From Dermabacteraceae bacterium TAE3-ERU5 (GTDB lineage Bacteria; Actinomycetota; Actinomycetes; Actinomycetales; Dermabacteraceae): a DNA stretch of 64,000 nt. Below the pieces are notes generated by a model. That model had not been told where the DNA came from and did not search any database. It saw only the letters and a list, made by a program, of their open reading frames with translations. Within the stretch, counting starts at the first letter, position 1. Every line of letters begins with the position of its first letter. Where the stretch lies: positions 1 to 64,000 of the forward strand of contig JAHUUK010000005.1 in assembly GCA_019218375.1 (NCBI GenBank), read 5' to 3'. The translations under genes and the position numbers were made by a program. Positions 1 through 64,000 of the stretch are shown here, in pieces.

Positions 1-1
1 T

Positions 2-119
2 TTACGGTGGTCATAGCGTAGGGGAAACGCCCGGTCTCATTCCGAACCCGGAAGCTAAGCTCTACTGCGCCGATGGTACTGCACTCGGGAGGGTGTGGGA
101 GAGTAGGTCGCTGCCGTAA
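2..119 (+). rRNA. rrf: 5S ribosomal RNA
   Basis: This is a complete 5S rRNA of about 118 nt. The 5' TTACGG and 3' CCGTAA ends pair as the terminal helix. The internal stretches CATTCCGAACCCGGAAGC and GGGAGAGTAGGTCGC are the conserved helix III and helix V/I segments of bacterial 5S. It is the last gene of an rRNA operon whose 16S and 23S lie before the window, and a T-rich terminator follows at once. Confidence 0.95.
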
Positions 120-129
120 TTTTCTTTGT

Positions 130-164
130 GGGGGGTCGCCTTTTTGGGTGGCCCCCTTTTTTTT
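130..164 (+). terminator. rRNA operon terminator
   Basis: A GC-rich hairpin (GGGGGTCGCC against GGGTGGCCCCC around a TTTTT loop) is followed by eight Ts. It sits about 11 nt after the 5S gene and is a typical Rho-independent terminator for the rRNA operon. Confidence 0.85.
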
Positions 165-183
165 GTGTGTTTATGTGTGGGGT

Positions 184-205
184 GGGTTTGGTGGCCACCA
201 AACCC
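184..205. repeat. perfect 22-bp palindrome
   Basis: The arms GGGTTTGGTGG and CCACCAAACCC abut with no loop, giving a perfect 11+11 palindrome between the rRNA terminator and the next gene, 66 nt before its start. It has no T-tract, so it fits a dimeric repressor site or a backup structure better than a terminator. No regulator can be assigned. Confidence 0.6.
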
Positions 206-270
206 AACACGCGGCTAAAACGGTTTAGGGAACGGGCGATTACTTTCCTAAGGCTGGGGAATAGTAGATT

Positions 271-906
271 GTGCCTGTGACTAGAAAAAGCCTTTTGAAC
301 TGCTTTTTTATCGCGGCAGCTATCGCCTACAGCAGCTGGGTATTGACCCTACTTCTGCCCTCGACCACGCTCAGCCCCATAGTCCACTATGTATCCGAAT
401 ACGCGGCCAGTAATCAGCCCTGGCACCTGCTTTATCGGGCAGGGGACGGGCTGTCGGCCCTATTCATTGCGGCCGGGCTGTGGACCGTGCGCAGCAACAA
501 GACGGCGCTCTGGTGGGCACTAACAGCATTCGCCCTATTCACACTCGGGGACGCGCTATTCCCGTTCGCCTGTGCCATTCATCAAGAACCCTGCGCCAGC
601 CAAGCAGCGGCCTGGCAACTGCCCCTAACCCACTACCTGCACTCGCTCACCAGCGTGCTGCTTTCCACCGCCCTGATCGCCGCAATGGGGATAGACGCGA
701 TTAAAAACCGCAACCCGCTCCGCATGGGCGTTTCCGCGCTAGCGATAGGCGCAATGTTCATTTCCGTGCTCGGTGAACTGGATCTACACACGGTAGGGGG
801 CCTGCTCCAGCGCGTGCAGCTCAGCGGCATCTCGATCTGGCTAGTACTGGTCGCACCGCTGCTGGCCGCCGACCACCGGAGCGCCGCCGATCCCAGGCGA
901 AGCTAG
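271..906 (+). CDS. DUF998-like integral membrane protein
   Basis: The 211-residue protein has about six hydrophobic segments (roughly residues 10-30, 55-75, 80-100, 120-145, 152-172 and 180-200) and short loops. The early conserved acidic/aromatic pattern (HYVSEYAA), followed by a second helix with GDGLSALFIAAG, resembles the DUF998 family, whose function is not established. The start is GTG at 271, with GTG at 277 an in-frame alternative. The gene stands alone and converges with the sulfatase, their ends overlapping by a few bases. Family assignment is by pattern only. Confidence 0.65.
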   Translation: MPVTRKSLLNCFFIAAAIAYSSWVLTLLLPSTTLSPIVHYVSEYAASNQPWHLLYRAGDGLSALFIAAGLWTVRSNKTALWWALTAFALFTLGDALFPFACAIHQEPCASQAAAWQLPLTHYLHSLTSVLLSTALIAAMGIDAIKNRNPLRMGVSALAIGAMFISVLGELDLHTVGGLLQRVQLSGISIWLVLVAPLLAADHRSAADPRRS

Positions 907-2318
907 GGGAGGGGCAGCCCGACCTCGCGCCGCCAGGCCACGTGGCGCTCCTCTAGCTGCGCAGCCAGCTCTGGGTTTTCCGACAGCCGTTCCACGGACT
1001 CTCCCTCGCCGTCGGCAAACAGGGACAGGGAAAGTCCCTCACCGACGTCCACGTGCTCTACCCCGCGCAAATACTCAGCCTGCGGGGAACCAGGCTGGCT
1101 GTAGCGCAGCTTCGCCTCCGGAACGCGCACGGCCCACTGAAACCCCGTATCGAAATGCAGCGCGTCGTGCACAGGCCGGGCCGGATCGGCAAACACTCCC
1201 GTCAGGGAAACCCCATCGACGGGAACCGCTGGATCGAGACTCACCCCGGCCAGCGCCGCGAACGTCGGCAGCAGATCCAGGGAACTCACCAGGGAATCGC
1301 TAGTGCTGCCGGGAGCGATCACGCCGGGCCAGGAGGCCACGAACGGGACGCGGATACCGCCCTCGAACAGGGTGTATTTGGTGCCACGCAGGGGGAGATT
1401 GCTGCCGTAGTTACAGGTAGAGCCGCCGTTATCGGTCAGGTAAACCACCAGCGTGTTTTCGCGCTGGCCGGTTTCTTCCAACGTATCCAGCAGATGCCCC
1501 ACCTCCCGGTCCAGCAGCTCCAGCTGGGCCAGGTAGAACTCCCTGCCGTTCGGCAGATTCGGCGAAATCGCGCCGTCGTACCAGTCCAGGTACTCGTTCA
1601 TCTCCCCATCGAAGTCGGGATGCTTCGGTAGGCCCCGCGCGTCCAGTTCCTCATCCGGTAGCTGCCAGGCAAAGTTATGCACGGCGTTAAAGGCAACCAT
1701 GCAAAAGAACGGTTCGTCAGCTGCCGTATCGCCCGCGCGCATGAAGTCCTGTGCGCGGCGCGAAAACTCCGCCGTCAAATGGTTATGGCAGGAAACCCGT
1801 TCGCCGTTTTCCACCATCGGCTGCACACCCACCACCGGCGCGGCCTCACCGGCCCGCGCCACCTCTTCTTCCCCGTGGCGCAGGTAGTGCAGGCGTCCCA
1901 TGGAAAGCGCGGCCAGGCCGTAGAAAGACTCCGCGAAACCGTGCTGATCCGGGCAAGAACGCGCCCCGTAATCATCCGGGCCGTAATGGACCTTGCCGAA
2001 ATAGCCCGTGCGATAGCCCGCCTCGGCCAAAACCTCCGGCATACTGCGCCACGGCTGCGGCGCGAAGCGGGAAGAATCGAACCAGCGCGCACCCCAGCGC
2101 TGCTGATAAGCCCCGGCCATCATGCCGGCGCGAGACGGGGAACAGATCGGGGCGCTCACGTACCCGTTGCGAAAATCCATCCCGGACGCAACCAGTCGAT
2201 CCAGGTTGGGGGTACTCACCTCCGGGTGCACGCCCCGGCAGGAAAGGTCGGCGTACCCGTGATCGTCGGAAACAATCAGCAGGATGTTGGGCTTACTTCC
2301 CATCCGGCACCGTCCCAT
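903..2318 (-). CDS. type I sulfatase (formylglycine-dependent)
   Basis: A sulfate ester hydrolase of the alkaline phosphatase superfamily. The N-terminus has the metal-binding aspartates in IVSDDHG (about residues 16-21). C59 in CSPSRAG is the cysteine that a formylglycine-generating enzyme converts to the catalytic aldehyde. TDNGG and RGTKYTLFEGG supply further metal and substrate ligands. No signal peptide is visible, so it probably acts in the cytoplasm, which is unusual for sulfatases that attack large glycans. It lies 30 bp downstream of a sugar kinase on the same strand, suggesting a small operon for a sulfated or released sugar. ATG at 2303 is an alternative start. The substrate cannot be read from sequence. 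Confidence 0.88.
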   Translation of the reverse strand: MGRCRMGSKPNILLIVSDDHGYADLSCRGVHPEVSTPNLDRLVASGMDFRNGYVSAPICSPSRAGMMAGAYQQRWGARWFDSSRFAPQPWRSMPEVLAEAGYRTGYFGKVHYGPDDYGARSCPDQHGFAESFYGLAALSMGRLHYLRHGEEEVARAGEAAPVVGVQPMVENGERVSCHNHLTAEFSRRAQDFMRAGDTAADEPFFCMVAFNAVHNFAWQLPDEELDARGLPKHPDFDGEMNEYLDWYDGAISPNLPNGREFYLAQLELLDREVGHLLDTLEETGQRENTLVVYLTDNGGSTCNYGSNLPLRGTKYTLFEGGIRVPFVASWPGVIAPGSTSDSLVSSLDLLPTFAALAGVSLDPAVPVDGVSLTGVFADPARPVHDALHFDTGFQWAVRVPEAKLRYSQPGSPQAEYLRGVEHVDVGEGLSLSLFADGEGESVERLSENPELAAQLEERHVAWRREVGLPLP

Positions 2319-2348
2319 CGTTAGCTGCCAGCCCGCGCTGGCCGTGTA

Positions 2349-3284
2349 TTACTGGCGGCCGACGTCGGTGTGGCGCGCCAAAAAATCGTCCACCTCACTG
2401 CGCAACGGTGCGCTAGCGGGCCCGTGCCGGGTCACCTTGATGGCCGCCGCAGCATTGGCACGGCGGGCAGCCTCCAGCCAGGAAAGCCCCTGCGCTACCT
2501 CGGCGAGCAGCACGCCCGTGTGAGTATCGCCCGCACCGTTGGTGTCCACCGGGACCTGGGGGAAGCCGGGCACGTGGATCGGCCTGCCCCTTTCGAAAAC
2601 ATAACACCCGTCGCTGCCATCGCGCACCACTATGCGGGCGCCGCGCGGCAGCATACGTTGCAGCGGCAGGAAGGTGCCGAGCAGATCGTCTATCCCCGTT
2701 ACGCTGCGTGCCTCGTCCGCATTGGAAGTCCACACCGACGTCAGGCGCAGCATGCGTTTGCGTAGCCGCTCGGGAAAATCCGGGAATGGCGCGCCGGGGT
2801 CAAGCACCACCCGCACCCCCTGGGGCAGGGATTCCAGCCAGGTCAGCAACGGCTCCTGGGTGGGGGCAAAGAGGCTGTATCCGCTCACGCAGACCAGATC
2901 CCCCGGCTGTGGCTCCAGGCGCTGCAGGGAGGCCACGCTGATGCGCCTCTCGGCACCGTAGGTGGTGACGAACGTGCGTTCCGCGCTCGGTTCCACCAGC
3001 ACCAAGCAGAGCCCCGTGTCACTATCGGGGATCGGTGCGTCCGAAAGCGCCACGCCTTCCGCCCGCAGGGTCTGGCGCACCAGGTCGCCGTTCGGTCCGG
3101 TTCCGTGGGCGCCCCCGTGCACGGCCTGCGCCCCGCTGCGTGCGGCCGCCACCAGGATGTTTACTGCGCCACCGGCGTATAGGCGCTGAGAGGAGGCGTT
3201 TACGTTCCCGCCGCGGACGGGTATCTGCGGCACCTCGACGACCATATCGACGAGCGCCTGGGCGGTGTGTAGCACGCGAGGCAT
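2349..3284 (-). CDS. PfkB-family carbohydrate kinase
   Basis: A ribokinase-like ATP-dependent sugar or nucleoside kinase. The N-terminal substrate region contains GGAVNILVAAARSGA, and the C-terminus has the PfkB signature DTNGAGDTHTGVL, whose GAGD forms the anion hole with the catalytic aspartate. The 311-residue length is normal. The reading frame extends far upstream without a stop, but homology starts at MPRVLH (ATG 3284); ATG 3293 is an alternative. It is the first gene of a pair with the sulfatase and is divergent from the sulfurtransferase. The exact sugar is unknown. Confidence 0.85.
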   Translation of the reverse strand: MPRVLHTAQALVDMVVEVPQIPVRGGNVNASSQRLYAGGAVNILVAAARSGAQAVHGGAHGTGPNGDLVRQTLRAEGVALSDAPIPDSDTGLCLVLVEPSAERTFVTTYGAERRISVASLQRLEPQPGDLVCVSGYSLFAPTQEPLLTWLESLPQGVRVVLDPGAPFPDFPERLRKRMLRLTSVWTSNADEARSVTGIDDLLGTFLPLQRMLPRGARIVVRDGSDGCYVFERGRPIHVPGFPQVPVDTNGAGDTHTGVLLAEVAQGLSWLEAARRANAAAAIKVTRHGPASAPLRSEVDDFLARHTDVGRQ

Positions 3285-3344
3285 AGCCCCCATCCTAGAC
3301 GCCGCGTACCCGACTCTGGCCGCACCTCTCATAGGATTGCGTAT

Positions 3345-4172
3345 ATGAGCCAAATACCGCCGATAGTGGACTACGAATGGTGCGCGGCGCAGACGGGGCG
3401 CCCGCTGCGTTACGCGGACGTACGCTGGAGCCTGGCCCGGCCCGACGGGCGCGCCGACTACCTGGCGGGGCACATCCCCGGAGCCGTTTACGTGGATCTG
3501 GAAACTCAGCTCACCGACCCGCCCAGCCCCCAGCGCGGACGCCACCCCCTGCCGCAGCCGACCCTTTTCGCGCAGGCCATGCGCGAACTTGGCATCTGTG
3601 ACGACACCCTGGTGGTTGCCTACGACGACTGCGGCGGCCTTTCTGCCGCCCGGCTGGTGTGGCTGCTGCGCGCCTGCGGGCACCCGGCCGCCCTGCTGGC
3701 GGACGGACTGCGCGGCTATCCCGGTGAGCTGGAAAGCAGCCCCGTGGAGGTAGCGACAGCGGAGTTCACCGCCAGCCCCTGGCCCCCCTCGCTCCTGGCC
3801 GACGTTAGCGAGGTGGCGGAGGTTTCCCAAAACGCGGGCAGCAAAGGCAAACGCAGGCTCATCGATTCGCGCGCGGAGGAACGCTACCGGGGCGAGCACG
3901 AACCCGTAGACGCCCGCGCCGGGCACATTCCGGGAGCGATAAACGCCCCGGTAACGGAGAAACTCAGCGGCAAGAAAGCGTCGGCACTACAAAAACGCTT
4001 CCGCAAAGCGGGACTGGTAGAGGGCGAAACCCCGCTCGTTTACTGCGGTTCGGGAGTCACCGCCTGCCTCAACCTGCTACTGCTGGAAAAGGCCGGTTGG
4101 CGCGGGCGGCTATACCCCGGATCTTTTTCCCAGTGGGCGGCCGATCCGGCCCGCGAGGTAGAGGTTGGATAA
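3345..4172 (+). CDS. sseA: thiosulfate/3-mercaptopyruvate sulfurtransferase (rhodanese)
   Basis: The 275-residue protein has two rhodanese domains, which is the SseA/TST layout. The inactive N-terminal domain has the hinge GHIPGAVYVDLE, and the C-terminal domain has GHIPGAINAPV. The catalytic cysteine lies in YCGSGVTAC near residue 232. The loop CGSGVTA matches thiosulfate/mercaptopyruvate sulfurtransferases rather than single-domain rhodaneses. It transfers sulfane sulfur from thiosulfate or 3-mercaptopyruvate to cyanide or thiols in the cytoplasm. The preferred donor cannot be decided here. Confidence 0.88.
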   Translation: MSQIPPIVDYEWCAAQTGRPLRYADVRWSLARPDGRADYLAGHIPGAVYVDLETQLTDPPSPQRGRHPLPQPTLFAQAMRELGICDDTLVVAYDDCGGLSAARLVWLLRACGHPAALLADGLRGYPGELESSPVEVATAEFTASPWPPSLLADVSEVAEVSQNAGSKGKRRLIDSRAEERYRGEHEPVDARAGHIPGAINAPVTEKLSGKKASALQKRFRKAGLVEGETPLVYCGSGVTACLNLLLLEKAGWRGRLYPGSFSQWAADPAREVEVG

Positions 4173-4332
4173 CGGTCTGCAATAGGCCTTTAAGTAGCCG
4201 ACAAAAGTGGGCTACCCTGGCGTAAGAACCCGCTTTTCCCGACCGGAAATCACGGGTGTACCAAAGCGGGTATGCGGCTTAGCGCGCCCCCGCCTGCCCG
4301 TTTAAATACCGCATGGAAAGCTAGGGGAGACC

Positions 4333-5283
4333 GTGACTAAGCCCGTGACTTCGGTCGACGAATACCGCGAAAAGTGGCCGCAGTTCGTCGCCGCCGCGCA
4401 GTCGCTCGGGAAACGGGTACGGGAAATCCTGCGCGACGGCGGTATCGACTTTCGCGACGTCATAGCCCGCGCTAAAACCGTCGAATCCCTCTACGGCAAA
4501 CTCGCGCGGGAAGGCTTCGGGGAAATATCTGACGTGCACGACCTACTGGGCGTGCGCGTGGTCTGCAACGTCGAACCGGACATAGCTCGGGTGGCCGACT
4601 CCCTCAGCGAAGAATTCACCGTGGTGGAGGTGCGCGATAAATCCCGCGAAGTGCGCGAACGCGGCGAAATCGGCTACAGCGGACTGCACCTGATCGTGGA
4701 AAACGAGGTGGCCTGCCGCGCCGAAATTCAGATTCGCACCATCCTGCAGGACGCCTGGGCACAGTTCGAACACGGCGTGCGCTACAAGCCCGTTTCCGGG
4801 GAAACCAGCGCCGAAATAGACCGCTCCCTAACCCTGGCATCCGGCCTCCTGGAACTCGCAGATGCCCAGTTCGCAAAAGTGCAGGCGCTACAGATCGAGC
4901 ATTCGATAGCGCGCCGCCACACCATCCGGGGAGACGAGGACGAACGCAGCATCAGCATCGACGATCTGCGCGACGCCCTGCTGGAAGCCCTGCCCGGCAA
5001 GCGCCTCTCCAAAAAATCCCACTACATGTGGGGGCTGCAGCTGCTCTCCGCCATGGGAATCTCCTCCCCGGCGGCGCTGCGCCGCTTCCTGGCGGGCATG
5101 GACCCGGATCGCATCCGCGAGGTCATGCACTACCGCTACATTCCCGGCCCGGTCCGGCTCCTGGACGACATGCTGCTGCTCGCCTTCGGGGAAGAATACG
5201 TGGCCCGCACCAAGGAAATCGGGGAGGACCCGAACCGCGAACGCAAACTCGGCTCCCGCCTGGCGAAAATAAACCAGGCTTAA
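4333..5283 (+). CDS. RelA/SpoT-domain nucleotidyltransferase (small alarmone synthetase type)
   Basis: A stand-alone (p)ppGpp-synthetase-type domain in residues 20-190, with RAKTVESLYGKL (46-57), DLLGVR (70-75), GYSGLH (114-119) and EIQIRTILQDAWAQFEH (131-147). These match the ATP/GTP-binding and catalytic motifs of the family. There is no HD hydrolase domain and no TGS/ACT, so it is not the long Rel. About 120 C-terminal residues extend beyond the usual small synthetase. The middle motif reads GYSGLH where classical alarmone synthetases have GYRSxH, so another target such as tRNA (toxSAS-like) is possible, though no obvious antitoxin gene is adjacent. The start is GTG with AGGGGAG just upstream. 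Confidence 0.82.
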   Translation: MTKPVTSVDEYREKWPQFVAAAQSLGKRVREILRDGGIDFRDVIARAKTVESLYGKLAREGFGEISDVHDLLGVRVVCNVEPDIARVADSLSEEFTVVEVRDKSREVRERGEIGYSGLHLIVENEVACRAEIQIRTILQDAWAQFEHGVRYKPVSGETSAEIDRSLTLASGLLELADAQFAKVQALQIEHSIARRHTIRGDEDERSISIDDLRDALLEALPGKRLSKKSHYMWGLQLLSAMGISSPAALRRFLAGMDPDRIREVMHYRYIPGPVRLLDDMLLLAFGEEYVARTKEIGEDPNRERKLGSRLAKINQA

Positions 5284-5320
5284 CGCACGCAAGAGGCGGT
5301 TTCCGGTTAGGCTCGAAACC

Positions 5321-6262
5321 ATGAAGGTTCTCGTTCCGACCACCATCGAACTGTCCCTCAACCTGCCCGACGGCTGGGAAAGCGCCAGCTACGACCCGAA
5401 AGAAACGATCCCCGCCGCACACCGCGACGTAGACGTCCTGGTCGTTTGGGGCAACAGCGATAAGAACATTACCGACGCGGTAGCGAACTGCCCCCGCCTG
5501 CGCCTGCTGCAAGGGCTCCTGGCCGGGGTAGACCGGCTGCTGGGCATGGACCTGCCAGAGCATATTCGCATCGCCTCCGGCGTCGGGCTGCACTCACGCA
5601 CGGTCAGCGAACACACCCTGGCCCTGCTGCTCAGCCTGGTACGGCGCATGCCCGAATGCGCTCAGGCGCAGGCGCAGCACCGCTGGGCCGCAGAAATGGG
5701 CGGTATCCAGCCGCTGCACCCGGAAGGCAGGATCACCACCCTGCTCGATGCGCGCGTGCTGATCTGGGGCTTCGGCGCGATCGGGCAGCACCTCGCCCCC
5801 ATGCTGACGGCGTTCGATGCCAACGTGCGCGGCGTCGCCCGCAGCGCGGGGGAGCGGGCAGGTTTTGAGACGCTCACCCCCGAACAGGCACGGGAGGCAC
5901 TCGCCGAAACCGATGTCTTGATCAACGTGCTGCCCGCCAGCCAGCAAACGCAGGGACTTTTCGACGCCGAACTGTTCGCCGCCCTGCCCGCTCACGCTTT
6001 CTTCGTGAACGTCGGCCGTGGCAGCAGCGTGGTAGAGGAAGACCTGGTGCAGGCCCTGCGCGAGGGCACCCTGGCGGGGGCGGCGCTGGACGTTGCCGCC
6101 ACCGAGCCTCTGCCCGCGGATTCGCCCCTGTGGCAGGCCCCCAACCTGATCATCACCCCGCACGCCGCGGGCGGCCGCCCGGTAGGTGCCGCCGAACGGA
6201 TCGCGGAAAACTGCTCCCGGCTGGCGCGGGGAGAAGAACTGCTCCACGAAGAAAAGCGCTAG
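5321..6262 (+). CDS. D-isomer specific 2-hydroxyacid dehydrogenase
   Basis: An NAD(P)-dependent oxidoreductase of the D-2-hydroxyacid dehydrogenase family, 313 residues. The Rossmann glycine motif is in LIWGFGAIGQHLA (about residues 148-160). The catalytic trio is visible: R in NVGRGS, E in AATEPLP and H in ITPHAAG. It starts 37 nt after the RelA/SpoT-domain gene and may share its transcript. Substrates in the family include glyoxylate, hydroxypyruvate and D-lactate, and the choice cannot be made here. Confidence 0.88.
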   Translation: MKVLVPTTIELSLNLPDGWESASYDPKETIPAAHRDVDVLVVWGNSDKNITDAVANCPRLRLLQGLLAGVDRLLGMDLPEHIRIASGVGLHSRTVSEHTLALLLSLVRRMPECAQAQAQHRWAAEMGGIQPLHPEGRITTLLDARVLIWGFGAIGQHLAPMLTAFDANVRGVARSAGERAGFETLTPEQAREALAETDVLINVLPASQQTQGLFDAELFAALPAHAFFVNVGRGSSVVEEDLVQALREGTLAGAALDVAATEPLPADSPLWQAPNLIITPHAAGGRPVGAAERIAENCSRLARGEELLHEEKR

Positions 6263-6267
6263 CTGAC

Positions 6268-6295
6268 GCAGCCGCTCTCGCGGTGCAGCGGCTGC
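6268..6295. terminator. bidirectional hairpin between convergent genes
   Basis: GCAGCCGCT pairs with AGCGGCTGC (9 bp) directly after the dehydrogenase stop and before the end of the convergent CobW-like gene. It has no clear T-run, so termination in either direction is inferred from position. Confidence 0.5.
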
Positions 6296-6328
6296 CTCAC
6301 CCGACGTCAGGCCAGGCCCCCTGTCGGG

Positions 6329-7402
6329 TCAGGCGCTGCGCGAGCGCTCTCCGAGCCAGGGCGAGAGCGGGTCCGGCCTGCCCAGCCAGGGCAGCAGCCC
6401 CTGTTCCCATTCCTCGTCAGTGAGCAGGCAGTCGCGGAAGGCGTCGGCCACCCGCTGTCGGTCAGCCGGATCGATGCCGGTCACGATCAGGCGGGTGGTA
6501 GGCAGCTCCCTGCCGCTGGAGGAATGCGAGCCGATTGACACCTGGCCGCCCGCGCCGTCCCACTGGCAGATGGTGCCGGGCCTGGTCGGAACCCAGAAAC
6601 GCCCCCGGGAGCGGAGCTTGCCGGAACCGAGGCGCTCGATGTGCTTCAGCAGCCGATCCGGGTGGAACGGACGCTTAGAACTGAGGTCCAGCGTCCAGGT
6701 GCCGTGCGCGGTCGGCCCGCCCCACGGCTGCACCGTGCGCGGATCGCAGCGGTGCGAGGCCGACTCCGGATTGTGCTCGCCGGTAAATAAGATTCCCGGA
6801 TCCAGCGTGTGAATGCCGCGCACCCCGAGGGTGTCGTGCGCGCGTAGGTGCTCGATCAGTTCATCCCCGGCCGTGCCCATATCGCCGCAGAGGATGAGCA
6901 CGTCTGCGTATTCGAGCTGGGAACACAGGGCCTCGCCGACGCTGCGTTCATCATCCTGCGTCATGCCCAGGCCGCGCTCAGCCAGGGTGTCATCACCCAA
7001 AATGTCGCGCACGGCCGCATCGGCATCCACTATTGCGGCCACGGGGGAGAGGTGCGCGCCCTCCACGGCGCCATCCAGCGCCCTGGCCAGCATGAGCGCA
7101 TCGGCGCCGACCGGCAGCGCGAACAGGATCGCATCCCAGCGGCCGCTGTCTACCAGGCGTTGCAGGGTCGGGATCGCGTCCTCGCGCACGGCGCAGCCCG
7201 CGCAGGGGTGTTCGAGGTAAACCTGTTCGTCCTCTACGATGCCGCCCGCGTCAAGCACCAGGCGGCGTAGCGTGCCCGCGTTCGCGTCTAGCTCGTGGCG
7301 CAGCACGACCAGTCCGGGCTGATCCATCAGCAGGTTGGCGCTCAGCGCATCGCGCAGCACCGGGTCTATCGCTGCGAGCAGCGAAATCGGCGTGGTAGAC
7401 AT
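6329..7402 (-). CDS. CobW/COG0523-like protein of the zinc-starvation locus (Mrf-like)
   Basis: About 357 residues. The C-terminal half (from roughly 215, with HGTWTLDLSSKRPFHPDRL and the KLRSRGRFWVPTRP stretch) is a CobW C-terminal domain. The N-terminal half keeps the order of a G3E GTPase but has no Walker A P-loop where one is expected, and carries CAGC (about residues 68-71) in place of the family CxCC metal motif. It is divergent from five zinc-free ribosomal protein genes with one Zur-like box between. In mycobacteria a CobW-like gene in the same setting encodes Mrf, a factor that recruits a hibernation protein to ribosomes in low zinc; the parallel here is inferred. ATG 7402 has GGAG 5 nt upstream; GTG 7408 is an alternative. 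Confidence 0.75.
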   Translation of the reverse strand: MSTTPISLLAAIDPVLRDALSANLLMDQPGLVVLRHELDANAGTLRRLVLDAGGIVEDEQVYLEHPCAGCAVREDAIPTLQRLVDSGRWDAILFALPVGADALMLARALDGAVEGAHLSPVAAIVDADAAVRDILGDDTLAERGLGMTQDDERSVGEALCSQLEYADVLILCGDMGTAGDELIEHLRAHDTLGVRGIHTLDPGILFTGEHNPESASHRCDPRTVQPWGGPTAHGTWTLDLSSKRPFHPDRLLKHIERLGSGKLRSRGRFWVPTRPGTICQWDGAGGQVSIGSHSSSGRELPTTRLIVTGIDPADRQRVADAFRDCLLTDEEWEQGLLPWLGRPDPLSPWLGERSRSA

Positions 7403-7421
7403 GAACACTCCATTCCTTGAC

Positions 7422-7434
7422 GATAACGATTATC
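7422..7434. promoter_or_regulatory. Zur-like operator
   Basis: GATAACGATTATC is a perfect 5+3+5 inverted repeat, embedded in TTGAcGATAACGATTATCAA. It closely resembles actinobacterial Zur boxes of the type TGATAATNATTATCA. It lies midway between the divergent CobW-like gene (20 nt) and the L28 paralogue (19 nt), so one dimer or pair could repress both. Zur control of zinc-free ribosomal paralogues is established in Streptomyces and mycobacteria. Confidence 0.8.
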
Positions 7435-7453
7435 AATAATACAGTGTCGTGAC

Positions 7454-7690
7454 ATGTCCGCATACTGTCAGGTCACACAGGCCAAGCCGAGCTTCGGCCG
7501 CAACGTTTCGCACTCCAACCGCCGCACCTCGCGCAGGTTCATGCCGAACCTGCAGCGCAAGAAGTACTACGTGCCTTCGCTGGGGCGCAGCGTCACCCTC
7601 ACCGTGTCGGCGCGCGGCATCAAGATCATCGACGCCCGTGGCATCGACTCCGTAGTGAACGAGATTCTGCGCCGCGGCGAAAAGCTGTAA
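7454..7690 (+). CDS. rpmB: 50S ribosomal protein L28, zinc-free paralogue
   Basis: The 78-residue L28 begins MSAYCQVT, where zinc-binding actinobacterial L28 has CxxC; only one Cys remains, so the zinc ribbon is lost. The conserved core ([20 protein letters not shown]) is intact. It heads an operon of five zinc-free ribosomal proteins that replace zinc-containing copies in zinc limitation and release their metal. No good Shine-Dalgarno precedes the ATG, and the short distance to the operator fits a leaderless or very short leader. Confidence 0.92.
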
Positions 7691-7712
7691 ACGAAGAGAT
7701 AAGGAAACGCGC

Positions 7713-7880
7713 ATGGCAAAAAAGAGCGACGTGCGCCCGATCATCAAGCTCCGCTCCACAGCGGGGACCGGGTACACCTACATGACCACCAAGAACCGGC
7801 GAAATACCCCGGACAGGCTGGTCATCCGCAAATATGACCCGGTGATTCGCCGCGTCGTCGAATTCAAGGAGGAGCGCTGA
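7713..7880 (+). CDS. rpmG: 50S ribosomal protein L33, zinc-free paralogue
   Basis: A 55-residue L33, beginning [18 protein letters not shown] and containing [15 protein letters not shown], the family core. Both CxxC pairs of zinc L33 are absent. The gene has an AAGGAAA ribosome site and its TGA stop abuts the ATG of the S14 gene (7881). It is the second gene of the zinc-starvation operon. Confidence 0.92.
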
Positions 7881-8186
7881 ATGGCTAAGAAATCCAAGGT
7901 CGCGCGCAACCGGCAGCGTGCCGAGGTCGTGGCCCGCTACGCAGAGCGCCGCCGCGAATTGAAGCGGCAGATCAAATCGCCGCACAGCAGCCCCCAGCAG
8001 GTGGAGGCCGCCGTGCGCGAGCTGCAGAAGATGCCGCGCGACGCCTCCGCCACCCGGCTGCGTAACCGCGACCAGATCGATGGTCGCCCCCGCGCCTACC
8101 TGCGCAAGTTCGGCCTTTCCAGGGTGAACCTGCGCTCCCTCGCACACCGCGGCGAACTGCCCGGTGTCACCAAATCGAGCTGGTAA
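7881..8186 (+). CDS. rpsN: 30S ribosomal protein S14, zinc-free paralogue
   Basis: The 101-residue long form of S14. The C-terminal core ([21 protein letters not shown]) is conserved, but the region that in the short type S14 carries two CxxC motifs has no cysteines. Its start directly follows the L33 stop, which implies translational coupling. It is the third gene of the operon. Confidence 0.93.
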
Positions 8187-8195
8187 GGAATAACC

Positions 8196-8444
8196 GTGAA
8201 ACCAGGCATTCATCCCACCTACGAAAAGGTGATCTTCCGCGATAAGAGCGCGGACTTCGCCTTCCTGACACGCTCCACCCGCACCTCCGACGTCGCCATG
8301 ACCTGGGAGGACGGCAAGGAATACCCGGTGATTGACGTGGAGATCTCCTCCGCCTCGCACCCCTTCTACACCGGCAACGCCCGCGTGGTCGATACCGCGG
8401 GCCGAGTCGAAAAGTTCAACCGCCGCTACGGAAAGAAGAAGTGA
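8196..8444 (+). CDS. rpmE2: 50S ribosomal protein L31 type B, zinc-free
   Basis: The 82-residue type B L31 has [16 protein letters not shown] at the N-terminus and [28 protein letters not shown] in the core. It lacks the CxxC of zinc-binding type A L31. GTG starts at 8196 with AAGGAA upstream. It is the fourth gene of the operon. Confidence 0.93.
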
Positions 8445-8448
8445 CGCC

Positions 8449-8571
8449 GTGAAGGTACGCGCATCCATCCGTTCGCTGGTACGCAAGGACGGCGCCCAGG
8501 TGGTGCGCCGCCGCGGCCGAATCTACGTCATCAACAAGAAATACCCCCGGTTTAAGGGCCGACAGGGGTAG
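8449..8571 (+). CDS. rpmJ: 50S ribosomal protein L36, zinc-free paralogue
   Basis: A 40-residue L36 from GTG 8449 ([20 protein letters not shown], then [20 protein letters not shown]). The four zinc ligands (three Cys and one His) of standard L36 are replaced, and the usual position of CDKCKV reads RKDGAQV. It starts 4 nt after the L31 stop and closes the operon. Confidence 0.9.
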
Positions 8572-8651
8572 TTAAGCCCCGGTGCCGCCGCTCGGGAAAC
8601 TGGCGGCGCCGGTAGAGGCGCAAGCCTCCTTCGTGAAAATGGGTGAAGAAG

Positions 8652-8680
8652 AGGCCCCCACCGCTTAGCGGTGGGGGCCT
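8652..8680. terminator. bidirectional terminator hairpin
   Basis: A perfect 13-bp stem (AGGCCCCCACCGC / GCGGTGGGGGCCT) with a 3-nt loop lies between the L36 gene and the convergent BCCT transporter. It can serve both strands. T-runs are weak on either side. Confidence 0.7.
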
Positions 8681-8711
8681 CGCCCATGCTCCCAGCTAGG
8701 GGAGCGATTGC

Positions 8712-10565
8712 TTACTTACCGGACTCGTCCAGGCGATCAGCGACCTTGTCGGCCACCTGCTCCACGAACTCATCCGAGGCGGCATGCTGTTCGGCCATCT
8801 GGTCCGCTACGCGGTCCGCGACCTGTTCCATGAACTCGTCGCTCGCCTGCTGCTCAACCATCTGGTCGGCAACCTTGTCGGCCACCTGCTCCACCAGACC
8901 GTCCGAAACCTTGTCGGCCAGCTCCTCAGAGACCTGATCCGCCAGGCGATCCGAAACGTGGTTGACCAGGCGCTCACGCACCAGCTGGCGCTCGATGCGC
9001 TCGCGAATCTTGATCTCCCGCTTCAACGCCTTAAAGGTGGAAACGCACATGAAGAGCATGACCACCGAGAACGGTGCCGCAGCCAAAATCGTGAGCGCCT
9101 GAAGCGCGCCCATGCCGCTGCCGTCACCATCCACCGCGATCAGCACGGCGGCGATAACGCCCGAAAGCACTGCCCAGAAGGTACGGGTGGAACGCGGGGG
9201 CAGCGGATCGCCCTGGTGGGCAATCATGTCGACCACGAACGCGCCCGAGTCGGCGCTGGTCACGAAGAACACCGTCACCAGGATGATGGCGATACCCGAG
9301 AGGATCGCCCCGCCCGGCAGGTTGCTCAGCATGTCGAACATGGCGGTGTTGGTATTAACCGTGCCATCTTCGATCAGGCCCGCGTTCTTCACGGTTTCCT
9401 GGAAGATTGCGGTGCCGCCCATCACGGTGAACCAGAGGATCGTGATCAGGGTCGGTACCAGCAGTACACCCACGATGAACTCGCGCACGGTGCGGCCCTT
9501 GGAGATACGAGCGATGAACACGCCCACGAACGGGGACCAAGCGATCCACCAGCCCCAGTAGTAGGTGGTCCAGGAACCCAGCCAAGATTCGCCCTCTTCA
9601 CCGAAGAACGGGAAGGTCTGGAACGAGAGGCTAACGAAGTTCTGAATGTAGGAACCGATACCGGCCACGAACTCGCGCAGCAGGAACAGGGTCGGACCGA
9701 GCACCAGCACCAGCACCAGCAGCAGCGCTGCCAGGCCCATGTTCAGGTTCGAGAGGAACTTAATGCCCTTATCCAGGCCTGCCACCACGGAAACGGTGGC
9801 CAGCGCGGTGATGCCGATTACCAGGAATACCTTCACGGTGGGATTGGCGTGCAGCACGCCCAGGTGCTCCAGGCCCGCGGCGATCTGGTTGATGCCGAAA
9901 CCGAGCGAGGTAGCTACGCCGACCAGGGTGCCGACGATAGCCGTGATGTCGATCGCGTCGCCGATCCAGGAATTGGTGTGGCGACCCAGCACGGGCTCAA
10001 GCGCCCAGCGGATCGATACGGGGCGGCCGCGACGGTGCACGGCGTAGGCCACCGACAGGCCAACCACGACGTAAATGGCCCAGGCGTGAATACCCCAGTG
10101 CAGGAAGGTCTGGGTCATGGCGCGCTGGTAGTGCGCTTCCTGGCTGACGTACTGCACGCCGGGGGGCGTGAACTTGTCGGTCAGGTAGTTGAGGGGTTCT
10201 GCCGCGCCCCAAAAGACCAGGCCGATACCCATACCGGCCGCGAACAGCATCGCAAACCACGCGAAGATGTCGTATTCGGGCTCGGAATCGTCTTCGCCGA
10301 GGGGCACGGTGCCGAGTCGGCTGAACGCGAGGGCAAGCGCGAACACGACAAAGCCGGTAACGAGGAGTACGTAGTACCAGCCGATGCTGTTTACAACGGT
10401 CGTGTTAATTCCGGAAACGAAACTGTTAAAGCCTGCCGGCCAGATCAGGGCCAGGGCCAGGCAGACGGCGATAATCGCGGCGGAAAAACCGAAAACGCTG
10501 CGGGATAGGCCGTACTGATTTTGCTCTGTAGGGGGTGTAGCGGTCGTCGTTGTATTCGCTGACAT
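8712..10565 (-). CDS. BCCT-family osmolyte transporter with repeat tail
   Basis: A 617-residue betaine/choline/carnitine-type secondary transporter. It has about 12 transmembrane helices between residues 25 and 525, the GMGIGLVFWGAAEPL motif of the sodium/substrate region, and the family signature in helices 8-9 (WGWWIAWSPFVGVFIARISKG). It imports compatible solutes such as glycine betaine during osmotic stress. The cytosolic C-terminus (from about 530) is long and ends in three copies of a 21-22 residue unit of the form EQVADxVADxM(x)EQ..ASDEF, predicted to be helical and acidic. In BetP the C-terminal helix senses osmotic stress; whether this tail does so is inference. The gene is single. 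Confidence 0.92.
   Translation of the reverse strand: MSANTTTTATPPTEQNQYGLSRSVFGFSAAIIAVCLALALIWPAGFNSFVSGINTTVVNSIGWYYVLLVTGFVVFALALAFSRLGTVPLGEDDSEPEYDIFAWFAMLFAAGMGIGLVFWGAAEPLNYLTDKFTPPGVQYVSQEAHYQRAMTQTFLHWGIHAWAIYVVVGLSVAYAVHRRGRPVSIRWALEPVLGRHTNSWIGDAIDITAIVGTLVGVATSLGFGINQIAAGLEHLGVLHANPTVKVFLVIGITALATVSVVAGLDKGIKFLSNLNMGLAALLLVLVLVLGPTLFLLREFVAGIGSYIQNFVSLSFQTFPFFGEEGESWLGSWTTYYWGWWIAWSPFVGVFIARISKGRTVREFIVGVLLVPTLITILWFTVMGGTAIFQETVKNAGLIEDGTVNTNTAMFDMLSNLPGGAILSGIAIILVTVFFVTSADSGAFVVDMIAHQGDPLPPRSTRTFWAVLSGVIAAVLIAVDGDGSGMGALQALTILAAAPFSVVMLFMCVSTFKALKREIKIRERIERQLVRERLVNHVSDRLADQVSEELADKVSDGLVEQVADKVADQMVEQQASDEFMEQVADRVADQMAEQHAASDEFVEQVADKVADRLDESGK
8715..8891 (-). repeat. tandem coding repeat in BCCT transporter tail
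   Basis: Here 2.7 direct copies of a 63-66-bp coding unit encode EQVADKVADQM, EQVADRVADQM and EQVADKVADRL, each followed (except the last) by EQ, one to three variable residues and SDEF. The units differ by single-codon insertions and silent changes, so they are diverged genuine duplications rather than an assembly artefact. Confidence 0.85.
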
Positions 10566-10672
10566 GCGCTTCTTCCATAGGGGGCAATGACTACCCCACG
10601 GTATGGGGGTATCGTCACCCCCTCAACCTAAAGCGCTTCCTTTGGGAGTAGCCTCACAACCCCTAAAAAGGC

Positions 10673-11356
10673 CTAAAAAGCGCTATCTACCAGGGATGTT
10701 ACGGCCTCAAAACTGTTTTTTGCGGCCTCTTCCAAACCGATGTGGAAACGCTGCCCGGCATCCGGATCGCAAAGATCGGAAACGGCCCTGATCGCTATCG
10801 CGGGAATGTTTAGAGAACGCGCCACGTGCATGATGGCGGTCGATTCCATGTCGGCACTAAGCGCGCCGGGGAAAGTCTCGCGCACCCGGCCTGCCAGGGG
10901 GGCGGTGACGAAAGCGTCGCCGCTCAGCATCAGCCCGGCGTGGGCCGGGGTGTCGCCCGACTGGGCGGTTTTCGCCGCGCGCACGAGTTCTGCGGGGGAG
11001 GCGAAGCGTGCGGGTGCGCCGGGAACCTGGCCGGGGGCGTAGCCGAAAGCGGTGGCGTCGGCCACGGAATAGGCGTAGGTTTCGCCGATCACGACGTCTC
11101 CCACCTGTACCTCCTTGCCGAGCCCGCCGCAGGAACCGGCGGAGATTATCGCGTCGGGCCGCAGGGTGAGCGCCGCCCAGGTGGCCGCCAGGCTGGCGCG
11201 GGCGGTGCCGATTCCCGTGGTGACCACGCAGGTTGCCCGCCCCGACAGTTTGCCGGTTACGGCAGGCAGGGGGGAGTCGGTGAGCGGCTGCGGGTCGGTT
11301 AGTGCCGACAGGAACGGCGCGGCTTCCTCGGGCATGGCGGTAAGAATGGCGATCAT
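10673..11356 (-). CDS. mtnN: 5'-methylthioadenosine/S-adenosylhomocysteine nucleosidase
   Basis: This 227-residue enzyme cleaves MTA and SAH to adenine and the thiosugar, in methionine salvage and the activated methyl cycle. E11 in MPEEA is the general acid region, SADMESTA contains the ribose-binding Met-Glu pair, and D in AVSDLCD is the catalytic Asp. The length is normal. It is divergent from the ArsR/SmtB gene with 118 bp between them and stands as a single gene. Confidence 0.92.
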   Translation of the reverse strand: MIAILTAMPEEAAPFLSALTDPQPLTDSPLPAVTGKLSGRATCVVTTGIGTARASLAATWAALTLRPDAIISAGSCGGLGKEVQVGDVVIGETYAYSVADATAFGYAPGQVPGAPARFASPAELVRAAKTAQSGDTPAHAGLMLSGDAFVTAPLAGRVRETFPGALSADMESTAIMHVARSLNIPAIAIRAVSDLCDPDAGQRFHIGLEEAAKNSFEAVTSLVDSAF

Positions 11357-11439
11357 GCCTCCAGCCTAATCCCTGCCTGGATCGCTAGTCTCTGTGGGGT
11401 TGGGAGCAAGGGAAGTAAAAAATTCGTTGCGAGAGGGCA

Positions 11440-11477
11440 TTGACATGCAGAAAACTTTATATAAGACTTATTGCATG
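11440..11477 (+). promoter_or_regulatory. promoter and palindromic operator of the SmtB-metallothionein operon
   Basis: TTGACA (11440-11445), a 16-bp spacer and TAAGAC (11462-11467) form a promoter whose expected start is the ATG at 11475, so the message may be leaderless. A two-level palindrome is centred at 11460.5: outer arms CATGCA (11444-11449) and TGCATG (11472-11477), and inner TTATATAA (11457-11464). It covers the spacer, the -10 and the start codon, so a bound repressor would block polymerase. The inner AT-rich part resembles SmtB/ArsR operators. The palindrome is direct observation; autoregulation is inference. Confidence 0.7.
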
Positions 11478-11780
11478 AGTGGTACGGAAGAGATTCTTGC
11501 AGGATACGAGGATGTGGCGCGCTTATTTGGTGCGCTGTCTAACCCGATCCGCGCAGCAATCGTCCACCGTATTAGCGAAGGGCACTGCACGGTCAGCGAA
11601 TTCGTGGACCTCCTGGGCCTATCGCAGCCGCTCGTATCGCAGCACCTCAAGGTGCTGCGGGAGGCGGAGATCGTCGTTGCCGAAAGGCGCGGACGGTCGA
11701 TGCACTACCACCTAGTTGATGAGCACGTGGCGCACGTTTTCCTCGATGCGTACGCCCATACCAAGGAGGAAAAAGAATGA
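11475..11780 (+). CDS. ArsR/SmtB-family zinc-responsive repressor
   Basis: A 101-residue winged-helix repressor (ARLFGALSNPIRAAIVHRI, helix-turn-helix LGLSQPLVSQHLKVLREAEIV). The C-terminal helix carries D82-x-H84-x10-H95-x2-E98, exactly the spacing of the alpha-5 zinc site in cyanobacterial SmtB (D104, H106, H117, E120). It should therefore release DNA when zinc is plentiful. ATG 11475 is chosen because the promoter elements point to transcription starting there; GTG 11394 and ATG 11445 are in-frame alternatives and would put the operator inside the gene. Its TGA overlaps the ATG of the metallothionein-like gene (ATGA). Confidence 0.88.
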   Translation: MSGTEEILAGYEDVARLFGALSNPIRAAIVHRISEGHCTVSEFVDLLGLSQPLVSQHLKVLREAEIVVAERRGRSMHYHLVDEHVAHVFLDAYAHTKEEKE

Positions 11781-12094
11781 CTGTCACCCACGCCCCCGCC
11801 GAAACCCATAACCACACCCACGGCCCCGACTGCGGCCACCTGGCCATCGTTCACGAAGACCACGTGGACTACCTGCACGACGGCCACGCTCACCGCGAGC
11901 ACGACGGCCACTACGACGAGTGCGCCACCTGCTCCTGCGGCGACTGCAACGACACCTGCGCCGCCTGCGAGTGCAGCGACTGCACCTGCGACACCTGCAA
12001 CCACGCCGTGTGCGAATGCGCCCACTGCGATGACGCCTGCGCGAACTGCGCCTGCGCCGACTGCACCTGCGCAACCTGCAAGCACGCTGCCTGA
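11777..12094 (+). CDS. Cys/His-rich metallothionein-like protein
   Basis: 105 residues with 20 Cys and 15 His. Residues 5-48 are His/Asp-rich (HNHTHGPDCGH, DHVDYLHDGHAHREHDGHYD), like a small conserved actinobacterial and proteobacterial metal-associated domain. Residues 49-101 hold 19 Cys in CxxC, CxC and CxxCxCxxC patterns (CATCSCGDC, CAACECSDC, CANCACADC), as in metallothioneins, with almost no aromatic or large hydrophobic residues. It probably buffers zinc (or Cd/Cu) in the cytoplasm. It is translationally coupled to the SmtB-type repressor and has a strong AAGGAGG site. This combined architecture is not a named family I recognise. Confidence 0.82.
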   Translation: MTVTHAPAETHNHTHGPDCGHLAIVHEDHVDYLHDGHAHREHDGHYDECATCSCGDCNDTCAACECSDCTCDTCNHAVCECAHCDDACANCACADCTCATCKHAA

Positions 12095-12111
12095 GCAGCC
12101 AGCAGAACGCT

Positions 12112-12147
12112 AAGGCGGCGGTTCCCAATGGGGGCCGCCGCCTTTCT
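12112..12147 (+). terminator. terminator of the SmtB-metallothionein operon
   Basis: The stem AAGGCGGCGG / CCGCCGCCTT, followed by TCTT, lies 18 nt after the metallothionein-like stop. It closes the two-gene operon before the next gene at 12182. Confidence 0.75.
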
Positions 12148-12181
12148 TCATAGTCCGCCCCGGTGCGGGTAGTGTGAGCAC

Positions 12182-13081
12182 ATGGAACATGCACGCGAGA
12201 TCGCAGCGAAAGTCGTTTCTTCGACCACGCAGACCGTGAAACGAATCCCGATTCCGGGCCCCGTTTACACCTCCAGCCTGCGCACCGCACGGCGTTCCCT
12301 GCCCGGCGTGGGCGTGCAACGCAAACACGCGGTGGACGTGGAAATGATCAACCGCACCCGCACCGTCTGGCTGGACCGCCATCGCCGCGAAAACGGCCTG
12401 ATCGTCTACCTGCACGGCGGGGCATTCGTGGCTGGCCCGTTCCCCGGAGACTGGCAGTGGCTTTCCCGACAGGCCGAAGCGCTCGACTGCGCGGCGTTGC
12501 TGATCGACTACCGCTACGCACCGGACCATCAGCACCCCGTGGCGGCGCAGGACGTAGACGCCGTGCTGAGCGAAATCGCCGCGACCGGCGAAAAATGGGT
12601 ACTCGCAGCGCACAACAGCGGCGGTGGGCTAGCGCTGAACGCCTGCCGCAGGCTCGCCCAGCAGCAGCTCACGCAGCCGTCGGCACTCGTGCTGATGACC
12701 CCCTGGACGGACCTCTCGCTCAGCAACACCCTGCTGGCCACGGCGGAACCGACCTCCGACTCCGTGCACGAACGCCGCACCCATGAGGCGGGAGCCGCCG
12801 CGTACGCCGGGCGCACCCCGCTAGACGCGGTGGAACTATCGCCCTGCGGAGCCGACCTGCACGGTCTGCCCAAAACGCACCTGAGCTGCGGCACTAAGGA
12901 CTTCCTCGGCACCGACGCGCGCGTGCTGAAGCTACAGCTGCAGGAAGCGCAGGTGGCGGTTTCCTACCGCGAGATCGGCGGCAGGCTGAACTTCCTGCCC
13001 CTCCTGCGCAAGGGGCCTGACGCGACGCGTCTCTTCAACGAGCAGCGCGACTTCATGGCGGCTGCGCTCGCCGGAAAGTAG
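12182..13081 (+). CDS. alpha/beta-hydrolase (esterase/lipase relative), catalytic residues altered
   Basis: A 299-residue protein of the hormone-sensitive-lipase type fold. The oxyanion HGG (YLHGGAFVAG, about residues 77-86) and the aspartate in CGTKD240 are kept. The nucleophile elbow reads A-H144-N-S146-G-G instead of G-x-S-A-G-G. The place of the catalytic His, usually in a GxxHxF/W motif, reads GGRLNFLP (266-273), with no His nearby. So the fold is clear but activity is doubtful; it may be a pseudoenzyme or use another residue. Single gene with its own terminator. Confidence 0.75.
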   Translation: MEHAREIAAKVVSSTTQTVKRIPIPGPVYTSSLRTARRSLPGVGVQRKHAVDVEMINRTRTVWLDRHRRENGLIVYLHGGAFVAGPFPGDWQWLSRQAEALDCAALLIDYRYAPDHQHPVAAQDVDAVLSEIAATGEKWVLAAHNSGGGLALNACRRLAQQQLTQPSALVLMTPWTDLSLSNTLLATAEPTSDSVHERRTHEAGAAAYAGRTPLDAVELSPCGADLHGLPKTHLSCGTKDFLGTDARVLKLQLQEAQVAVSYREIGGRLNFLPLLRKGPDATRLFNEQRDFMAAALAGK

Positions 13082-13090
13082 GCAGAGGTT

Positions 13091-13128
13091 AAAAAGGTGG
13101 CCCGGCAAATAGCCGGGCCACCTTTTTA
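13091..13128. terminator. bidirectional terminator
   Basis: A 16-bp stem AAAAAGGTGGCCCGGC / GCCGGGCCACCTTTTT with a 5-nt loop has A and T runs on both flanks. It serves the hydrolase gene on the plus strand and argS on the minus strand. Confidence 0.9.
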
Positions 13129-13145
13129 TGCGTTGAAGCGCAGTG

Positions 13146-14885
13146 CTACATCTGCTGCGGCGCGTTCACGCCCAGCAGGGCCAGCCCCTGCACCAGCACG
13201 CGCTCGGTCAGGCGAGCCAGCGCCAGGCGGGAGGCGCGCACCGATTCGTCGGCCTCCTTCATGATCGGGCTGGCCTCGTAGAAGGCCGTGAACGCCTGCG
13301 CCGTCTGGAACAGGTAGGCGCACAGGCGGTGCGGCTCGAGCAGCTGGCCGACCTGCGCCACCGTCGGCCCGAACTGCAGCAGCTGCAGGGCGAGCGCGCG
13401 CTCCGCATCGTTGCTGAGCCGGATCTGGGCATCGGCCGGAGCGGCGATGCCGGCGGCGTCGGCCTTGCGCAGGATCGAGCGGATGCGAGCCACCGCGTAC
13501 TGCAGGTAGGGGGCGGTGTTGCCTTGCAGCGCCAACATGCGCTCCAGATCGAACACGTATTCCGCATCGTGGCTGGTGGAGAGGTCGGCGTACTTAACCG
13601 CGCCGATGCCGACGTCCTGCGCGACGGCGTCGCGTTCTTCCTCGCTGAGGTCGGGACGCAGCTCATCCACCACGCGGCGGGCGTGGGCCACGGCCTCCTG
13701 CAGCAGAGACATCAGACGCAGCGGGGCGCCGCTGCGGGTGCGCAGAATCTTGCCGTCCTCGCCCAGCACGTTGCCGATCTTGACGTGTACCGGCTCCACC
13801 TCGGCGGGCAGCCAGCCGGCGTCGCGCGCGGTGGCAAACACCATCGCCAGGTGGATCTCCTGCGGCGCGCCGATCACGTAAATAATGCGGTTGGCGTGCA
13901 GTTCGCTGACGCGATAACGCACCGCCGCGAGGTCGGTGGTGGCATAGCCGTAGCCGCCGCCCGACTTGCGCACAATCAGCGGCAGCGGCTTATCGTCGCG
14001 GCCCTTGAAGCCCTCCGGGAAGGTGCACAGTGCGCCGTCGCTCTCGCGGGCCAGGCCCGCCGCCTCCAGATCGCTGCACACCTTCGGCAGCGCTTCGTTG
14101 TAGGTGGACTCACCGGCCAGATCGTCGTCGGTCAGGGTCACGTTCAGCAGCGCGTAGATGCGGCGGAAGTAGTCCTTGGAAAGGTCGCGGATACGGCCCC
14201 ACAGCTCCAGCGTCTCGGCATCCCCGCCCTGCAGCAGCACCACGCGGGCGCGGGCGCGGTCTGCGAAATCTTCGCTCGCATCGAACTTGGCGCGCGCTGC
14301 CTGGTAGAACTCGTTCGGGTTGGTGCGCAGCAGATCGGCGGCCTCCGAATCGGTGCCGAACTCCAGCAGGTGCTCGATCAGCATGCCGAACGGGGTGCCC
14401 CAGTCGCCGATGTGGTTCTGGCGGATCACGTTGTGGCCCAGGTGCTCCAGGGTGCGGGCCAGCGCGTCGCCCACCACGGTGGTGCGCAGGTGGCCGACGT
14501 GCATCTCTTTCGCCACGTTCGGTGCCGAATAGTCGATCGGGACCGTGAGCGGTTCCTCCTTGGCCACGCCCAGCAGGGCGTCGGCCGCGAGCTCATTGGC
14601 CGCGGACTCGATCCAGTTCGCGGTGAGCTTGATGTTCAGGAAGCCGGGGCCGGAAACCTCCATCGGCTCCGCGATACCGTCCAGGTCTACCGCCTCCAGG
14701 ATCTGCGCTGCCACCTGGCGGGGGCTCTGCCCCAGCCGCTTGGCCAGGCCCATCGCCGCGTTGCACTGGAAATCAGCGAACTGGGAGGGGCGAATGATCG
14801 GATCGGCCCCCGCGAACTCCTCGCCGAAGGCGCGGGCGAAAGCGGACTGGAAACGCGCGGTAAGTACCTGTTCTGGAGCGGTCAT
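13146..14885 (-). CDS. argS: arginyl-tRNA synthetase
   Basis: A class I aminoacyl-tRNA synthetase that charges tRNA-Arg. It has the N-terminal ArgRS-specific domain (about 1-110), the catalytic domain with the HIGH equivalent HVGHLR near residue 130 preceded by DYSAPNVAKEMH, and the alpha-helical anticodon-binding domain at the C-terminus ending in ALLGVNAPQQM. As usual for ArgRS the KMSKS is degenerate. About 579 residues is normal length. ATG 14885 (MTAPEQV) fits better than ATG 14897. Monocistronic. Confidence 0.96.
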   Translation of the reverse strand: MTAPEQVLTARFQSAFARAFGEEFAGADPIIRPSQFADFQCNAAMGLAKRLGQSPRQVAAQILEAVDLDGIAEPMEVSGPGFLNIKLTANWIESAANELAADALLGVAKEEPLTVPIDYSAPNVAKEMHVGHLRTTVVGDALARTLEHLGHNVIRQNHIGDWGTPFGMLIEHLLEFGTDSEAADLLRTNPNEFYQAARAKFDASEDFADRARARVVLLQGGDAETLELWGRIRDLSKDYFRRIYALLNVTLTDDDLAGESTYNEALPKVCSDLEAAGLARESDGALCTFPEGFKGRDDKPLPLIVRKSGGGYGYATTDLAAVRYRVSELHANRIIYVIGAPQEIHLAMVFATARDAGWLPAEVEPVHVKIGNVLGEDGKILRTRSGAPLRLMSLLQEAVAHARRVVDELRPDLSEEERDAVAQDVGIGAVKYADLSTSHDAEYVFDLERMLALQGNTAPYLQYAVARIRSILRKADAAGIAAPADAQIRLSNDAERALALQLLQFGPTVAQVGQLLEPHRLCAYLFQTAQAFTAFYEASPIMKEADESVRASRLALARLTERVLVQGLALLGVNAPQQM

Positions 14886-15221
14886 GGCATCAAGCATAAT
14901 CGGGCGGGCCGCCCTAGCGCCGGGGGAGCGAGGGTGTCCTATGCGACCATTTGCGCTACGCGGCGTGAGTCTTAACGTTTGGGCGCAGATTCTTAACGTC
15001 TGCGTCCGGGGCCTTCACGTTTGGGTGCAGTTTTCGCCGGTAATCCCCGCCCTCTAACGTTTGGGTGCACTAACTGCTGCGAAAACGGGGTTTAACCCAC
15101 CAAAAGTGCACCTAAACGTAAGGGGCAGCGGAAAGTGCACCCAAACGTAAAGGCGGGGTAGGGAGGGGGAGCCGACAGGGTGAAGCGTTTTAGGTAGTGA
15201 AGCGCCTAGGTAACAAATCCC
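14886..15221. other. 336-bp intergenic region holding repeat copy A
   Basis: No coding sequence is credible here. The region separates the argS start (transcribed leftwards) from the ABC transporter end (transcribed leftwards), so it must contain the argS promoter near 14890-14950. Most of the rest is repeat element copy A (14973-15149). Confidence 0.7.
14973..15149 (+). repeat. intergenic inverted-arm repeat element, copy A
   Basis: It is built from a 15-bp unit ACGTTTGGGTGCACT and its reverse complement. Forward units lie at 14973-14987 (GGGCGCA variant), 14993-15007 (degenerate), 15016-15029 and 15055-15071; inverted units are at 15105-15120 and 15134-15149. The core pair (15055-15071 and 15105-15120) is separated by exactly 33 bp containing GCTGCGAAAACGGGGTTTAA. 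The same core, with the same 33-bp spacing and a related centre, occurs at 27440-27504 (reverse orientation) and 55411-55475. Confidence 0.9.
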
Positions 15222-16841
15222 TTAGGGAACAAGCGGGGTATCAGAGACGATCTTCCCATCATGCATAACTACCTCGCGGGTGAACCCCAGCTCGGCCGGG
15301 TCTGCGGGTAGATCGTGCACCACCGCCACCAGGGGTCGTTCGTCCAGGGTCAGCAGGGCGCGCAGCACCGCCTCGGCGGCCAGCGGGTCCAACCCCGCCG
15401 TAGGTTCGTCCAACAGCAGCGCGGCCGGGCCGTCGGACAGGTGGCGGGCCACGTGCACGCGCTTGCCCTCGCCGCCGGAAAGCCCGCTGACCCCCGCGCC
15501 GGGCGTAAGCGCCAGGCGATCCGTGAGCGGCCCGAGAACGCCGTGCGCGGCGGGAGTGAGCGACTGTGTGCCGACGGAATCCGGGTGCAGGTTATCGTGC
15601 AGCGTGCCGGGAGTCAGGAAGGGCTGCTGTGTAACCAGCACAATGCGCCCCGCACGGTTGATCCCTGGGGAAAGTACGTTGCCGTTCACGCTAACGTTGC
15701 CATCCGCCGGAATCGTGCCCGCCAGCGCACGCAGCAGGGTGGTTTTACCGCAGCCGGAAGGACCGCGCAGCAACACCCTCTCACCGCGCGAAACCGTGAA
15801 GTCAAGCCCTGCCAGAATCTGCTTTTCCTCGCGCTCCACCCGCAGACCGTTAGCCAGCAGCGAATCTATCTGCGCGCTTAGAGGGGCGGCGGGAACCGTG
15901 CCGAGGTCCGCCTGCCAAAGCTGCGCCACCTTAGCCAGCTGTTCCCTGCCCGCCAGGAGTTGGGCGTAGCGGTGGGAGATGGACGTGAACGGCCCCGCGA
16001 TCTGCATCATCAGCTGCGCCAGGGCCACCACCTGCGCAATGGTCACAATGTTGTACTGCGCCATGATCGCCCCTGCGCCCCAGGCGCTAATAATCATCAG
16101 GGTGCCAAACACCCAGGTCAGGGTCCAGACCAGCGCCCGGGTGCAGTTGCGGGCATTGTTTGCGCCCTCCAGATGGGCGATCCGTTCCCGGTAGGTGCCC
16201 AGGTAGCGGCCGAAACGACCGAAGGTCAGGATGCTTTCCAGGCCCGACAGCAGGCGCGCCGTCGCGTCCAGGAACGCCCCCTTGCTGTCGGCCAGTTCCC
16301 GCTGGGTGCGGCGGATGCGCGGCTCCACCAGCTTCGGAAGCACCATCGACAGCAGAGACATGCCGATGGCGACCGGTACGAAAGCCGGGCTGATGATGGC
16401 AATACCGATAACGCTGGCCAGAAACATCAAGCACTGACGGGTGATGACGGTGATAGAGGTTGCGTATTCCTCGCTGATCATCTCCGCATCGTTTACCAGG
16501 GCGCTCTGATAGATAGCCGTCTTATCGAGCGCCGTGCAGCCTGCCGGGAGCGGCAGGGAAGTCACGTGGCGGATAAGTTTTTCGCGCATCAGGGTGGCAA
16601 AACGCGACTGAATGTGGAACTCCTGGCGTTGAATGAAGTAATCAACGAGTCCGTTCGGCAGCATGTAAAGCACCGCAAAAACCGCCACCAGAACGGGGGA
16701 GTAGGCGGACTCTCCCAGGACCGCCTTCGCCAGCTCTGCGAAAACAAAAGCCAATCCCGTTTCGAAAGCAGCCGAGGCAACCGCAAAGAAAATAAAAGAA
16801 ACAACCAGCGCGCGGTTGCGGCTAGCAAAAAGGCGGATCAT
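15222..16841 (-). CDS. ABC exporter half-transporter (permease-ATPase fusion)
   Basis: 539 residues. About six transmembrane helices lie in residues 10-290 and a nucleotide-binding domain in 340-539. Walker A is GPSGCGKTT (360-368), the signature LSGGEGKRVHVARHL, Walker B ALLLDEPTAGLD and the H-loop VVHD. The fold is type IV (exporter), as in CydCD, lipid or peptide exporters. It is a single gene, so it would act as a homodimer or with a partner elsewhere. The substrate is unknown; the CydC-like aspects (short loops, cytochrome bd assembly) are only a suggestion. Confidence 0.85.
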   Translation of the reverse strand: MIRLFASRNRALVVSFIFFAVASAAFETGLAFVFAELAKAVLGESAYSPVLVAVFAVLYMLPNGLVDYFIQRQEFHIQSRFATLMREKLIRHVTSLPLPAGCTALDKTAIYQSALVNDAEMISEEYATSITVITRQCLMFLASVIGIAIISPAFVPVAIGMSLLSMVLPKLVEPRIRRTQRELADSKGAFLDATARLLSGLESILTFGRFGRYLGTYRERIAHLEGANNARNCTRALVWTLTWVFGTLMIISAWGAGAIMAQYNIVTIAQVVALAQLMMQIAGPFTSISHRYAQLLAGREQLAKVAQLWQADLGTVPAAPLSAQIDSLLANGLRVEREEKQILAGLDFTVSRGERVLLRGPSGCGKTTLLRALAGTIPADGNVSVNGNVLSPGINRAGRIVLVTQQPFLTPGTLHDNLHPDSVGTQSLTPAAHGVLGPLTDRLALTPGAGVSGLSGGEGKRVHVARHLSDGPAALLLDEPTAGLDPLAAEAVLRALLTLDERPLVAVVHDLPADPAELGFTREVVMHDGKIVSDTPLVP

Positions 16842-16984
16842 GCGAACGATCTTTTCTCTGTGTGATTCGCTGTGAGCTGGGATATTTTTGGCCGCAGCGC
16901 GCCGCGAAAGGTGGGGTATAAAGGGAGGGAAGTTCTAACCTGAACCGCCCCCCAGTAAACCAGACAGCAGCAGGGATCATTTTC

Positions 16985-18589
16985 GTGAAAGACAGCCAGC
17001 AGGGACCCGAGTGGGAGACGGAAGAAGAAATCTTCGCCGACCCGCATGTCAGGCACACCGAGAAGCTGCCGACGCGAGACGAAATCGCACAGTACGCGCT
17101 GCGGCCCGATACCTCCGCCCAGGAACCGCCCGCGCTGCCCAAGGCCGCGCCCGCGAACGTTTTTGTGGATCCCGACGTTGAGGATGAGGCCGAGCTACCT
17201 GATATCGACCGGCAGCGTGCCCGCTCCGGAGATACGCCCAGCGTGCCCGCGCCGCTGCCGCGCTTCGCGGTTATCCCCGCGCCTTTGAAAGTCATCTCCC
17301 GCTGGGACATCGCGCGCGATGCCCTCGCGTTCGCCTGTCTGTTCTCGGTGCTCATTAGCTCTTACACCTGGCGCGAGGTCGGCTACCGCGAAATCGCCGT
17401 CCTTATCACCACCGTGCTGGCGCTGCTCAGCATCCCCGCCTGCTACCTGGCCCACGGCAAAATGCGCCCCGTGCCGCTGCGTATCGCGCGCACCATTCGT
17501 TATGTCGGCCAGCTGCCGCTGCTGGTGGTGACGCTCGGCTACATCGGGTACGACCTTTTCCGTTCCCTGCCCGTGCTTTTCTCTCCGCTGCCCGCCGGGC
17601 CGCCCGTCGGACTTTCCGTAGGGGTGGCTCTCGCGCTGGCCGGAACCCTGCTGGCGCTGGAAACCAGGGGTAATGAAGGCATGGTGCCGGGGGAGAGGCA
17701 GAAATCCCTCGCCCGCGCCACGATCCTGGTGCTGACCGGCCTGTTCACCGCATCGCTCGGGGTATTCCTGGTGATGGCGGTGGGCCGCGCCGTGCAGGGC
17801 GAGCCGGAATACGCACTCGCCGTATTCGCGCACGCGCTGGTTGCGCTCGCAATCGCTGGCGTGATCTGTGTTTCCGCGATTAACCGGCAACCCAGCTGGT
17901 TCGTCTTTTCCGCTGCCGCCGGTGGTCTGCTGCTACTGGGCGCGGTGGCCGACAATTCGCTGCGCCTCGCCTACGCCGCGCCGTCCTCCTACGCCATCAA
18001 CCTGGTCTGGCTGCCCTGGGTTTGCGCGGTGTTCGCGGTAATGGTTTCCCGCAGCTACGTGCGCACCGTGAAGCTGACCTTTGGCAAGAGCGACTGGGTG
18101 CTTTACGCGCTGCGCACGGCCGAATATTCCCTGCTGCTGCACGCCGTCGGTTTCGTTGCCGCGCTGATCCTGCTGGTGCGTAGTTTCCTGGCGGGAGACG
18201 GCTACACGGGGCTGTGGATTTTCACCCTGCTGTTCCTGGCGCTCGCTGTATACCTTTCCCGGTACGCGCACACCGCGATGCTGACGTTCGATGCTGACCG
18301 TGCCCGTTCCCATGCCGTGGGGGCCGGGGTGGCGCTGTTTAGCGCCGGATTTGTTTCCGTCATCGTGCATACCGTGGCCACGCAGGCCGCCGCCGGGGTG
18401 ATTACCGGCGGGCTGGCTTTGCTGGTGGGTATCGCCATCGGCCTGATGCTCACCGTGCCGGTGCCGATCCTGGACGAGCACGGCGCTCCCGATCTGGAAC
18501 TGATGTTTGCCGACGCCCGCCGCCGCTGGGTGCTGGTGGTGCGTGACTGCGGCAAGGGGGATTGCGCCGAGGCGCAGGAGGAAGCGTAA
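16985..18589 (+). CDS. polytopic membrane protein of unknown function
   Basis: 534 residues. The first ~100 residues are acidic, cytosolic and rich in Pro/Glu; then about 12 hydrophobic helices follow from residue 105 to 500, and a short charged C-terminus ends in Cys-containing VVRDCGKGDCAEAQEEA. It starts at GTG 16985 behind AGGGA. It is divergent from the ABC exporter gene. No family motif is recognisable; it could be an actinobacterial-specific envelope protein. Confidence 0.7.
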   Translation: MKDSQQGPEWETEEEIFADPHVRHTEKLPTRDEIAQYALRPDTSAQEPPALPKAAPANVFVDPDVEDEAELPDIDRQRARSGDTPSVPAPLPRFAVIPAPLKVISRWDIARDALAFACLFSVLISSYTWREVGYREIAVLITTVLALLSIPACYLAHGKMRPVPLRIARTIRYVGQLPLLVVTLGYIGYDLFRSLPVLFSPLPAGPPVGLSVGVALALAGTLLALETRGNEGMVPGERQKSLARATILVLTGLFTASLGVFLVMAVGRAVQGEPEYALAVFAHALVALAIAGVICVSAINRQPSWFVFSAAAGGLLLLGAVADNSLRLAYAAPSSYAINLVWLPWVCAVFAVMVSRSYVRTVKLTFGKSDWVLYALRTAEYSLLLHAVGFVAALILLVRSFLAGDGYTGLWIFTLLFLALAVYLSRYAHTAMLTFDADRARSHAVGAGVALFSAGFVSVIVHTVATQAAAGVITGGLALLVGIAIGLMLTVPVPILDEHGAPDLELMFADARRRWVLVVRDCGKGDCAEAQEEA

Positions 18590-18711
18590 ACCTGGCGCGC
18601 CGCGCCGCGTGAGCGGCGCAAATAGCGGTCAGGACCGGCCCGGACTATGATTGGTCTGGTCGGCGACGGGGCTGGCCGTAACCCGGCCAATCGCTACGAC
18701 AGGAACGAAGA

Positions 18712-20001
18712 ATGTCCCTCCCCTGGACCCTCCACGGTGACGGGCGGCATATTGCCCCCGGCGCCATAGTCGCCCCCAACGAACGCCTCAACTGGTTTGC
18801 CACCATCGGCTTCGGTGCTCAGCACGTAATCGCCATGTTCGGCGCCACCTTCCTGGTGCCGCTGCTCACCGGCTTCAACCCCAGCACCACCCTGATGTTC
18901 TCGGGCCTGGGCACCATGCTGTTCCTGCTGATCACCCGCAACCGGGTGCCCAGCTACCTCGGCAGCTCCTTCGCCTTCATCGCCCCGGTGGTCGCCGCCA
19001 GCAAGGCTGATTCCCCCAGCGCGGCCCTCGGCGCGGTGTTCCTCACCGGCGCGGCCCTAGCGTTGGTCGGCCTGTTCGTGCAGTCCGTCGGCACCAAGTG
19101 GATCGGCCAGCTTCTGCCGCCCGTGGTCATGGGCTCCATCGTGGCGCTGATCGGCTTCAACCTGGCGCCCGCCGCCTACAACAACTTCAAAGAAGGCCCG
19201 CTGGTAGGCGTGATCACCCTGGTCACGGTGATCCTGTGCACCGTCAGCTTCAAGAACCTGCTCGGCCGCGTCTCCATCCTGATCGGCGTGGCGGTCGGCT
19301 ACCTGGTGGCGCTCGCCACCGGCGCGGTGGATACCACCAACATCGTGAACGCCGACTGGTTTGGCCTGCCGCAGTTCACCCACCCCACCTTTAACCTGTC
19401 GTTCCTGCCGATGTTCCTGCCGGTCGTGCTGGTGCTGCTGGCGGAGAACGTCGGCCACGTCACCAGCGTCGCGCAGATGACCGGGAAGAACCTGGACCAC
19501 ATGGTCGGCCGCACCCTGTTCTCCGACGGTGCTGCAACCATGCTGTCGGCCAGCTTCGGCGGTTCCGCCACCACCACCTACGGCGAAAACATCGGCGTGA
19601 TGGCCGCAACCCGCGTCTACTCGACCGCCGCCTACTGGGTGGCCGCGATCTTCGCGCTGCTGCTTTCCCTCAGCCCCAAGGTGGGCGCGGTAATCATGAG
19701 CGTCCCCGCCGGGGTGCTGGGCGGAGTCACCTTCGCGCTGTACGGCCTGATCGGCATCATCGGTGTGCGCATGTGGGTGGATGCCAACGTTGATTTCGGC
19801 AAGCCGAAGAACCAGCTCACCGCGGGCGTGGCCCTGGTTGTCGGCATCGCTGACGTCACCTGGGAACTGGGCGACATCAAGCTGACCGGCATCGCCCTCG
19901 GCACCGTCAGCGCGGTGCTGATCTACCACGTCATGAACGGCATCTCGCAGTGGCGCGGCACCGACGCGGAATCGGAGCCGGCAGCGGAAGAAACCGTCTA
20001 A
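18712..20001 (+). CDS. uraA: uracil/xanthine permease (NCS2 family)
   Basis: A 429-residue nucleobase:proton symporter with 14 predicted helices. The substrate-binding glutamates of UraA are present in LAENVGH (helix 8) and TTYGENIGVMA (helix 10), with the SFGGSATTT stretch between. It imports uracil for salvage. A GGCCG-TAACC-CGGCC hairpin lies about 20 nt before the start and could influence expression, but no PyrR or riboswitch pattern is clear. A strong terminator follows at 20046. Confidence 0.92.
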   Translation: MSLPWTLHGDGRHIAPGAIVAPNERLNWFATIGFGAQHVIAMFGATFLVPLLTGFNPSTTLMFSGLGTMLFLLITRNRVPSYLGSSFAFIAPVVAASKADSPSAALGAVFLTGAALALVGLFVQSVGTKWIGQLLPPVVMGSIVALIGFNLAPAAYNNFKEGPLVGVITLVTVILCTVSFKNLLGRVSILIGVAVGYLVALATGAVDTTNIVNADWFGLPQFTHPTFNLSFLPMFLPVVLVLLAENVGHVTSVAQMTGKNLDHMVGRTLFSDGAATMLSASFGGSATTTYGENIGVMAATRVYSTAAYWVAAIFALLLSLSPKVGAVIMSVPAGVLGGVTFALYGLIGIIGVRMWVDANVDFGKPKNQLTAGVALVVGIADVTWELGDIKLTGIALGTVSAVLIYHVMNGISQWRGTDAESEPAAEETV

Positions 20002-20045
20002 AACATTCTGCGGAAAGGGGCCAAATAGGCCCGCCCGCTGAAAAA

Positions 20046-20086
20046 CGAGGGGCCGCTCGGCACTAGCCGGGAGGCCCCTCGTCTTT
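20046..20086 (+). terminator. uraA terminator
   Basis: CGAGGGGCC (20046-20054) pairs with GGCCCCTCG (20073-20081), with a partly paired inner region, followed by TCTTTTC. Confidence 0.85.
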
Positions 20087-20173
20087 TCCCCAAAAACGCT
20101 TCTGCCCGGCGGTTTCAGTTCCCGCGCAGGGGCCGACATTTCCCGTCTGCCGCGACACCGTTAAACTGGCCCA

Positions 20174-20995
20174 ATGGCGAGCCACACTCTTAACCCCCGT
20201 CCCTTTGCCGGTCTCTCTTGCGAGCGCGAACTGGTAGCGCTGCGCGAACTGCTCCCGGCAGCCAGCATGACCCTGCGCCTGAACAAGGAGCACGGCGGCC
20301 GCGAGGTAGTTTTCGCGTCCGTACTGCCCGCCCTCTGGCCCGCGCTGCACCGTAAGGACGGCACGCTGATGGTCGGCATGCAGGCCACCGTCCCCGGCGG
20401 CGACCTCTCCCGCGCTTTCGCGGCGGCCCTGCTGGAGGCGGCAGAGTTGGAAGCGGGCCAGGCAGTGACCCACCTGCAGATCCCGGACGATGCGCCGACG
20501 CTGCAGGAAATCCTGGACGATAGCGCGCCCGTGGAACTCACCGTGCACGAAACCTTCGACTTCTGGCTGGACGGAGAGGGTGAGCGCACCGAGGACATGT
20601 CGGCCGCGCTGCAGGAAGCTAACGACACGATCATGCCCTCCCGCGCGGTTGCCGGGCTGGAGCACGCCTACTGGGTGGATGCGGGCAGCAAGGAACACCT
20701 GCGCTGGGTACGCAGCGAGGACGAGGAACGCGTAGTGGACGCGATCGCCCGCCTGCACGCCCGCCGCGAATCCGGCATCGGTGAGGGGACCCGCTTCGTG
20801 GGCATGTTCCGCGCCGAGGGCCTGACCATCCCCGTCTGGGACCTTCCCAAGGGCTTCGGTGCCGACGGTGTGAGCGCGGTGGCCGATGAACTGCGCGAAC
20901 GTTTCGAGGCCGCCCTGGCCTGCGAGGACGATCTGACCGTAATGGAACGCCGCGCCCGTGGCGGAATCGTGGCCCGGCAGGTCACCTTGCGATGA
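20174..20995 (+). CDS. DUF5926-family protein
   Basis: A 273-residue soluble protein starting MASHTLNPRPFAGLSCERELVALRELLPAAS (pattern PFAGLxxExELVALRELxPAA), the signature I associate with the actinobacterial DUF5926 family. Its function is not known. The middle (VHETFDFWLDG) and C-terminal (VWDLPKGFGADGVSAVADEL) parts are also typical. Its TGA overlaps the ATG of a glycosyltransferase gene (ATGA), a linkage that recurs in Actinomycetota and suggests a shared role. Confidence 0.78.
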   Translation: MASHTLNPRPFAGLSCERELVALRELLPAASMTLRLNKEHGGREVVFASVLPALWPALHRKDGTLMVGMQATVPGGDLSRAFAAALLEAAELEAGQAVTHLQIPDDAPTLQEILDDSAPVELTVHETFDFWLDGEGERTEDMSAALQEANDTIMPSRAVAGLEHAYWVDAGSKEHLRWVRSEDEERVVDAIARLHARRESGIGEGTRFVGMFRAEGLTIPVWDLPKGFGADGVSAVADELRERFEAALACEDDLTVMERRARGGIVARQVTLR

Positions 20996-21729
20996 ACACG
21001 CAAGGCACGGCGCCCGTACCGGCGGTGGGGGAGAAACGCCCCACCGCCGTAGCCGTGATCGTTCCCGCCAAGGACGAGCAGGAACGAATAGCCGACACGG
21101 TGCGCGCTGCCTTAGCGCTACCGGAGGTAGACCTCGTGGTGGTGGTGGACGACGGTTCGCGCGATGCGACCGCAGCCCTGGCGCGCGACGCGGGGGCGCT
21201 CGTTGTCAGGCACAAACAAAACCAGGGCAAAGCCGCCGCGATGGAAACCGGCGCGCGCCTGGTGGCGATGCGGGAGGCGGTGGCCGGTACTTCGGCCCGC
21301 GCCCTGCTATTCATAGACGCCGACATGGGGCAGAGCGCGGTGGGGGCGGCCCCCCTGATCGAATCCGTGCTGACGGACGGGGTGGACATGGCAATAGCGA
21401 ACCTGCCCCCGCAGCCCGGCGCGTCCGGCATGGGCGTGGTGGTACGCACCGCCAGGCGCGGCATCGAAAAAGCCACCGGCTATGTAGCAAAACAGCCGCT
21501 GTCGGGCACCCGCTGCATGACCCGCGAGACGTGGGAGGCTTGCCTGCCGCTCGCGCCCGGTTGGGGCGTGGAAACCTCGCTCACCATCGACGCGCTGCGT
21601 GCCGGATACGTGCTGCGTGAGGTTCCCTGCCAGCTCAGCCACCGGCCGTCGGGCCGCGACCTGCGCGGTCAGCTGCACCGGCTGGGACAGTTAAAGGACG
21701 TCTGCCGGGCATTGCTGCGGAAAAAATAG
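20992..21729 (+). CDS. family 2 glycosyltransferase
   Basis: A 245-residue GT-A fold enzyme. The nucleotide-sugar motif VVVVDDGSRDAT (about residues 47-58) and the metal-binding DxD (LLFIDADMG, about 103-111) are present. GWGVETSLTIDAL supplies the acidic catalytic region and there is a basic C-terminus. It has no membrane segment, so it acts at the cytoplasmic side, perhaps with a lipid acceptor. It is translationally coupled to the DUF5926 gene and convergent with a large membrane protein gene. Confidence 0.87.
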   Translation: MNTQGTAPVPAVGEKRPTAVAVIVPAKDEQERIADTVRAALALPEVDLVVVVDDGSRDATAALARDAGALVVRHKQNQGKAAAMETGARLVAMREAVAGTSARALLFIDADMGQSAVGAAPLIESVLTDGVDMAIANLPPQPGASGMGVVVRTARRGIEKATGYVAKQPLSGTRCMTRETWEACLPLAPGWGVETSLTIDALRAGYVLREVPCQLSHRPSGRDLRGQLHRLGQLKDVCRALLRKK

Positions 21730-21744
21730 CCCTAAGGGGAGCGG

Positions 21745-23601
21745 TCAGGAAGGCTCTTCGGCATGACCGGGCATACTGGCCAGCAATGGCAGCGTGACCG
21801 CGCAGGCCATTCCCGCCAGCACCGTGCCGGTGTCGTTCACCAGCATGCCGATACCGACGGCCAGCGCCAGCGCGCGCAGCACCAGCAGGCCGTCATCACC
21901 CCAGCGGAGCGCTATGGCCGACGGCCTCCAGGCCACCGCAGCCAGGCAGGCCAGCGCTATCGCCAGCACCGGCAGCAGTGCGGGGAAATCCCACACCAGC
22001 GTCAGGTTCTGCCACGACTTGCGCGCCAGCAGCGGCAACACCTCACCATCCAGCAGTTTTTGGAAGAAACGCCCCAGGTGAGAGCGGGCGTCCACGGGGC
22101 GCAGCCAATCCAGGAAGGCCACCCCCAGCACGGCGAGGGCGGTTCCCAGCCCCGCCCAAAACACCCGCGCGGGCCGCAGGCGAATCCGTAGTAGCCCAGC
22201 CGCCAGCAGCAGCGTGAAAGGCAGCGTGGCCAGCAGGGAACCGAAGTCGGCCCCCATGCCCGGAGCCACGCACACCAGCGCCACCAGCAGGCTGCCGCCC
22301 AACACGGCAGGCACCGCCCAGCGGCGCGGCAGCCGCAGCAGGCCGATGCAGGCAAACGCCCATCCCGCGAGGGCGGTCCCGAACAGGTGGTTAGAGATCC
22401 CGTAGAAACGCCCCGCCCAGAGCGGATCGGCCCCCAGCGGCGCGGCCAGTTGCAGCGGGGATCCCGCCGCAGATTCGCCCAGGATTAACAGGGCTACCAA
22501 CAGGCCGGACACGGCCTCCGGGGGCAGCGCCGCAGGCAGGAGGCGGGCCGATAACGCAGCAACCCCCCAGCAGAGAGCCGTCGCCGCGCAGGTAAAGGCC
22601 GCAAGCGTGGCCGCGAGCGCCCAGCCGGGGTGATCGGAGCGCCACCACGGCAGCAAATTCACGTACAGCCCGGCCGCGAAAACCAGCGGGAAAGAAGTGG
22701 CCAATACGCGCAGCCAAACCTGTGAGCGCAGCCAGGCCCGCGCCTGTTTGCCCCGCCAGGCGGCGTAGCCAAGTGCCAGCATCGCGGCAAACCCCGGCAG
22801 ACAGCACGCCACCAGGGCCGGGGCGGAATAGTCCAGCACCGCGCGGGCCGCCAGGGAACGATCGGTCACGAATTGCAGCGAATCCCCGCTCACGGTAGAA
22901 ACCGTGAGGGGCCTGCCCAGAGACTCCGGGCCGGGCTCCGCCCCCAGCAGGGTGGGGCGCACGTCGGCCAGCAGGGCCACCCCCGGCTGCCGTGTATTGG
23001 GGGAGGCGAGCACGCTGCCAGCCGGGAAACCGGTATCAACAAAAACCTGTAAGCGCGCCGGGCCGGGGGCGGCGCCCGGTCCCGCGTCGGCCAGCGAAAC
23101 CAGCGCCGTGCGGGGCAGCTTCTCGCACCCGCCCAGTGCCGACAGCAGCGCGTCCAGCCCCTTGGCCCCGTCGGGTAGGTAAACGGTAACGAGCGGGGAA
23201 GTGGGGGCGTGCAGCGCGCGAGAAACCTCGGCCGCAACCTCGGCGGCGTAGGTAGCACCGGAATCCAGGTGCAGCTCCACAGCGCCTCGACCATCGCCCA
23301 GCGGCCCGCTGGCGGGATGGCCGTGGGCCGGTTCTGCGGTATCCCCCGGACGGTTCCCCGTGCGCAGGGTGGCCAGCCCGTCGGCGTAGCTGCCGGGCTG
23401 GTGCAACACCCCGGTGGCTAGCGTGCTCACCCCGCCGTGAGAGGTCAGGCAACGCAGGGCGGGAGAGGTCGCGTCGGAATAGGAAAGGTTCGAGGTAATA
23501 AATAGCAGCCGCAGCGGTTCCTGCGCGAGCGCGACGGAGGGCGATAACACCCCCAGGAAAAATGCCGCCAGCAGCAACAGGCGGGGAAGAAAAGACCTCA
23601 C
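21745..23601 (-). CDS. secreted-domain/multi-TM membrane protein of unknown function
   Basis: 618 residues. A signal peptide or anchor (residues 1-26, ending ALAQ) is followed by an extracytoplasmic domain (about 27-265) and then roughly ten transmembrane helices (270-610). The tail motif SHLGRFFQKLLDGEVLPLL recalls actinobacterial membrane proteins that sit beside family 2 glycosyltransferases and carry a degenerate alkaline-phosphatase-like domain; that link is tentative. It is convergent with the glycosyltransferase gene. The role is unknown, possibly cell-envelope assembly. Confidence 0.65.
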   Translation of the reverse strand: MRSFLPRLLLLAAFFLGVLSPSVALAQEPLRLLFITSNLSYSDATSPALRCLTSHGGVSTLATGVLHQPGSYADGLATLRTGNRPGDTAEPAHGHPASGPLGDGRGAVELHLDSGATYAAEVAAEVSRALHAPTSPLVTVYLPDGAKGLDALLSALGGCEKLPRTALVSLADAGPGAAPGPARLQVFVDTGFPAGSVLASPNTRQPGVALLADVRPTLLGAEPGPESLGRPLTVSTVSGDSLQFVTDRSLAARAVLDYSAPALVACCLPGFAAMLALGYAAWRGKQARAWLRSQVWLRVLATSFPLVFAAGLYVNLLPWWRSDHPGWALAATLAAFTCAATALCWGVAALSARLLPAALPPEAVSGLLVALLILGESAAGSPLQLAAPLGADPLWAGRFYGISNHLFGTALAGWAFACIGLLRLPRRWAVPAVLGGSLLVALVCVAPGMGADFGSLLATLPFTLLLAAGLLRIRLRPARVFWAGLGTALAVLGVAFLDWLRPVDARSHLGRFFQKLLDGEVLPLLARKSWQNLTLVWDFPALLPVLAIALACLAAVAWRPSAIALRWGDDGLLVLRALALAVGIGMLVNDTGTVLAGMACAVTLPLLASMPGHAEEPS

Positions 23602-23705
23602 TCACGGGAGTCTAGCTACCCCGGCCGCACCCCTAAAACATTTACCTGTTCGGATACCCACCGGGGGTGTCAATAGTCCCGCTTGTACCGTGTAAAGATT
23701 TACCC

Positions 23706-24065
23706 GTGAAAATCGACCGTAGAGAAAAAATCCCGCCGTACGAACAGGTGCGGCGGGCGCTACTGGACGAGATCGTATCCGGTGAGCGTCTCCCCGGTGA
23801 ACGCCTCCCCTCGATCAGGCAGGTAGCGGCAGATAACAGCCTCGCTCCCGGCACGGTTGCCCGCGCCTACAAGGAACTCGAAGCCGATGGATTCATAGTC
23901 GCTCGGCGCGGCGGAGGCACCTTCGTAAGCGACCCCCTGCCCGCCGCGCACACGGACGGTTACGAACTGGACCGAGCAGCCCTCATCCTCGTCGGCCGCG
24001 CCCGGCACGCGGGCTACAGCGATACGGAAATAGAAAGCGCGCTCGCCGTGGCGCTGCGCCGTTAA
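23706..24065 (+). CDS. GntR-family regulator (YtrA type)
   Basis: A 119-residue regulator from GTG 23706 (KIDRREKIPPYEQVRRALLDEI). Its winged helix-turn-helix has the GntR signature ERLPSIRQVAADNSLAPGTVARAYKELEADGFI. Only about 40 residues follow (GRARHAGYSDTEIESALAVAL), the short helical dimerisation tail of the YtrA subfamily, which often controls ABC transporters. No such transporter is adjacent. GTG 23667 would add 13 residues with no homology. Confidence 0.85.
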   Translation: MKIDRREKIPPYEQVRRALLDEIVSGERLPGERLPSIRQVAADNSLAPGTVARAYKELEADGFIVARRGGGTFVSDPLPAAHTDGYELDRAALILVGRARHAGYSDTEIESALAVALRR

Positions 24066-24082
24066 GGCTGCACCCCAGGCCG

Positions 24083-25018
24083 TTAGGGCTGCGCCACAAG
24101 CAGCGCGCCCGCCTCTACCTCAGCGATCAGGCAGCGCGCGCTCCCCGCGGTGTCCCCGTCTATCTGCACGGGCAGGGGTGATGCGGTTACTACCTCTATG
24201 CGGCGGGCCGTGTAAAAGTCGGTCTTTGACGCGCGGTGAAAGCGCTTTTTGCTCGCGGTAAGCACATTGGAAGCCACCTCGGAAAGCCCCGCAAAGCCGC
24301 GCCACGCCGCCACCAGTATCTGCAGCGAGCCGGAATCCGGCTTCGCTTCGGGAAGCAGATTAATTCCGGCGGGAAGCTTGCCGACGTTACCGATCAATAC
24401 CGTGCGCGCCTGCCTGGTGAAACGCTGTTTATCGTCAAGCCGCAGCAGCACGCGATGGGAACGGCCCGTCACCTTACGCACCCCGGCCACAACGTAAGCC
24501 AGCCAGCCGACCCGTTTCTTGAGGCCCGAATCGGTGGATTCCATGATCGCCGCGTCAAAACCGAACCCGGCCATCACCAAGAACAGCTCCGGCTGCGAAC
24601 GGTGCGTTTCCAGCGCGCTTAAACCGTGCCGGAGCCACCCCGCATCCACCCGCCCGGGCTGGCCGAAAAGGGCGATACGCAGCGCCGCGAGGATATCGTC
24701 GATCGGCAAGCCAAGGTTGCGGGCGAGCAGGTTCCCCGTGCCCAGGGGCACTATCCCCAGGGTGGCTGCGCTGCGCGCTACCTCACCCGCCACGGCGCGC
24801 ACGGTGCCGTCGCCGCCCACGGCCAGAACGCGGGTAAACCCCTCCGCGAGGGCCTGTCGGGCCTGCCCCGCACCGGGATCGCTCACGGTAGTCTCAAAAA
24901 ACTTTGGCTCCGCGATTTCGGCCTCGGCGCAAAGCTCGCGCACGCGATCACGAAACGCCTTCGGATCGGAAGGCTTAACAGGGTTCAGCACCACCGCTAC
25001 CCGCTGCGTAAATTCCAT
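24083..25018 (-). CDS. diacylglycerol/sphingosine kinase-like lipid kinase
   Basis: 311 residues. The nucleotide-binding motif [10 protein letters not shown] (about residues 67-76) and [16 protein letters not shown] (about 90-105) define the DagK/YegS family. The C-terminal half contains [11 protein letters not shown] and the QIDGD element. It probably phosphorylates diacylglycerol or a related lipid at the membrane. It is divergent from serS with only 48 bp between the starts, so the two promoters overlap. Confidence 0.88.
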
Positions 25019-25066
25019 ACGGCTACGATACGACGCGCCACGAGCGGGGCGGGTAGTCTTATAGGC

Positions 25067-26329
25067 GTGATCGATCTAAAGCTGCTCCGCGAAAACCCCG
25101 ACCGTGTGCGTGAAAGCCTGCGCGCCCGCCGCCGCCCCACCGACCCGGTAGACCGGGTGCTAGAGGTGGACCGCGCCTGGCGTGACGCCACCGCCAGCTT
25201 CGAGAGCGCCCGCGCCGAACAGAAAGCGTTCGGTGCGCGGGTGAAGAAGGCCCAGGGGGCCGAAAAACAGGAACTGGTGGCGCAGGCCAAGGAACTCTCC
25301 CAGCGCGTTAAGCAGCTGGAGGCGGAGGCCGGGAGCCTGAACGCCGAACGCGAGGCACTCGTAAAGGCAATCCCGAACCTGGCCGAGGGCGCACCCGAGG
25401 GGGGCGAGGAAGACTTCATCGTCCGCGAAACCATCGGCGAAGCCCCCAGCTTCGACTTCCCGGTGCGCGACCACCTGGAACTAGCCGAAAAGCTGCGCGC
25501 CATCGACATGCAGCGCGGCGCGAAGGTTTCCGGTGCCCGCTTCTACTTCCTCACCGGCGTCGGCGCCCAGCTCGAGCTGGCGCTCCTGAACGCCGCCGTG
25601 GACCAGGCCACCTCCTACGGCTTCACGCCGATGATCACCCCCACCCTCGTGCTGCCTTCCACCATGGACGGCACCGGCTTCCTCGGCGAGCACGCCGACG
25701 AGGTCTACCACCTCGATAAGGACGACGACCTCTACCTGGTCGGCACCAGCGAGGTCGCGCTCGCCGGTTACCACAAGGACGAGGTGCTCGATCTGGAGAA
25801 CGGCCCGCTGCGCTACGCGGGTTGGTCGGCCTGCTACCGCCGCGAAGCGGGCAGCTACGGCAAGGACACGCGCGGCATCATCCGCGTGCACCAGTTCCAC
25901 AAGGTAGAGATGTTCTCCTACTGCAAGATCGAGGATTCTTTCGAGGAGCACGAGCGCCTGCTCGCCTGGGAAAAGGAAATGCTCGGCAAGATCGACGTGC
26001 CCTACCGCGTGATCGATACCGCCGCAGGCGACCTCGGCACCTCAGCTGCCCGCAAGTTCGACTGCGAGGCCTGGATGCCCAGCCAGGGCACCTACCGCGA
26101 GCTGACCTCCACCTCGAACTGCACCCAGTTCCAGGCCCGTCGCCTCAACATCCGTGAGCGCGTGGACGGCCAGCTGCGCCCGGTGGCTACCCTGAACGGC
26201 ACCCTCGCCACCACCCGCTGGATCACCGCGATCCTGGAAAACCACCAGCAGGCCGACGGCTCCGTGGTGGTTCCCGAGGGACTGCGCCCCTACCTGGGCG
26301 GCCGCGAGCTGTTCAGCCCGGTGGCGTGA
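25067..26329 (+). CDS. serS: seryl-tRNA synthetase
   Basis: A 420-residue class II synthetase charging tRNA-Ser (and tRNA-Sec if present). Residues 1-105 form the coiled-coil tRNA-binding arm ([19 protein letters not shown], then Lys/Glu/Ala-rich helices). The catalytic core includes [42 protein letters not shown] (motif 2, split here for length) and NGTLATTRW (motif 3). GTG 25067 is the start, since the upstream extension of the frame lies over the lipid kinase gene. Its stop overlaps the HAD gene start. Two tRNA-Ser genes follow within 5 kb. Confidence 0.96.
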
Positions 26330-27174
26330 GCATGGCAAACGATATGCTGCGCGAGCTCGCGCTAGCGAGCGCGAAAGCGCCCCACATCGCGGGCGTGGAC
26401 GTGGATGGCACCCTGGTGGATCACCAGGGGAACATGACCGACCGGGTGCGTGAAGCGCTCCAGCGCGCCGCTAACAGCGGGCACCACCTGGTGGTTTCCA
26501 CGGGCCGTAGCGTCGGTGCGACCCTGCCGATTGTGCGCACCGCCGGGCTGGAAACCGGCCACGTGGTGTGCTCCAACGGTGGCGTGACGCTGCGGCTGGA
26601 CGCGAACGCCGAGGGCGGCTACCTGGTGATCGACCGGCAGACTTTCTTCCCGGCGGAGGCGATAGATCAGCTCGCTAACGTCGGTCACGACGTGCACTTC
26701 GGGGTAGAGACCGACACCGGCGCGATCTACACGACGCCCGGCTTCACCGATTCCAGTTTCGGCACCGAAACGATCGAATCTGATCTTGAGCACATGCGTT
26801 CGCTGACCGCCGTGCGGCTCGTGGTCTGTGCCCCCTCGCTGACCACCGAGGAATTTGATCGCGTGGTGCACGCGAGCGGGCTTTCCGGCGTTTCGTTCTC
26901 CGTCGGTTGGAGCGCCTGGCTGGAGATCGCCGGGCAGGGGGTATCGAAAGCGACCGCGCTGGAATCTGTGCGCGAGCACCTGGCCGTTCCGGGCGAGAAC
27001 ACGGTTGCCGTGGGGGACGGCAGCAACGATATCGAGATGCTGCGCTGGGCTCGCTACGGTTTCGCCATGGGGCAGGCCGACGAGGACGTGAAGGAGGCGG
27101 CCGACGCCGCCACCGCCACGGTCTGGGACGACGGCGCGGCCCTGGTGCTGGACGCCCTCACAGAGCTGGCCTAG
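26326..27174 (+). CDS. Cof-type HAD-IIB family phosphatase
   Basis: 282 residues. The nucleophile motif [13 protein letters not shown] (about residues 22-34), motif II VSTGRS, the motif III Lys in SKATAL and motif [16 protein letters not shown] are all present, with a large C2B-type cap between. It is a sugar-phosphate or flavin-type phosphatase. The GTG at 26326 overlaps the serS stop (GTGA), so it is translated from the same message; ATG 26332 is an alternative. Confidence 0.9.
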
Positions 27175-27215
27175 CCTGCTGCCACCGCTGGCTTTGCGGT
27201 AGACTCGACTGGCCT

Positions 27216-27303
27216 GGAGGGTTGACAGAGCGGCCGAATGTGACGGTCTTGAAAACCGTTGTGCAGTAACCCTGTACCGCGGGTTCGAATCCCGCACCCT
27301 CCG
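27216..27303 (+). tRNA. tRNA-Ser (anticodon TGA)
   Basis: A class II tRNA with acceptor GGAGGGT / ACCCTCC, anticodon loop CTTGAAA flanked by ACGGT / ACCGT, a long variable arm (TGTGCAGTAACCCTGTACC) and a GGGTTCGAATCCC T arm. The discriminator is G, and CCA is not encoded. Confidence 0.97.
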
Positions 27304-27312
27304 CGTGAAAGC

Positions 27313-27345
27313 CGCCCCCGGTTCGTTATGGACCGGGGGCGTTTT
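27313..27345 (+). terminator. tRNA-Ser(TGA) terminator
   Basis: The stem CGCCCCCGGT / ACCGGGGGCG with a 9-nt loop is followed by TTTT, 10 nt downstream of the tRNA. Confidence 0.85.
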
Positions 27346-27400
27346 GCTGCGTCGGATCCACCTTCACGCTACACCCGTCCCACCTTCACGCCATGCCCGT

Positions 27401-27533
27401 GACGTTTGGGTGCACTTTCTGCTGTTTTCCGTGCCTCGCGACGCCTGGGTGCACTTTTGGTGGGTTAAAGGGCGTTTTAACAGCAACAAGTGCACCTGAA
27501 CGTGAGGGCCAACCAAAAGTGCACCCAAACGTA
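27401..27533 (-). repeat. intergenic inverted-arm repeat element, copy B
   Basis: Units: forward at 27401-27416 and 27440-27455 (CGCCTGGGTGCACT variant), inverted at 27489-27504 and 27518-27533. The inner pair is separated by exactly 33 bp. Aligned to the reverse complement of copy A, the core matches over GGTGCACTTTTGGTGGGTTAAA and CGTTTT (given in parts), so B is in the opposite orientation. It occupies most of the 324-bp gap between the tRNA-Ser terminator and the MFS gene, where no coding sequence is credible. Confidence 0.9.
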
Positions 27534-27627
27534 AATCGTTACGGAAGCGTAACTTGTCCCGTCGTCTTGTCCCGCGTTCGCGCGCCCGCCCGACTGTAAT
27601 CTCTTGCCGTGCACGAAAGGCAGGCAG

Positions 27628-28974
27628 ATGAGTTTTAAAGGCAGCACCTACGGCTCCTGGCTGGTGGCCGATACCGCCACCCAGCTCGGGGCCTCCCTGC
27701 GGCAGTTCGCCTTCCCGGTGCTGGCGCTGCTGGTGAGCGGCTCGGCCAGCATGGCGGGAAACATCGGCGCGCTGATGGCGTTCACGGTGGCGGCCCTCTC
27801 CCTCGCCGGGGGAGTGCTGGTGGATCGTTACGACAGGCGGCGGCTGCTCCTTGCCTCCTGTGCTTTCACGGTGGTCGTGTTTACCTGCGCAAGCCTGTGG
27901 GGTTTCTTCTGGGGAATCAGCGTGCCGCTGCTGTTCGCCGTCGGTGTGGCGGTAGCGGTCAAGGCCGGTCTGCTCGGCAGCGCCTCCAACGTGCTGCTGC
28001 GCAGCGTCGTCCCCACAGAACACCTGCCCCAGGCGATGAGCGTCAACCAGGGGAGAGACGCAGCCGTTGAACTCAGCGGCGGGCCGCTCTCCGGAGCCCT
28101 GGTAGCTGTATCCCACGTTGCCCCCTTCGTTGCGGAGGCGGCCTTAAACCTGGTGGCATTCCTTGCCGCCCTGCGGATACGCCCCTGGGACGAAGCGAAT
28201 CCTCAGCAAGACCACGCGGCCTCACAGGGGAACGCTCCGGGAAAAACACCGCCCGATACGTCGGCGGGGCAGCCCGACAGCGAAGCGCCTGCAGCAGTTG
28301 AGGGCGCGACGGGCGCCGTAGCCTCTTTTTTCGCGGAGGCACTCGCGGGCTTTAAGTTCATCTTCAGCAGCCGCTTTATCCTGCGGCTCACCGTGGCGTC
28401 GGCCCTGTTCATGCCGCTGCTTAACGGGGTCATCCTGCTACTCGTACTCGGCGTTATCAGCCGGGGAGGATCGCCGATCTCGGCAGGTCTGCTGAATTCG
28501 GCAGTAGCGGTCGGCGTGTTGGCTGGTTCGTTGCTTTCCGCGAAGCTCGTGGGGCGCATCCCCGCGGGTCGAATCGCCCTCGCCGCTTTCCTGCTGCCGG
28601 TGCCCTGCGCCCTCGGCGCGGTGCTGGTCCCCTGGTTCTGGCTGCGCATGCTCTGCCTGCTGCCGATCCTGGTACTCCTGCCCGCAGGCAACGCCAGCGT
28701 GGGCGGGTTCGGCATGACCGTGGTGCCGCAAGAAATGCTGGGGCGCTTCTTCTCCGTGATGGGGCTGATGGGAGTCCTGGTGACGCCGCTGGTCACCCTG
28801 TCGGTCGGCTACGGCCTGCAGTACCTGGGGCTGCAAGCCACCGGGCTGGCGCTGGGGGCTGCGCTGCTGGCGAGCGCACTGTTCGCGGTAGGCAACAGAC
28901 AGATGCGGGAAATCCCCACCCCGGACGGCTGGCAGGAGTACGCGCGGAAGATAAACCTGCTCCCCGCGGCGTGA
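27628..28974 (+). CDS. MFS transporter (EntS/MFS_3-like)
   Basis: A 448-residue major facilitator with 12 predicted helices. A long hydrophilic central loop (about residues 195-245, Gln/Ala/Pro/Glu-rich) separates the two halves. The loop 2-3 motif reads GGVLVDRYDRRRLLL, the MFS motif A. NQGRDAAVELSGGPLSGAL in helix 5 resembles exporters of the MFS_3 group (enterobactin or macrolide efflux). ATG 27628 has an AAAGGCAGG site; a GTG upstream is less likely. The substrate is unknown. Confidence 0.85.
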   Translation: MSFKGSTYGSWLVADTATQLGASLRQFAFPVLALLVSGSASMAGNIGALMAFTVAALSLAGGVLVDRYDRRRLLLASCAFTVVVFTCASLWGFFWGISVPLLFAVGVAVAVKAGLLGSASNVLLRSVVPTEHLPQAMSVNQGRDAAVELSGGPLSGALVAVSHVAPFVAEAALNLVAFLAALRIRPWDEANPQQDHAASQGNAPGKTPPDTSAGQPDSEAPAAVEGATGAVASFFAEALAGFKFIFSSRFILRLTVASALFMPLLNGVILLLVLGVISRGGSPISAGLLNSAVAVGVLAGSLLSAKLVGRIPAGRIALAAFLLPVPCALGAVLVPWFWLRMLCLLPILVLLPAGNASVGGFGMTVVPQEMLGRFFSVMGLMGVLVTPLVTLSVGYGLQYLGLQATGLALGAALLASALFAVGNRQMREIPTPDGWQEYARKINLLPAA

Positions 28975-29016
28975 CCGGTTGCGGCGCGGCAGCCGCCGGC
29001 GTGACAGACTAGGGGC

Positions 29017-29499
29017 ATGGCAGCACCCAAGAAACTCACCGTGGGGGAGCAGGCCCCCGACTTCACCTGCAAGACGGCAGACGGCGAAACCCTCACCCTC
29101 GCGGACCTGCGCGGCCAGAAGGTGATCCTCTGGTTCTACCCGGCAGCGAACACCAGCCTCTGCACCAAGCAGGCCATCGACCTGCGTGACAACCGCGCCG
29201 AATTCGAGGCCGCCGGATACCGCCTGATCGGCGTCTCCCCGGACTCGCCCGAAGCCGTGCGCGAATTTATAGAGCAGCAGAACCTGCCGTTCACCATGCT
29301 GGCCGATGAAACCAAAGAGATGATGACGGCATACGGTACCTGGGGCGAGAAGAACAGCTACGGCAAGATCGTCACCGGCACCATCCGCTCCACCTTCGCG
29401 CTCGACGAGGACGGCAAGATCATCTTCGCCAAGTACCGGGTCGGCACCCCGAAACACATCGAAACTTTGCGCAAGGCCCTGCTTTTCCCTAACCCGTAG
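29017..29499 (+). CDS. peroxiredoxin, Bcp/PrxQ type
   Basis: A 160-residue thiol peroxidase. The peroxidatic cysteine is C49 in PAANTSLCTKQA, keeping the P-x3-T-x2-C pattern. The resolving Cys that many PrxQ proteins have five residues later is Ile here, so it would work as a 1-Cys enzyme or with an external thiol. The C-terminal VGTPKHIETLRKAL is typical. Cytoplasmic. It starts 42 nt after the MFS gene. Confidence 0.9.
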   Translation: MAAPKKLTVGEQAPDFTCKTADGETLTLADLRGQKVILWFYPAANTSLCTKQAIDLRDNRAEFEAAGYRLIGVSPDSPEAVREFIEQQNLPFTMLADETKEMMTAYGTWGEKNSYGKIVTGTIRSTFALDEDGKIIFAKYRVGTPKHIETLRKALLFPNP

Positions 29500-29554
29500 G
29501 CATAGACTCGTGAAAGCAGCCGTTCCCCTCTACAGCGGCGGCAAAAGCTAAGGA

Positions 29555-30139
29555 ATGAAAATGCTTAAGACTCCCAAGATGTTGGTTACCGTGGCTGCCA
29601 CCTGCGCACTTGCGCTCGGCCTGACCGCTTGCGGTGGCGACGCGAAGAAGCCCGAATACAAGGCCGACAACGGCACCTCGCAGTCCCAGCAGACTGAGAA
29701 GAAGGACGAAGCCAAGACCGCTGCCCCTGCCGAAAAGAAGGCTGAGGAAAAGCAGCAGGATTCCGCTAAGGAAGGCGAAAAGGGAGCTGATCAGCAAAAG
29801 CCCGCCGCATCTGGCGAAGAGGCCGCTGTAAAGGCCCGCGCCGTGGAGATCCTGCACCTGATGGGTGACAAGAAGTTTGAGGAAGTCTGCAAGCACGGGG
29901 CTTTCCAGGGGCAGCTGTTCAAGGACAACGAGGCCGCAGTGGCAGGCTGCGCCGAGGGCATGCGTACCAACCTGAAGAATCAGAAAGACGGCGATGTCGC
30001 GCTAGAGCTGATGAAGGTAGTTGGTCCCCAGCTGCTGGATGTGAAGATGACCGGCGCGGATACCGCCACCGTCAGTGTGCAGGGGACCGATGTGCTCAAC
30101 ATGGTTAAGGTTGACGGCGAGTGGTACTTCACCGCCTGA
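29555..30139 (+). CDS. secreted lipoprotein with charged linker and NTF2-like domain
   Basis: 194 residues. The signal peptide ends in the lipobox LTAC26, so the protein is lipid-anchored outside the membrane. Residues 30-95 are a low-complexity Lys/Glu/Ala/Gln linker, probably disordered and spanning the wall. Residues 96-194 (AVEILHLMGDKKFEEVCKH, two Cys, then VSVQGTDVLNMVKVDGEWYF) resemble DUF4878/NTF2-like lipoprotein domains. Ligand unknown. It lies 55 nt after the peroxiredoxin gene. Confidence 0.8.
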   Translation: MKMLKTPKMLVTVAATCALALGLTACGGDAKKPEYKADNGTSQSQQTEKKDEAKTAAPAEKKAEEKQQDSAKEGEKGADQQKPAASGEEAAVKARAVEILHLMGDKKFEEVCKHGAFQGQLFKDNEAAVAGCAEGMRTNLKNQKDGDVALELMKVVGPQLLDVKMTGADTATVSVQGTDVLNMVKVDGEWYFTA

Positions 30140-30209
30140 CCTTCACCGTAACCTTTAAGGTTTGCGCGTAGCGAGATGTCGGGTATGCTTGACATGCGCT
30201 AACGCGCAA

Positions 30210-30299
30210 GGAGACGTGGCAGAGCGGCCGAATGCGCTCCCCTGCTAAGGGAGTAGGCGGCAAAAAACCGCCTCGGAGGTTCAAATCCTCTCGTCTCCG
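30210..30299 (+). tRNA. tRNA-Ser (anticodon GCT)
   Basis: A class II tRNA with acceptor GGAGACG / CGTCTCC, anticodon loop CTGCTAA flanked by CTCCC / GGGAG, and a long variable arm with GGCGGC / GCCGCC-like pairing. The discriminator is G and no CCA is encoded. TTGACA-like TTGACA at 30189 may be its -35. Confidence 0.97.
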
Positions 30300-30330
30300 C
30301 TGCAAGAAGCCCCTTGCGGGGTGGAACGCC

Positions 30331-30363
30331 AAGGGCCCGGCCGTTAGGTCGGGCCCTTCGTCT
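30331..30363 (+). terminator. tRNA-Ser(GCT) terminator
   Basis: AAGGGCCCG (30331-30339) pairs with CGGGCCCTT (30350-30358), followed by CGTCTT. It lies between the tRNA and ppc. Confidence 0.75.
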
Positions 30364-30389
30364 TACTATGCTCCCCGAGGAGGCCCTGC

Positions 30390-33221
30390 ATGACCGAGCA
30401 GGCAGATTCGCGCGTACCCGCACTAACGGCAGGATTCCTAGCTGTCGGTGACGACCCCCTGATCGATGCCCCGCTGCGAGCCGACGTGCGCAGGCTATCC
30501 ACCCTGCTGGGGCAGACTATCTCCGAACAGCACGGTGAAGAACTGTTGCAGGTGGTAGAGGAAATTCGCGCGCTGACGAAGGACGCGAAAGAAGAGGGCA
30601 GCCACGAGGCCGCCGCGCGAGTGCAGCAGCGCATTTCCGAGCTGGGGCTAGAAGAGGTCGTGGATCTGACCCGCGCCTTCTCTCACTACTTCCTGCTGGC
30701 CAACGCAGCTGAACAGGTTTACCGCGTGCGCGCCCTCGGGCAGCGCCCGGAAGCCGAAGCGTGGGTTCCCCGCGCAGTCCAGGAAATCGCGGATGAACTA
30801 GGACCGGAAGAACTGCAGCGCACCGTCGATTCGCTGTCCGTGCGCCTAATCTTCACCGCGCACCCCACCGAGGCATCCCGCCGCGCCGTGCTCACGAAGC
30901 TGCGCGGGATTTCCGACGCGCTCGAAAACTCGACCGAACACGGTAGCGCCGCACGCCGCAAGCAGGATCGCGCGCTCGCCGAAATCGTGGAAATGCTCTG
31001 GCAGACCGACGAGATTCGCCGCACCCGCCCCACCCCGCAGGACGAGGCGCGCAACGCGCTTTACTACCTGCGTCAGCTCTTCACCACGACCATGCCGGAG
31101 GTCCTGGAAGACTTCCGCGATCAGCTGCGCGAGAACGGCGCCGACCTGCCGGACTCGGCGGTGCCGCTGCGGTTCGGTTCCTGGATCGGTGGTGACCGTG
31201 ACGGCAACCCGTTCGTGACGCCCGAGGTGACGCGCGAAGTGCTGCAAATGCAGTCCGACGTCGCGATCGAAATTAGCCAGCAACTGCTGCGCCGCGCCGC
31301 CGTAGAAATCTCCGTTTCTAGTTCCCTGGCCGGTGCCGACGCGCAGCTGCTCGATTCTCTGCGCCGCGACCTGGAACTGCTGCCGGAAATCACCGAACAG
31401 CAGCGGGAACTTTTCGCGGAAGAACCGTACCGGCTGAAGCTGACCGCGATGACCGCAAAGCTGGAACGCACCCGCGAGCGTATTCACGAAGGCACCCCGC
31501 ACGTTCCGGGGCGCGATTACGCGAGCAGCGACGAACTGCTGGAAGACCTCGACATCACGCTGCATTCGCTGCGCAACAACCGCGCCGTGCGCGCCGCCGA
31601 CGGCATGCTCACCACGGCGAAAAACATCATTTCCGGAATCGGCCTGCACCTGGCGGTGCTGGACATTCGCGAACACGCGGAAAAGCACCACGAACTTTTG
31701 GCGCAGCTTTTCGACCGCCTGGGCGAACTCACCGGCCCCTATCTGGAAATGACGCCCGCCGAACGCAAGGACCTGCTTTCGGCAGAGCTGGGCGGTCGTA
31801 GGCCGCTCGCCGGGGCGTCCCTCGGCATGGGCAACATCGGTATCGACGACGACGCCGCCAAGACGTTCGCGGTGTTCAACGAGATCGCCCGCGCACAGCG
31901 CACCTACGGTCCCGGCGTCATCGAAACCTACATCATCTCCATGACGCGCGGCGCAGACGACGTGCTGGCGGCGGCGGTAATCGCCCGGGAAGCGGGCCTG
32001 ATCGATCTGCCCGGCCCGGAAAGCAAGGGCCACGCCGACATCGGTTTCGTGCCGCTGCTGGAAACCGTGGAAGAACTGCGCCATTCCGGCGAAATCATGG
32101 ACGAGCTGCTTTCCGATCCGCACTACCGCGAAGTGGTGCGGATGCGCGGGAACAAGCAGGAGGTCATGCTCGGCTACAGCGACTCCAACAAGGAGTCGGG
32201 CGTTATCACCAGCCAGTGGGAGATTCACCAGGCCCAGCGTCGCCTGCGCGATGTCGCCGCCAAGCACGGCGTGCGCCTGCGCCTGTTCCACGGCCGCGGT
32301 GGCAGCGTCGGCCGTGGCGGCGGCCCCACCTACGACGCGATCCTGGCGCAGCCCTACGGCGTGCTCGAAGGGGAAATCAAGTTCACCGAACAGGGCGAGG
32401 TTATCTCCGATAAGTACACCCTGCCCGTGCTGGCCCGCGAGAACCTGAACCTTTCCCTCGCGGCGGTGCTGGAAGGATCGGCACTGCACCGCAAGGCGCG
32501 CCACGCCCCCGAGGTGACGGCCAACTACAACGAAGTCATGCAGTTCGTCAGCGACAGCGCGTACCGCAAGTACCGGGAGCTGGCGGACCACCCCGACCTG
32601 CCCGAATACTTCGTGACCTCCACCCCGGTGGAGCAGCTGGCCGACCTCAACATCGGTTCGCGCCCCTCCAAGCGCACCACCAGCGAAAAGGGCCTGGACG
32701 GCCTGCGCGCCATCCCGTGGGTGTTCGGCTGGACCCAGTCCCGCCAGATTGTGCCCGGCTGGTTCGGCGCGGGCAGCGGCCTGAAAGCGGCGCGCGAAGC
32801 CGGCCTGACCGACGCCCTACGGGAAATGCTGGGCGGCTGGCACTTCTTCCGCACCGTGATTTCCAACGTCGAAATGACGCTGAGCAAGACCGACATGGAC
32901 ATCGCCGCCCACTACGTGCACACCCTGGCCCCCGAACGCCTGTGGCACGTGTTCGACATGATCAAGGCGGAATACGAGCTGACGGTCGAAGAGGTGGAGC
33001 GCCTGACCGACGTGGTCGATCTGCTCGATAACAACCCGATCCTGAAGCGCACCCTGGCGGTACGCGATCGCTACCTCGATCCGATCTCCTACATGCAGGT
33101 GGCGATGCTGAAGGAGCTGCGCGCCTGCCGCGAGGCCGGACAGGAACCCGCCGACGACCTGGTGCGCGCCGTGCTCACCTCCATCAACGGTGTGGCTGCG
33201 GGCCTGAAGAACACTGGCTGA
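30390..33221 (+). CDS. ppc: phosphoenolpyruvate carboxylase
   Basis: A 943-residue enzyme adding bicarbonate to PEP to make oxaloacetate, an anaplerotic step and, in fermenters, the route to succinate. The catalytic His is in FTAHPTEASRR and the active-site loop is FHGRGGSVGRGGGPT. GYSDSNKESGVITSQW and the C-terminal SINGVAAGLKNTG, the invariant end, are also present. Full length. It starts at ATG 30390 behind GAGGAGG and ends in a strong hairpin at 33240. Confidence 0.97.
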   Translation: MTEQADSRVPALTAGFLAVGDDPLIDAPLRADVRRLSTLLGQTISEQHGEELLQVVEEIRALTKDAKEEGSHEAAARVQQRISELGLEEVVDLTRAFSHYFLLANAAEQVYRVRALGQRPEAEAWVPRAVQEIADELGPEELQRTVDSLSVRLIFTAHPTEASRRAVLTKLRGISDALENSTEHGSAARRKQDRALAEIVEMLWQTDEIRRTRPTPQDEARNALYYLRQLFTTTMPEVLEDFRDQLRENGADLPDSAVPLRFGSWIGGDRDGNPFVTPEVTREVLQMQSDVAIEISQQLLRRAAVEISVSSSLAGADAQLLDSLRRDLELLPEITEQQRELFAEEPYRLKLTAMTAKLERTRERIHEGTPHVPGRDYASSDELLEDLDITLHSLRNNRAVRAADGMLTTAKNIISGIGLHLAVLDIREHAEKHHELLAQLFDRLGELTGPYLEMTPAERKDLLSAELGGRRPLAGASLGMGNIGIDDDAAKTFAVFNEIARAQRTYGPGVIETYIISMTRGADDVLAAAVIAREAGLIDLPGPESKGHADIGFVPLLETVEELRHSGEIMDELLSDPHYREVVRMRGNKQEVMLGYSDSNKESGVITSQWEIHQAQRRLRDVAAKHGVRLRLFHGRGGSVGRGGGPTYDAILAQPYGVLEGEIKFTEQGEVISDKYTLPVLARENLNLSLAAVLEGSALHRKARHAPEVTANYNEVMQFVSDSAYRKYRELADHPDLPEYFVTSTPVEQLADLNIGSRPSKRTTSEKGLDGLRAIPWVFGWTQSRQIVPGWFGAGSGLKAAREAGLTDALREMLGGWHFFRTVISNVEMTLSKTDMDIAAHYVHTLAPERLWHVFDMIKAEYELTVEEVERLTDVVDLLDNNPILKRTLAVRDRYLDPISYMQVAMLKELRACREAGQEPADDLVRAVLTSINGVAAGLKNTG

Positions 33222-33239
33222 GAAGCGAAAAAATCTTTG

Positions 33240-33279
33240 CGGGGCGGGTGCCGACGGGAGACCGTGGCCACCCGCCCCG
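33240..33279 (+). terminator. ppc terminator hairpin
   Basis: CGGGGCGGGTG (33240-33250) pairs with CACCCGCCCCG (33269-33279), an 11-bp stem 18 nt after the ppc stop. The T-run is weak. Confidence 0.7.
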
Positions 33280-33310
33280 GTTACTTTGGGGTTAGTAGGA
33301 AAGGTGTATC

Positions 33311-34105
33311 GTGGCGGTCATGCATACGGCCCTTATTACCGGCGGCACCTCGGGTATCGGTGCCGCTTTCGCACGCGCTTTCGCACGCCGCAAAATGGAT
33401 CTGGTGCTGGTTGCCCGGAATGCGCAGCGGCTGGAAGAATCCGCCAGCGAACTGCGGAATAAGTACGGGGTACGGGTGGAATGCCTAGCGGCAGACCTGG
33501 GCGACGACGCCGGTGTGCAGGCGGTAGCGCAGCGGCTCCTGGACAATACGGACCCGGTAGATTTCTTCGTCGCGAACGCGGGCTTTTCTACCCGCTTCCC
33601 GATCATCAGCGCCGACGAAGCCGACTATGCAAACCACGATGCGGCGATTGACGTGATGGTGCGCGCCGTTTACCGGCTTTGCGGCACGGCTGCCTACGCG
33701 ATGCGCGAGCGCGGCCACGGCTGGATCGTCACTACCTCTTCCGTGTCGGGACTCGTCTCCCAGAACAACTACAGCGCCATCAAGGCGTGGGCCACTAACT
33801 ACACCGAATCGCTGAACGTACAGCTGCGCGGCAGCGGCGTACAGGCCACGGCCCTCTGCCCCGGCTGGGTACGCACCGAATTTCACCAGCGCGGCGGCGT
33901 TAAGGGCACCTCTATCCCCGGCCCGCTCTGGATGGAAGCGGACCGTGTGGTGGAGGATTGCCTGGCCGACGTAGCGCGTGGACGCGCCCTTTCGATTCCC
34001 GGCAAACGCTATCGTTTCCTGGCTTTCTGGCTGCGCCACCTGCCGCGCAGCGCCGTTTACCGCATTAGCGCCGCCCTGACCTCGCGCCGGGCGAAGGAGG
34101 ACTAG
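33311..34105 (+). CDS. short-chain dehydrogenase/reductase
   Basis: A 264-residue classical SDR. The cofactor motif is TGGTSGIG (residues 10-17), VANAG follows, the catalytic Ser is in TTSSVSG and Tyr/Lys are in YSAIKAW. The C-terminus is hydrophobic and basic (FLAFWLRHLPRSAVYRISAAL), suggesting membrane association as in lipid-modifying SDRs. It is followed after 3 nt by a PlsC-type acyltransferase, so a lipid substrate is plausible. Start GTG 33311, or ATG 33320. Confidence 0.9.
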   Translation: MAVMHTALITGGTSGIGAAFARAFARRKMDLVLVARNAQRLEESASELRNKYGVRVECLAADLGDDAGVQAVAQRLLDNTDPVDFFVANAGFSTRFPIISADEADYANHDAAIDVMVRAVYRLCGTAAYAMRERGHGWIVTTSSVSGLVSQNNYSAIKAWATNYTESLNVQLRGSGVQATALCPGWVRTEFHQRGGVKGTSIPGPLWMEADRVVEDCLADVARGRALSIPGKRYRFLAFWLRHLPRSAVYRISAALTSRRAKED

Positions 34106-34108
34106 CAG

Positions 34109-34822
34109 GTGGCGGAAAACCTGAAAAAGTACCGCTCGCGCTGGCGCAGCGCTATCCGCCTGTTCAATCAGCGCGTGCTGTTCGGTGCCCTGGTGCGCAG
34201 CACCATCCGCCAGGAGGTAGTGCGCGCCCCCGAGCTGGACACCGTGCAGGGAGCGTTCGTGCTGGTAGCGAACCACAGTAGCCACCTGGATGCGCCGATG
34301 CTCATGCAGGGGCTGCCGCTCAGGCTGGCGCGCTTCGTTTCCACCGGGGTGGCGGCGGACTACTTCTTCCGCATCTGGTATCGCAGGCTTTTTGTGCGCG
34401 CGCTGTTCAACGCGTTCCCGGTGGATAGGGACGGTTCGCGCTCCCATTCCGGGATGTCACGCCGCCTGCTTTGCGACGGCACCCCGATTCTGGTTTTCCC
34501 CGAGGGGACCCGCAGCAAGAGCGGCAGGATGGGGGCGTTTCATCCGGGCGGTGCGGCCCTCGCGGCGAGCGTCGGAGTGCCGGTGATTCCCGCCGCGATC
34601 ATAGGCGGCCACGAGGCGATGCCGAAGGGACGTAACTGGCCGAAGCCGGGCAAACCGCCGGTGGCAGTGGTTTTTGGCGCGCCGCTGACCTCTCGCGATG
34701 GTGAAAGCGTGACGCAGTTCAGCGCCCGTATCCGGGAGGCGGTGGCGGAAATTTACCGCGAGCACGCGGCCCGCATCCTGCCTCCTGCGGAAAACGCCTC
34801 AGATAACGACCCCGCAGCCTAA
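34109..34822 (+). CDS. plsC: 1-acyl-glycerol-3-phosphate acyltransferase (PlsC family)
   Basis: 237 residues. The HX4D catalytic motif is in NHSSHLDAP (about residues 54-62), with FPVDRDGSRSHSGM and FPEGTRSKSGRMGAFHPGGA as the substrate-binding motifs. It converts lysophosphatidic acid to phosphatidic acid, or acylates a related lipid. GTG 34109 starts 3 nt after the SDR stop, indicating an operon. It is convergent with xylR with only 8 bp between. Confidence 0.88.
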   Translation: MAENLKKYRSRWRSAIRLFNQRVLFGALVRSTIRQEVVRAPELDTVQGAFVLVANHSSHLDAPMLMQGLPLRLARFVSTGVAADYFFRIWYRRLFVRALFNAFPVDRDGSRSHSGMSRRLLCDGTPILVFPEGTRSKSGRMGAFHPGGAALAASVGVPVIPAAIIGGHEAMPKGRNWPKPGKPPVAVVFGAPLTSRDGESVTQFSARIREAVAEIYREHAARILPPAENASDNDPAA

Positions 34823-34830
34823 GGGAGCGC

Positions 34831-35973
34831 TTAGTCCTTTATGGACAGCCAATCGCCGATGTCGGCGCGCACCCGCTGCAGGGAGGCCTGCGCCGCGCCC
34901 AGCACCTCGACCCCGCGCGACTGGGCGGCGGGCGAAATGTGAATCTGCTCCGCGAACGAATGCGCGGAAAGTGCCTGGGAGAGGGTCTTGTGCAGCGCGG
35001 GAGCCAGGGGCGCGAAGTAACCCGAAAGCACCAGCGAATCTATGTCCAACAGGGTGAACGCGCCCGCCAGGGCGGTGCCGATTTCGTGGCCGATCTGGTC
35101 GGTAAGTTCCTGGTTTGCGGAGAGACGCCCCGCGATGGTGTCCAGGCAGGTCGAATCCGGTAGCCCGGCACGCTTACGCAGCGCATGGAAACCGACGTAA
35201 GCCTCCAGGCAGCCCTCCAGGCCGCAGCCGCAGCGCGCACCGCCGGGGACGAGCGGCAGATGCCCCAGTTCGCCCGCCCAGCCGTGCGTGCCGGGCAGGG
35301 GAGTGCCATCAACCACGATCGCGCCACCGATGCCGGTTTCGCCGTGCAGGAAGAGGAATGACTCTCCTGGGCGAGCATCGGCCTCGTGGTGCGCGGCCAG
35401 GTTTGCGTCGTTGGCGAGGAACACGGGGGTTTCGCTCCAGCCCGCGTCGGTCACCAGCTTGCTGAAGGGGACGTCACGCCAGCCGATGTTGGGGCCGGAA
35501 GCGACGCAGGTGCCGTCTCCGCTAATGCGGGCCGGTAGGGAAACGGTGAGCGCGCTAATGCGGGTTCCCTGGGGCAGTCGTTCACGGCAGCTGCGCAGCA
35601 GCTCGGCTAGCTGCAGGGCAGTCTGTTCGGGGGAGCGCAGCGCTACTTCGGTGTGGCGCGCTTCGTCGATCACCGTGCTGCCGTCTAGGCCCAGCCCTAG
35701 CACCCGCAGGTGGTCTGCCGCGACCTCGGCCCCGAGTCCGACCACCTTACTGGAGGCGACCAGGGGAGTCTTGGGGCGGCCGGTACCGGCGCGCACGCTT
35801 TCGCGTTCTTCCACCAGGCCCGCGGCAAGCAACCCTTCTACCAGGGCGGAGACCGTGGGGCGGGTCAGTTTGGTGGCCGTCGCAACGTCGGCACGGGAGG
35901 ATTCCCCCCGTCCAGCGATGATCGATTCGAGCACCGCGAGGGTGTTGATTTCACGTAGCCGTTGCACCCGCAT
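34831..35973 (-). CDS. xylR: ROK-family xylose repressor
   Basis: 380 residues. The N-terminal winged helix (SSRADVATATKLTRPTVSALVEGLLAAGLVEE) is followed by a ROK sugar-binding domain with GETGIGGAIVVDGTPLPG and the zinc motif GELGHLPLVPGGARCGCGLEGCLE (given here as a pattern H-x9-CxCGxxGC). ROK repressors of this type release DNA on binding xylose. It is divergent from xylA with an operator-like inverted repeat between. This supports xylR, although the inducer is inferred. Confidence 0.9.
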   Translation of the reverse strand: MRVQRLREINTLAVLESIIAGRGESSRADVATATKLTRPTVSALVEGLLAAGLVEERESVRAGTGRPKTPLVASSKVVGLGAEVAADHLRVLGLGLDGSTVIDEARHTEVALRSPEQTALQLAELLRSCRERLPQGTRISALTVSLPARISGDGTCVASGPNIGWRDVPFSKLVTDAGWSETPVFLANDANLAAHHEADARPGESFLFLHGETGIGGAIVVDGTPLPGTHGWAGELGHLPLVPGGARCGCGLEGCLEAYVGFHALRKRAGLPDSTCLDTIAGRLSANQELTDQIGHEIGTALAGAFTLLDIDSLVLSGYFAPLAPALHKTLSQALSAHSFAEQIHISPAAQSRGVEVLGAAQASLQRVRADIGDWLSIKD

Positions 35974-36055
35974 GTGTGTATTCCTTTCGCCGTGCCAAAT
36001 AATTTTATCTTGCGCCGGGACGTTTGGGGCTTGCGTAAGGGCAGTAACACAAATA

Positions 36056-36079
36056 CTTTAGTTAATAACCCCAACAAAG
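36056..36079. promoter_or_regulatory. candidate XylR operator
   Basis: CTTTAGTT and AACAAAG form an inverted repeat around TAATAACCCC-type spacer DNA, an AT-rich patch just upstream of the xylA GGAAGGA ribosome site (36081-36087). The position between xylR and xylAB fits control of both. Confidence 0.55.
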
Positions 36080-36095
36080 TGGAAGGAATACCGCA

Positions 36096-37283
36096 ATGAC
36101 GCTCACCCCCACCCCGGAAGATAAGTTCTGCTTCGGCCTCTGGACCGTCGGCTGGAATGCGCAGGACCAGTTCGGTAAAGCCACCCGCCCGAACCTCGAC
36201 CCTATCGAGGAAGTGCGCAAGCTAAAGGAAATTGGTGCCTGGGGCTTCACTTTCCATGACAATGACCTCTTCCCGTTCGGCGATCGCGCGGCCCGTGAGG
36301 AAATGATCGGCAAGCTCAAGGACGCCATCGCGGAGACCGGCCTGGTCTGCGAGATGGTCACCACCAACACCTTCAGCGAACCGATCTTCAAGGACGGCGC
36401 CTTCACCTCCAACGATCGCGGCGTGCGGCGCTACGGCCTGCGCAAGGTGATCGAGAACATCGACCTGGCGGCGGAGCTCGGCGCCAAGACGTTCGTCATG
36501 TGGGGCGGCCGCGAAGGCTCCGAATACGATTGCGCGAAAGACCTCTACGCGGCGCACGAGCGCTACGCGGAAGGCATCGACACCGTGGCGGGCTACATCA
36601 AGTCCAAGGGCTACGACATGCGCATCGCCCTCGAACCGAAACCGAACGAGCCGCGCGGCAACATCTTCCTGCCCACCATCGGACACGCCCTCGCCTTCAT
36701 CGAGAAGCTGGAAAACGGCGACATCGTCGGCCTGAACCCGGAGACCGGCCACGAACAGATGGCCACCCTTAACTACACCCACGGCCTGGCGCAGGCGCTG
36801 TGGGCCGACAAGCTGTTCCACATCGACCTCAACGGTCAGCACGGCCCGATGTACGATCAGGACCTCGTGTTCGGTCACGGCGATCTGATCAGTGCGTTCT
36901 TCACCGTGGACCTGCTGGAGAACGGCTTCCCGTCCCGCCCCGGCGCCTACACCGGCGCCCGCCACTTCGACTACAAGCCCTCGCGCACCGAGCATGAGGA
37001 AGGCCAGTGGGACAGCGCCAAGGCCAACATGGACATGTACCTCATGCTCAAGGAGCGCGCCCTCGCGTTCCGTGCCGACCCCGAGGTGCAGGAGGCCCTG
37101 GCCTACTCCGGCGTTGACGAGCTGGCCAAGCCCACCATCGCGGAGGGCGAGAGCCTGGAGGACGTGCTCGCTGATCGCAGCGCCTACGAAGAGTTCGATG
37201 CCGAAAAGGCCGGCGAGCGTAACTACGGCTTCGTGCGCCTACAGCAGCTGGCCATGCAGCACCTGCTCGGGTTCAAGGCGTAG
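36096..37283 (+). CDS. xylA: xylose isomerase
   Basis: A 395-residue TIM-barrel enzyme converting D-xylose to D-xylulose with two divalent metals. [14 protein letters not shown] carries the catalytic His and Asp. [19 protein letters not shown] and [10 protein letters not shown] supply metal ligands, and LFHIDLNGQ the second site. Length fits the actinobacterial class I enzyme. ATG 36096 has GGAAGGA 8 nt upstream. First gene of xylAB. Confidence 0.97.
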
Positions 37284-37285
37284 CC

Positions 37286-38680
37286 ATGAGCCACGTACTC
37301 GGTATCGATTCCTCCACCCAGTCCACCAAGGCGCTGCTGGTAGAGGCCGAAACCGGCCGGGTCGTGGCAGAGCGTCGCGCACCGCACCCGCCGGGCACGG
37401 AGGTTGATCCCCGTGCCTGGCTGGGTGCGGTTGACGCCGCCGCGGGAGAGTTGCTGGAAAAGGCCGACGCGGTAGCGGTCGGAGGCCAGCAGCACGGCAT
37501 GGTTTTGCTCGATGACTCCGGTGAGGTGCTGCGCGATGCGCTGCTCTGGAACGATGTGCGCTCCGCGCCGCAGGCGCGCCAGCTGATCGAGGAGCTGGGC
37601 GGCCCCGCCGAATCGGCCCGCCGCACGGGCAGCGTGCTGGTTGCCTCCATCACCTCCACCAAGCTGCGCTGGGTGGCCGACAACGAGCCTGATGTGGCAA
37701 AGCGGGTGGCGAAAGTGCTGCTGCCGCACGACTACGTTTCCCGGCACCTGTCGGAGGACGGTGCGGCTTTCTTTACCGACCGGGGAGACGCCTCCGGGAC
37801 GGGATACTTCGATCCGCGCAGCGGCACCTGGGACAGGGAACTGCTGGAGATGGCGCTCGGACACGATGCCGAGCTGCCCGAAATTGCCCCGCAGCCGTTT
37901 GCGCGCATGGCGCGCACCCGCAGCGGCGCGATCATCGCGCCCGGCACCGGCGATAACATGGCCGCCGCGCTCGGGCTGGGGCTAGGCCCCGGTGATATCT
38001 CGGTTTCCATCGGCACCTCCGGTGTCTGCGCCATGGTGAGCGACAAGCCCGCCGCCGACGCGAGCGGCATGGTGACCGGATTCGCGGATGCAACGGGCAG
38101 GTTCCTGCCGCTCACCTGCACCATTAACGCCGCAAAAATCCTGGACTTCGGCTGCTCCCTGCTCGGCGTGGACCACGCCGAACTGGCGCGCCTCGCGCTC
38201 GCCAGCGTGCCGGGAGCAAACGGGGTGACGGTGCTGCCCTACTTCGATGGGGAGCGCACCCCGAACCGGCCCGACGCGCGCGCCACCCTGACGGGAGTCT
38301 CAACGGCTACCAGCCGGGAGGACATCGCGCGCGCCCTGGTGGAGGGGCTGCTGCTCTCCCTGGCCGACGGTATCGCCGCGCTCGAGGCCGCCACCGGCGT
38401 GACGGGCAAGCGCGTGGTGCTGATCGGAGGCGGCGCAAAAAGCCCCGCCGTGCGCCAGCTTGCGGCTGATGTCTGGGGCAGGGAAGTATCCGTTGCGCCA
38501 GAGGGCGAATACGTGGCGCTGGGTGCGGCCCGCCAGGCCGCGCAGGCGCTTCACGGGGACGGGCTTCCCGCGTGGCAGGTAGCGGGAGCGGAGACTTTCG
38601 CCCCGTCTCGCAGCGCCGCGCTGGATGAACTGCGGGACGCCTACGCGTCCCTGCGGGAGCGCACCGCAGGCTGGGTTTAA
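37286..38680 (+). CDS. xylB: xylulokinase
   Basis: A 464-residue FGGY kinase phosphorylating D-xylulose to xylulose-5-phosphate. GIDSSTQSTKALLV is the N-terminal phosphate motif, GGQQHGMVLLD the sugar-binding motif and VVLIGGGAKSPAVRQLAADV the second FGGY signature, with the adenosine motif in the C-terminus. It starts 2 nt after the xylA stop, so the two are translated together. Confidence 0.95.
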   Translation: MSHVLGIDSSTQSTKALLVEAETGRVVAERRAPHPPGTEVDPRAWLGAVDAAAGELLEKADAVAVGGQQHGMVLLDDSGEVLRDALLWNDVRSAPQARQLIEELGGPAESARRTGSVLVASITSTKLRWVADNEPDVAKRVAKVLLPHDYVSRHLSEDGAAFFTDRGDASGTGYFDPRSGTWDRELLEMALGHDAELPEIAPQPFARMARTRSGAIIAPGTGDNMAAALGLGLGPGDISVSIGTSGVCAMVSDKPAADASGMVTGFADATGRFLPLTCTINAAKILDFGCSLLGVDHAELARLALASVPGANGVTVLPYFDGERTPNRPDARATLTGVSTATSREDIARALVEGLLLSLADGIAALEAATGVTGKRVVLIGGGAKSPAVRQLAADVWGREVSVAPEGEYVALGAARQAAQALHGDGLPAWQVAGAETFAPSRSAALDELRDAYASLRERTAGWV

Positions 38681-38813
38681 CCCCGGTTTGCGGTGCGGTT
38701 CCCGCCGCTCCGAAGCATGCGAATGTTACGATTTGGCAACAATTCCCCAGGTTATCGCGGTATCCTGGGAAAAAGGGCCTAACTTCCCCAGCCGCTTTAA
38801 GGAGCCGTCAGCA

Positions 38814-40010
38814 ATGCATCAGCAGCAGTGTGCGATCTTTATCGACGCAGGATTCCTGCTGTCTGCTGGCACGATGAAAGTTACCGGATCATCGCTGCGC
38901 TCCAGCGTCAGCGTGGACATCCCGACCCTGATTCGCGGGGTGGCTAGCTGCGCCTCCGAACACATGGGGCACGATCCTTTCCGCATCTACTGGTATGACG
39001 CCTCCCGCGAGGGAGTGATGCGAGAAGAGCATAAGGAGATCGCCCTCCTCGATGACGTCAAGGTGCGGCTCGGCAGGATCGGCTTCAACGGTCAGCAAAA
39101 GGGCGTCGATCTGCGCCTGGGACTGGACCTTGTGGAAGTGGCCCGTAACCGAGTGGCGCGCGTGGCCTACCTGCTTACCGGGGATGACGACCTGGCGGAA
39201 GCGGTAGAGGCCGCGCAGGACCTCGGCATGAAAGTCGTCTTGATCGGCCTCGAAGAGGCACGCCGGGTAACCGGTGTCGCCTCCGTGGCAACCCACCTGG
39301 CGTTGCAGGTGGATCGCATTCTTACCCTGCCTAACGAACTCATTTCCTCCTGCTTTAAGCCGACGCAGCGGCAGGACGATCTGGTGCGGGTGCTGCCGCA
39401 GCGGCGCAGCATCCCCACGATCCGCCCGAGCGATATCGGGGGAGTGGTGGTGATACCGCCGCCGGTCGCGGAAGAAGCGACTCCTTTGGCGCAGGCCCCC
39501 GAGGGGAGCGTTGCGGCGAAGGAAACCGTCGGGACGCAAACCGATGAGGGTGAGGGAGAAGAGCCCGCGGAAGTAGCGACGCAGGACGCCGAGAGCGCCG
39601 CCGAGGGTACTATTTCCCGCCGCCATGACCTGACGGACGATATCGCCGACGAAGCGAAGGCGAAGCTGGCGCAGATAAAGTTGCCGACCCCCGCCGCCCT
39701 GCGGAAACGGCAAAACCATAAGCCTCAGCTTTTCTCCCTGAGTGAGCCGGCATATTCGACCGAGGCGGACCCCGAACTGCTGGAGATAGCGCGCGAAGTG
39801 GCCACGGCGGTCGCGCGTAGCTGGCATGCGGGCGCCTCCGAAACCGACCTGGCTGCGGTGCTTGAGGAACGCCCCTACCTGCCGATTGATATCGATGCGA
39901 CCCTGCTGCGCGACTGCGCTGCGCGTATCGGCACCGACGCCACCGAGCGCCAGTTAATCCGCCGCCACCTGCGGCAGTGTTTCTGGGAGACCATCGACGT
40001 AATACACTGA
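38814..40010 (+). CDS. NYN-domain (LabA/PIN-like) protein
   Basis: 398 residues from ATG 38814 (TTTAAGGAG upstream). Residues 1-165 form an NYN domain: FIDAGFLL carries the first acidic residue, KGVDLRLGLDLVEVA the second and LLTGDDDLAEAVEAA the DD pair; such domains are metal-dependent RNases or RNA-binding relatives. Residues 205-290 are a Glu/Pro-rich linker. The C-terminal ~75 residues (ELLEIAREVATAVARSWHAGASETDL) form a helical domain I do not recognise, perhaps an OST-HTH-like module. It sits between the xyl and sugar-transport genes but looks unrelated to them. Confidence 0.82.
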   Translation: MHQQQCAIFIDAGFLLSAGTMKVTGSSLRSSVSVDIPTLIRGVASCASEHMGHDPFRIYWYDASREGVMREEHKEIALLDDVKVRLGRIGFNGQQKGVDLRLGLDLVEVARNRVARVAYLLTGDDDLAEAVEAAQDLGMKVVLIGLEEARRVTGVASVATHLALQVDRILTLPNELISSCFKPTQRQDDLVRVLPQRRSIPTIRPSDIGGVVVIPPPVAEEATPLAQAPEGSVAAKETVGTQTDEGEGEEPAEVATQDAESAAEGTISRRHDLTDDIADEAKAKLAQIKLPTPAALRKRQNHKPQLFSLSEPAYSTEADPELLEIAREVATAVARSWHAGASETDLAAVLEERPYLPIDIDATLLRDCAARIGTDATERQLIRRHLRQCFWETIDVIH

Positions 40011-40042
40011 TCACCTGGCTGCAAACAACGGAGGGTGAGCTG

Positions 40043-41065
40043 GTGTCTTCACGTACCCGGCGCGGGCCTTCCATGACGGACGTCGCGCGCCACGCGCGAG
40101 TCTCTGCGCAGACCGTATCGCGTGTTCTTAACGATCCCGAAGCTGTACGCGAAAGCACGCGGGTGCGCGTGCTGGCGGCGATTGAGGAGCTGGGGTATCG
40201 CAGAAACCTGCAGGCCCGTTCCCTGCGCACCGACCGTAGCGACGTGATCGGTGTGGTCACCGCCGCTACCTCGATCTATTCACCCTCGCGCATGCTGCAC
40301 GAAATCGAGTCTGCCGCGCGCCAGGCTGGCCTGGCACTGCAGCTTGCGGTCTTGGATGATGCGACGCGCATTCCCCCCGACGCCGTATTCGCCTCCTTCA
40401 TGGAACGCAACGTGGACGGCGTGATCCTGGTCGGGCCGCGTAACTGGGTGGCTCTCACCGCGCAGGAATTTACTGGCTCTTTTCCCATCGTGAGCACTTC
40501 TTTGGTGGATGTGTACGCGGAAAACCGGCTGCGCATGGTGTGCACCGATAACGAACTGGGGGCGCGCCTGGCGGTACGCCACCTGATCGGGCTGGGGCAT
40601 CGTTTAATCGACCATGTGACGGGTCCGCGCGAGTTTTACGACGCGGTGGATAGGATGCGCGGCTGGCGCAAGGAACTGTTCGTGAACGGACTGTTGGAGG
40701 GGCGCCTCTTTCACGGAGAGTTCGATGCCCGCTCCGGCTACGAGATAGGGCGGCGCATGATCGCCTCGGGGCGCTTACCCGACGCGGTATTTTGCGCGAA
40801 TGACCAGATGGCGCTCGGCCTGTGCCGCGCTCTGCACGAAGCCGGGATATCCGTTCCCGGCGAGGTGTCGGTAGTCGGGTTCGACAACATCGACGGTTCC
40901 GAATACACGGTGCCGTCCCTGACCACCGTAGAGCAGCCGTATCGTCAGATAGGCGAGGGTGCCGTGGCGGCTCTGCGCGCGGCGTTGCTGGGGCGGGAAA
41001 GTGCCCCCCGATTGGTGCAGCCGCGCCTGGTTGTCAGGGAGAGCACCGGCCCCCGATTCGCTTAG
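40043..41065 (+). CDS. LacI-family transcriptional regulator of the sugar transporter
   Basis: 340 residues. The N-terminal HTH is MTDVARHARVSAQTVSRVLN, the hinge region includes YRRNLQARSLRT, and a periplasmic-binding-like sensor domain has FCANDQMALGL and VSVVGFDNIDGSEYTVPSLTTV. GTG 40043 with GGAGGGTGAG upstream is chosen; ATG 40073 would cut into the DNA-binding domain start. It precedes the ABC sugar transporter, and operators with the LacI-type AACGTT or AACG centre lie in the gap. Confidence 0.9.
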   Translation: MSSRTRRGPSMTDVARHARVSAQTVSRVLNDPEAVRESTRVRVLAAIEELGYRRNLQARSLRTDRSDVIGVVTAATSIYSPSRMLHEIESAARQAGLALQLAVLDDATRIPPDAVFASFMERNVDGVILVGPRNWVALTAQEFTGSFPIVSTSLVDVYAENRLRMVCTDNELGARLAVRHLIGLGHRLIDHVTGPREFYDAVDRMRGWRKELFVNGLLEGRLFHGEFDARSGYEIGRRMIASGRLPDAVFCANDQMALGLCRALHEAGISVPGEVSVVGFDNIDGSEYTVPSLTTVEQPYRQIGEGAVAALRAALLGRESAPRLVQPRLVVRESTGPRFA

Positions 41066-41072
41066 GTCACTT

Positions 41073-41088
41073 TTTGATAACGATCAAA
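41073..41088. promoter_or_regulatory. candidate LacI-family operator 1 (6-4-6 repeat)
   Basis: TTTGATAACGATCAAA is a perfect 6-bp inverted repeat with a 4-bp centre, 8 nt after the LacI-gene stop and 19 nt upstream of the -35 of the transporter promoter. Confidence 0.6.
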
Positions 41089-41106
41089 CGGGGATTTTGC
41101 AAAACT

Positions 41107-41137
41107 TTGACAGACCCGATTGATAACGTTAACAATC
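41107..41137 (+). promoter_or_regulatory. transporter promoter with overlapping LacI-family operator
   Basis: TTGACA (41107-41112), a 17-bp spacer and TAACAA (41130-41135) form a promoter. GATTGATAACGTTAACAATC (41118-41137) is a 20-bp palindrome with one mismatch pair, centred on AACGTT as in LacI/GalR sites. It overlaps the -10, so binding would repress transcription. Confidence 0.75.
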
Positions 41138-41257
41138 TAGGTAACGGAACGAACCCACCATCGGCGGTGGAGGCGTAACGAACACGAAAAAGGTTACTGC
41201 TACACCAGGTAGCAGGGGTGAGCGATGGTCGCTCACCAAGATCTCGAGGAGGAGACC

Positions 41258-42400
41258 GTGACCCTTTCCCGCAGAAACGTGCTTTTTGGAGCCTCTGCAG
41301 TTGTAGCCGCATCCACCCTGGCGGCCTGCTCCGGCGGTGGTGCCGGTAGCGGTGCAAACGGTGCCGCAGGTGGCGGTTCCGGTGAAACCAAGCGCATTGG
41401 CGTTGCCATGCCGACCAAGTCTTCCGAGCGCTGGATCGCTGACGGTGAGAACCTCAAGAAGCAGCTCGAAGCCAAGGGCTACACCGTTGACCTGCAGTAC
41501 GCAGAGGACGACATCCCCACCCAGGTGAACCAGATCGACAACATGATCACTCAGGGCGCCAACGTCCTCGTGATCGCTGCCATCGACGGCACCGCGCTGA
41601 GCAGCCAGCTGGAAAAGGCCGCTCAGAACAAGATTCCGGTCATTTCCTACGACCGTCTGATTCGCGACTCCGAGAACGTCGACTACTACACCAGCTTCGA
41701 CAACCAGGAAGTCGGCCGTCAGCAGGGACGCTCCCTCCTCATGGGCCTCGGCTACATCGACAAGGACGGCAAGGACCTCGGCAAGACCGAGCCCTCCAAC
41801 ATCGAGCTGTTCGCGGGCAGCCCGGACGACAACAACGCCACCTTCTTCTTCAACGGTGCGATGGAAGTCCTCAAGCCGTACATGGACAAGGGCACCCTCA
41901 AGGTGAAGTCCGGCCAGACCGACTTCAAGCAGGCCGCTACCCTCCGCTGGGACCCCGCCACCGCGCAGGCCCGCATGGAGAACCTGATCACCGGCAACTA
42001 CAGCGGTGGCGACACCGTGCAGGGCGTGCTTTCCCCCTACGACGGCATCTCGATCGGCATCATCGGCGCTGCAAAGTCCGCGGGCTACGGCTCCGCAGGC
42101 CGCCCGCTGCCGGTAGTCACCGGCCAGGACGCCGAGCTCGCCTCCACCAAGTCGATCCTCGCTGGCGAGCAGTACGCCACCATCTTCAAGGACACCCGTA
42201 ACCTGGCCGAGGTTACCGTGGGCATGGTTGACGCGATCGCACAGGGCAAGGAGCCCGAGGTCAACGACACCAAGTCCTACGACAACGGCAAGAAGGTTGT
42301 CCCCTCGAACCTGCTCAAGTCGCAGATCGTAACCAAGGACAACGTCAAGGAAGCCCTCGTTGACACCGGCTACTACAAGGCCGACCAGCTGGGTCTCTGA
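41258..42400 (+). CDS. chvE: sugar ABC transporter substrate-binding lipoprotein (ChvE-like)
   Basis: 380 residues. GTG 41258 follows a strong GAGGAGGAG site. The signal contains twin-Arg-like SRRNVLF and the lipobox LAAC24, then a Gly/Ser linker. The type I binding protein has [10 protein letters not shown]-like start, [19 protein letters not shown] and VISYDRLI, as in ChvE/XylF-type monosaccharide receptors. It delivers a pentose or aldose to the permease encoded downstream. The neighbouring xyl and ara genes suggest xylose or arabinose, but ligand identity is inferred. Confidence 0.92.
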
Positions 42401-42412
42401 CCAACCCTGATC

Positions 42413-42454
42413 GACGGCGGCGGGAGGGGCCGCACGGCTCGCCCCGCCGCCGTC
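42413..42454 (+). terminator. intercistronic hairpin (attenuating)
   Basis: GACGGCGGCGGG (42413-42424) pairs with CCCGCCGCCGTC (42443-42454), 12 bp, between the binding-protein and ATPase genes. With no T-run it probably stabilises the upstream mRNA or reduces read-through, giving an excess of receptor over permease. Confidence 0.7.
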
Positions 42455-42499
42455 TATCGCGCAGTCCTATATCCGTAAGCACCCAAAGCCAGGACGAAC

Positions 42500-44038
42500 A
42501 TGAGTAACGCCATTTTGGAGATGCAGGGGATCGTTAAGACCTTCCCCGGTGTCCGCGCACTCGACGATGTCAACCTTGTGGTGGAACGCGGCGAGATCCA
42601 TGCCATTTGTGGGGAAAACGGGGCCGGTAAATCGACCCTGATGAAGGTCCTCTCCGGTGTGTACCCGCACGGTACCTACGAAGGCAACATCCTCTTCGAA
42701 AACAAGCCCGTCAAGTTCCAGGACATTAAGGCGTCCGAAGAAAAGGGCATCGTAATCATCCACCAGGAGCTGGCACTCAGCCCCTACCTTTCGATCGCCG
42801 AAAACATCTTCCTCGGTAACGAAATCAAAAAGCACGGTCTGATCGACTGGCACAAGACGAACGCGGAGGCAGAAAAGCTGCTCGCGCGAGTCGGCCTGAA
42901 CGAGAACGTGCGCACCCCCGTCTCCGAAATCGGCGTCGGCAAGCAGCAGCTGGTAGAGATCGCGAAAGCTCTCTCCAAGCAGGTAAAACTACTCATTCTG
43001 GACGAGCCTACGGCCGCCCTCAACGATGACGACTCCGAGCACCTGCTCAACCTGATGCGTCACCTCAAGGGGCAGGGCATCACCTCGATCATCATTTCGC
43101 ACAAGCTGAATGAGATCGCGGAGATCGCCGACTCCACCACCGTTATCCGTGACGGTAAGACCATCGAAACGCTGGACATGCATGCCGACCAGGTCACCGA
43201 GGCCCGGATCATTAAGGGCATGGTGGGCCGCGACATGGAGTCTCGCTTCCCGGAGCACACCTCCAACATCGGTGAGGAAAACTTCCGCATCGAAAACTGG
43301 ACCGTGCACCACCCGCTCGACGTGCACCGCAAGGTCGTGGACAACGCCTCCCTATCCCTGCGCAAGGGGGAGATCGTCGGCATTGCAGGCCTGATGGGTG
43401 CCGGACGCACCGAACTCGCCATGAGCGTTTTCGGCCATGCCTGGGGCACCAACATCTCCGGCAAGCTGATCAAGGACGGCAAGGAAATCAAGGCACACAC
43501 CGTGCCCCAGGCCATCGAACACGGCCTGGCCTACGCCACCGAGGATCGCAAGCACTACGGGCTCAACCTGATCCAGGACATCCGCCGCAACATCTCCATC
43601 GCCTCCCTGCCCAAGGTTCTCAAGGGCATCTTCATTAACGAAAATGAGGACAACAAGGTGGCCGAGGGATACCTCAAGAGCATGAACATCAAGGCCCCCA
43701 GCGTTAATTCCGTGGTGGGCCAGCTTTCTGGTGGTAACCAGCAGAAAGTCGTGCTCAGCAAGTGGATGTTCACCGACCCTGACGTGCTGATCCTCGACGA
43801 ACCGACCCGAGGCATCGACGTCGGCGCCAAATACGAGATCTACACGATCATCAACCAGCTCGCAGACGCCGGAAAGTCGGTTCTCGTGATCTCCTCGGAG
43901 CTTCCGGAACTACTCGGCATCTGCGACCGTATCTACACACTTTGCGAAGGCCGGATCACCGGTGAGTTCGACGTGGACGGTGCGTCCCAGGAACTGCTTA
44001 TGCGCCATATGACCATGGAAACAGGGAGTGACGACTAA
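42500..44038 (+). CDS. mmsA: monosaccharide ABC transporter ATPase (MmsA/GguA, two NBDs)
   Basis: A 512-residue tandem ATPase. The first domain has Walker [10 protein letters not shown], the signature region [13 protein letters not shown] and Walker [12 protein letters not shown]. The second has the degenerate P-loop [10 protein letters not shown], the signature [14 protein letters not shown] and [15 protein letters not shown]. This pattern is typical of RbsA/XylG/MmsA sugar importers. It is paired with the permease by a TAATG overlap. Confidence 0.94.
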
Positions 44039-45219
44039 TGAACATCATGCAGGCCCTCAAAGAGGGGCCGCTCTCGAATCTGCGCCAGAGCGGCATCTAC
44101 ATTGCGTTCATCGCCATCGTGGCGCTGTTCGCTGTGCTCACCAACGGACAGCTACTGTCCTCGCAGAACGTCAGCAACATCGTGGTGCAGAACTCCTACA
44201 TCCTGGTGCTGGCAATCGGCATGGTGATGGTGATTATCGCCGGTCACATTGACCTTTCTGTCGGCTCCGTGGTGGCCCTCGCGGGCGCTATCGCCGGTGT
44301 GGTCATCGTGCGCTGGGACTACCCCTGGATCGTGGGCGTGCTCGCGGCCATCGCCGTCGGCGCACTCATCGGCGCCTGGCAGGGCTTCTGGGTAGCGTTC
44401 TTCGGGATTCCCGCGTTCATCGTCACCCTGGCGGGCATGCTCGCCTTCCGTGGCCTGACCATGATCGTGCTGGGCAACGCCCAGATCGGCTCCTTCCCCG
44501 AAGGCTTCCAGAGCATTTCCTCCGGCTTCATTAACGGCCTGCTCGGCGGTAACGGATACGACGTATTCACGCTCCTCATCGGCGCCCTCTGCGTCGCCGG
44601 TTTCGCCGTGCAGCAGGTGCGTGCCCGCGCCGCCCGCAAGGCGTACCACCAGAAGCTGGAACCGATGTGGCTGATGATCGCCAAGATCGTCCTGGTCGGC
44701 CTCGTGGTAATGGCCTTCGCCTGGAAGCTCGCCACCTACTCGGGCCTGCCGATCGTTCTGATCGTGCTCGCCGCGCTGATCCTGATTTACACCGTGATCA
44801 CCCAGAACACCGCGTTCGGTCGCGCCATCTACGCAATCGGTGGTAACCTTTCCGCCGCCCGCCTGTCCGGTATCAAGGTGCAGTGGGTTAACTTCTGGAT
44901 CTTCGTGAACATGGGCGTCCTGGCCGCCATCGCCGGCATCGTCTTCACCGCTCGCCTGAACCTGGCGAACCCGAAGGCCGGCAACATGTTCGAGCTGGAC
45001 GCGATCGCCGCCTGCTTCATCGGTGGCGCAGCCGTTACCGGTGGTGTCGGCCGCGTGGCCGGTGCCATCGTCGGTGGCCTGATCATGGGCATCATCAACA
45101 ACGGTATGTCGCTGATGGGCGTCGGCTCCGACTGGCAGCTGCTGATCAAGGGCCTCGTGCTCCTCGGCGCGGTCGCCTTCGACGTCTACAACAAGCGCAA
45201 GTCGGGCGTTACCGCCTGA
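44038..45219 (+). CDS. mmsB: monosaccharide ABC transporter permease (MmsB/GguB)
   Basis: A 393-residue inner membrane permease with about 10-11 helices. MVIIAGHIDLSVGSVVALAGAIAG is the family element (given as the pattern GxIDLSVGS), followed by GIPAFIVTLAGMLAFRGL and FELDAIAACFIGGAAVTGGVGRVAGA, the cytoplasmic coupling loop. It lies in the type II sugar permease group with XylH. Its ATG overlaps the ATPase stop. A strong terminator follows. Confidence 0.94.
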   Translation: MNIMQALKEGPLSNLRQSGIYIAFIAIVALFAVLTNGQLLSSQNVSNIVVQNSYILVLAIGMVMVIIAGHIDLSVGSVVALAGAIAGVVIVRWDYPWIVGVLAAIAVGALIGAWQGFWVAFFGIPAFIVTLAGMLAFRGLTMIVLGNAQIGSFPEGFQSISSGFINGLLGGNGYDVFTLLIGALCVAGFAVQQVRARAARKAYHQKLEPMWLMIAKIVLVGLVVMAFAWKLATYSGLPIVLIVLAALILIYTVITQNTAFGRAIYAIGGNLSAARLSGIKVQWVNFWIFVNMGVLAAIAGIVFTARLNLANPKAGNMFELDAIAACFIGGAAVTGGVGRVAGAIVGGLIMGIINNGMSLMGVGSDWQLLIKGLVLLGAVAFDVYNKRKSGVTA

Positions 45220-45246
45220 TATAAACGCACCCCGGTAGCAACCGGA

Positions 45247-45285
45247 AGAGGGGGCGGGTCTTTGACCCGCCCCCTCTAGCTTTTT
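45247..45285 (+). terminator. terminator of the sugar transporter operon
   Basis: AGAGGGGGCGGGTC (45247-45260) pairs with GACCCGCCCCCTCT (45264-45277), a perfect 14-bp stem with TTT loop, followed by AGCTTTTT. Confidence 0.92.
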
Positions 45286-45306
45286 CACGCCGCGCCGAAA
45301 ACGTAA

Positions 45307-45337
45307 GCGGGCCGCACGATTTTTACGTGCGGCCCGC
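45307..45337. terminator. terminator of the ara operon (minus strand)
   Basis: GCGGGCCGCAC (45307-45317) pairs with GTGCGGCCCGC (45327-45337), an 11-bp stem with a 9-nt T-rich loop. It lies 24 nt past the araA stop on the minus strand, between convergent operons. Confidence 0.75.
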
Positions 45338-45360
45338 CCGTTAGGGAAACGGCTGCTTGG

Positions 45361-46866
45361 CTATAGCCCGCGCGCCAGACGATAAAACACCTGGTTCATG
45401 CGCATTTCCTGCTTGAAACCACGCAAGCTCGTGTGCTCGTCAATAACCAGCAGCTCCAGCCGCGCGATCTCGGCCAGCATCTCCCACACCGGCAGGGGTA
45501 CGTTCGTGCTGAGGCACGTGTGGTGTGCCCCGCCCGCGCTGAGCCAGCACTCGGCGGAGGTGAAAAAGTCCGGCTCGGGCTGCCAGACGGCATGCGCCAC
45601 CGGCAGGTTGGGCAGGGCCGCATCGGGGGCAACCAAACGCACCCGGTTCGCCGTTAGCCGGAACCGGTCACGCATGTCGGTTAGCGAAACCACCAGCGCT
45701 TCCGGGGTGGGGTCTGCCGTAAATACCAGACGCACCGGGTCTTCTCGGCCGCCGATCCCCAGCGGATGTACCTCCAGCAGGGGCTTGCTTTCGGTGAGCG
45801 ACGGGCAGATTTCCAGCATGTGCGCGCCCAGAATCTTTTCCCTGCCGGGAGAAAGCTCGTAGGTGTAGTCCTCCATCAGGGAGGCCCCGCCCGGCAGGCC
45901 GTAACCCATCACCTTCGCCGCGCGCACCAGGACGGCGGTCTTCCAATCGCCCTCGGCACCGAAGCCGTAGCCGTCGGCCATCAGCCTTTGCACGGCCAGT
46001 CCGGGCAGCTGACGCAGCCCACCCAGGTCCTCAAAATTGGTGGTGAACGCGGTGAAGCCGCTCTCCTCCAGGAAACTACGCAGACCGATCTCCAGCCTGG
46101 CCCCGTAGCGCAGGGAATCGTGTCTTTCCCCGCCCTGGCGCAGGCACGGCTGTACCTCGTACAGTTCCTCATAGGTGCGACACAGCGCGTCTACCTCCGC
46201 ATCAGCGACCGAATCTACGGCGGCTACCAGGTCGTTTACGCCCCAAGTGTTGACGCTAACGCCGAGCGCCAGTTCCGCCTCCGTCTTATCGCCCTCGGTG
46301 ACGGCAACGTTACGCATGTTGTCCCCGAAACGGGCCACCCGCATGGTTTGCAGCGCCTGCCAGCCCGCGGCGGCGCGCGCAAAGCGCGCCACCTTTTCTT
46401 GCACGTGCGGATGGCTGGCGTGCCCCACCACCGTGACCCGGCTGCACCCCAGACGGGTTGCCAGATAGGCGAACTCGCGATCTCCGTGGGCCGCCTGGTT
46501 CAGGTTCATGAAGTCCATGTCGATGGTGTCCCAGGGCAGCTCCACCCCGGCCTGCGTGTGCAGGTGCAGCAGCGGTTTGCGCAGCGCATCCAGGCCCTGA
46601 ATCCACATCTTGGCGGGGGAGAAAGTATGCATCCAGGCGATTACGCCCAGGCAGGAATCGTCGGAGTTCGCATCCAGCGCCAGGCGGCGAATCGCCTCCC
46701 TGTCCTTGAGCACCGGCAGCCAGACGATCTCTAGCGGGCACGCCTCCCGCAAAAGGTCTGCCACCTCGCTTGACTGCTCGGCCACCTGCCGCAGGGTTTC
46801 TTCGCCGTAAAGATCCTGACTGCCGGTAACGAAATAGAGCCTCTTCCCGGTGAATGGATTTTGCAT
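45361..46866 (-). CDS. araA: L-arabinose isomerase
   Basis: A 501-residue enzyme converting L-arabinose to L-ribulose with Mn2+. Hallmarks are [14 protein letters not shown] at the N-terminus, [22 protein letters not shown] and [15 protein letters not shown] with a metal-binding Glu. [22 protein letters not shown] carries the second Glu/His (a pattern). Two ATGs stand in tandem: 46866 has GGAGG 5 nt upstream, 46869 only 2 nt, so the second is preferred. Third gene of araBDA. Confidence 0.96.
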
Positions 46867-46888
46867 CATCGCCTCCCTGCTCGCAGCG

Positions 46889-47602
46889 TCACTGCTGTCC
46901 GTAAACGTTCTGGTAGCGCGCATAGAGCGCATCGATCTTGTCTTGCGGCAGGGGAATGATCGGCCCCTGCTGCCGGGCCAGATGCACCGTGCGGGCGACC
47001 TCCTCCACCATCACGGCGGCCTTCACCGCCGCACGGGCATCGGTGCCGACGGTGAACGGGCCGTGGTTTTGCATCAGCACGGCGGGGGAGCGGGAATCGC
47101 GCAGTGTAGCCACGATGCCGCGCCCGATGGAATCGTCCCCGATCAGGGCGAGGGGGCCGACGGGGACCTCCCCACCAAATTCGTCCGCCATCATCGTCAG
47201 GCAGCAGGGGATAGGCTCCCCGCGCGCGGCCCAGGCCGTGGCATAGCTCGAATGCGTGTGCACCACCCCGCCCACGTGCGGCAGGTGCCGATAAACGTAG
47301 GCGTGCGCGGCAGTGTCGGAACTGGGGGAGAGGCCCCGGCTCGCGGGGTCTGTGAGCTTGTTGCCATCCAGATCGCACACCACCATGTTTTCGGGACGCA
47401 GCTCCTCGTAACTAACCCCCGAGGGTTTGATGACGAACAGATCCTCCCCACCGGGCACGCGAATGCGCTGGGAAACGTTTCCAGCGGTCCAGACAACCAG
47501 GCCCCAGCGCGGCAGCTCCGCATGTAGCCGCGCCACGCGCTCGCGGCAGGCGGTAACCTCCGCGAGCAGCTCCGGCGGGAGCTCGCTCAGGCCGCGCGTC
47601 AC
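46889..47602 (-). CDS. araD: L-ribulose-5-phosphate 4-epimerase
   Basis: A 237-residue zinc aldolase-family epimerase producing xylulose-5-phosphate. GNVSQRI and [10 protein letters not shown] form the phosphate site, [16 protein letters not shown] carries the two zinc His and [11 protein letters not shown] the third. The start is GTG overlapping the araB TGA (GTGA). The araA gene follows 20-odd bases downstream. Confidence 0.95.
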
Positions 47603-49296
47603 CTGTCGGCCCCGGAAATCTTGATGAAAGCCTCCCGGCGCAGCCGCTTCAGCCTGTGCATGACCTCCCCGTCCCCGAAGTAATCGTGCAGCCGCGCGTA
47701 CTGTGCATACATCTCGTTGTAGCGGGCAACGTTTTCCGGGATTGGCAGGTAGGCGTTCTTGCGGCGAGCCCCCATCTTCGCCCCGGCGCTAACCACGTCC
47801 GGGTAGGCTCCCGCCGCTACCGCCGCATGTATGGCCGAACCGAGGGCCGGGCCTTGCTCACTCACGATGGTTGAGAGCGGCAGGTTCGTTACGTCGGCAT
47901 AAATCTGCATCAGCAGCGGATTCTTTAGCAGGCCACCCGCCACTACCAGCTCGTTTACCGCGATGCCGGAGTCGCGGAAAGTTTCGATTATCTTGCGCGT
48001 GCCGAACGCGGTCGCCTCCAGCAGCGCCCGGTATTGATCTTCGGGGCGGGTCTGGAGCGTCTGGCCGACGATTAGCCCGCTCAGTTCGTGATCCACCAGC
48101 ACGCTGCGGTTACCCGAATGCCAATCCAGGGCGATAAGCCCGTGCTGGCCTACCTCCTGGGTGGCGGCAAGGGTGGATAGGTAGGAGTGCGGGGTGATGC
48201 CTTTTTCTTCTGCCGCCTGCGCGTATTCGCGTGGCAGGCAGTTGTCGATGAACCAACCGAAAATGTCGCCCACCCCGGATTGCCCGGCCTCGTATCCCCA
48301 ATAGCCCTTGGTGATGCCGCCGTATACCGCGCCGCACATGCCGGGAACGGCGGCCAATTTTTCGCCGTTCATAACGTGGCAGGTGGAGGTGCCCATGATC
48401 GCAACCATCTGGCCGGGGCGGCAGGCGTCGGCCGCGGGGGCGGTAACGTGTGCGTCCACGTTGCCGACTGACACCGGGATGCCTTCCGGCAGCCCTGTCA
48501 GCGCCGCCGCCATATCGCTCAGATAGCCCGCACATTCGCCCAGCTGGCCGATCTTGGCTGCCAGCTTTTCCTTAACAAAGCCGGAGAAGTTCGGGTTTAA
48601 CGCGGTAAGGAAATCTTCGCTCGGGTATTCCCCGTCCTGGCGCATGCCCTTGTAGCCGGCGCTGCAGGCGTTGCGCACGTAGTTTCCGGTGAGCTGCCAA
48701 ACGATCCAGTCGGCGGCCTCCACCCAGTGCACCGTTGCCGCGTAGAGTTCGGGGTCTTCTTCCAGCAGCTGCAGCCCCTTAGCGAATTCCCATTCGCTGG
48801 AGATCAGGCCGCCGTAACGCGCCAGCCAGGTTTCGCCGCGCTCGCGTGCGAGCGCGTTTATTCTGTCGGCCTGCGGCTGCGCGGCGTGGTGCTTCCAGAG
48901 CTTTGCGTAGGCGTGCGGGCGGTTGCGGTACTTCTCTAGCGCGCACAGGGGCAGCCCGTTTTCTCCCGTGGGAATCATGGTGCAGGCGGTGAAGTCGGTG
49001 CCGACGGCGATTACGTCGTCCGGTTCGATCCCGTGCACGCGCCGGGCGTTTTCCAGGGCGGTCGGTACCGCGTGGCGCAGCACCGCGAGGTAGTCCGCCG
49101 GGTTTTGCAGGGCCCAGTCGGGAGGGAGCTTCTGGCCGTCTCCGGCGCTTAGGTGGGTGTCCATCACCGCGTGCGGGTAGTCGTAGCTGGCGCTTGCCAA
49201 TACGGTGCCGTCCGCGACTCGGACCACCACCGCCCGTCCGGAAAGAGTTCCGTAATCTATGCCGACGGTGACTGTGTTCTGGGAGATCCCGTTCAT
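47599..49296 (-). CDS. araB: L-ribulokinase
   Basis: A 565-residue FGGY kinase phosphorylating L-ribulose. VGIDYGTLSGRAVVV is the phosphate motif, VGTDFTACTMIPT the sugar motif, and IMGTSTCHVMNG with LVVAGGLLKNPLLMQIYADV the ATPase motifs. ATG 49296 has GGAGG 5 nt upstream; the upstream TTG at 49308 lies inside that site and is rejected. First gene of araBDA, divergent from a LacI-family gene. Confidence 0.95.
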   Translation of the reverse strand: MNGISQNTVTVGIDYGTLSGRAVVVRVADGTVLASASYDYPHAVMDTHLSAGDGQKLPPDWALQNPADYLAVLRHAVPTALENARRVHGIEPDDVIAVGTDFTACTMIPTGENGLPLCALEKYRNRPHAYAKLWKHHAAQPQADRINALARERGETWLARYGGLISSEWEFAKGLQLLEEDPELYAATVHWVEAADWIVWQLTGNYVRNACSAGYKGMRQDGEYPSEDFLTALNPNFSGFVKEKLAAKIGQLGECAGYLSDMAAALTGLPEGIPVSVGNVDAHVTAPAADACRPGQMVAIMGTSTCHVMNGEKLAAVPGMCGAVYGGITKGYWGYEAGQSGVGDIFGWFIDNCLPREYAQAAEEKGITPHSYLSTLAATQEVGQHGLIALDWHSGNRSVLVDHELSGLIVGQTLQTRPEDQYRALLEATAFGTRKIIETFRDSGIAVNELVVAGGLLKNPLLMQIYADVTNLPLSTIVSEQGPALGSAIHAAVAAGAYPDVVSAGAKMGARRKNAYLPIPENVARYNEMYAQYARLHDYFGDGEVMHRLKRLRREAFIKISGADR

Positions 49297-49375
49297 GTTG
49301 TCCTCCAAATGATGCGCCCGCGCCTATGCGTTCGTTCACAGTGGCTTCATTTTTGAAGAAAAATGGTTTAGTGAA

Positions 49376-49393
49376 AATGTAAACGTTCACATT
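49376..49393. promoter_or_regulatory. candidate operator between araB and its LacI-family regulator
   Basis: AATGTAAACGTTCACATT is an 18-bp palindrome with one mismatched pair, centred on AACGTT. It lies 36 nt before the regulator start and about 80 nt before araB, so it could control both divergent units. Confidence 0.7.
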
Positions 49394-49429
49394 CGGGACG
49401 GTCAAGCGTCTGCGGAGTAAGCTGAGCTA

Positions 49430-50425
49430 ATGACTTCGCCGACACGCCCTCCCTCGATGAATGACGTTGCGCGCGCTGTTGGGGTTTCGTACCAGACCGT
49501 CTCGCGCGTACTCAACGAACCTCACCTGGTTAAGGAATCCACCAGGGAAAAGGTTGAACAGGCCATTCGCGAATTGGGGTATCGCCCCAACTCGGTGGCT
49601 CGCGCGCTAAAAACCGCGCGCACCGACCTGATCGGGGTCATCGCCCCTATTACCGGGCACTTTGGCCCCACCAAAGCGGTTTGTGCCCTAGAGCGCGCCG
49701 CCCGCGAGGCGGGCAAGGCCGTGGTTTTGGTTCAGGTGGACCCGGAAGTGGCGGGCGCACCAGAGGATGCCTGGGAGCGCCTGCTGCGCTACGGGGTGGA
49801 TGGCGCGGTGGTGGTCTCGCCCTGCCTCAGCTTCGTGCGCGCGCTGCGCCCGCCGGTACACATGATGCCGATTGCGGTAGCTGGCGGGGAGGGTGGCGAC
49901 TGGCCCGCCTACGCCACCGACCAGCGCGGCGCCGCGTACGAACTTGTAGAGCACCTGGTGGCGCATGGGGCTAAGCGCGTGGCCCACGTGGCCGGGCCGC
50001 TGGGCTGGTGGGACGCACGCGAGCGCGAACGCGGCTGGCGCGAGGCGCTCGCGGATGCGGGATTGCCGGAGGGCTGCCTGCTGCGCGGCGACTGGTCGGC
50101 AGAAAACGGCGAGGAGGCGGGTAAGCGGCTGCTCGCGGGCGAAGAGTTTGACGCCGTGTTCGTCGCCAACGATCAAATGGCGCTGGGCGTGATTCGCGCC
50201 CTCGCGGACGGCGGCGTGTCGGTGCCGGGAGATGTCTTGGTGGCAGGGTTTGACGATATTCCGGCCGCCGGGGTCACGGTGCCGCGCCTGACTACGGCGG
50301 GGCAGAACTTTAATGCCGTGGCCGATGCCTGCATTGCGGCGGTTAGCGAGGGCGCGGCCTCGTCTCCCGGCCTGGAGTTGCTTCCCGCGGAGCTGATTTT
50401 CCGGGAATCGAGCGTGGGAAAATAG
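49430..50425 (+). CDS. LacI-family regulator, probable arabinose repressor
   Basis: 331 residues. The HTH is MNDVARAVGVSYQTVSRVLN, with the hinge YRPNSVARALKT and a sensor domain containing FVANDQMALGVIRAL and LVAGFDDIPAAGVTVPRLTT. It is divergent from araBDA with a palindromic operator between. It is thus a functional analogue of AraR, which in Bacillus is GntR/LacI-chimeric. The effector is inferred from context. Confidence 0.88.
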   Translation: MTSPTRPPSMNDVARAVGVSYQTVSRVLNEPHLVKESTREKVEQAIRELGYRPNSVARALKTARTDLIGVIAPITGHFGPTKAVCALERAAREAGKAVVLVQVDPEVAGAPEDAWERLLRYGVDGAVVVSPCLSFVRALRPPVHMMPIAVAGGEGGDWPAYATDQRGAAYELVEHLVAHGAKRVAHVAGPLGWWDARERERGWREALADAGLPEGCLLRGDWSAENGEEAGKRLLAGEEFDAVFVANDQMALGVIRALADGGVSVPGDVLVAGFDDIPAAGVTVPRLTTAGQNFNAVADACIAAVSEGAASSPGLELLPAELIFRESSVGK

Positions 50426-50471
50426 TCCCCGACCTGCGGTTTAGGGCGTATTAACACAGGACTATGGTCCC

Positions 50472-50488
50472 ATCTCATATTTTGAGAT
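50472..50488. promoter_or_regulatory. inverted repeat upstream of pflB, possible redox-regulator site
   Basis: ATCTCA-TATTT-TGAGAT is a perfect 6-bp inverted repeat with a 5-bp AT spacer, in the 229-bp gap before pflB, which holds no gene. Anaerobic control of pfl is expected, but the motif does not match a site I know. Confidence 0.45.
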
Positions 50489-50654
50489 TTGCATTTCCGC
50501 AGGTCATTGAGGTGTGACCGTTCCCACGTCGGACGCGTCACAAGGGTCTCTGTGCGCTTTGGTATTAGTCCCCGCCGAACCTTTCTAGGGTGGAGGTACG
50601 GAGATGCGGCGCAAGTTCCGTCTCCCGCTCCGAACCACGGAAAAGAGGCAGGTA

Positions 50655-52754
50655 ATGACCACTCAGGCCACGGACAACGCGGCACAGGTTGCATGGGAAG
50701 GCTTTGCAGAAGGCCCCTGGCGCGAAGAGATTGACGTTCGCGACTTTATCCAGCGCAACTACACCCCTTACGAAGGCGACGCGTCCTTCCTGGCGGGCCC
50801 GACCGAGAAGACCCTCAAGGTTTGGGACACGCTGGAAAAGGAATACCTCAGCGAAGAGCGCGCCCGTCGCGTTTACGACGTAGACACCAAGACCCCGGCT
50901 GACATCGACGCTTTCGGCCCCGGCTACATCTGCAAGGAAGACGACGTCATCGTCGGCCTGCAGACCGACGTTCCCCTCAAGCGCGCCATGATGCCGAACG
51001 GTGGCTGGCGCATGGTGGAGACCGCCATCAAGGAAGCGGGCAAGGAACCCGACCCCGAGGTCAAGAAGATCTTCACCGAGTACCGCAAGACCCACAACGA
51101 CGCGGTCTTCGATATCTACACCCCCCGCATTCGCGCGGCCCGTTCCTCGCACATCATCACCGGTCTGCCGGACGCCTACGGCCGTGGCCGCATTATTGGC
51201 GACTACCGCCGCGTTGCCCTCTACGGCGTTGACTTCCTCATCGCCGAGAAGATGAAGGACAAGGACAAGGTTGCCGACAAGCCCTTCAGCGAGCACTGGG
51301 CGCGCTACCGCGAAGAGCACAGCGAGCAGATCAAGGCCCTCAAGAAGCTGATCACCCTCGGTGACCTCTACGGCTTCGACCTGCGCCGCCCCGCCGCCAC
51401 CTCGCAGGAAGCCGTGCAGTGGACCTACATGGCCTACCTGGCATCCGTGAAGTCTCAGGACGGCGCTGCAATGTCGATCGGTCGCCTCTCCGGCTTCCTC
51501 GACATCTACTTCGAGCGCGACCTCAAGGCCGGCAAGATCACCGAGTCCGACGCCCAGGAAATGATCGACGCGCTGGTTATGAAGCTGCGCATCGTGCGCT
51601 TCCTGCGCACCATCGACTACGACCAGATCTTCTCCGGTGACCCCTACTGGGCAACCTGGTCGGACGCGGGCTTCAGCGAGGATGGCCGTTCGCTGGTCAC
51701 CAAGACCTCGTTCCGTCTGCTGCAGACCCTGCGCAACCTGGGCCCGGCCCCGGAACCGAACATCACCATCTTCTGGGATCCGGCACTGCCCGAGGGCTAC
51801 AAGGAGTTCTGCTCCGCGATCTCGATCGAAACCTCCTCGATCCAGTACGAATCCGATGAGCAGATTCGTGAGCACTGGGGCGACGACGCGGCTATCGCCT
51901 GCTGCGTATCCCCGATGAAGATCGGCAAGCAGATGCAGTTCTTCGGTGCTCGCGTGAACGCCGCCAAGACCCTGCTCTACGCCATGAACGGTGGCCGTGA
52001 CGAGATGAGTGGCAAGCTCATCGTTCCCGACCACGAGGGTGTGCAGGGCGATGGCCCGCTCGACTTCGACGAGGTCTGGGAAAAGTACGAAGCCATGCTG
52101 GACTGGGTTGTGGGCACCTACGTTGAGGCCCTCAACATCATCCACTACTGCCACGACCGCTACGCCTACGAGTCGATCGAAATGGCGCTGCACGACTCCG
52201 AGATCATCCGCACCATGGGCTGCGGCATCGCGGGTCTGTCGATCGTGGCGGACTCCCTGTCGGCTATCAAGTACGCCAAGGTGACCCCGATCCGCGACGA
52301 GACCGGCCTCATCGTTGACTACAAGACCGAGGGTGACTTCCCGGTTTACGGCAACGACGACGACCGCGCCGACGACATCGCCGCCACCGTTGTGCACACC
52401 GTGATGAGCAAGATCAAGGCCATCCCGATGTACCGCGACGCGATCCCGACCCAGTCCGTGCTGACCATCACCTCCAACGTGGTGTACGGCAAGGCCACCG
52501 GTTCGTTCCCGTCCGGCCACAAGAAGGGCACCCCCTTCGCTCCCGGTGCAAACCCGGAGAACGGCGCGGACAACCACGGCATGGTTGCCTCGATGCTGAG
52601 CGTCGGCAAGCTCGACTACAACGACGCGCTGGACGGCATCTCGCTGACCAACACGATCACCCCGTCGGGCCTGGGCCGCAACAAGGAAGAGCAGGTGCGC
52701 AACCTGGTCGGCATCCTTGACTCCGGCTTCATCATCGACGATCCGGAACTGTAA
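50655..52754 (+). CDS. pflB: pyruvate formate-lyase large subunit, lacking the glycyl-radical segment
   Basis: 699 residues. It aligns with PflB through the catalytic cysteines C416-C417 (IACCVSPM) and the late barrel elements LTITSNVVYGKATG, FAPGANPENGADNHG and NTITPSGLG. It then stops at LVGILDSGFIIDDPEL, where full-length PflB (about 760 residues) continues for ~60 residues to the RVSGYAV radical loop. That missing part is encoded by the next gene. The enzyme splits pyruvate plus CoA to acetyl-CoA and formate in anaerobic fermentation. ATG 50655 has an AGGCAGG site. It has no internal damage, so it is a split enzyme rather than a pseudogene. Confidence 0.93.
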   Translation: MTTQATDNAAQVAWEGFAEGPWREEIDVRDFIQRNYTPYEGDASFLAGPTEKTLKVWDTLEKEYLSEERARRVYDVDTKTPADIDAFGPGYICKEDDVIVGLQTDVPLKRAMMPNGGWRMVETAIKEAGKEPDPEVKKIFTEYRKTHNDAVFDIYTPRIRAARSSHIITGLPDAYGRGRIIGDYRRVALYGVDFLIAEKMKDKDKVADKPFSEHWARYREEHSEQIKALKKLITLGDLYGFDLRRPAATSQEAVQWTYMAYLASVKSQDGAAMSIGRLSGFLDIYFERDLKAGKITESDAQEMIDALVMKLRIVRFLRTIDYDQIFSGDPYWATWSDAGFSEDGRSLVTKTSFRLLQTLRNLGPAPEPNITIFWDPALPEGYKEFCSAISIETSSIQYESDEQIREHWGDDAAIACCVSPMKIGKQMQFFGARVNAAKTLLYAMNGGRDEMSGKLIVPDHEGVQGDGPLDFDEVWEKYEAMLDWVVGTYVEALNIIHYCHDRYAYESIEMALHDSEIIRTMGCGIAGLSIVADSLSAIKYAKVTPIRDETGLIVDYKTEGDFPVYGNDDDRADDIAATVVHTVMSKIKAIPMYRDAIPTQSVLTITSNVVYGKATGSFPSGHKKGTPFAPGANPENGADNHGMVASMLSVGKLDYNDALDGISLTNTITPSGLGRNKEEQVRNLVGILDSGFIIDDPEL

Positions 52755-52823
52755 GTCTTACCGGGGAATCCCCACCCCGACCCAATTTGCGGGCCTGCGG
52801 CCCCACCCAAAAGGAGAAAAGAT

Positions 52824-53075
52824 ATGTCCATCAAATCGTTCGACGAGCGCCTGGCCGACATGAAGGCGAAGCGTTCCGCCACCAACAGCCAGTCCGGTCT
52901 GTACCACGCGAACATCAACGTTCTCGAGCAGAAGACCCTCGAAGATGCCATGGAGCACCCGGAGAAGTACCCGAACCTGACCGTTCGCGTATCCGGCTAC
53001 GCCGTCAACTTCGTGAAGCTGACCCGCGAGCAGCAGCTCGACGTTCTGCACCGCACCTTCCACCAGAACGCCTGA
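52824..53075 (+). CDS. grcA: stand-alone glycyl-radical subunit of PFL (GrcA-like)
   Basis: 83 residues. From residue 26 it matches the last ~58 residues of Pfl[37 protein letters not shown] with radical glycine G58, and [16 protein letters not shown]. Residues 1-25 ([20 protein letters not shown]) are extra. It has its own AAAAGGAG site and should supply the radical to the truncated PflB. In E. coli a similar protein (GrcA/YfiD) repairs oxygen-cleaved PFL; here it looks obligatory because PflB has no radical loop. Confidence 0.93.
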
Positions 53076-53090
53076 TCTGAACTCTTAACC

Positions 53091-53129
53091 CGCGGGCCCG
53101 AGACGTGCACTGCGCGGATCGGGCCCGCG
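53091..53129 (+). terminator. hairpin after the pflB-grcA unit
   Basis: CGCGGGCCCGA (53091-53101) pairs with TCGGGCCCGCG (53119-53129), 11 bp, 15 nt after the stop. There is no T-run; it may partly separate pflA expression. Confidence 0.7.
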
Positions 53130-53235
53130 GCACATATGCCAGCGCCGGTTTCAGCCTCCCCGCGGGCGGCTGCTAACCTGTACGGGCTTTTCGCCCCCTA
53201 ACGTGCGAGCATTCTCTTTAAGGAAGCGAGACGAC

Positions 53236-54138
53236 ATGTCTGCCCCCACCGCCGCCCCGTCCCACGACGGTATCGCCGGCGTCTACAAGCCACAGCCGGT
53301 CGACGTCCCCACCCCGCGCGTACGCGGTGCGGCCGCCGGTATCGGCGGAGCCGCGGAGGACCTCACCCCGCTGGAGCGGGCGGAACGTTTCCGGCAGATC
53401 CGCGAGGGCACCCTCGGCTCTATCCATTCCTGGGAACTCGTCACCGCCGTAGACGGCCCCGGTACCCGCATGACCATGTTCATGTCGGGTTGCCCGCTGC
53501 GCTGCGTCTACTGCCACAACCCAGATACTTTCCAGATGAAGGACGGCACCATGCAGTCCCTCAGCGACATCGTGGATCGTATCCGTCGGTACCGCAAAAT
53601 CTTCCGCGCCACGAAGGGCGGGGTCACGATTTCCGGCGGCGAACCGTTATTCCAGACCCCGTTCGTGCGCAACGTGCTGCGCGCCTGCAAGGAAATGGGC
53701 GTGCACACCTGCGTCGATACTTCGGGATTCCTTGGCGCGCGCGCAGATGACGCGATGCTGGACGACGTAGACCTGTTCCTGCTCGACGTGAAATCGGGCA
53801 TCCCCGAGATCTACAAGAAGGTCACCGAGCGCGATCTGGAGCCGACCATCGCGTTTGGCGACCGCCTTGCCGCGCGCGGCAACAAGATCTGGATTCGCTT
53901 CGTGCTGGTGCCCGGCTGGACCGACTCGGTAGAAAACGTCGAGGCGGTGGCCGACATCGTAGCCCGTTGGAAGAACGTGGTGGAGCGCGTCGAGGTGCTG
54001 CCGTTCCACAACATGGGCCAGGACAAGTGGGAGAACCTGGGGCTTGATTACAAGCTAGTCGGCCTTACCCCGCCCGATACCGACACGGTGAAGCGAGTGC
54101 GCGAACAGTTCCGCTCCCGCGGCCTGACGGTCTTCTAA
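53236..54138 (+). CDS. pflA: pyruvate formate-lyase activating enzyme (radical SAM)
   Basis: 300 residues. The [4Fe-4S] cysteines are C86-x3-C90-x2-C93 (CPLRCVYC), as in PFL-AE, followed by GGVTISGGEPLFQ. DTSGFLG, LLDVKSG, VPGWTDSVENV and LPFHNMGQDKW complete the fold. It installs the glycyl radical with SAM, here on the small subunit's G58. It is ~55 residues longer at the N-terminus than E. coli PflA (Pro/Ala-rich residues 1-50). ATG 53236 has TTTAAGGAAGCGAG upstream. Confidence 0.94.
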   Translation: MSAPTAAPSHDGIAGVYKPQPVDVPTPRVRGAAAGIGGAAEDLTPLERAERFRQIREGTLGSIHSWELVTAVDGPGTRMTMFMSGCPLRCVYCHNPDTFQMKDGTMQSLSDIVDRIRRYRKIFRATKGGVTISGGEPLFQTPFVRNVLRACKEMGVHTCVDTSGFLGARADDAMLDDVDLFLLDVKSGIPEIYKKVTERDLEPTIAFGDRLAARGNKIWIRFVLVPGWTDSVENVEAVADIVARWKNVVERVEVLPFHNMGQDKWENLGLDYKLVGLTPPDTDTVKRVREQFRSRGLTVF

Positions 54139-54192
54139 AACCTAAGTAGGGGAGACGTCGGTTACCCGTCGGTTAACCCCTGAACGAACGTC

Positions 54193-54230
54193 TAATGCCA
54201 CCCCGGCCCGCGAGGGCTAGGGTGGCATTA
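54193..54230 (+). repeat. 11-bp inverted repeat covering the SGNH hydrolase start
   Basis: TAATGCCACCC (54193-54203) and GGGTGGCATTA (54220-54230) are perfect complements with a 16-nt loop, itself GC-rich. The 3' arm includes the first base of the ATG at 54230 and there is no separate Shine-Dalgarno. It could be a repressor site at a leaderless start or an RNA hairpin that occludes it. Confidence 0.75.
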
Positions 54231-55075
54231 TGTCTACGCAATCCGGCTCTCAGCAAAAGTGGCACCGTTTCGTGGCCCTCGGTGATTCGTTCACGGAGGG
54301 GATCGGGGACCCGTTGCCGGACGGCGGGCATCGCGGCTGGGCGGATCGCGTGGCGGAACAGCTCGCGGCGCACAGAGAGGATTTCTCTTACGCAAACCTG
54401 GCGATTAGGGGAAAGCTTTACCAGGAGATCGTGGACGAACAGACCGACGCCGCCATTGCATTGGCCCCCGATCTGATTTCGCTGTGCGCGGGCGGCAACG
54501 ATGTAATCCAGCGCGGCGATCCTGATGTCATCGCGGCGGGCATGGACGATGTGGTGGGACGGCTGCGCGCCGAAACGGGCGCCGACGTTATCCTCTGGGC
54601 CGGGCCCGACGTCGGCCACACGCCGGTGCTGAACCTGGTGCGTGGGCGCGTGGCGATCATGAACGAAAACATGCGCACCGTAGCGAAACGGCACGACTGC
54701 TACCTGGTGGACCTGTGGTCGCAGCAGCAACTGGCTGCCGAACCCATGTGGGCGGAGGACCGCCTGCACTTTTCCCCGCTGGGGCATCACACGATCGCGC
54801 TAGAGGTGCTGCACACGCTGGGCGTGGCGCACACCCTGGAAAAGCACGAAGTGCCGGAGGTGCCGGAGAAGTCTTGGAGCGAGGCCCGCAGCGAGGATCT
54901 GGCCTGGGCGCGCCAGCACCTGGCACCCTGGGTGATGCGGCGTATCCGCGGCGAATCGTCGGGGGACGAGATCGCCCCGAAGCGGCCGGAGGCGACCGCC
55001 GTGTTCGGGCGTGCGATGCCGCCCGGTGCGGGAGCGTCGGGCATGGAGGGCGCGCTGGAAGAAGGCGCGCAATAG
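54230..55075 (+). CDS. SGNH/GDSL-family hydrolase
   Basis: 281 residues. Block I GDSFTEG carries the nucleophile Ser, block III AGGNDV the oxyanion Asn and block V DRLHFSPLGHH the Asp/His pair. No signal peptide, so a cytoplasmic esterase or lipase. A C-terminal ~80-residue extension (EKSWSEARSEDLAWARQHLAP and a tail rich in Gly/Ala) is typical of actinobacterial members. Substrate unknown. No operon partners. Confidence 0.88.
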   Translation: MSTQSGSQQKWHRFVALGDSFTEGIGDPLPDGGHRGWADRVAEQLAAHREDFSYANLAIRGKLYQEIVDEQTDAAIALAPDLISLCAGGNDVIQRGDPDVIAAGMDDVVGRLRAETGADVILWAGPDVGHTPVLNLVRGRVAIMNENMRTVAKRHDCYLVDLWSQQQLAAEPMWAEDRLHFSPLGHHTIALEVLHTLGVAHTLEKHEVPEVPEKSWSEARSEDLAWARQHLAPWVMRRIRGESSGDEIAPKRPEATAVFGRAMPPGAGASGMEGALEEGAQ

Positions 55076-55167
55076 CCCGCCAAATGCGGTGTTAGCAGCG
55101 TCACCGCGCTTCGATTAGACGGGGCCGGGGCGAGCTAGTATAGTTAATGGAGTCGCAAGCGCGACGG

Positions 55168-55243
55168 GCGCCCGTAGCTTAACGGATAGAGCATCTGACT
55201 ACGGATCAGAAGGTTGGGGGTTCGAATCCCTCCGGGCGCGCCA
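55168..55243 (+). tRNA. tRNA-Arg (anticodon ACG)
   Basis: Cloverleaf with acceptor GCGCCCG / CGGGCGC, anticodon loop CTACGGA, and T arm GGGTTCGAATCCC. The discriminator is G and CCA is encoded (55241-55243), unlike the two tRNA-Ser genes here. It decodes CGN with A34 to inosine. Confidence 0.97.
55232..55242. repeat. direct repeat (left) at tRNA-Arg 3' end, possible island boundary
   Basis: CCGGGCGCGCC at the tRNA 3' end is repeated at 57855-57865, across the AT-rich restriction-modification island. Eleven GC-rich bases could match by chance; no integrase is present. Confidence 0.35.
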
Positions 55244-55248
55244 GATAG

Positions 55249-55279
55249 AAAAGCCCCTCACTTCGGTGAGGGGCTTTTG
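55249..55279 (+). terminator. tRNA-Arg terminator
   Basis: AAAAGCCCCTCAC and GTGAGGGGCTTTT form a long perfect stem with a TTCG loop, 5 nt after the CCA end. Confidence 0.93.
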
Positions 55280-55354
55280 CTATGCCCTCACGCGGTAATT
55301 CTAGCCGCCGGCCTGGCCGTGACGGTCGCCCGCCCTGTGAAGCTGCGCTGCTGT

Positions 55355-55516
55355 GACGTTTGGGTGCACTTTGGCTGGCCGTGACGTTTGGGTGCACTTT
55401 GGCTGGCCGTGACGTTTGGGTGCACTTAACGCTGCCAAACGGCCCTTTAAGCGTCAGTTAGTGCACCCAAACGTTAGCCACCTCCCCAAAACAGCGTTTA
55501 GTGCACACGAAAGTTA
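55355..55516 (+). repeat. intergenic inverted-arm repeat element, copy C
   Basis: Forward units at 55355-55370, 55383-55398 and 55411-55426 recur every 28 bp with the identical linker TTGGCTGGCCGT. Inverted units are at 55460-55475 and 55500-55516 (degenerate). The core pair 55411-55426 / 55460-55475 again has a 33-bp centre, TAACGCTGCCAAACGGCC plus TTTAA, related to copy A. It lies just after tRNA-Arg and at the edge of the AT-rich island. Confidence 0.9.
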
Positions 55517-55879
55517 GGTGGCTAGAAATTTGGTAGATGATTTGCGGGCAACGGTGAACGCACGCTTTCTTCAAAAGGCAATTTCTGCGCAATGTATACG
55601 TGTTGGATGCTTTATGGTGAAGGTTGGCCCTTATTATCAGACCCGAGTAGGGTGTTGCTGTTTTAATTTAACGGATGCCTCATTTTATATATATTCGATA
55701 AGCAATCTGCATGGATGTCTATGCTGGGCTATCTCGGGATAAGCGAATCCCCTAATCTTCACCCCTCTTATAAGGGGGTATGCATGTTTGATTGATAGAA
55801 GATTCTTTTTCTTCGCTTATTTTAAAGGTTGCTTGTCGTGTTTAAGGTTTAGGTAAATATCAATTCGGCTGGAATCTAT
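55517..55879. other. AT-rich non-coding gap next to the restriction gene
   Basis: 363 bp with markedly lower GC than the flanks. The only open frames are short and lack homology or a ribosome site. It marks the left part of the acquired island. Confidence 0.7.
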
Positions 55880-56749
55880 TTAGACGCATAAATCTAATGG
55901 CAGATCCGCTATATCTCTGATTCTCTGCCCTTCCACGAGAACCTTTGTCATCTCCTTCGCCTCGTCGTTTTTTAATAGGTCTACGGCATCTAGTAGCTCG
56001 GGTAGGGCAATGTGGTAAAGGGTGTCTATATCTCCGGTGCCTAGTGCTAGCGAGGCAAGCCTTGAAGGGCTTGGTTCTGCAGTTACAACCACAATGTGGG
56101 GTGCACGTCCTTTTCTGTTTCTTATTACGCTTAATGCTTCTGAGCGAGAGTTCTGCGCTCGGTCACTGCGCATTGTGAACTTACACGACACCACAGCATG
56201 GACTAGGTCTACAGGAGTTTTGTAATTCTTTGCTCTCATTGTGCTTAGATTTGCACTTAAATTGTCTACCACCGGGAGGTTGCAATTTATTTTTTCATCG
56301 CTTTCTGGTGACCTTAGTATCAGGATGTCTGGGGATACTGAATATAGATTTCCTACGGCAGCTTGTAACATGCGGTCTTTTTTGATAGCTAAGGCTAGAT
56401 TGTCTAGGTGTCTGTATGGTTCATACTGCGCTAGATGGTCTACTGAACGACTACCGCCAACGCACTCTACGCGCCAAGAACCTGGTCGTATGGATTCAAG
56501 TAGAGGCATAGTCTTGCTTAGGAAGTCTGCCACCGAAGACTCAAACTTCTGACCAAGAGTTTGTCCTTTGAGCTTGTTCGATCCAGGCTGTGCGCCAAGC
56601 TTATTGGCTATGTGTTTACTTATTGAACGGCTTGATGCTTGGCTGCGGTCTGCCATTGATGCAATGCCGTATTCGTCGATAGAAATTACTCCTTCTGAGA
56701 TAAGGTCGGCGTGCAGCAGAAGTCTTTGTCTGGTTAGTTCAGCGGTCAT
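55880..56749 (-). CDS. NgoMIV-like type II restriction endonuclease
   Basis: 289 residues, collinear with R.NgoMIV (286 residues, cuts G/CCGGC). The active-site series fits: E70, D141 in SPDILILR and S188-C189-K190 in VVSCKFTMRSDRAQN. The long conserved block SDRAQNxRSEAL, RNRKGRxPHIVVVTAEPxPSR and SLALGTGDID also matches. The prediction is a tetrameric enzyme recognising GCCGGC. It follows the methyltransferase by 15 bp on the same strand. GC and codon use are clearly lower than in neighbours, indicating transfer. Confidence 0.92.
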   Translation of the reverse strand: MTAELTRQRLLLHADLISEGVISIDEYGIASMADRSQASSRSISKHIANKLGAQPGSNKLKGQTLGQKFESSVADFLSKTMPLLESIRPGSWRVECVGGSRSVDHLAQYEPYRHLDNLALAIKKDRMLQAAVGNLYSVSPDILILRSPESDEKINCNLPVVDNLSANLSTMRAKNYKTPVDLVHAVVSCKFTMRSDRAQNSRSEALSVIRNRKGRAPHIVVVTAEPSPSRLASLALGTGDIDTLYHIALPELLDAVDLLKNDEAKEMTKVLVEGQRIRDIADLPLDLCV

Positions 56750-56764
56750 TTGTGCCTGGATTCT

Positions 56765-57733
56765 TTAATCGGTGGTGATGCTGGCTTTGATGGCGGTTGC
56801 TATGGCTTTGGCTACGGGGGGAGGGAAAGCGTTTCCTACCTGTCGCCAGGCGGCTGTCTTTCCACCTGCAAATTCCCAGTCTTGCGGAAAGCCTTGTAGC
56901 TTTGCTCCCATTTGTACGGTTAATCTTGGCATTTCGTCTCTAGGGGCATTTCTGGAGGGGGCTTCCTCTGCTATGGACGATCCTTTTACGTGTAGTTTGC
57001 GCCAAGCTTCGCGGGCTCTAGTTGGTCCGAGGTCCGGGCCGCCGTGTTTTTTTGATCCTCCAACCAAAGTTGGACCGATCCCCTGTGCTCTCTGCGCCCA
57101 TTCTCTTGCGTGGGGCCAGCCGTTTTGCTCCATCAGTGGTAGAAGAGCTTCTCCTACGCTTGTACGAGTGCCTGTGGGAGTTGGCCACCGGAAGCGTGAC
57201 ATTGCTTCGGGTTTGAGGGCAACCAGAATAAATCTAGGGCGTAGCTGGGCTAGTCCAAAATCTGATGCATTTATTAGTTTCCAGGACGTCCTGTATCCCA
57301 TAGATTCTAAGGTTGCGATTACATGTGCCCTGTAATTTTTAAATCTGGGCTGGGAGAGGCCTTTGACGTTTTCCAGCATTACAGCCTCGGGTTCAGCGTC
57401 TCTTACTATCTCCAAAGCCTTAGGGAATAAATCTCTATCGTCATTAGGGCCTAGTTGCTTTCCTGCAATAGAAAAGGGGGGGCATGGAACTCCTCCAGCT
57501 ATCAGAGAAACACCTTTATAATCTCGGCCGTTTACTGTGTTAAGGTCTTGTTCAACAACATTCCATCTTGCTTCAATGGGCAGGTTCTCATGATTCCTAT
57601 TAATACGCAGGGTTTGGCACGCCCAGTGATCTATTTCGATTGCTGCAATATGCTTAAAGCCAGCCTGCTCTATGCCTAGAGCCTGGCCGCCGCCTCCGGC
57701 GCATAGCTCCACTGAAGTTAACTCTTTCTTCAC
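56765..57733 (-). CDS. C5-cytosine DNA methyltransferase (partner of the NgoMIV-like enzyme)
   Basis: 322 residues. Motif I LCAGGGGQALGIEQAG binds SAM, motif IV GGVPCPPFS carries the catalytic C84, motif VI is ENVKG (121-125), motif VIII QLRPR and motif X GNAFPPPVAKAIA. It should methylate the GCCGGC site to protect host DNA. GTG start at 57733. It is the first gene of the two-gene system. AT-rich relative to its surroundings. Confidence 0.93.
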   Translation of the reverse strand: MKKELTSVELCAGGGGQALGIEQAGFKHIAAIEIDHWACQTLRINRNHENLPIEARWNVVEQDLNTVNGRDYKGVSLIAGGVPCPPFSIAGKQLGPNDDRDLFPKALEIVRDAEPEAVMLENVKGLSQPRFKNYRAHVIATLESMGYRTSWKLINASDFGLAQLRPRFILVALKPEAMSRFRWPTPTGTRTSVGEALLPLMEQNGWPHAREWAQRAQGIGPTLVGGSKKHGGPDLGPTRAREAWRKLHVKGSSIAEEAPSRNAPRDEMPRLTVQMGAKLQGFPQDWEFAGGKTAAWRQVGNAFPPPVAKAIATAIKASITTD

Positions 57734-57892
57734 TGGAATCGCTTTGCCTCTCTGCCTGCCTACTAGATTTTGCTGAGCATACCAAGATAGCAGGTGGAGA
57801 ACTTACTAATGTGCACAGACAGAAGGAAATCTGTGTCCACAAGGATTTGAGTTCCCGGGCGCGCCCGGCCCGGATCGCATACCCTCGATAAC
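57734..57892. promoter_or_regulatory. island right edge with inverted repeat upstream of the methyltransferase
   Basis: Between the divergent methyltransferase and GH13 genes. CACAGA (57814-57819) and TCTGTG (57830-57835) form an inverted repeat on the AT-rich side. GC content rises sharply after about 57850, where CCGGGCGCGCC (57855-57865) repeats the tRNA-Arg 3' end. Confidence 0.45.
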
Positions 57893-59683
57893 ATGCAGCA
57901 TTGGTTCCGTGACGCGGTCGTTTACCAGGTCTACCCTCGTTCTTTCCAGGACAGCAACGGCGACGGCATCGGCGATATCCCCGGTATCGTCTCCCGCCTC
58001 GACTACCTGGCCACGCTCGGCATAGACGCGATCTGGCTCTCGCCCGTCTACGCCTCTCCGCAGGACGATAACGGCTACGACATCAGCGACTACTACGCGA
58101 TAGACCCCCTGTTCGGCAGCATGGCCGACATGGACGACCTCATCGCCCAGGCCCACGCGCGCGGTATCAAAATCATCATGGACCTCGTCGTAAACCACAC
58201 CAGCGACGAACACGAATGGTTCAAGGCCTCCCGCAGTGGCCGAGGCAACCCGCTGCGCGACTACTACATTTGGCGCGATCCCCGCCCCGGCTGTGTCGGC
58301 GGCACCCCCGGCGCGGAACCCAACAACTGGGGCAGCGTGTTCTCCGGCCCCGCCTGGGAGTGGGACGAGGCCAGCGGCCAGTACTACCTGCACCTGTTCT
58401 CCCGCAAACAGCCCGATCTGAACTGGGAAAACCCACGCCTGCGGGCCGACGTCTACCGCATGATGAACTTCTGGCTGGACAAGGGAATCGACGGCTTCCG
58501 CATGGACGTCATTAACTTCATCTCGAAAACCCCCGGCCTGCCCGACGGCGAAACCCGCGCGGGCGCAACCTACGGTGACGCCGGGCCGCACTTCATCAAC
58601 GGTCCCCGCATCCACGAATACCTGCAAGAGATGCGCCGCGAAGTGTTCGCCCACCGCGACGGTCAATACCTGACCGTGGGGGAAATGCCCGGCACCAGCC
58701 CCGCCGACGGCGCTCTCTACACCGACCCGGCGCGCGGCGAGGTAGACATGATCTTCCAGTTCGCCCACGTAGACCTAGACCACGGCCCCGGCGGTAAATT
58801 CACCCCCGCTCGCCTGCACCTGCCCGACCTGAAGCGCTGCCTGGCCGACTGGCAGACGGGGGTCGGCCCGCAGGGCTGGAACTCCCTCTACTGGAACAAC
58901 CACGACCAGCCCCGCATCGTTTCGCGCTGGGGAAACGACAGCCCCGAGCAGCGGGTCGCGTCGGCCACCGCGCTCGCCGGGATACTGCACCTGCACCGGG
59001 GCACCCCCTACATCTACCAGGGGGAAGAACTGGGCCAAACCAACACCCCCTGGCGCGAGATGGGGGAGTTCCGCGACCTGGAAATCCACAACTACGTGCG
59101 CGAAAAGGTAGGGGCCGGGGAAAGCGAAGCCGCCCTCTGGCCCAGCCTGCTGCCGCTTAACCGAGACAACGCCCGCACACCCGTGCAGTGGGACGCCACG
59201 GCAAACGCGGGATTCACCGCCCCCGATGCCACGCCCTGGATTCGGCTCACCGGCAACCAGGCCGACATCAACGCCGCCGACCAGGTGCGCGAACCCGGCA
59301 GCGTGTTTAACTTTTACCGCCGTCTAATCGCGCTGCGGCACACGGAAAAACTCGTGGTGGAAGGCGATTATCGCCTGTTGGCGGAAGACCACACCCAGGT
59401 TTACGCCTACCTGCGCACCCTGCGGGCCGACGGGGCGACGCCGGGGGAGCAGCCTGGGGAAACCTGGCTGGTGGCCGCCAACCTGTCGGGACAACCCGCC
59501 GAAGTTAGGCTCGCGGAACTAGACCCGGCAGAGAACTACCGGGAAGAGCTCGCCGCGCTGGGCTGCGACGCCTGGCGGCAGGTAATCACCAACCCGGCCC
59601 CGCTGGCGCAGGAAAACCCGCTGCGTGCAGACGGCCTGCACCTAGGCCCCTGGCAGTTTGTAGCCTGGCGCAAAAAGCACTAG
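57893..59683 (+). CDS. GH13 alpha-glucosidase, oligo-1,6-glucosidase type
   Basis: 596 residues. The barrel carries VVNHTS, nucleophile D205 in GFRMDVIN, acid E264 in TVGEMPG and transition-state D338 in NNHDQPR. The residue after the nucleophile is Val206, which in this subfamily favours alpha-1,6 linkages (isomaltose, panose, dextran ends) over alpha-1,4. No signal peptide, so it works on imported oligosaccharides. No transporter is adjacent. Length is normal. Confidence 0.92.
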   Translation: MQHWFRDAVVYQVYPRSFQDSNGDGIGDIPGIVSRLDYLATLGIDAIWLSPVYASPQDDNGYDISDYYAIDPLFGSMADMDDLIAQAHARGIKIIMDLVVNHTSDEHEWFKASRSGRGNPLRDYYIWRDPRPGCVGGTPGAEPNNWGSVFSGPAWEWDEASGQYYLHLFSRKQPDLNWENPRLRADVYRMMNFWLDKGIDGFRMDVINFISKTPGLPDGETRAGATYGDAGPHFINGPRIHEYLQEMRREVFAHRDGQYLTVGEMPGTSPADGALYTDPARGEVDMIFQFAHVDLDHGPGGKFTPARLHLPDLKRCLADWQTGVGPQGWNSLYWNNHDQPRIVSRWGNDSPEQRVASATALAGILHLHRGTPYIYQGEELGQTNTPWREMGEFRDLEIHNYVREKVGAGESEAALWPSLLPLNRDNARTPVQWDATANAGFTAPDATPWIRLTGNQADINAADQVREPGSVFNFYRRLIALRHTEKLVVEGDYRLLAEDHTQVYAYLRTLRADGATPGEQPGETWLVAANLSGQPAEVRLAELDPAENYREELAALGCDAWRQVITNPAPLAQENPLRADGLHLGPWQFVAWRKKH

Positions 59684-59716
59684 CCTGCGCCGCCTCGCCG
59701 GTGGCGGTTAGCGCGG

Positions 59717-59935
59717 CTACTTCCAGCGGGTAGCCAGCGCGCCGCCGGCGAACAGCAGCGTGAAGCCTACGGCCAGATTCCAGGAACCGATCGGCAGCGG
59801 ATACGCACCGGTGCTGACGTAGAAAACCACCAGGTACACCAGGCTCAGCACGAGCAACGTGCACATGGTCGGCACCAACCAGGCAGGGTTGCCCTCTTTA
59901 GCCTTACGCCGCCTATCTACGCGGGGTTCCTTCAT
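59717..59935 (-). CDS. crgA: cell division protein CrgA
   Basis: About 72 residues from ATG 59935 (MKEPRVDRRRKAKEGNPAWL). Two transmembrane helices (MCTLLVLSLVYLVVFYVS and NLAVGFTLLFAGGALA) flank a short external loop with PIGSWN, the CrgA pattern. It helps recruit FtsI/FtsQ-type proteins to the septum in Actinomycetota. GTG 59977 would add 14 basic residues and is possible. It is divergent from the DUF881 gene, as in many relatives. Confidence 0.9.
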   Translation of the reverse strand: MKEPRVDRRRKAKEGNPAWLVPTMCTLLVLSLVYLVVFYVSTGAYPLPIGSWNLAVGFTLLFAGGALATRWK

Positions 59936-60027
59936 TGCTTTAACCGCTTTCGCTCGAGCCAACACACGTGCATGCACTAGCCTATTAGAACGTAGGTAGG
60001 CACTGAAACGTGGGGAGGGGGCCAGGC

Positions 60028-60762
60028 ATGCAAGAAGAAAAGCTGAGCCGCCGCAACTTCACCCGCGCCGCCGCCACCGGAGCGGTAATGCTCGCCTCCG
60101 GCCTGCTGTTTTCCACCTCCGCGCGGCTTTCGCGCGGCAACAACCTGCGTAACGACTCCGGGCAAATCACAGACCTGCTGCACCAGCAGGATGAGGACGC
60201 CAGCAAGCTGACCAAAGAAATCACGGCTCGCCGCGCCCGCATCGAAGAACTCACCAATCAGCAGCGCGGACAGGCAGACCCGCGTCTGAAACAGCAGCTT
60301 GCCAGCAGCGAAGCCGCCGCGGGCATGAGCGAAGTGACCGGGCCGGGCCTGGTAGTAACCCTGACCGACGCTCCCACTTCCGCGCTCACCACCGTTCCCA
60401 ACGTGCAGCCGAACGACCTGGTGGTACATCAGCAAGACCTCGAGGGCTACATCAACGCACTCTGGGCTGGGGGAGCGGAAGCGATGATGCTGCAGGACCA
60501 GCGGGTTATCGCCACCAGCGCGTTCCGCTGCGTAGGCAACACCCTGCTGTTGCAGGGCCGCGTCTATTCGCCACCGTTCAAGGTCAGCGTGATCGGCCCG
60601 GTGGAACCCATGCTGGAAGCGCTCGAAAAGTCCGGGCCGGTAAATAACTACCGCAAATGGGTTAATTACGTCGGCCTGGGGGAAACCATAGAACGCAAGA
60701 ACGGTATCGTGCTGCCCGCGTACACCGGCGCCGTCACCCTGACCTCGGTGAAGGGAATTTAG
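60028..60762 (+). CDS. DUF881-family protein (septal cluster)
   Basis: 244 residues from ATG 60028 with GGGAGGGGG upstream. One N-terminal membrane helix (about 15-35) precedes a coiled-coil (DLLHQQDEDASKLTKEI, RARIEELTNQQR) and a C-terminal domain with GPGLVVTLTDAP and VVHQQDLEGYINALWAGGAEAMML, the DUF881 hallmarks. Genes of this family travel with crgA, sortase E and pknB. Exact role unknown. Its TAG overlaps the sortase GTG. Confidence 0.88.
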   Translation: MQEEKLSRRNFTRAAATGAVMLASGLLFSTSARLSRGNNLRNDSGQITDLLHQQDEDASKLTKEITARRARIEELTNQQRGQADPRLKQQLASSEAAAGMSEVTGPGLVVTLTDAPTSALTTVPNVQPNDLVVHQQDLEGYINALWAGGAEAMMLQDQRVIATSAFRCVGNTLLLQGRVYSPPFKVSVIGPVEPMLEALEKSGPVNNYRKWVNYVGLGETIERKNGIVLPAYTGAVTLTSVKGI

Positions 60763-61478
60763 TGGGTAGTGTGAAACGCCTGCTGTGGGGGCTGGTCGGC
60801 GTATGCGGAGAAATCGCCATCACCCTGGGCGCGATCCTGGTGCTGTTCGTGGTCTGGCAGATGTGGTGGACCGACGTAGTGGCGGAACAGGAACAGTCCC
60901 AGATCGTGGCCGACCTCGGTAGCAAATGGGGCCAGCAGAAACCGGCGCCGGAAACGCAAACCCCGCGCCACACCGACACCCCGCCCACGATAGCTAAGCC
61001 GAAACGCTACGAAACCTGGGGCCTGCTGCACGTGCCTAAGTTTTCGCGCGGCCCCATCCCGATAGCGGAAGACGTCAGCCTGGAACACGTACTGAACGTG
61101 ATCGGTGCCGGGCACTACCCGGAAACAGCCCTGCCGGGAGAGATCGGAAACTTCTCCCTGGCAGGCCACCGCACCACCTACGGCAAGCCGTTCAACGAAA
61201 TCGCGCTGCTGGAACCGGGGGACGAAATAATCGTAGAAACCAAGGACACCTTCTACGTTTACACCGTGGCAAGCGATGAAATCGTGAAGCCAAACGATGT
61301 GCGCGTGATCGCCCCCGTTCCCGGCCAGATCGGTGCCCAACCGAGCGAAAGATGGCTGACGCTAACCGCCTGCCACCCGCTCTATTCTGCGCGTGAACGC
61401 TACATCGTGCACGCAAAATTCGCCTACTACGTGAAGCGAGACGAAGGTATCCCCGACGCGTTGAAGGGAAACAAGTAA
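60762..61478 (+). CDS. srtE: class E sortase
   Basis: 238 residues. An N-terminal membrane helix (about 14-36) and a Pro/Thr linker precede the sortase barrel: H136 in LAGHRTTYG, C204 in TLTACHPLYS and the catalytic Arg in ARERYIV. It is a housekeeping transpeptidase that attaches surface proteins (LAxTG-type signals in SrtE) to peptidoglycan. The start overlaps the DUF881 stop; GTG 60771 is an alternative. A short membrane protein follows. Confidence 0.92.
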   Translation: MGSVKRLLWGLVGVCGEIAITLGAILVLFVVWQMWWTDVVAEQEQSQIVADLGSKWGQQKPAPETQTPRHTDTPPTIAKPKRYETWGLLHVPKFSRGPIPIAEDVSLEHVLNVIGAGHYPETALPGEIGNFSLAGHRTTYGKPFNEIALLEPGDEIIVETKDTFYVYTVASDEIVKPNDVRVIAPVPGQIGAQPSERWLTLTACHPLYSARERYIVHAKFAYYVKRDEGIPDALKGNK

Positions 61479-61480
61479 CC

Positions 61481-61636
61481 GTGTACGCCTGGTTCTACCG
61501 CCACCTACCCGGCCCGCACTGGGTGCGCATACTCATTTGCCTGGGACTGTTCGCGCTCGCCGTTTTCGTACTCTTTAACTGGGTGTTCCCGCTGATAGCG
61601 CCCTATATGCCGTTTAACGGGGCAACGGTTGAATAA
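61481..61636 (+). CDS. small membrane protein downstream of sortase E
   Basis: 51 residues from GTG 61481, two nt after the sortase stop. MYAWFYRHLPGPHWVRIL precedes one transmembrane helix, then LFNWVFPLIAPYMPFNGATVE. I recognise the pattern (RHLPGP.W.R, then FxWVFPxxxPYxPF..xTV) as a short protein conserved after sortase E in Actinomycetota, function unknown. Its coupling suggests a sortase or wall accessory. It was too short for the usual ORF cutoffs. Confidence 0.85.
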   Translation: MYAWFYRHLPGPHWVRILICLGLFALAVFVLFNWVFPLIAPYMPFNGATVE

Positions 61637-61690
61637 CCCTGTCCCGTAAGCGCCCTGTAAGCGTGGACGCGCTTTTGGGAGGTGGCTATA

Positions 61691-61740
61691 AAAACGCTGC
61701 GCCCCTCACCGAAATGGTAGGGAGCGCAGCGTTTTTGTTT
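61691..61740. terminator. bidirectional terminator
   Basis: AAAACGCTGCGC (61691-61702) pairs with GCGCAGCGTTTT (61724-61735), followed by TGTTT. It lies between the sortase operon and the convergent pknB. Confidence 0.9.
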
Positions 61741-61756
61741 AGCTCCGAGAGCTGAG

Positions 61757-63901
61757 TCAGCCGTTTCCGCCCGGCTGGTTCTCCGGCTTACCCGGTTTTT
61801 CGCTCGGTTTACCCGGCTGCGCAGGTTTGTTCTCGGCAGGCTTGCCCTCTTCCGGCTTTGCGGGAGCGGGGCTGGTGCTTTCCGACGGTGCAGGCTGCTC
61901 GCTAGGTTCGGCGGGCTGCGGCTGCTCGGTGGGTTCCGGCGGCTTGGGGCCCTTAGAAACCGTCAGTTTCACGGTGGAGCCCTGCGAAACAGAGGTTCCC
62001 GGTGCCGGGTTGGTAGAGATTACCGATCCTGCCGCCACGGTATCGCTGAACTCATCGGCCGCGCGGGAAGTGCCATAGCCATCGGACTCCAGATCTTGCT
62101 TTGCCTCTTCGTAGCTGCGCCCGATGTAGTTCTTCATAATCGACGGGCCGGGGGCCTTCGCCACGGTGATGGTCACGGTCGCATCCTTAGGCAGGGTTGC
62201 GCCGGAACCGTCCGGGTTTTGCGAAATAACGGTGCCCGCGGTGCGATCGGATTCGGTATCTACCCGGCTCACTGCGAAACCGGCGTCGCGCAGCGTCTGG
62301 GTGGCATCGTCTACGTTCGCGCCCACCACGTTGGGTACGGTCAGTACGCCAGAAGCGGTCCAGAACAGGATCCGTTCGCCGTGGCGAGCGGTGCTTCCCG
62401 CGCCCGGCTCAGACCTTGTTACATGGTCTTTTTCGACGTCCTTCACGTTTTCTGCGCCCTGGAACATCGGCACAAGCCCGGCCTCGGAAAGTAGCTGTTC
62501 AGCTTCGGCGCGGGTCTTGCCCTTGATGTCTGGCACGGTCACGTTCGCCGGGCCGGAAGACACCGAGAGGGTAACGGTAGCGCCCTTGTTCACCTTGGTG
62601 CCCTGGGCCGGGTCGGAATTGATTACCCGCCCCTTGTCTACCTCGTTGGATTCCTTTTCCACGATCTTGGCTACCAGGCCGTCGGTTTCCAGCGCTTTGC
62701 GCGCATCCTGCACGCTCAACCCGGCAACGGCCGGAATCTGCACCTGCTCCGGGCCGCGTGAAGGCCACAGCCACCAGACGCTGAATGCCAGCAGCGAAAC
62801 TGCCGCCAGGCCGATCAGGGTCCACAGCAGGGCCATCCCGTTGCCGGAGGAATCCTTTTCTTCCGGAGTCTTGGCCTTCCCCGCCGGGCTGGCACTCACC
62901 GGCTGCCCCTGCGAAACGGTGCCGCTACCCGCCGCTACTCCTGCGGGAGTGAGCACCTGGGTGGCGTCGGTGACGGGGCTGAGCACCTGGGTGCGGTCAG
63001 CGTCGGTCACTGCCTCCGGGGAATGCTGAGAAGCGATGGTCTGGTGTCCGCGCAGTACCGCGCGGACATCCTTCGCGAAGTCCGCCGCGGATTCGTAGCG
63101 CTGCTCGCGATCCTTTGCCAGGCCCTTCAACACCACCGCGTCCATTGCGGGGCTGACTGTCGGGTTTAGCTGGCTGGGAACCGGAGCCGGTTCGCGTACA
63201 TGCTGGTAGGCGATGGAAACGGGGGAGTCTCCCATGAAAGGTGCACGCCCCGTCAGCATTTCGTAAAGCACGCATGCCGCGGAGTAGATGTCGGAACGGA
63301 AGTCCACCGTTTCGCCGCGCGCCTGCTCCGGCGAAAGGTACTGGGCTGTTCCCATGACGGCGTGTGCCTGCGTCATGGCGCTGGAGGCGTCGGCTACCGC
63401 GCGGGCGATGCCGAAGTCCATCACCTTGACTTCGCCGCCCGGCGCGATCATCACGTTACCGGGCTTGATATCGCGGTGCACGATGCCGTTGCGGTGCGAA
63501 TATTCCAGGGCCGACAGTATGCCGTCCATGATTTTCGCGGCGCGTTCCTCGCTGAGCGGATGCTCGGGAGAAATCAGCGACTTCAGGGTGTCCCCCTGCA
63601 CGTACTCCATCACGATGTACGGCTGGGCGACCTCCTTGCCATCGCGGTCCGTGTAGTCCTCTTCGCCGGTGTCGTAAACGGCGACGATGGCGGGGTGGTT
63701 AAGCCCGGCCACGCTCTGCGCCTCGCGGCGAAAACGCTCCTGGAAGTTTTCGTCGCGAGCCAGATCTGCGCGCAGCAGCTTGATAGCCACCGGACGGTGC
63801 AGCCTAATATCGCGGCCAAGGAAGACGTCGGCCATACCGCCACGGCCGATCTCACGCTCCAACTGGTAGCGTCCGCCCAAAATTTCGGGTGTCTTAGTCA
63901 C
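61757..63901 (-). CDS. pknB: PASTA-domain Ser/Thr protein kinase
   Basis: About 714 residues from GTG 63901. The kinase domain (about 1-285) has GRGGMADVF, VAIKLL, the catalytic HRDIKPGNVM, DFG and the APE-like SPEQAR. The juxtamembrane region contains Thr-rich TQVLSPVTDATQVL. One transmembrane helix (GMALLWTLIGLAAVSLLAF) leads to four PASTA repeats (starting near VQIPAVAG, VTVPDIKG, LTVPNVVG and SIMKNYIG) that bind muropeptides/lipid II. A Pro/Glu/Lys-rich tail ends the protein. The kinase regulates growth and division. TTG 63973 is a less likely start. Confidence 0.94.
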   Translation of the reverse strand: MTKTPEILGGRYQLEREIGRGGMADVFLGRDIRLHRPVAIKLLRADLARDENFQERFRREAQSVAGLNHPAIVAVYDTGEEDYTDRDGKEVAQPYIVMEYVQGDTLKSLISPEHPLSEERAAKIMDGILSALEYSHRNGIVHRDIKPGNVMIAPGGEVKVMDFGIARAVADASSAMTQAHAVMGTAQYLSPEQARGETVDFRSDIYSAACVLYEMLTGRAPFMGDSPVSIAYQHVREPAPVPSQLNPTVSPAMDAVVLKGLAKDREQRYESAADFAKDVRAVLRGHQTIASQHSPEAVTDADRTQVLSPVTDATQVLTPAGVAAGSGTVSQGQPVSASPAGKAKTPEEKDSSGNGMALLWTLIGLAAVSLLAFSVWWLWPSRGPEQVQIPAVAGLSVQDARKALETDGLVAKIVEKESNEVDKGRVINSDPAQGTKVNKGATVTLSVSSGPANVTVPDIKGKTRAEAEQLLSEAGLVPMFQGAENVKDVEKDHVTRSEPGAGSTARHGERILFWTASGVLTVPNVVGANVDDATQTLRDAGFAVSRVDTESDRTAGTVISQNPDGSGATLPKDATVTITVAKAPGPSIMKNYIGRSYEEAKQDLESDGYGTSRAADEFSDTVAAGSVISTNPAPGTSVSQGSTVKLTVSKGPKPPEPTEQPQPAEPSEQPAPSESTSPAPAKPEEGKPAENKPAQPGKPSEKPGKPENQPGGNG

Positions 63902-64000
63902 TGCGTGTATCCGTTCTTCCGGGAAGTCGCCCGCAAACACCTCGGGCGAACTGTAAAAACTGCGGGCAGGCAAAAACTAAAGCATTGGCCTGCGTGAATC
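63902..64000. other. upstream edge of pknB
   Basis: About 100 bp of the region upstream of pknB is visible. Nothing convincing is encoded; the 5' neighbours of pknB, often pbpA/rodA in relatives, lie outside. Confidence 0.5.

Follow-up and report, generated by a model that had tools for sequence, protein, structure and literature searches.

A predicted SmtB-type repressor and a two-part His- and Cys-rich protein form a putative zinc-overload operon in actinobacteria

Our analysis of a 64,000-nt window of Dermabacteraceae bacterium TAE3-ERU5 (contig JAHUUK010000005.1) revealed a two-gene unit that is probably a self-contained zinc-overload operon, in which zinc would derepress the gene for a zinc-buffering metallothionein. 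Both ORFs were found where the initial annotation had placed them, at 11475-12094. The first (11475-11780, plus strand) encodes a 101-aa repressor of the ArsR/SmtB family, assigned from Pfam HTH_5, NCBIfam NF033788, and a metal-site motif; the second (11777-12094, plus strand), defined as an ORF and by homologue comparison, encodes a predicted metal-binding protein of 105 aa in which a His module is fused to a Cys-rich tail. The two genes overlap by 4 bp (ATGA). The fusion protein represents an unnamed yet recognisable actinobacterial family of putative metallothioneins that matched no Pfam or NCBIfam profile and that includes the skin and mouth genera Cutibacterium, Rothia, and Arachnia. Since the fusion comes with its own sensor and a readable operator, its regulation is directly testable.

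A terminator-like hairpin at 12112-12149 (plus strand; 15 bp, 3-nt loop, and short T-rich tail) appears to end the two-gene unit. Its folding energy (-32 kcal/mol; z, -4.4) was equalled by none of 200 shuffles, and it was missed by a terminator scan, which applies a stricter T-run rule. The 1.92-Mb genome carries the fusion gene once; elsewhere it contains two Fur-family genes and three strong ABC-3 permeases of the zinc/manganese type.

Repressor and predicted operator

The repressor matched the winged-helix ArsR domain (HTH_5, PF01022; E, 5.6e-13) and NF033788 (9.5e-25; 86.2 bits, exceeding the cut-off of 55). Its D82-x-H84-x10-H95-x2-E98 motif aligned on D104/H106/H117/E120 of SmtB (reference sequence identical to PDB 1r1t), in agreement with the zinc-site spacing noted initially. 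DxHx10Hx2E is the signature of alpha-5 SmtB/ArsR sensors (PMC8790569), and it was kept in all 32 readable orthologues adjoining fusion genes; the repressor frame of Rothia aeria (L033) is broken. The protein is, from these comparisons, a well-supported candidate for a SmtB-type alpha-5 metal sensor. Of 41 loci with the fusion gene, 33 have a repressor gene directly 5' of it, frequently with the 4-bp overlap.

A pattern search identified a 34-bp inverted repeat (CATGC-N10-ATAT-N10-GCATG; 11444-11477, unstranded), the predicted operator, whose right arm holds the repressor start codon. The predicted plus-strand promoter consists of a -35 element (TTGACA, 11440-11445), a spacer of 17, and a -10-like element (AAGACT, 11463-11468), and both elements and the start codon lie inside or touch the repeat. 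This layout recurs at related loci; a generic consensus promoter scan made no call at 11440-11468 because the -10 element is weak. From the promoter spacing, the message is predicted to be leaderless, starting at the A of the ATG at 11475.

The repressor upstream regions of several genera share TTGACATGC...ATAT...GCATG, extending into the start codon, and in the best copy (L038), 32 of the 34 positions obey the symmetry. With up to three mismatches, the pattern was present in 20 of 39 fusion loci as against 1% of shuffles; 14 of these 39 loci carry perfect copies, and no copy with zero or one mismatch occurred in 2340 shuffles. In the host genome, it was found once (up to two mismatches), at 11444-11477. 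Most of the loci scored with this pattern had also served to derive it, so independent support matters. Such support came from L104, a locus from a separate scan that took no part in the derivation and has a perfect copy, and from L056 (3926-3959) and L064 (1975-2008), in which the operator lies 5' of a fusion gene with no adjoining repressor; the right arm is thus not retained merely as a start codon. The L056 genome also contains an unlinked repressor gene (63% identical) with the same operator over its start. At L056, the GCATG of the operator could begin a 15-codon leader peptide that ends in an ATGA overlap with the fusion gene.

The strict operator is absent from about half of the fusion loci, indicating that its use varies, and the fusion genes of L005, L050, and L139 have neither an adjoining repressor nor the operator. 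A weak Zur-box-like sequence, TGAGAATCATTTTTG, lies 5' of the repressor-less fusion gene of L005/L137, which is possibly under Zur control instead. Zur boxes were set aside as a general means of control of repressor-less fusion genes, this site being the one weak lead.

In the proposed mechanism, for which we infer DNA binding, derepression, metal identity, and cluster stoichiometry from the genes, motif, operator pattern, gene context, and conservation observed directly, a SmtB-type dimer would occupy the 34-bp repeat when zinc is not in excess, covering the -35 element, the -10 element, and the start codon and shutting off both the repressor gene and the metallothionein gene. A rise in zinc (or in cadmium or cobalt) would fill the alpha-5 site between the two last helices and release the repressor, and both proteins would then be made from one short transcript. 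The excess metal would be captured by the His module, as a fast site of lower affinity, and by two Cys units forming separate tight metal-thiolate clusters.

Composition and spread of the fusion protein

The residue counts given initially for the second protein proved exact: its 105 residues include 20 Cys, 19 of them within residues 49-101, and 15 His; only two are aromatic. The N-terminal His module (residues 1-48; 11777-11920, plus strand; 12 His and 1 Cys) has the form HTHGP-x-CGH...DHVDYLHDGH-x-H...EHDGHYDE. It is followed on the same strand by Cys unit A (residues 49-76; 11921-12004), with 10 Cys and the closing His76, and Cys unit B (residues 79-103; 12011-12085), with 9 Cys and the closing His103; unit comparison delimited both, together with the alignment for unit A. 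Unit B is a copy of unit A, the two being identical at up to 23 of 25 positions within one protein (L004 and L035). A single unit is present in three relatives (L060, from Cutibacterium namnetense, L062, and L064), and the tail of L106 is shorter still. Unit number therefore shifts by tandem duplication or loss, a variability that may be likened to that of other modular metallothioneins. The protein has the traits of a metallothionein in the general sense: it is small, rich in Cys arranged as CxC and CxxC, poor in aromatics, and conserved in its tail Cys. An AlphaFold model built from a 26-row alignment was set aside (pLDDT, 54; pTM, 0.31), low confidence being expected for a protein folded by metal.

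These features bear on the possibility that the protein is structural, zinc-finger-like, or redox-active, with its Cys forming fixed sites or disulfides. Conservation above that of its repressor is what a folded protein would show; however, the scarcity of aromatics, the lack of a confident predicted fold, and the duplication and changing number of the tandem units make this reading very unlikely. That the units are Cu(I)-thiolate clusters like those of mycobacterial MymT or yeast CUP1 is highly improbable: CxC/CxxC arrays are able to bind Cu(I), and those of the Cys units could do so, but the SmtB-type sensor motif, the zinc-related neighbours, and the many His, which favour zinc, cadmium, or nickel, argue against copper.

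Full-length homologues with 63-75% identity were found in Nocardioides, Aeromicrobium, Rothia, Cutibacterium, Acidipropionibacterium, Propioniferax, Arachnia, Alloscardovia, Dietzia, Austwickia, Bowdeniella, and several metagenome-assembled genomes. Among the 42 actinobacterial loci fetched, which include a few near-duplicates, a 31-row alignment showed no variation in any of the 19 tail Cys, in His76 or His103, or in most residues of the His module, a degree of conservation far beyond chance. The fusion is not a one-off. The Cys tail alone was found in 3 of 396 genomes of a phylum sample and 9 of 297 of an order sample, and every tail from these genome-wide scans was joined to a His module; the low counts and the many genera indicate a fusion that is sparse but taxonomically wide in actinobacteria. 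Searches of plasmid and phage collections returned the His module only, not the full fusion.

Among named relatives, Dermabacteraceae bacterium TAE3-ERU27 (L031) is the nearest, its second protein being 99% identical. The metallothionein-like genes of the two differ by four synonymous and one non-synonymous nucleotides and the repressor genes by 20 and two, respectively, and the repressor is the less conserved of the two proteins. Shallow clades of the repressor and metallothionein trees are concordant; the deep nodes lack resolution, so we make no firm claim of transfer. Recurrent neighbour clusters other than the repressor and znu/zur genes reflect the close kinship of a few genomes.

Comparison with known systems

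The closest model is SmtB/SmtA of Synechococcus, with which the unit shares a SmtB-family repressor, identical alpha-5 spacing and residues, and a metallothionein-like target. The initial reading of a SmtB-type sensor paired with a metallothionein-like protein has good comparative support in the sensor site, in the operator, and in the zinc genes found nearby at some loci. The layout is not that of smtB/smtA, which is a divergon; the present genes form an overlapping, co-directional operon. The operators also differ, being 12-2-12 repeats for SmtB and 34 bp (16-2-16) here. A different protein architecture had likewise been claimed, and was borne out: the window protein carries the additional His module and gave no meaningful alignment with SmtA (BLASTP E of 0.33 over 14 residues), no metallothionein profile of NCBIfam matched it, and 26 fusion members gave no Pfam match at E values up to 1. 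By sequence, the fusion protein appears to lie outside the prokaryotic SmtA/BmtA metallothionein family.

Cyanobacterial metallothioneins are not known to carry the His module. The Pseudomonas metallothionein has a zinc-finger fold, and one such protein reportedly carries a His-containing disordered tail. Like the protein described here, it is a bacterial metallothionein; by sequence, however, it (PDB 6grv, 6gv6, and 6gv7) groups with SmtA, and it was absent from the PDB matches to the window protein.

Two cyanobacterial circuits are also close. The bxmR-bmtA operon of Oscillatoria, as cited in PMC8790569, pairs an ArsR/SmtB regulator with the metallothionein that it controls, and in Anabaena, the ArsR/SmtB regulator AzuR controls the metallothionein NmtA from within the znuABC operon (PMC8790569), a placement paralleled by the fusion genes located between znuB and zur. 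The operators of both systems differ from the 34-bp operator. In mycobacteria, SmtB acts beside Zur in zinc homeostasis, controlling zitA efflux and smtB-zur, and no metallothionein is mentioned in that report (PMC7174638). Neither the peptide motif nor a description of the fusion was found in open-licence PMC papers, and the bacterial metallothioneins met in that literature were of the cyanobacterial and Pseudomonas types. The view that the combination is undescribed thus stands for the protein family, which is new within Pfam, NCBIfam, and open-licence papers, and not for the circuit type, for which smtB-smtA and the bxmR-bmtA operon are precedents.

The His module and the zinc-gene context

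The window His module is up to 79% identical to proteins that consist of single or tandem modules of the DHVDYLHDGH type. Such proteins, like the ZnuB tails described below, share the His module of the fusion and often have the same SmtB-type repressor upstream; they differ in having no Cys units. Many stand-alone modules lie 3' of a SmtB-type repressor in which the metal motif is likewise present, and in many cases the upstream sequence is operator-like but of another form, ATATTGCAATA. This element, seen before the repressors of the His-only loci L011, L013, L020, L025, L029, and L030, is probably a second operator type. In Nocardia and others, where DEC again terminates the first module, a second His module replaces the Cys units. 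A contig of Vibrio cholerae 35D (L099) contains a repressor-His-module operon closely resembling the one of Arthrobacter (cf. L102), most likely through contamination of the assembly.

The module also occurs as the C-terminal tail of ZnuB permeases (L009, L010, L012, L018, L019, L022, L026, and L027). All eight ORFs matched ABC-3 at an E value of about 1e-58 or better, and a reading of the ORF list by eye placed a Fur-like gene after that of L009. On plasmids, the stand-alone modules bear the annotation 'zinc transporter permease', a name presumably copied from ZnuB-type permeases and probably a misnomer. At L036, L037, L049, and L059, the gene row is znuC-znuB-(repressor)-fusion-zur. These loci tie the anonymous DHVDYLHDGH module concretely to permeases for zinc uptake and to putative zinc buffering.

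The same context raises the possibility, real though somewhat unlikely, that the operon serves zinc storage and hand-off and not detoxification; the His module would collect zinc at the uptake permease and pass it to the Cys units as a reservoir, and the operon would store the surplus. The ZnuB tails, the four loci with the fusion gene between znuB and zur, and the three loci lacking a repressor, one with the weak Zur-box-like site (L005), are consistent with this. In the window and at most loci, however, the gene would answer to a SmtB-type sensor of excess instead of Zur, and uptake genes are absent from its vicinity. The window genes flanking the unit encode a BCCT transporter, a phosphorylase-superfamily nucleosidase, an alpha/beta hydrolase, and arginyl-tRNA synthetase (argS), none of them zinc genes.

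An operon for resistance to cadmium, lead, or another soft metal, with zinc incidental, is unlikely. Cys-rich clusters bind cadmium more tightly than zinc; but sensors of cadmium and lead typically have a Cys-rich alpha-3N site, whereas the present sensor has an alpha-5 site with O and N ligands. At the znuB-zur loci, the gene context is one of zinc uptake and Zur, and no efflux ATPase was prominent among the recurrent neighbour clusters inspected. In favour of cadmium, an alpha-5 SmtB-type repressor controls a cadmium-protective metallothionein in Anabaena (PMC8790569). The zinc-overload operon is the reading that we prefer; counting against it are the uneven use of the operator, the three fusion genes with neither repressor nor operator, the window neighbours with no zinc role, and the low-confidence model. 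More speculatively, and with considerable doubt, a zinc module derived from a ZnuB tail may have been joined to a new metallothionein, giving one protein that receives and stores zinc under an excess-zinc repressor with an unusually long operator that takes in the start codon of a leaderless message.

The neighbouring BCCT transporter (8712-10565, minus strand) extends about 100 residues past its BCCT domain. This C-terminus (8712-8960) contains VADKVADQM-type repeats with a DNA period of 63 bp and resembles a coiled-coil or amphipathic regulatory tail.
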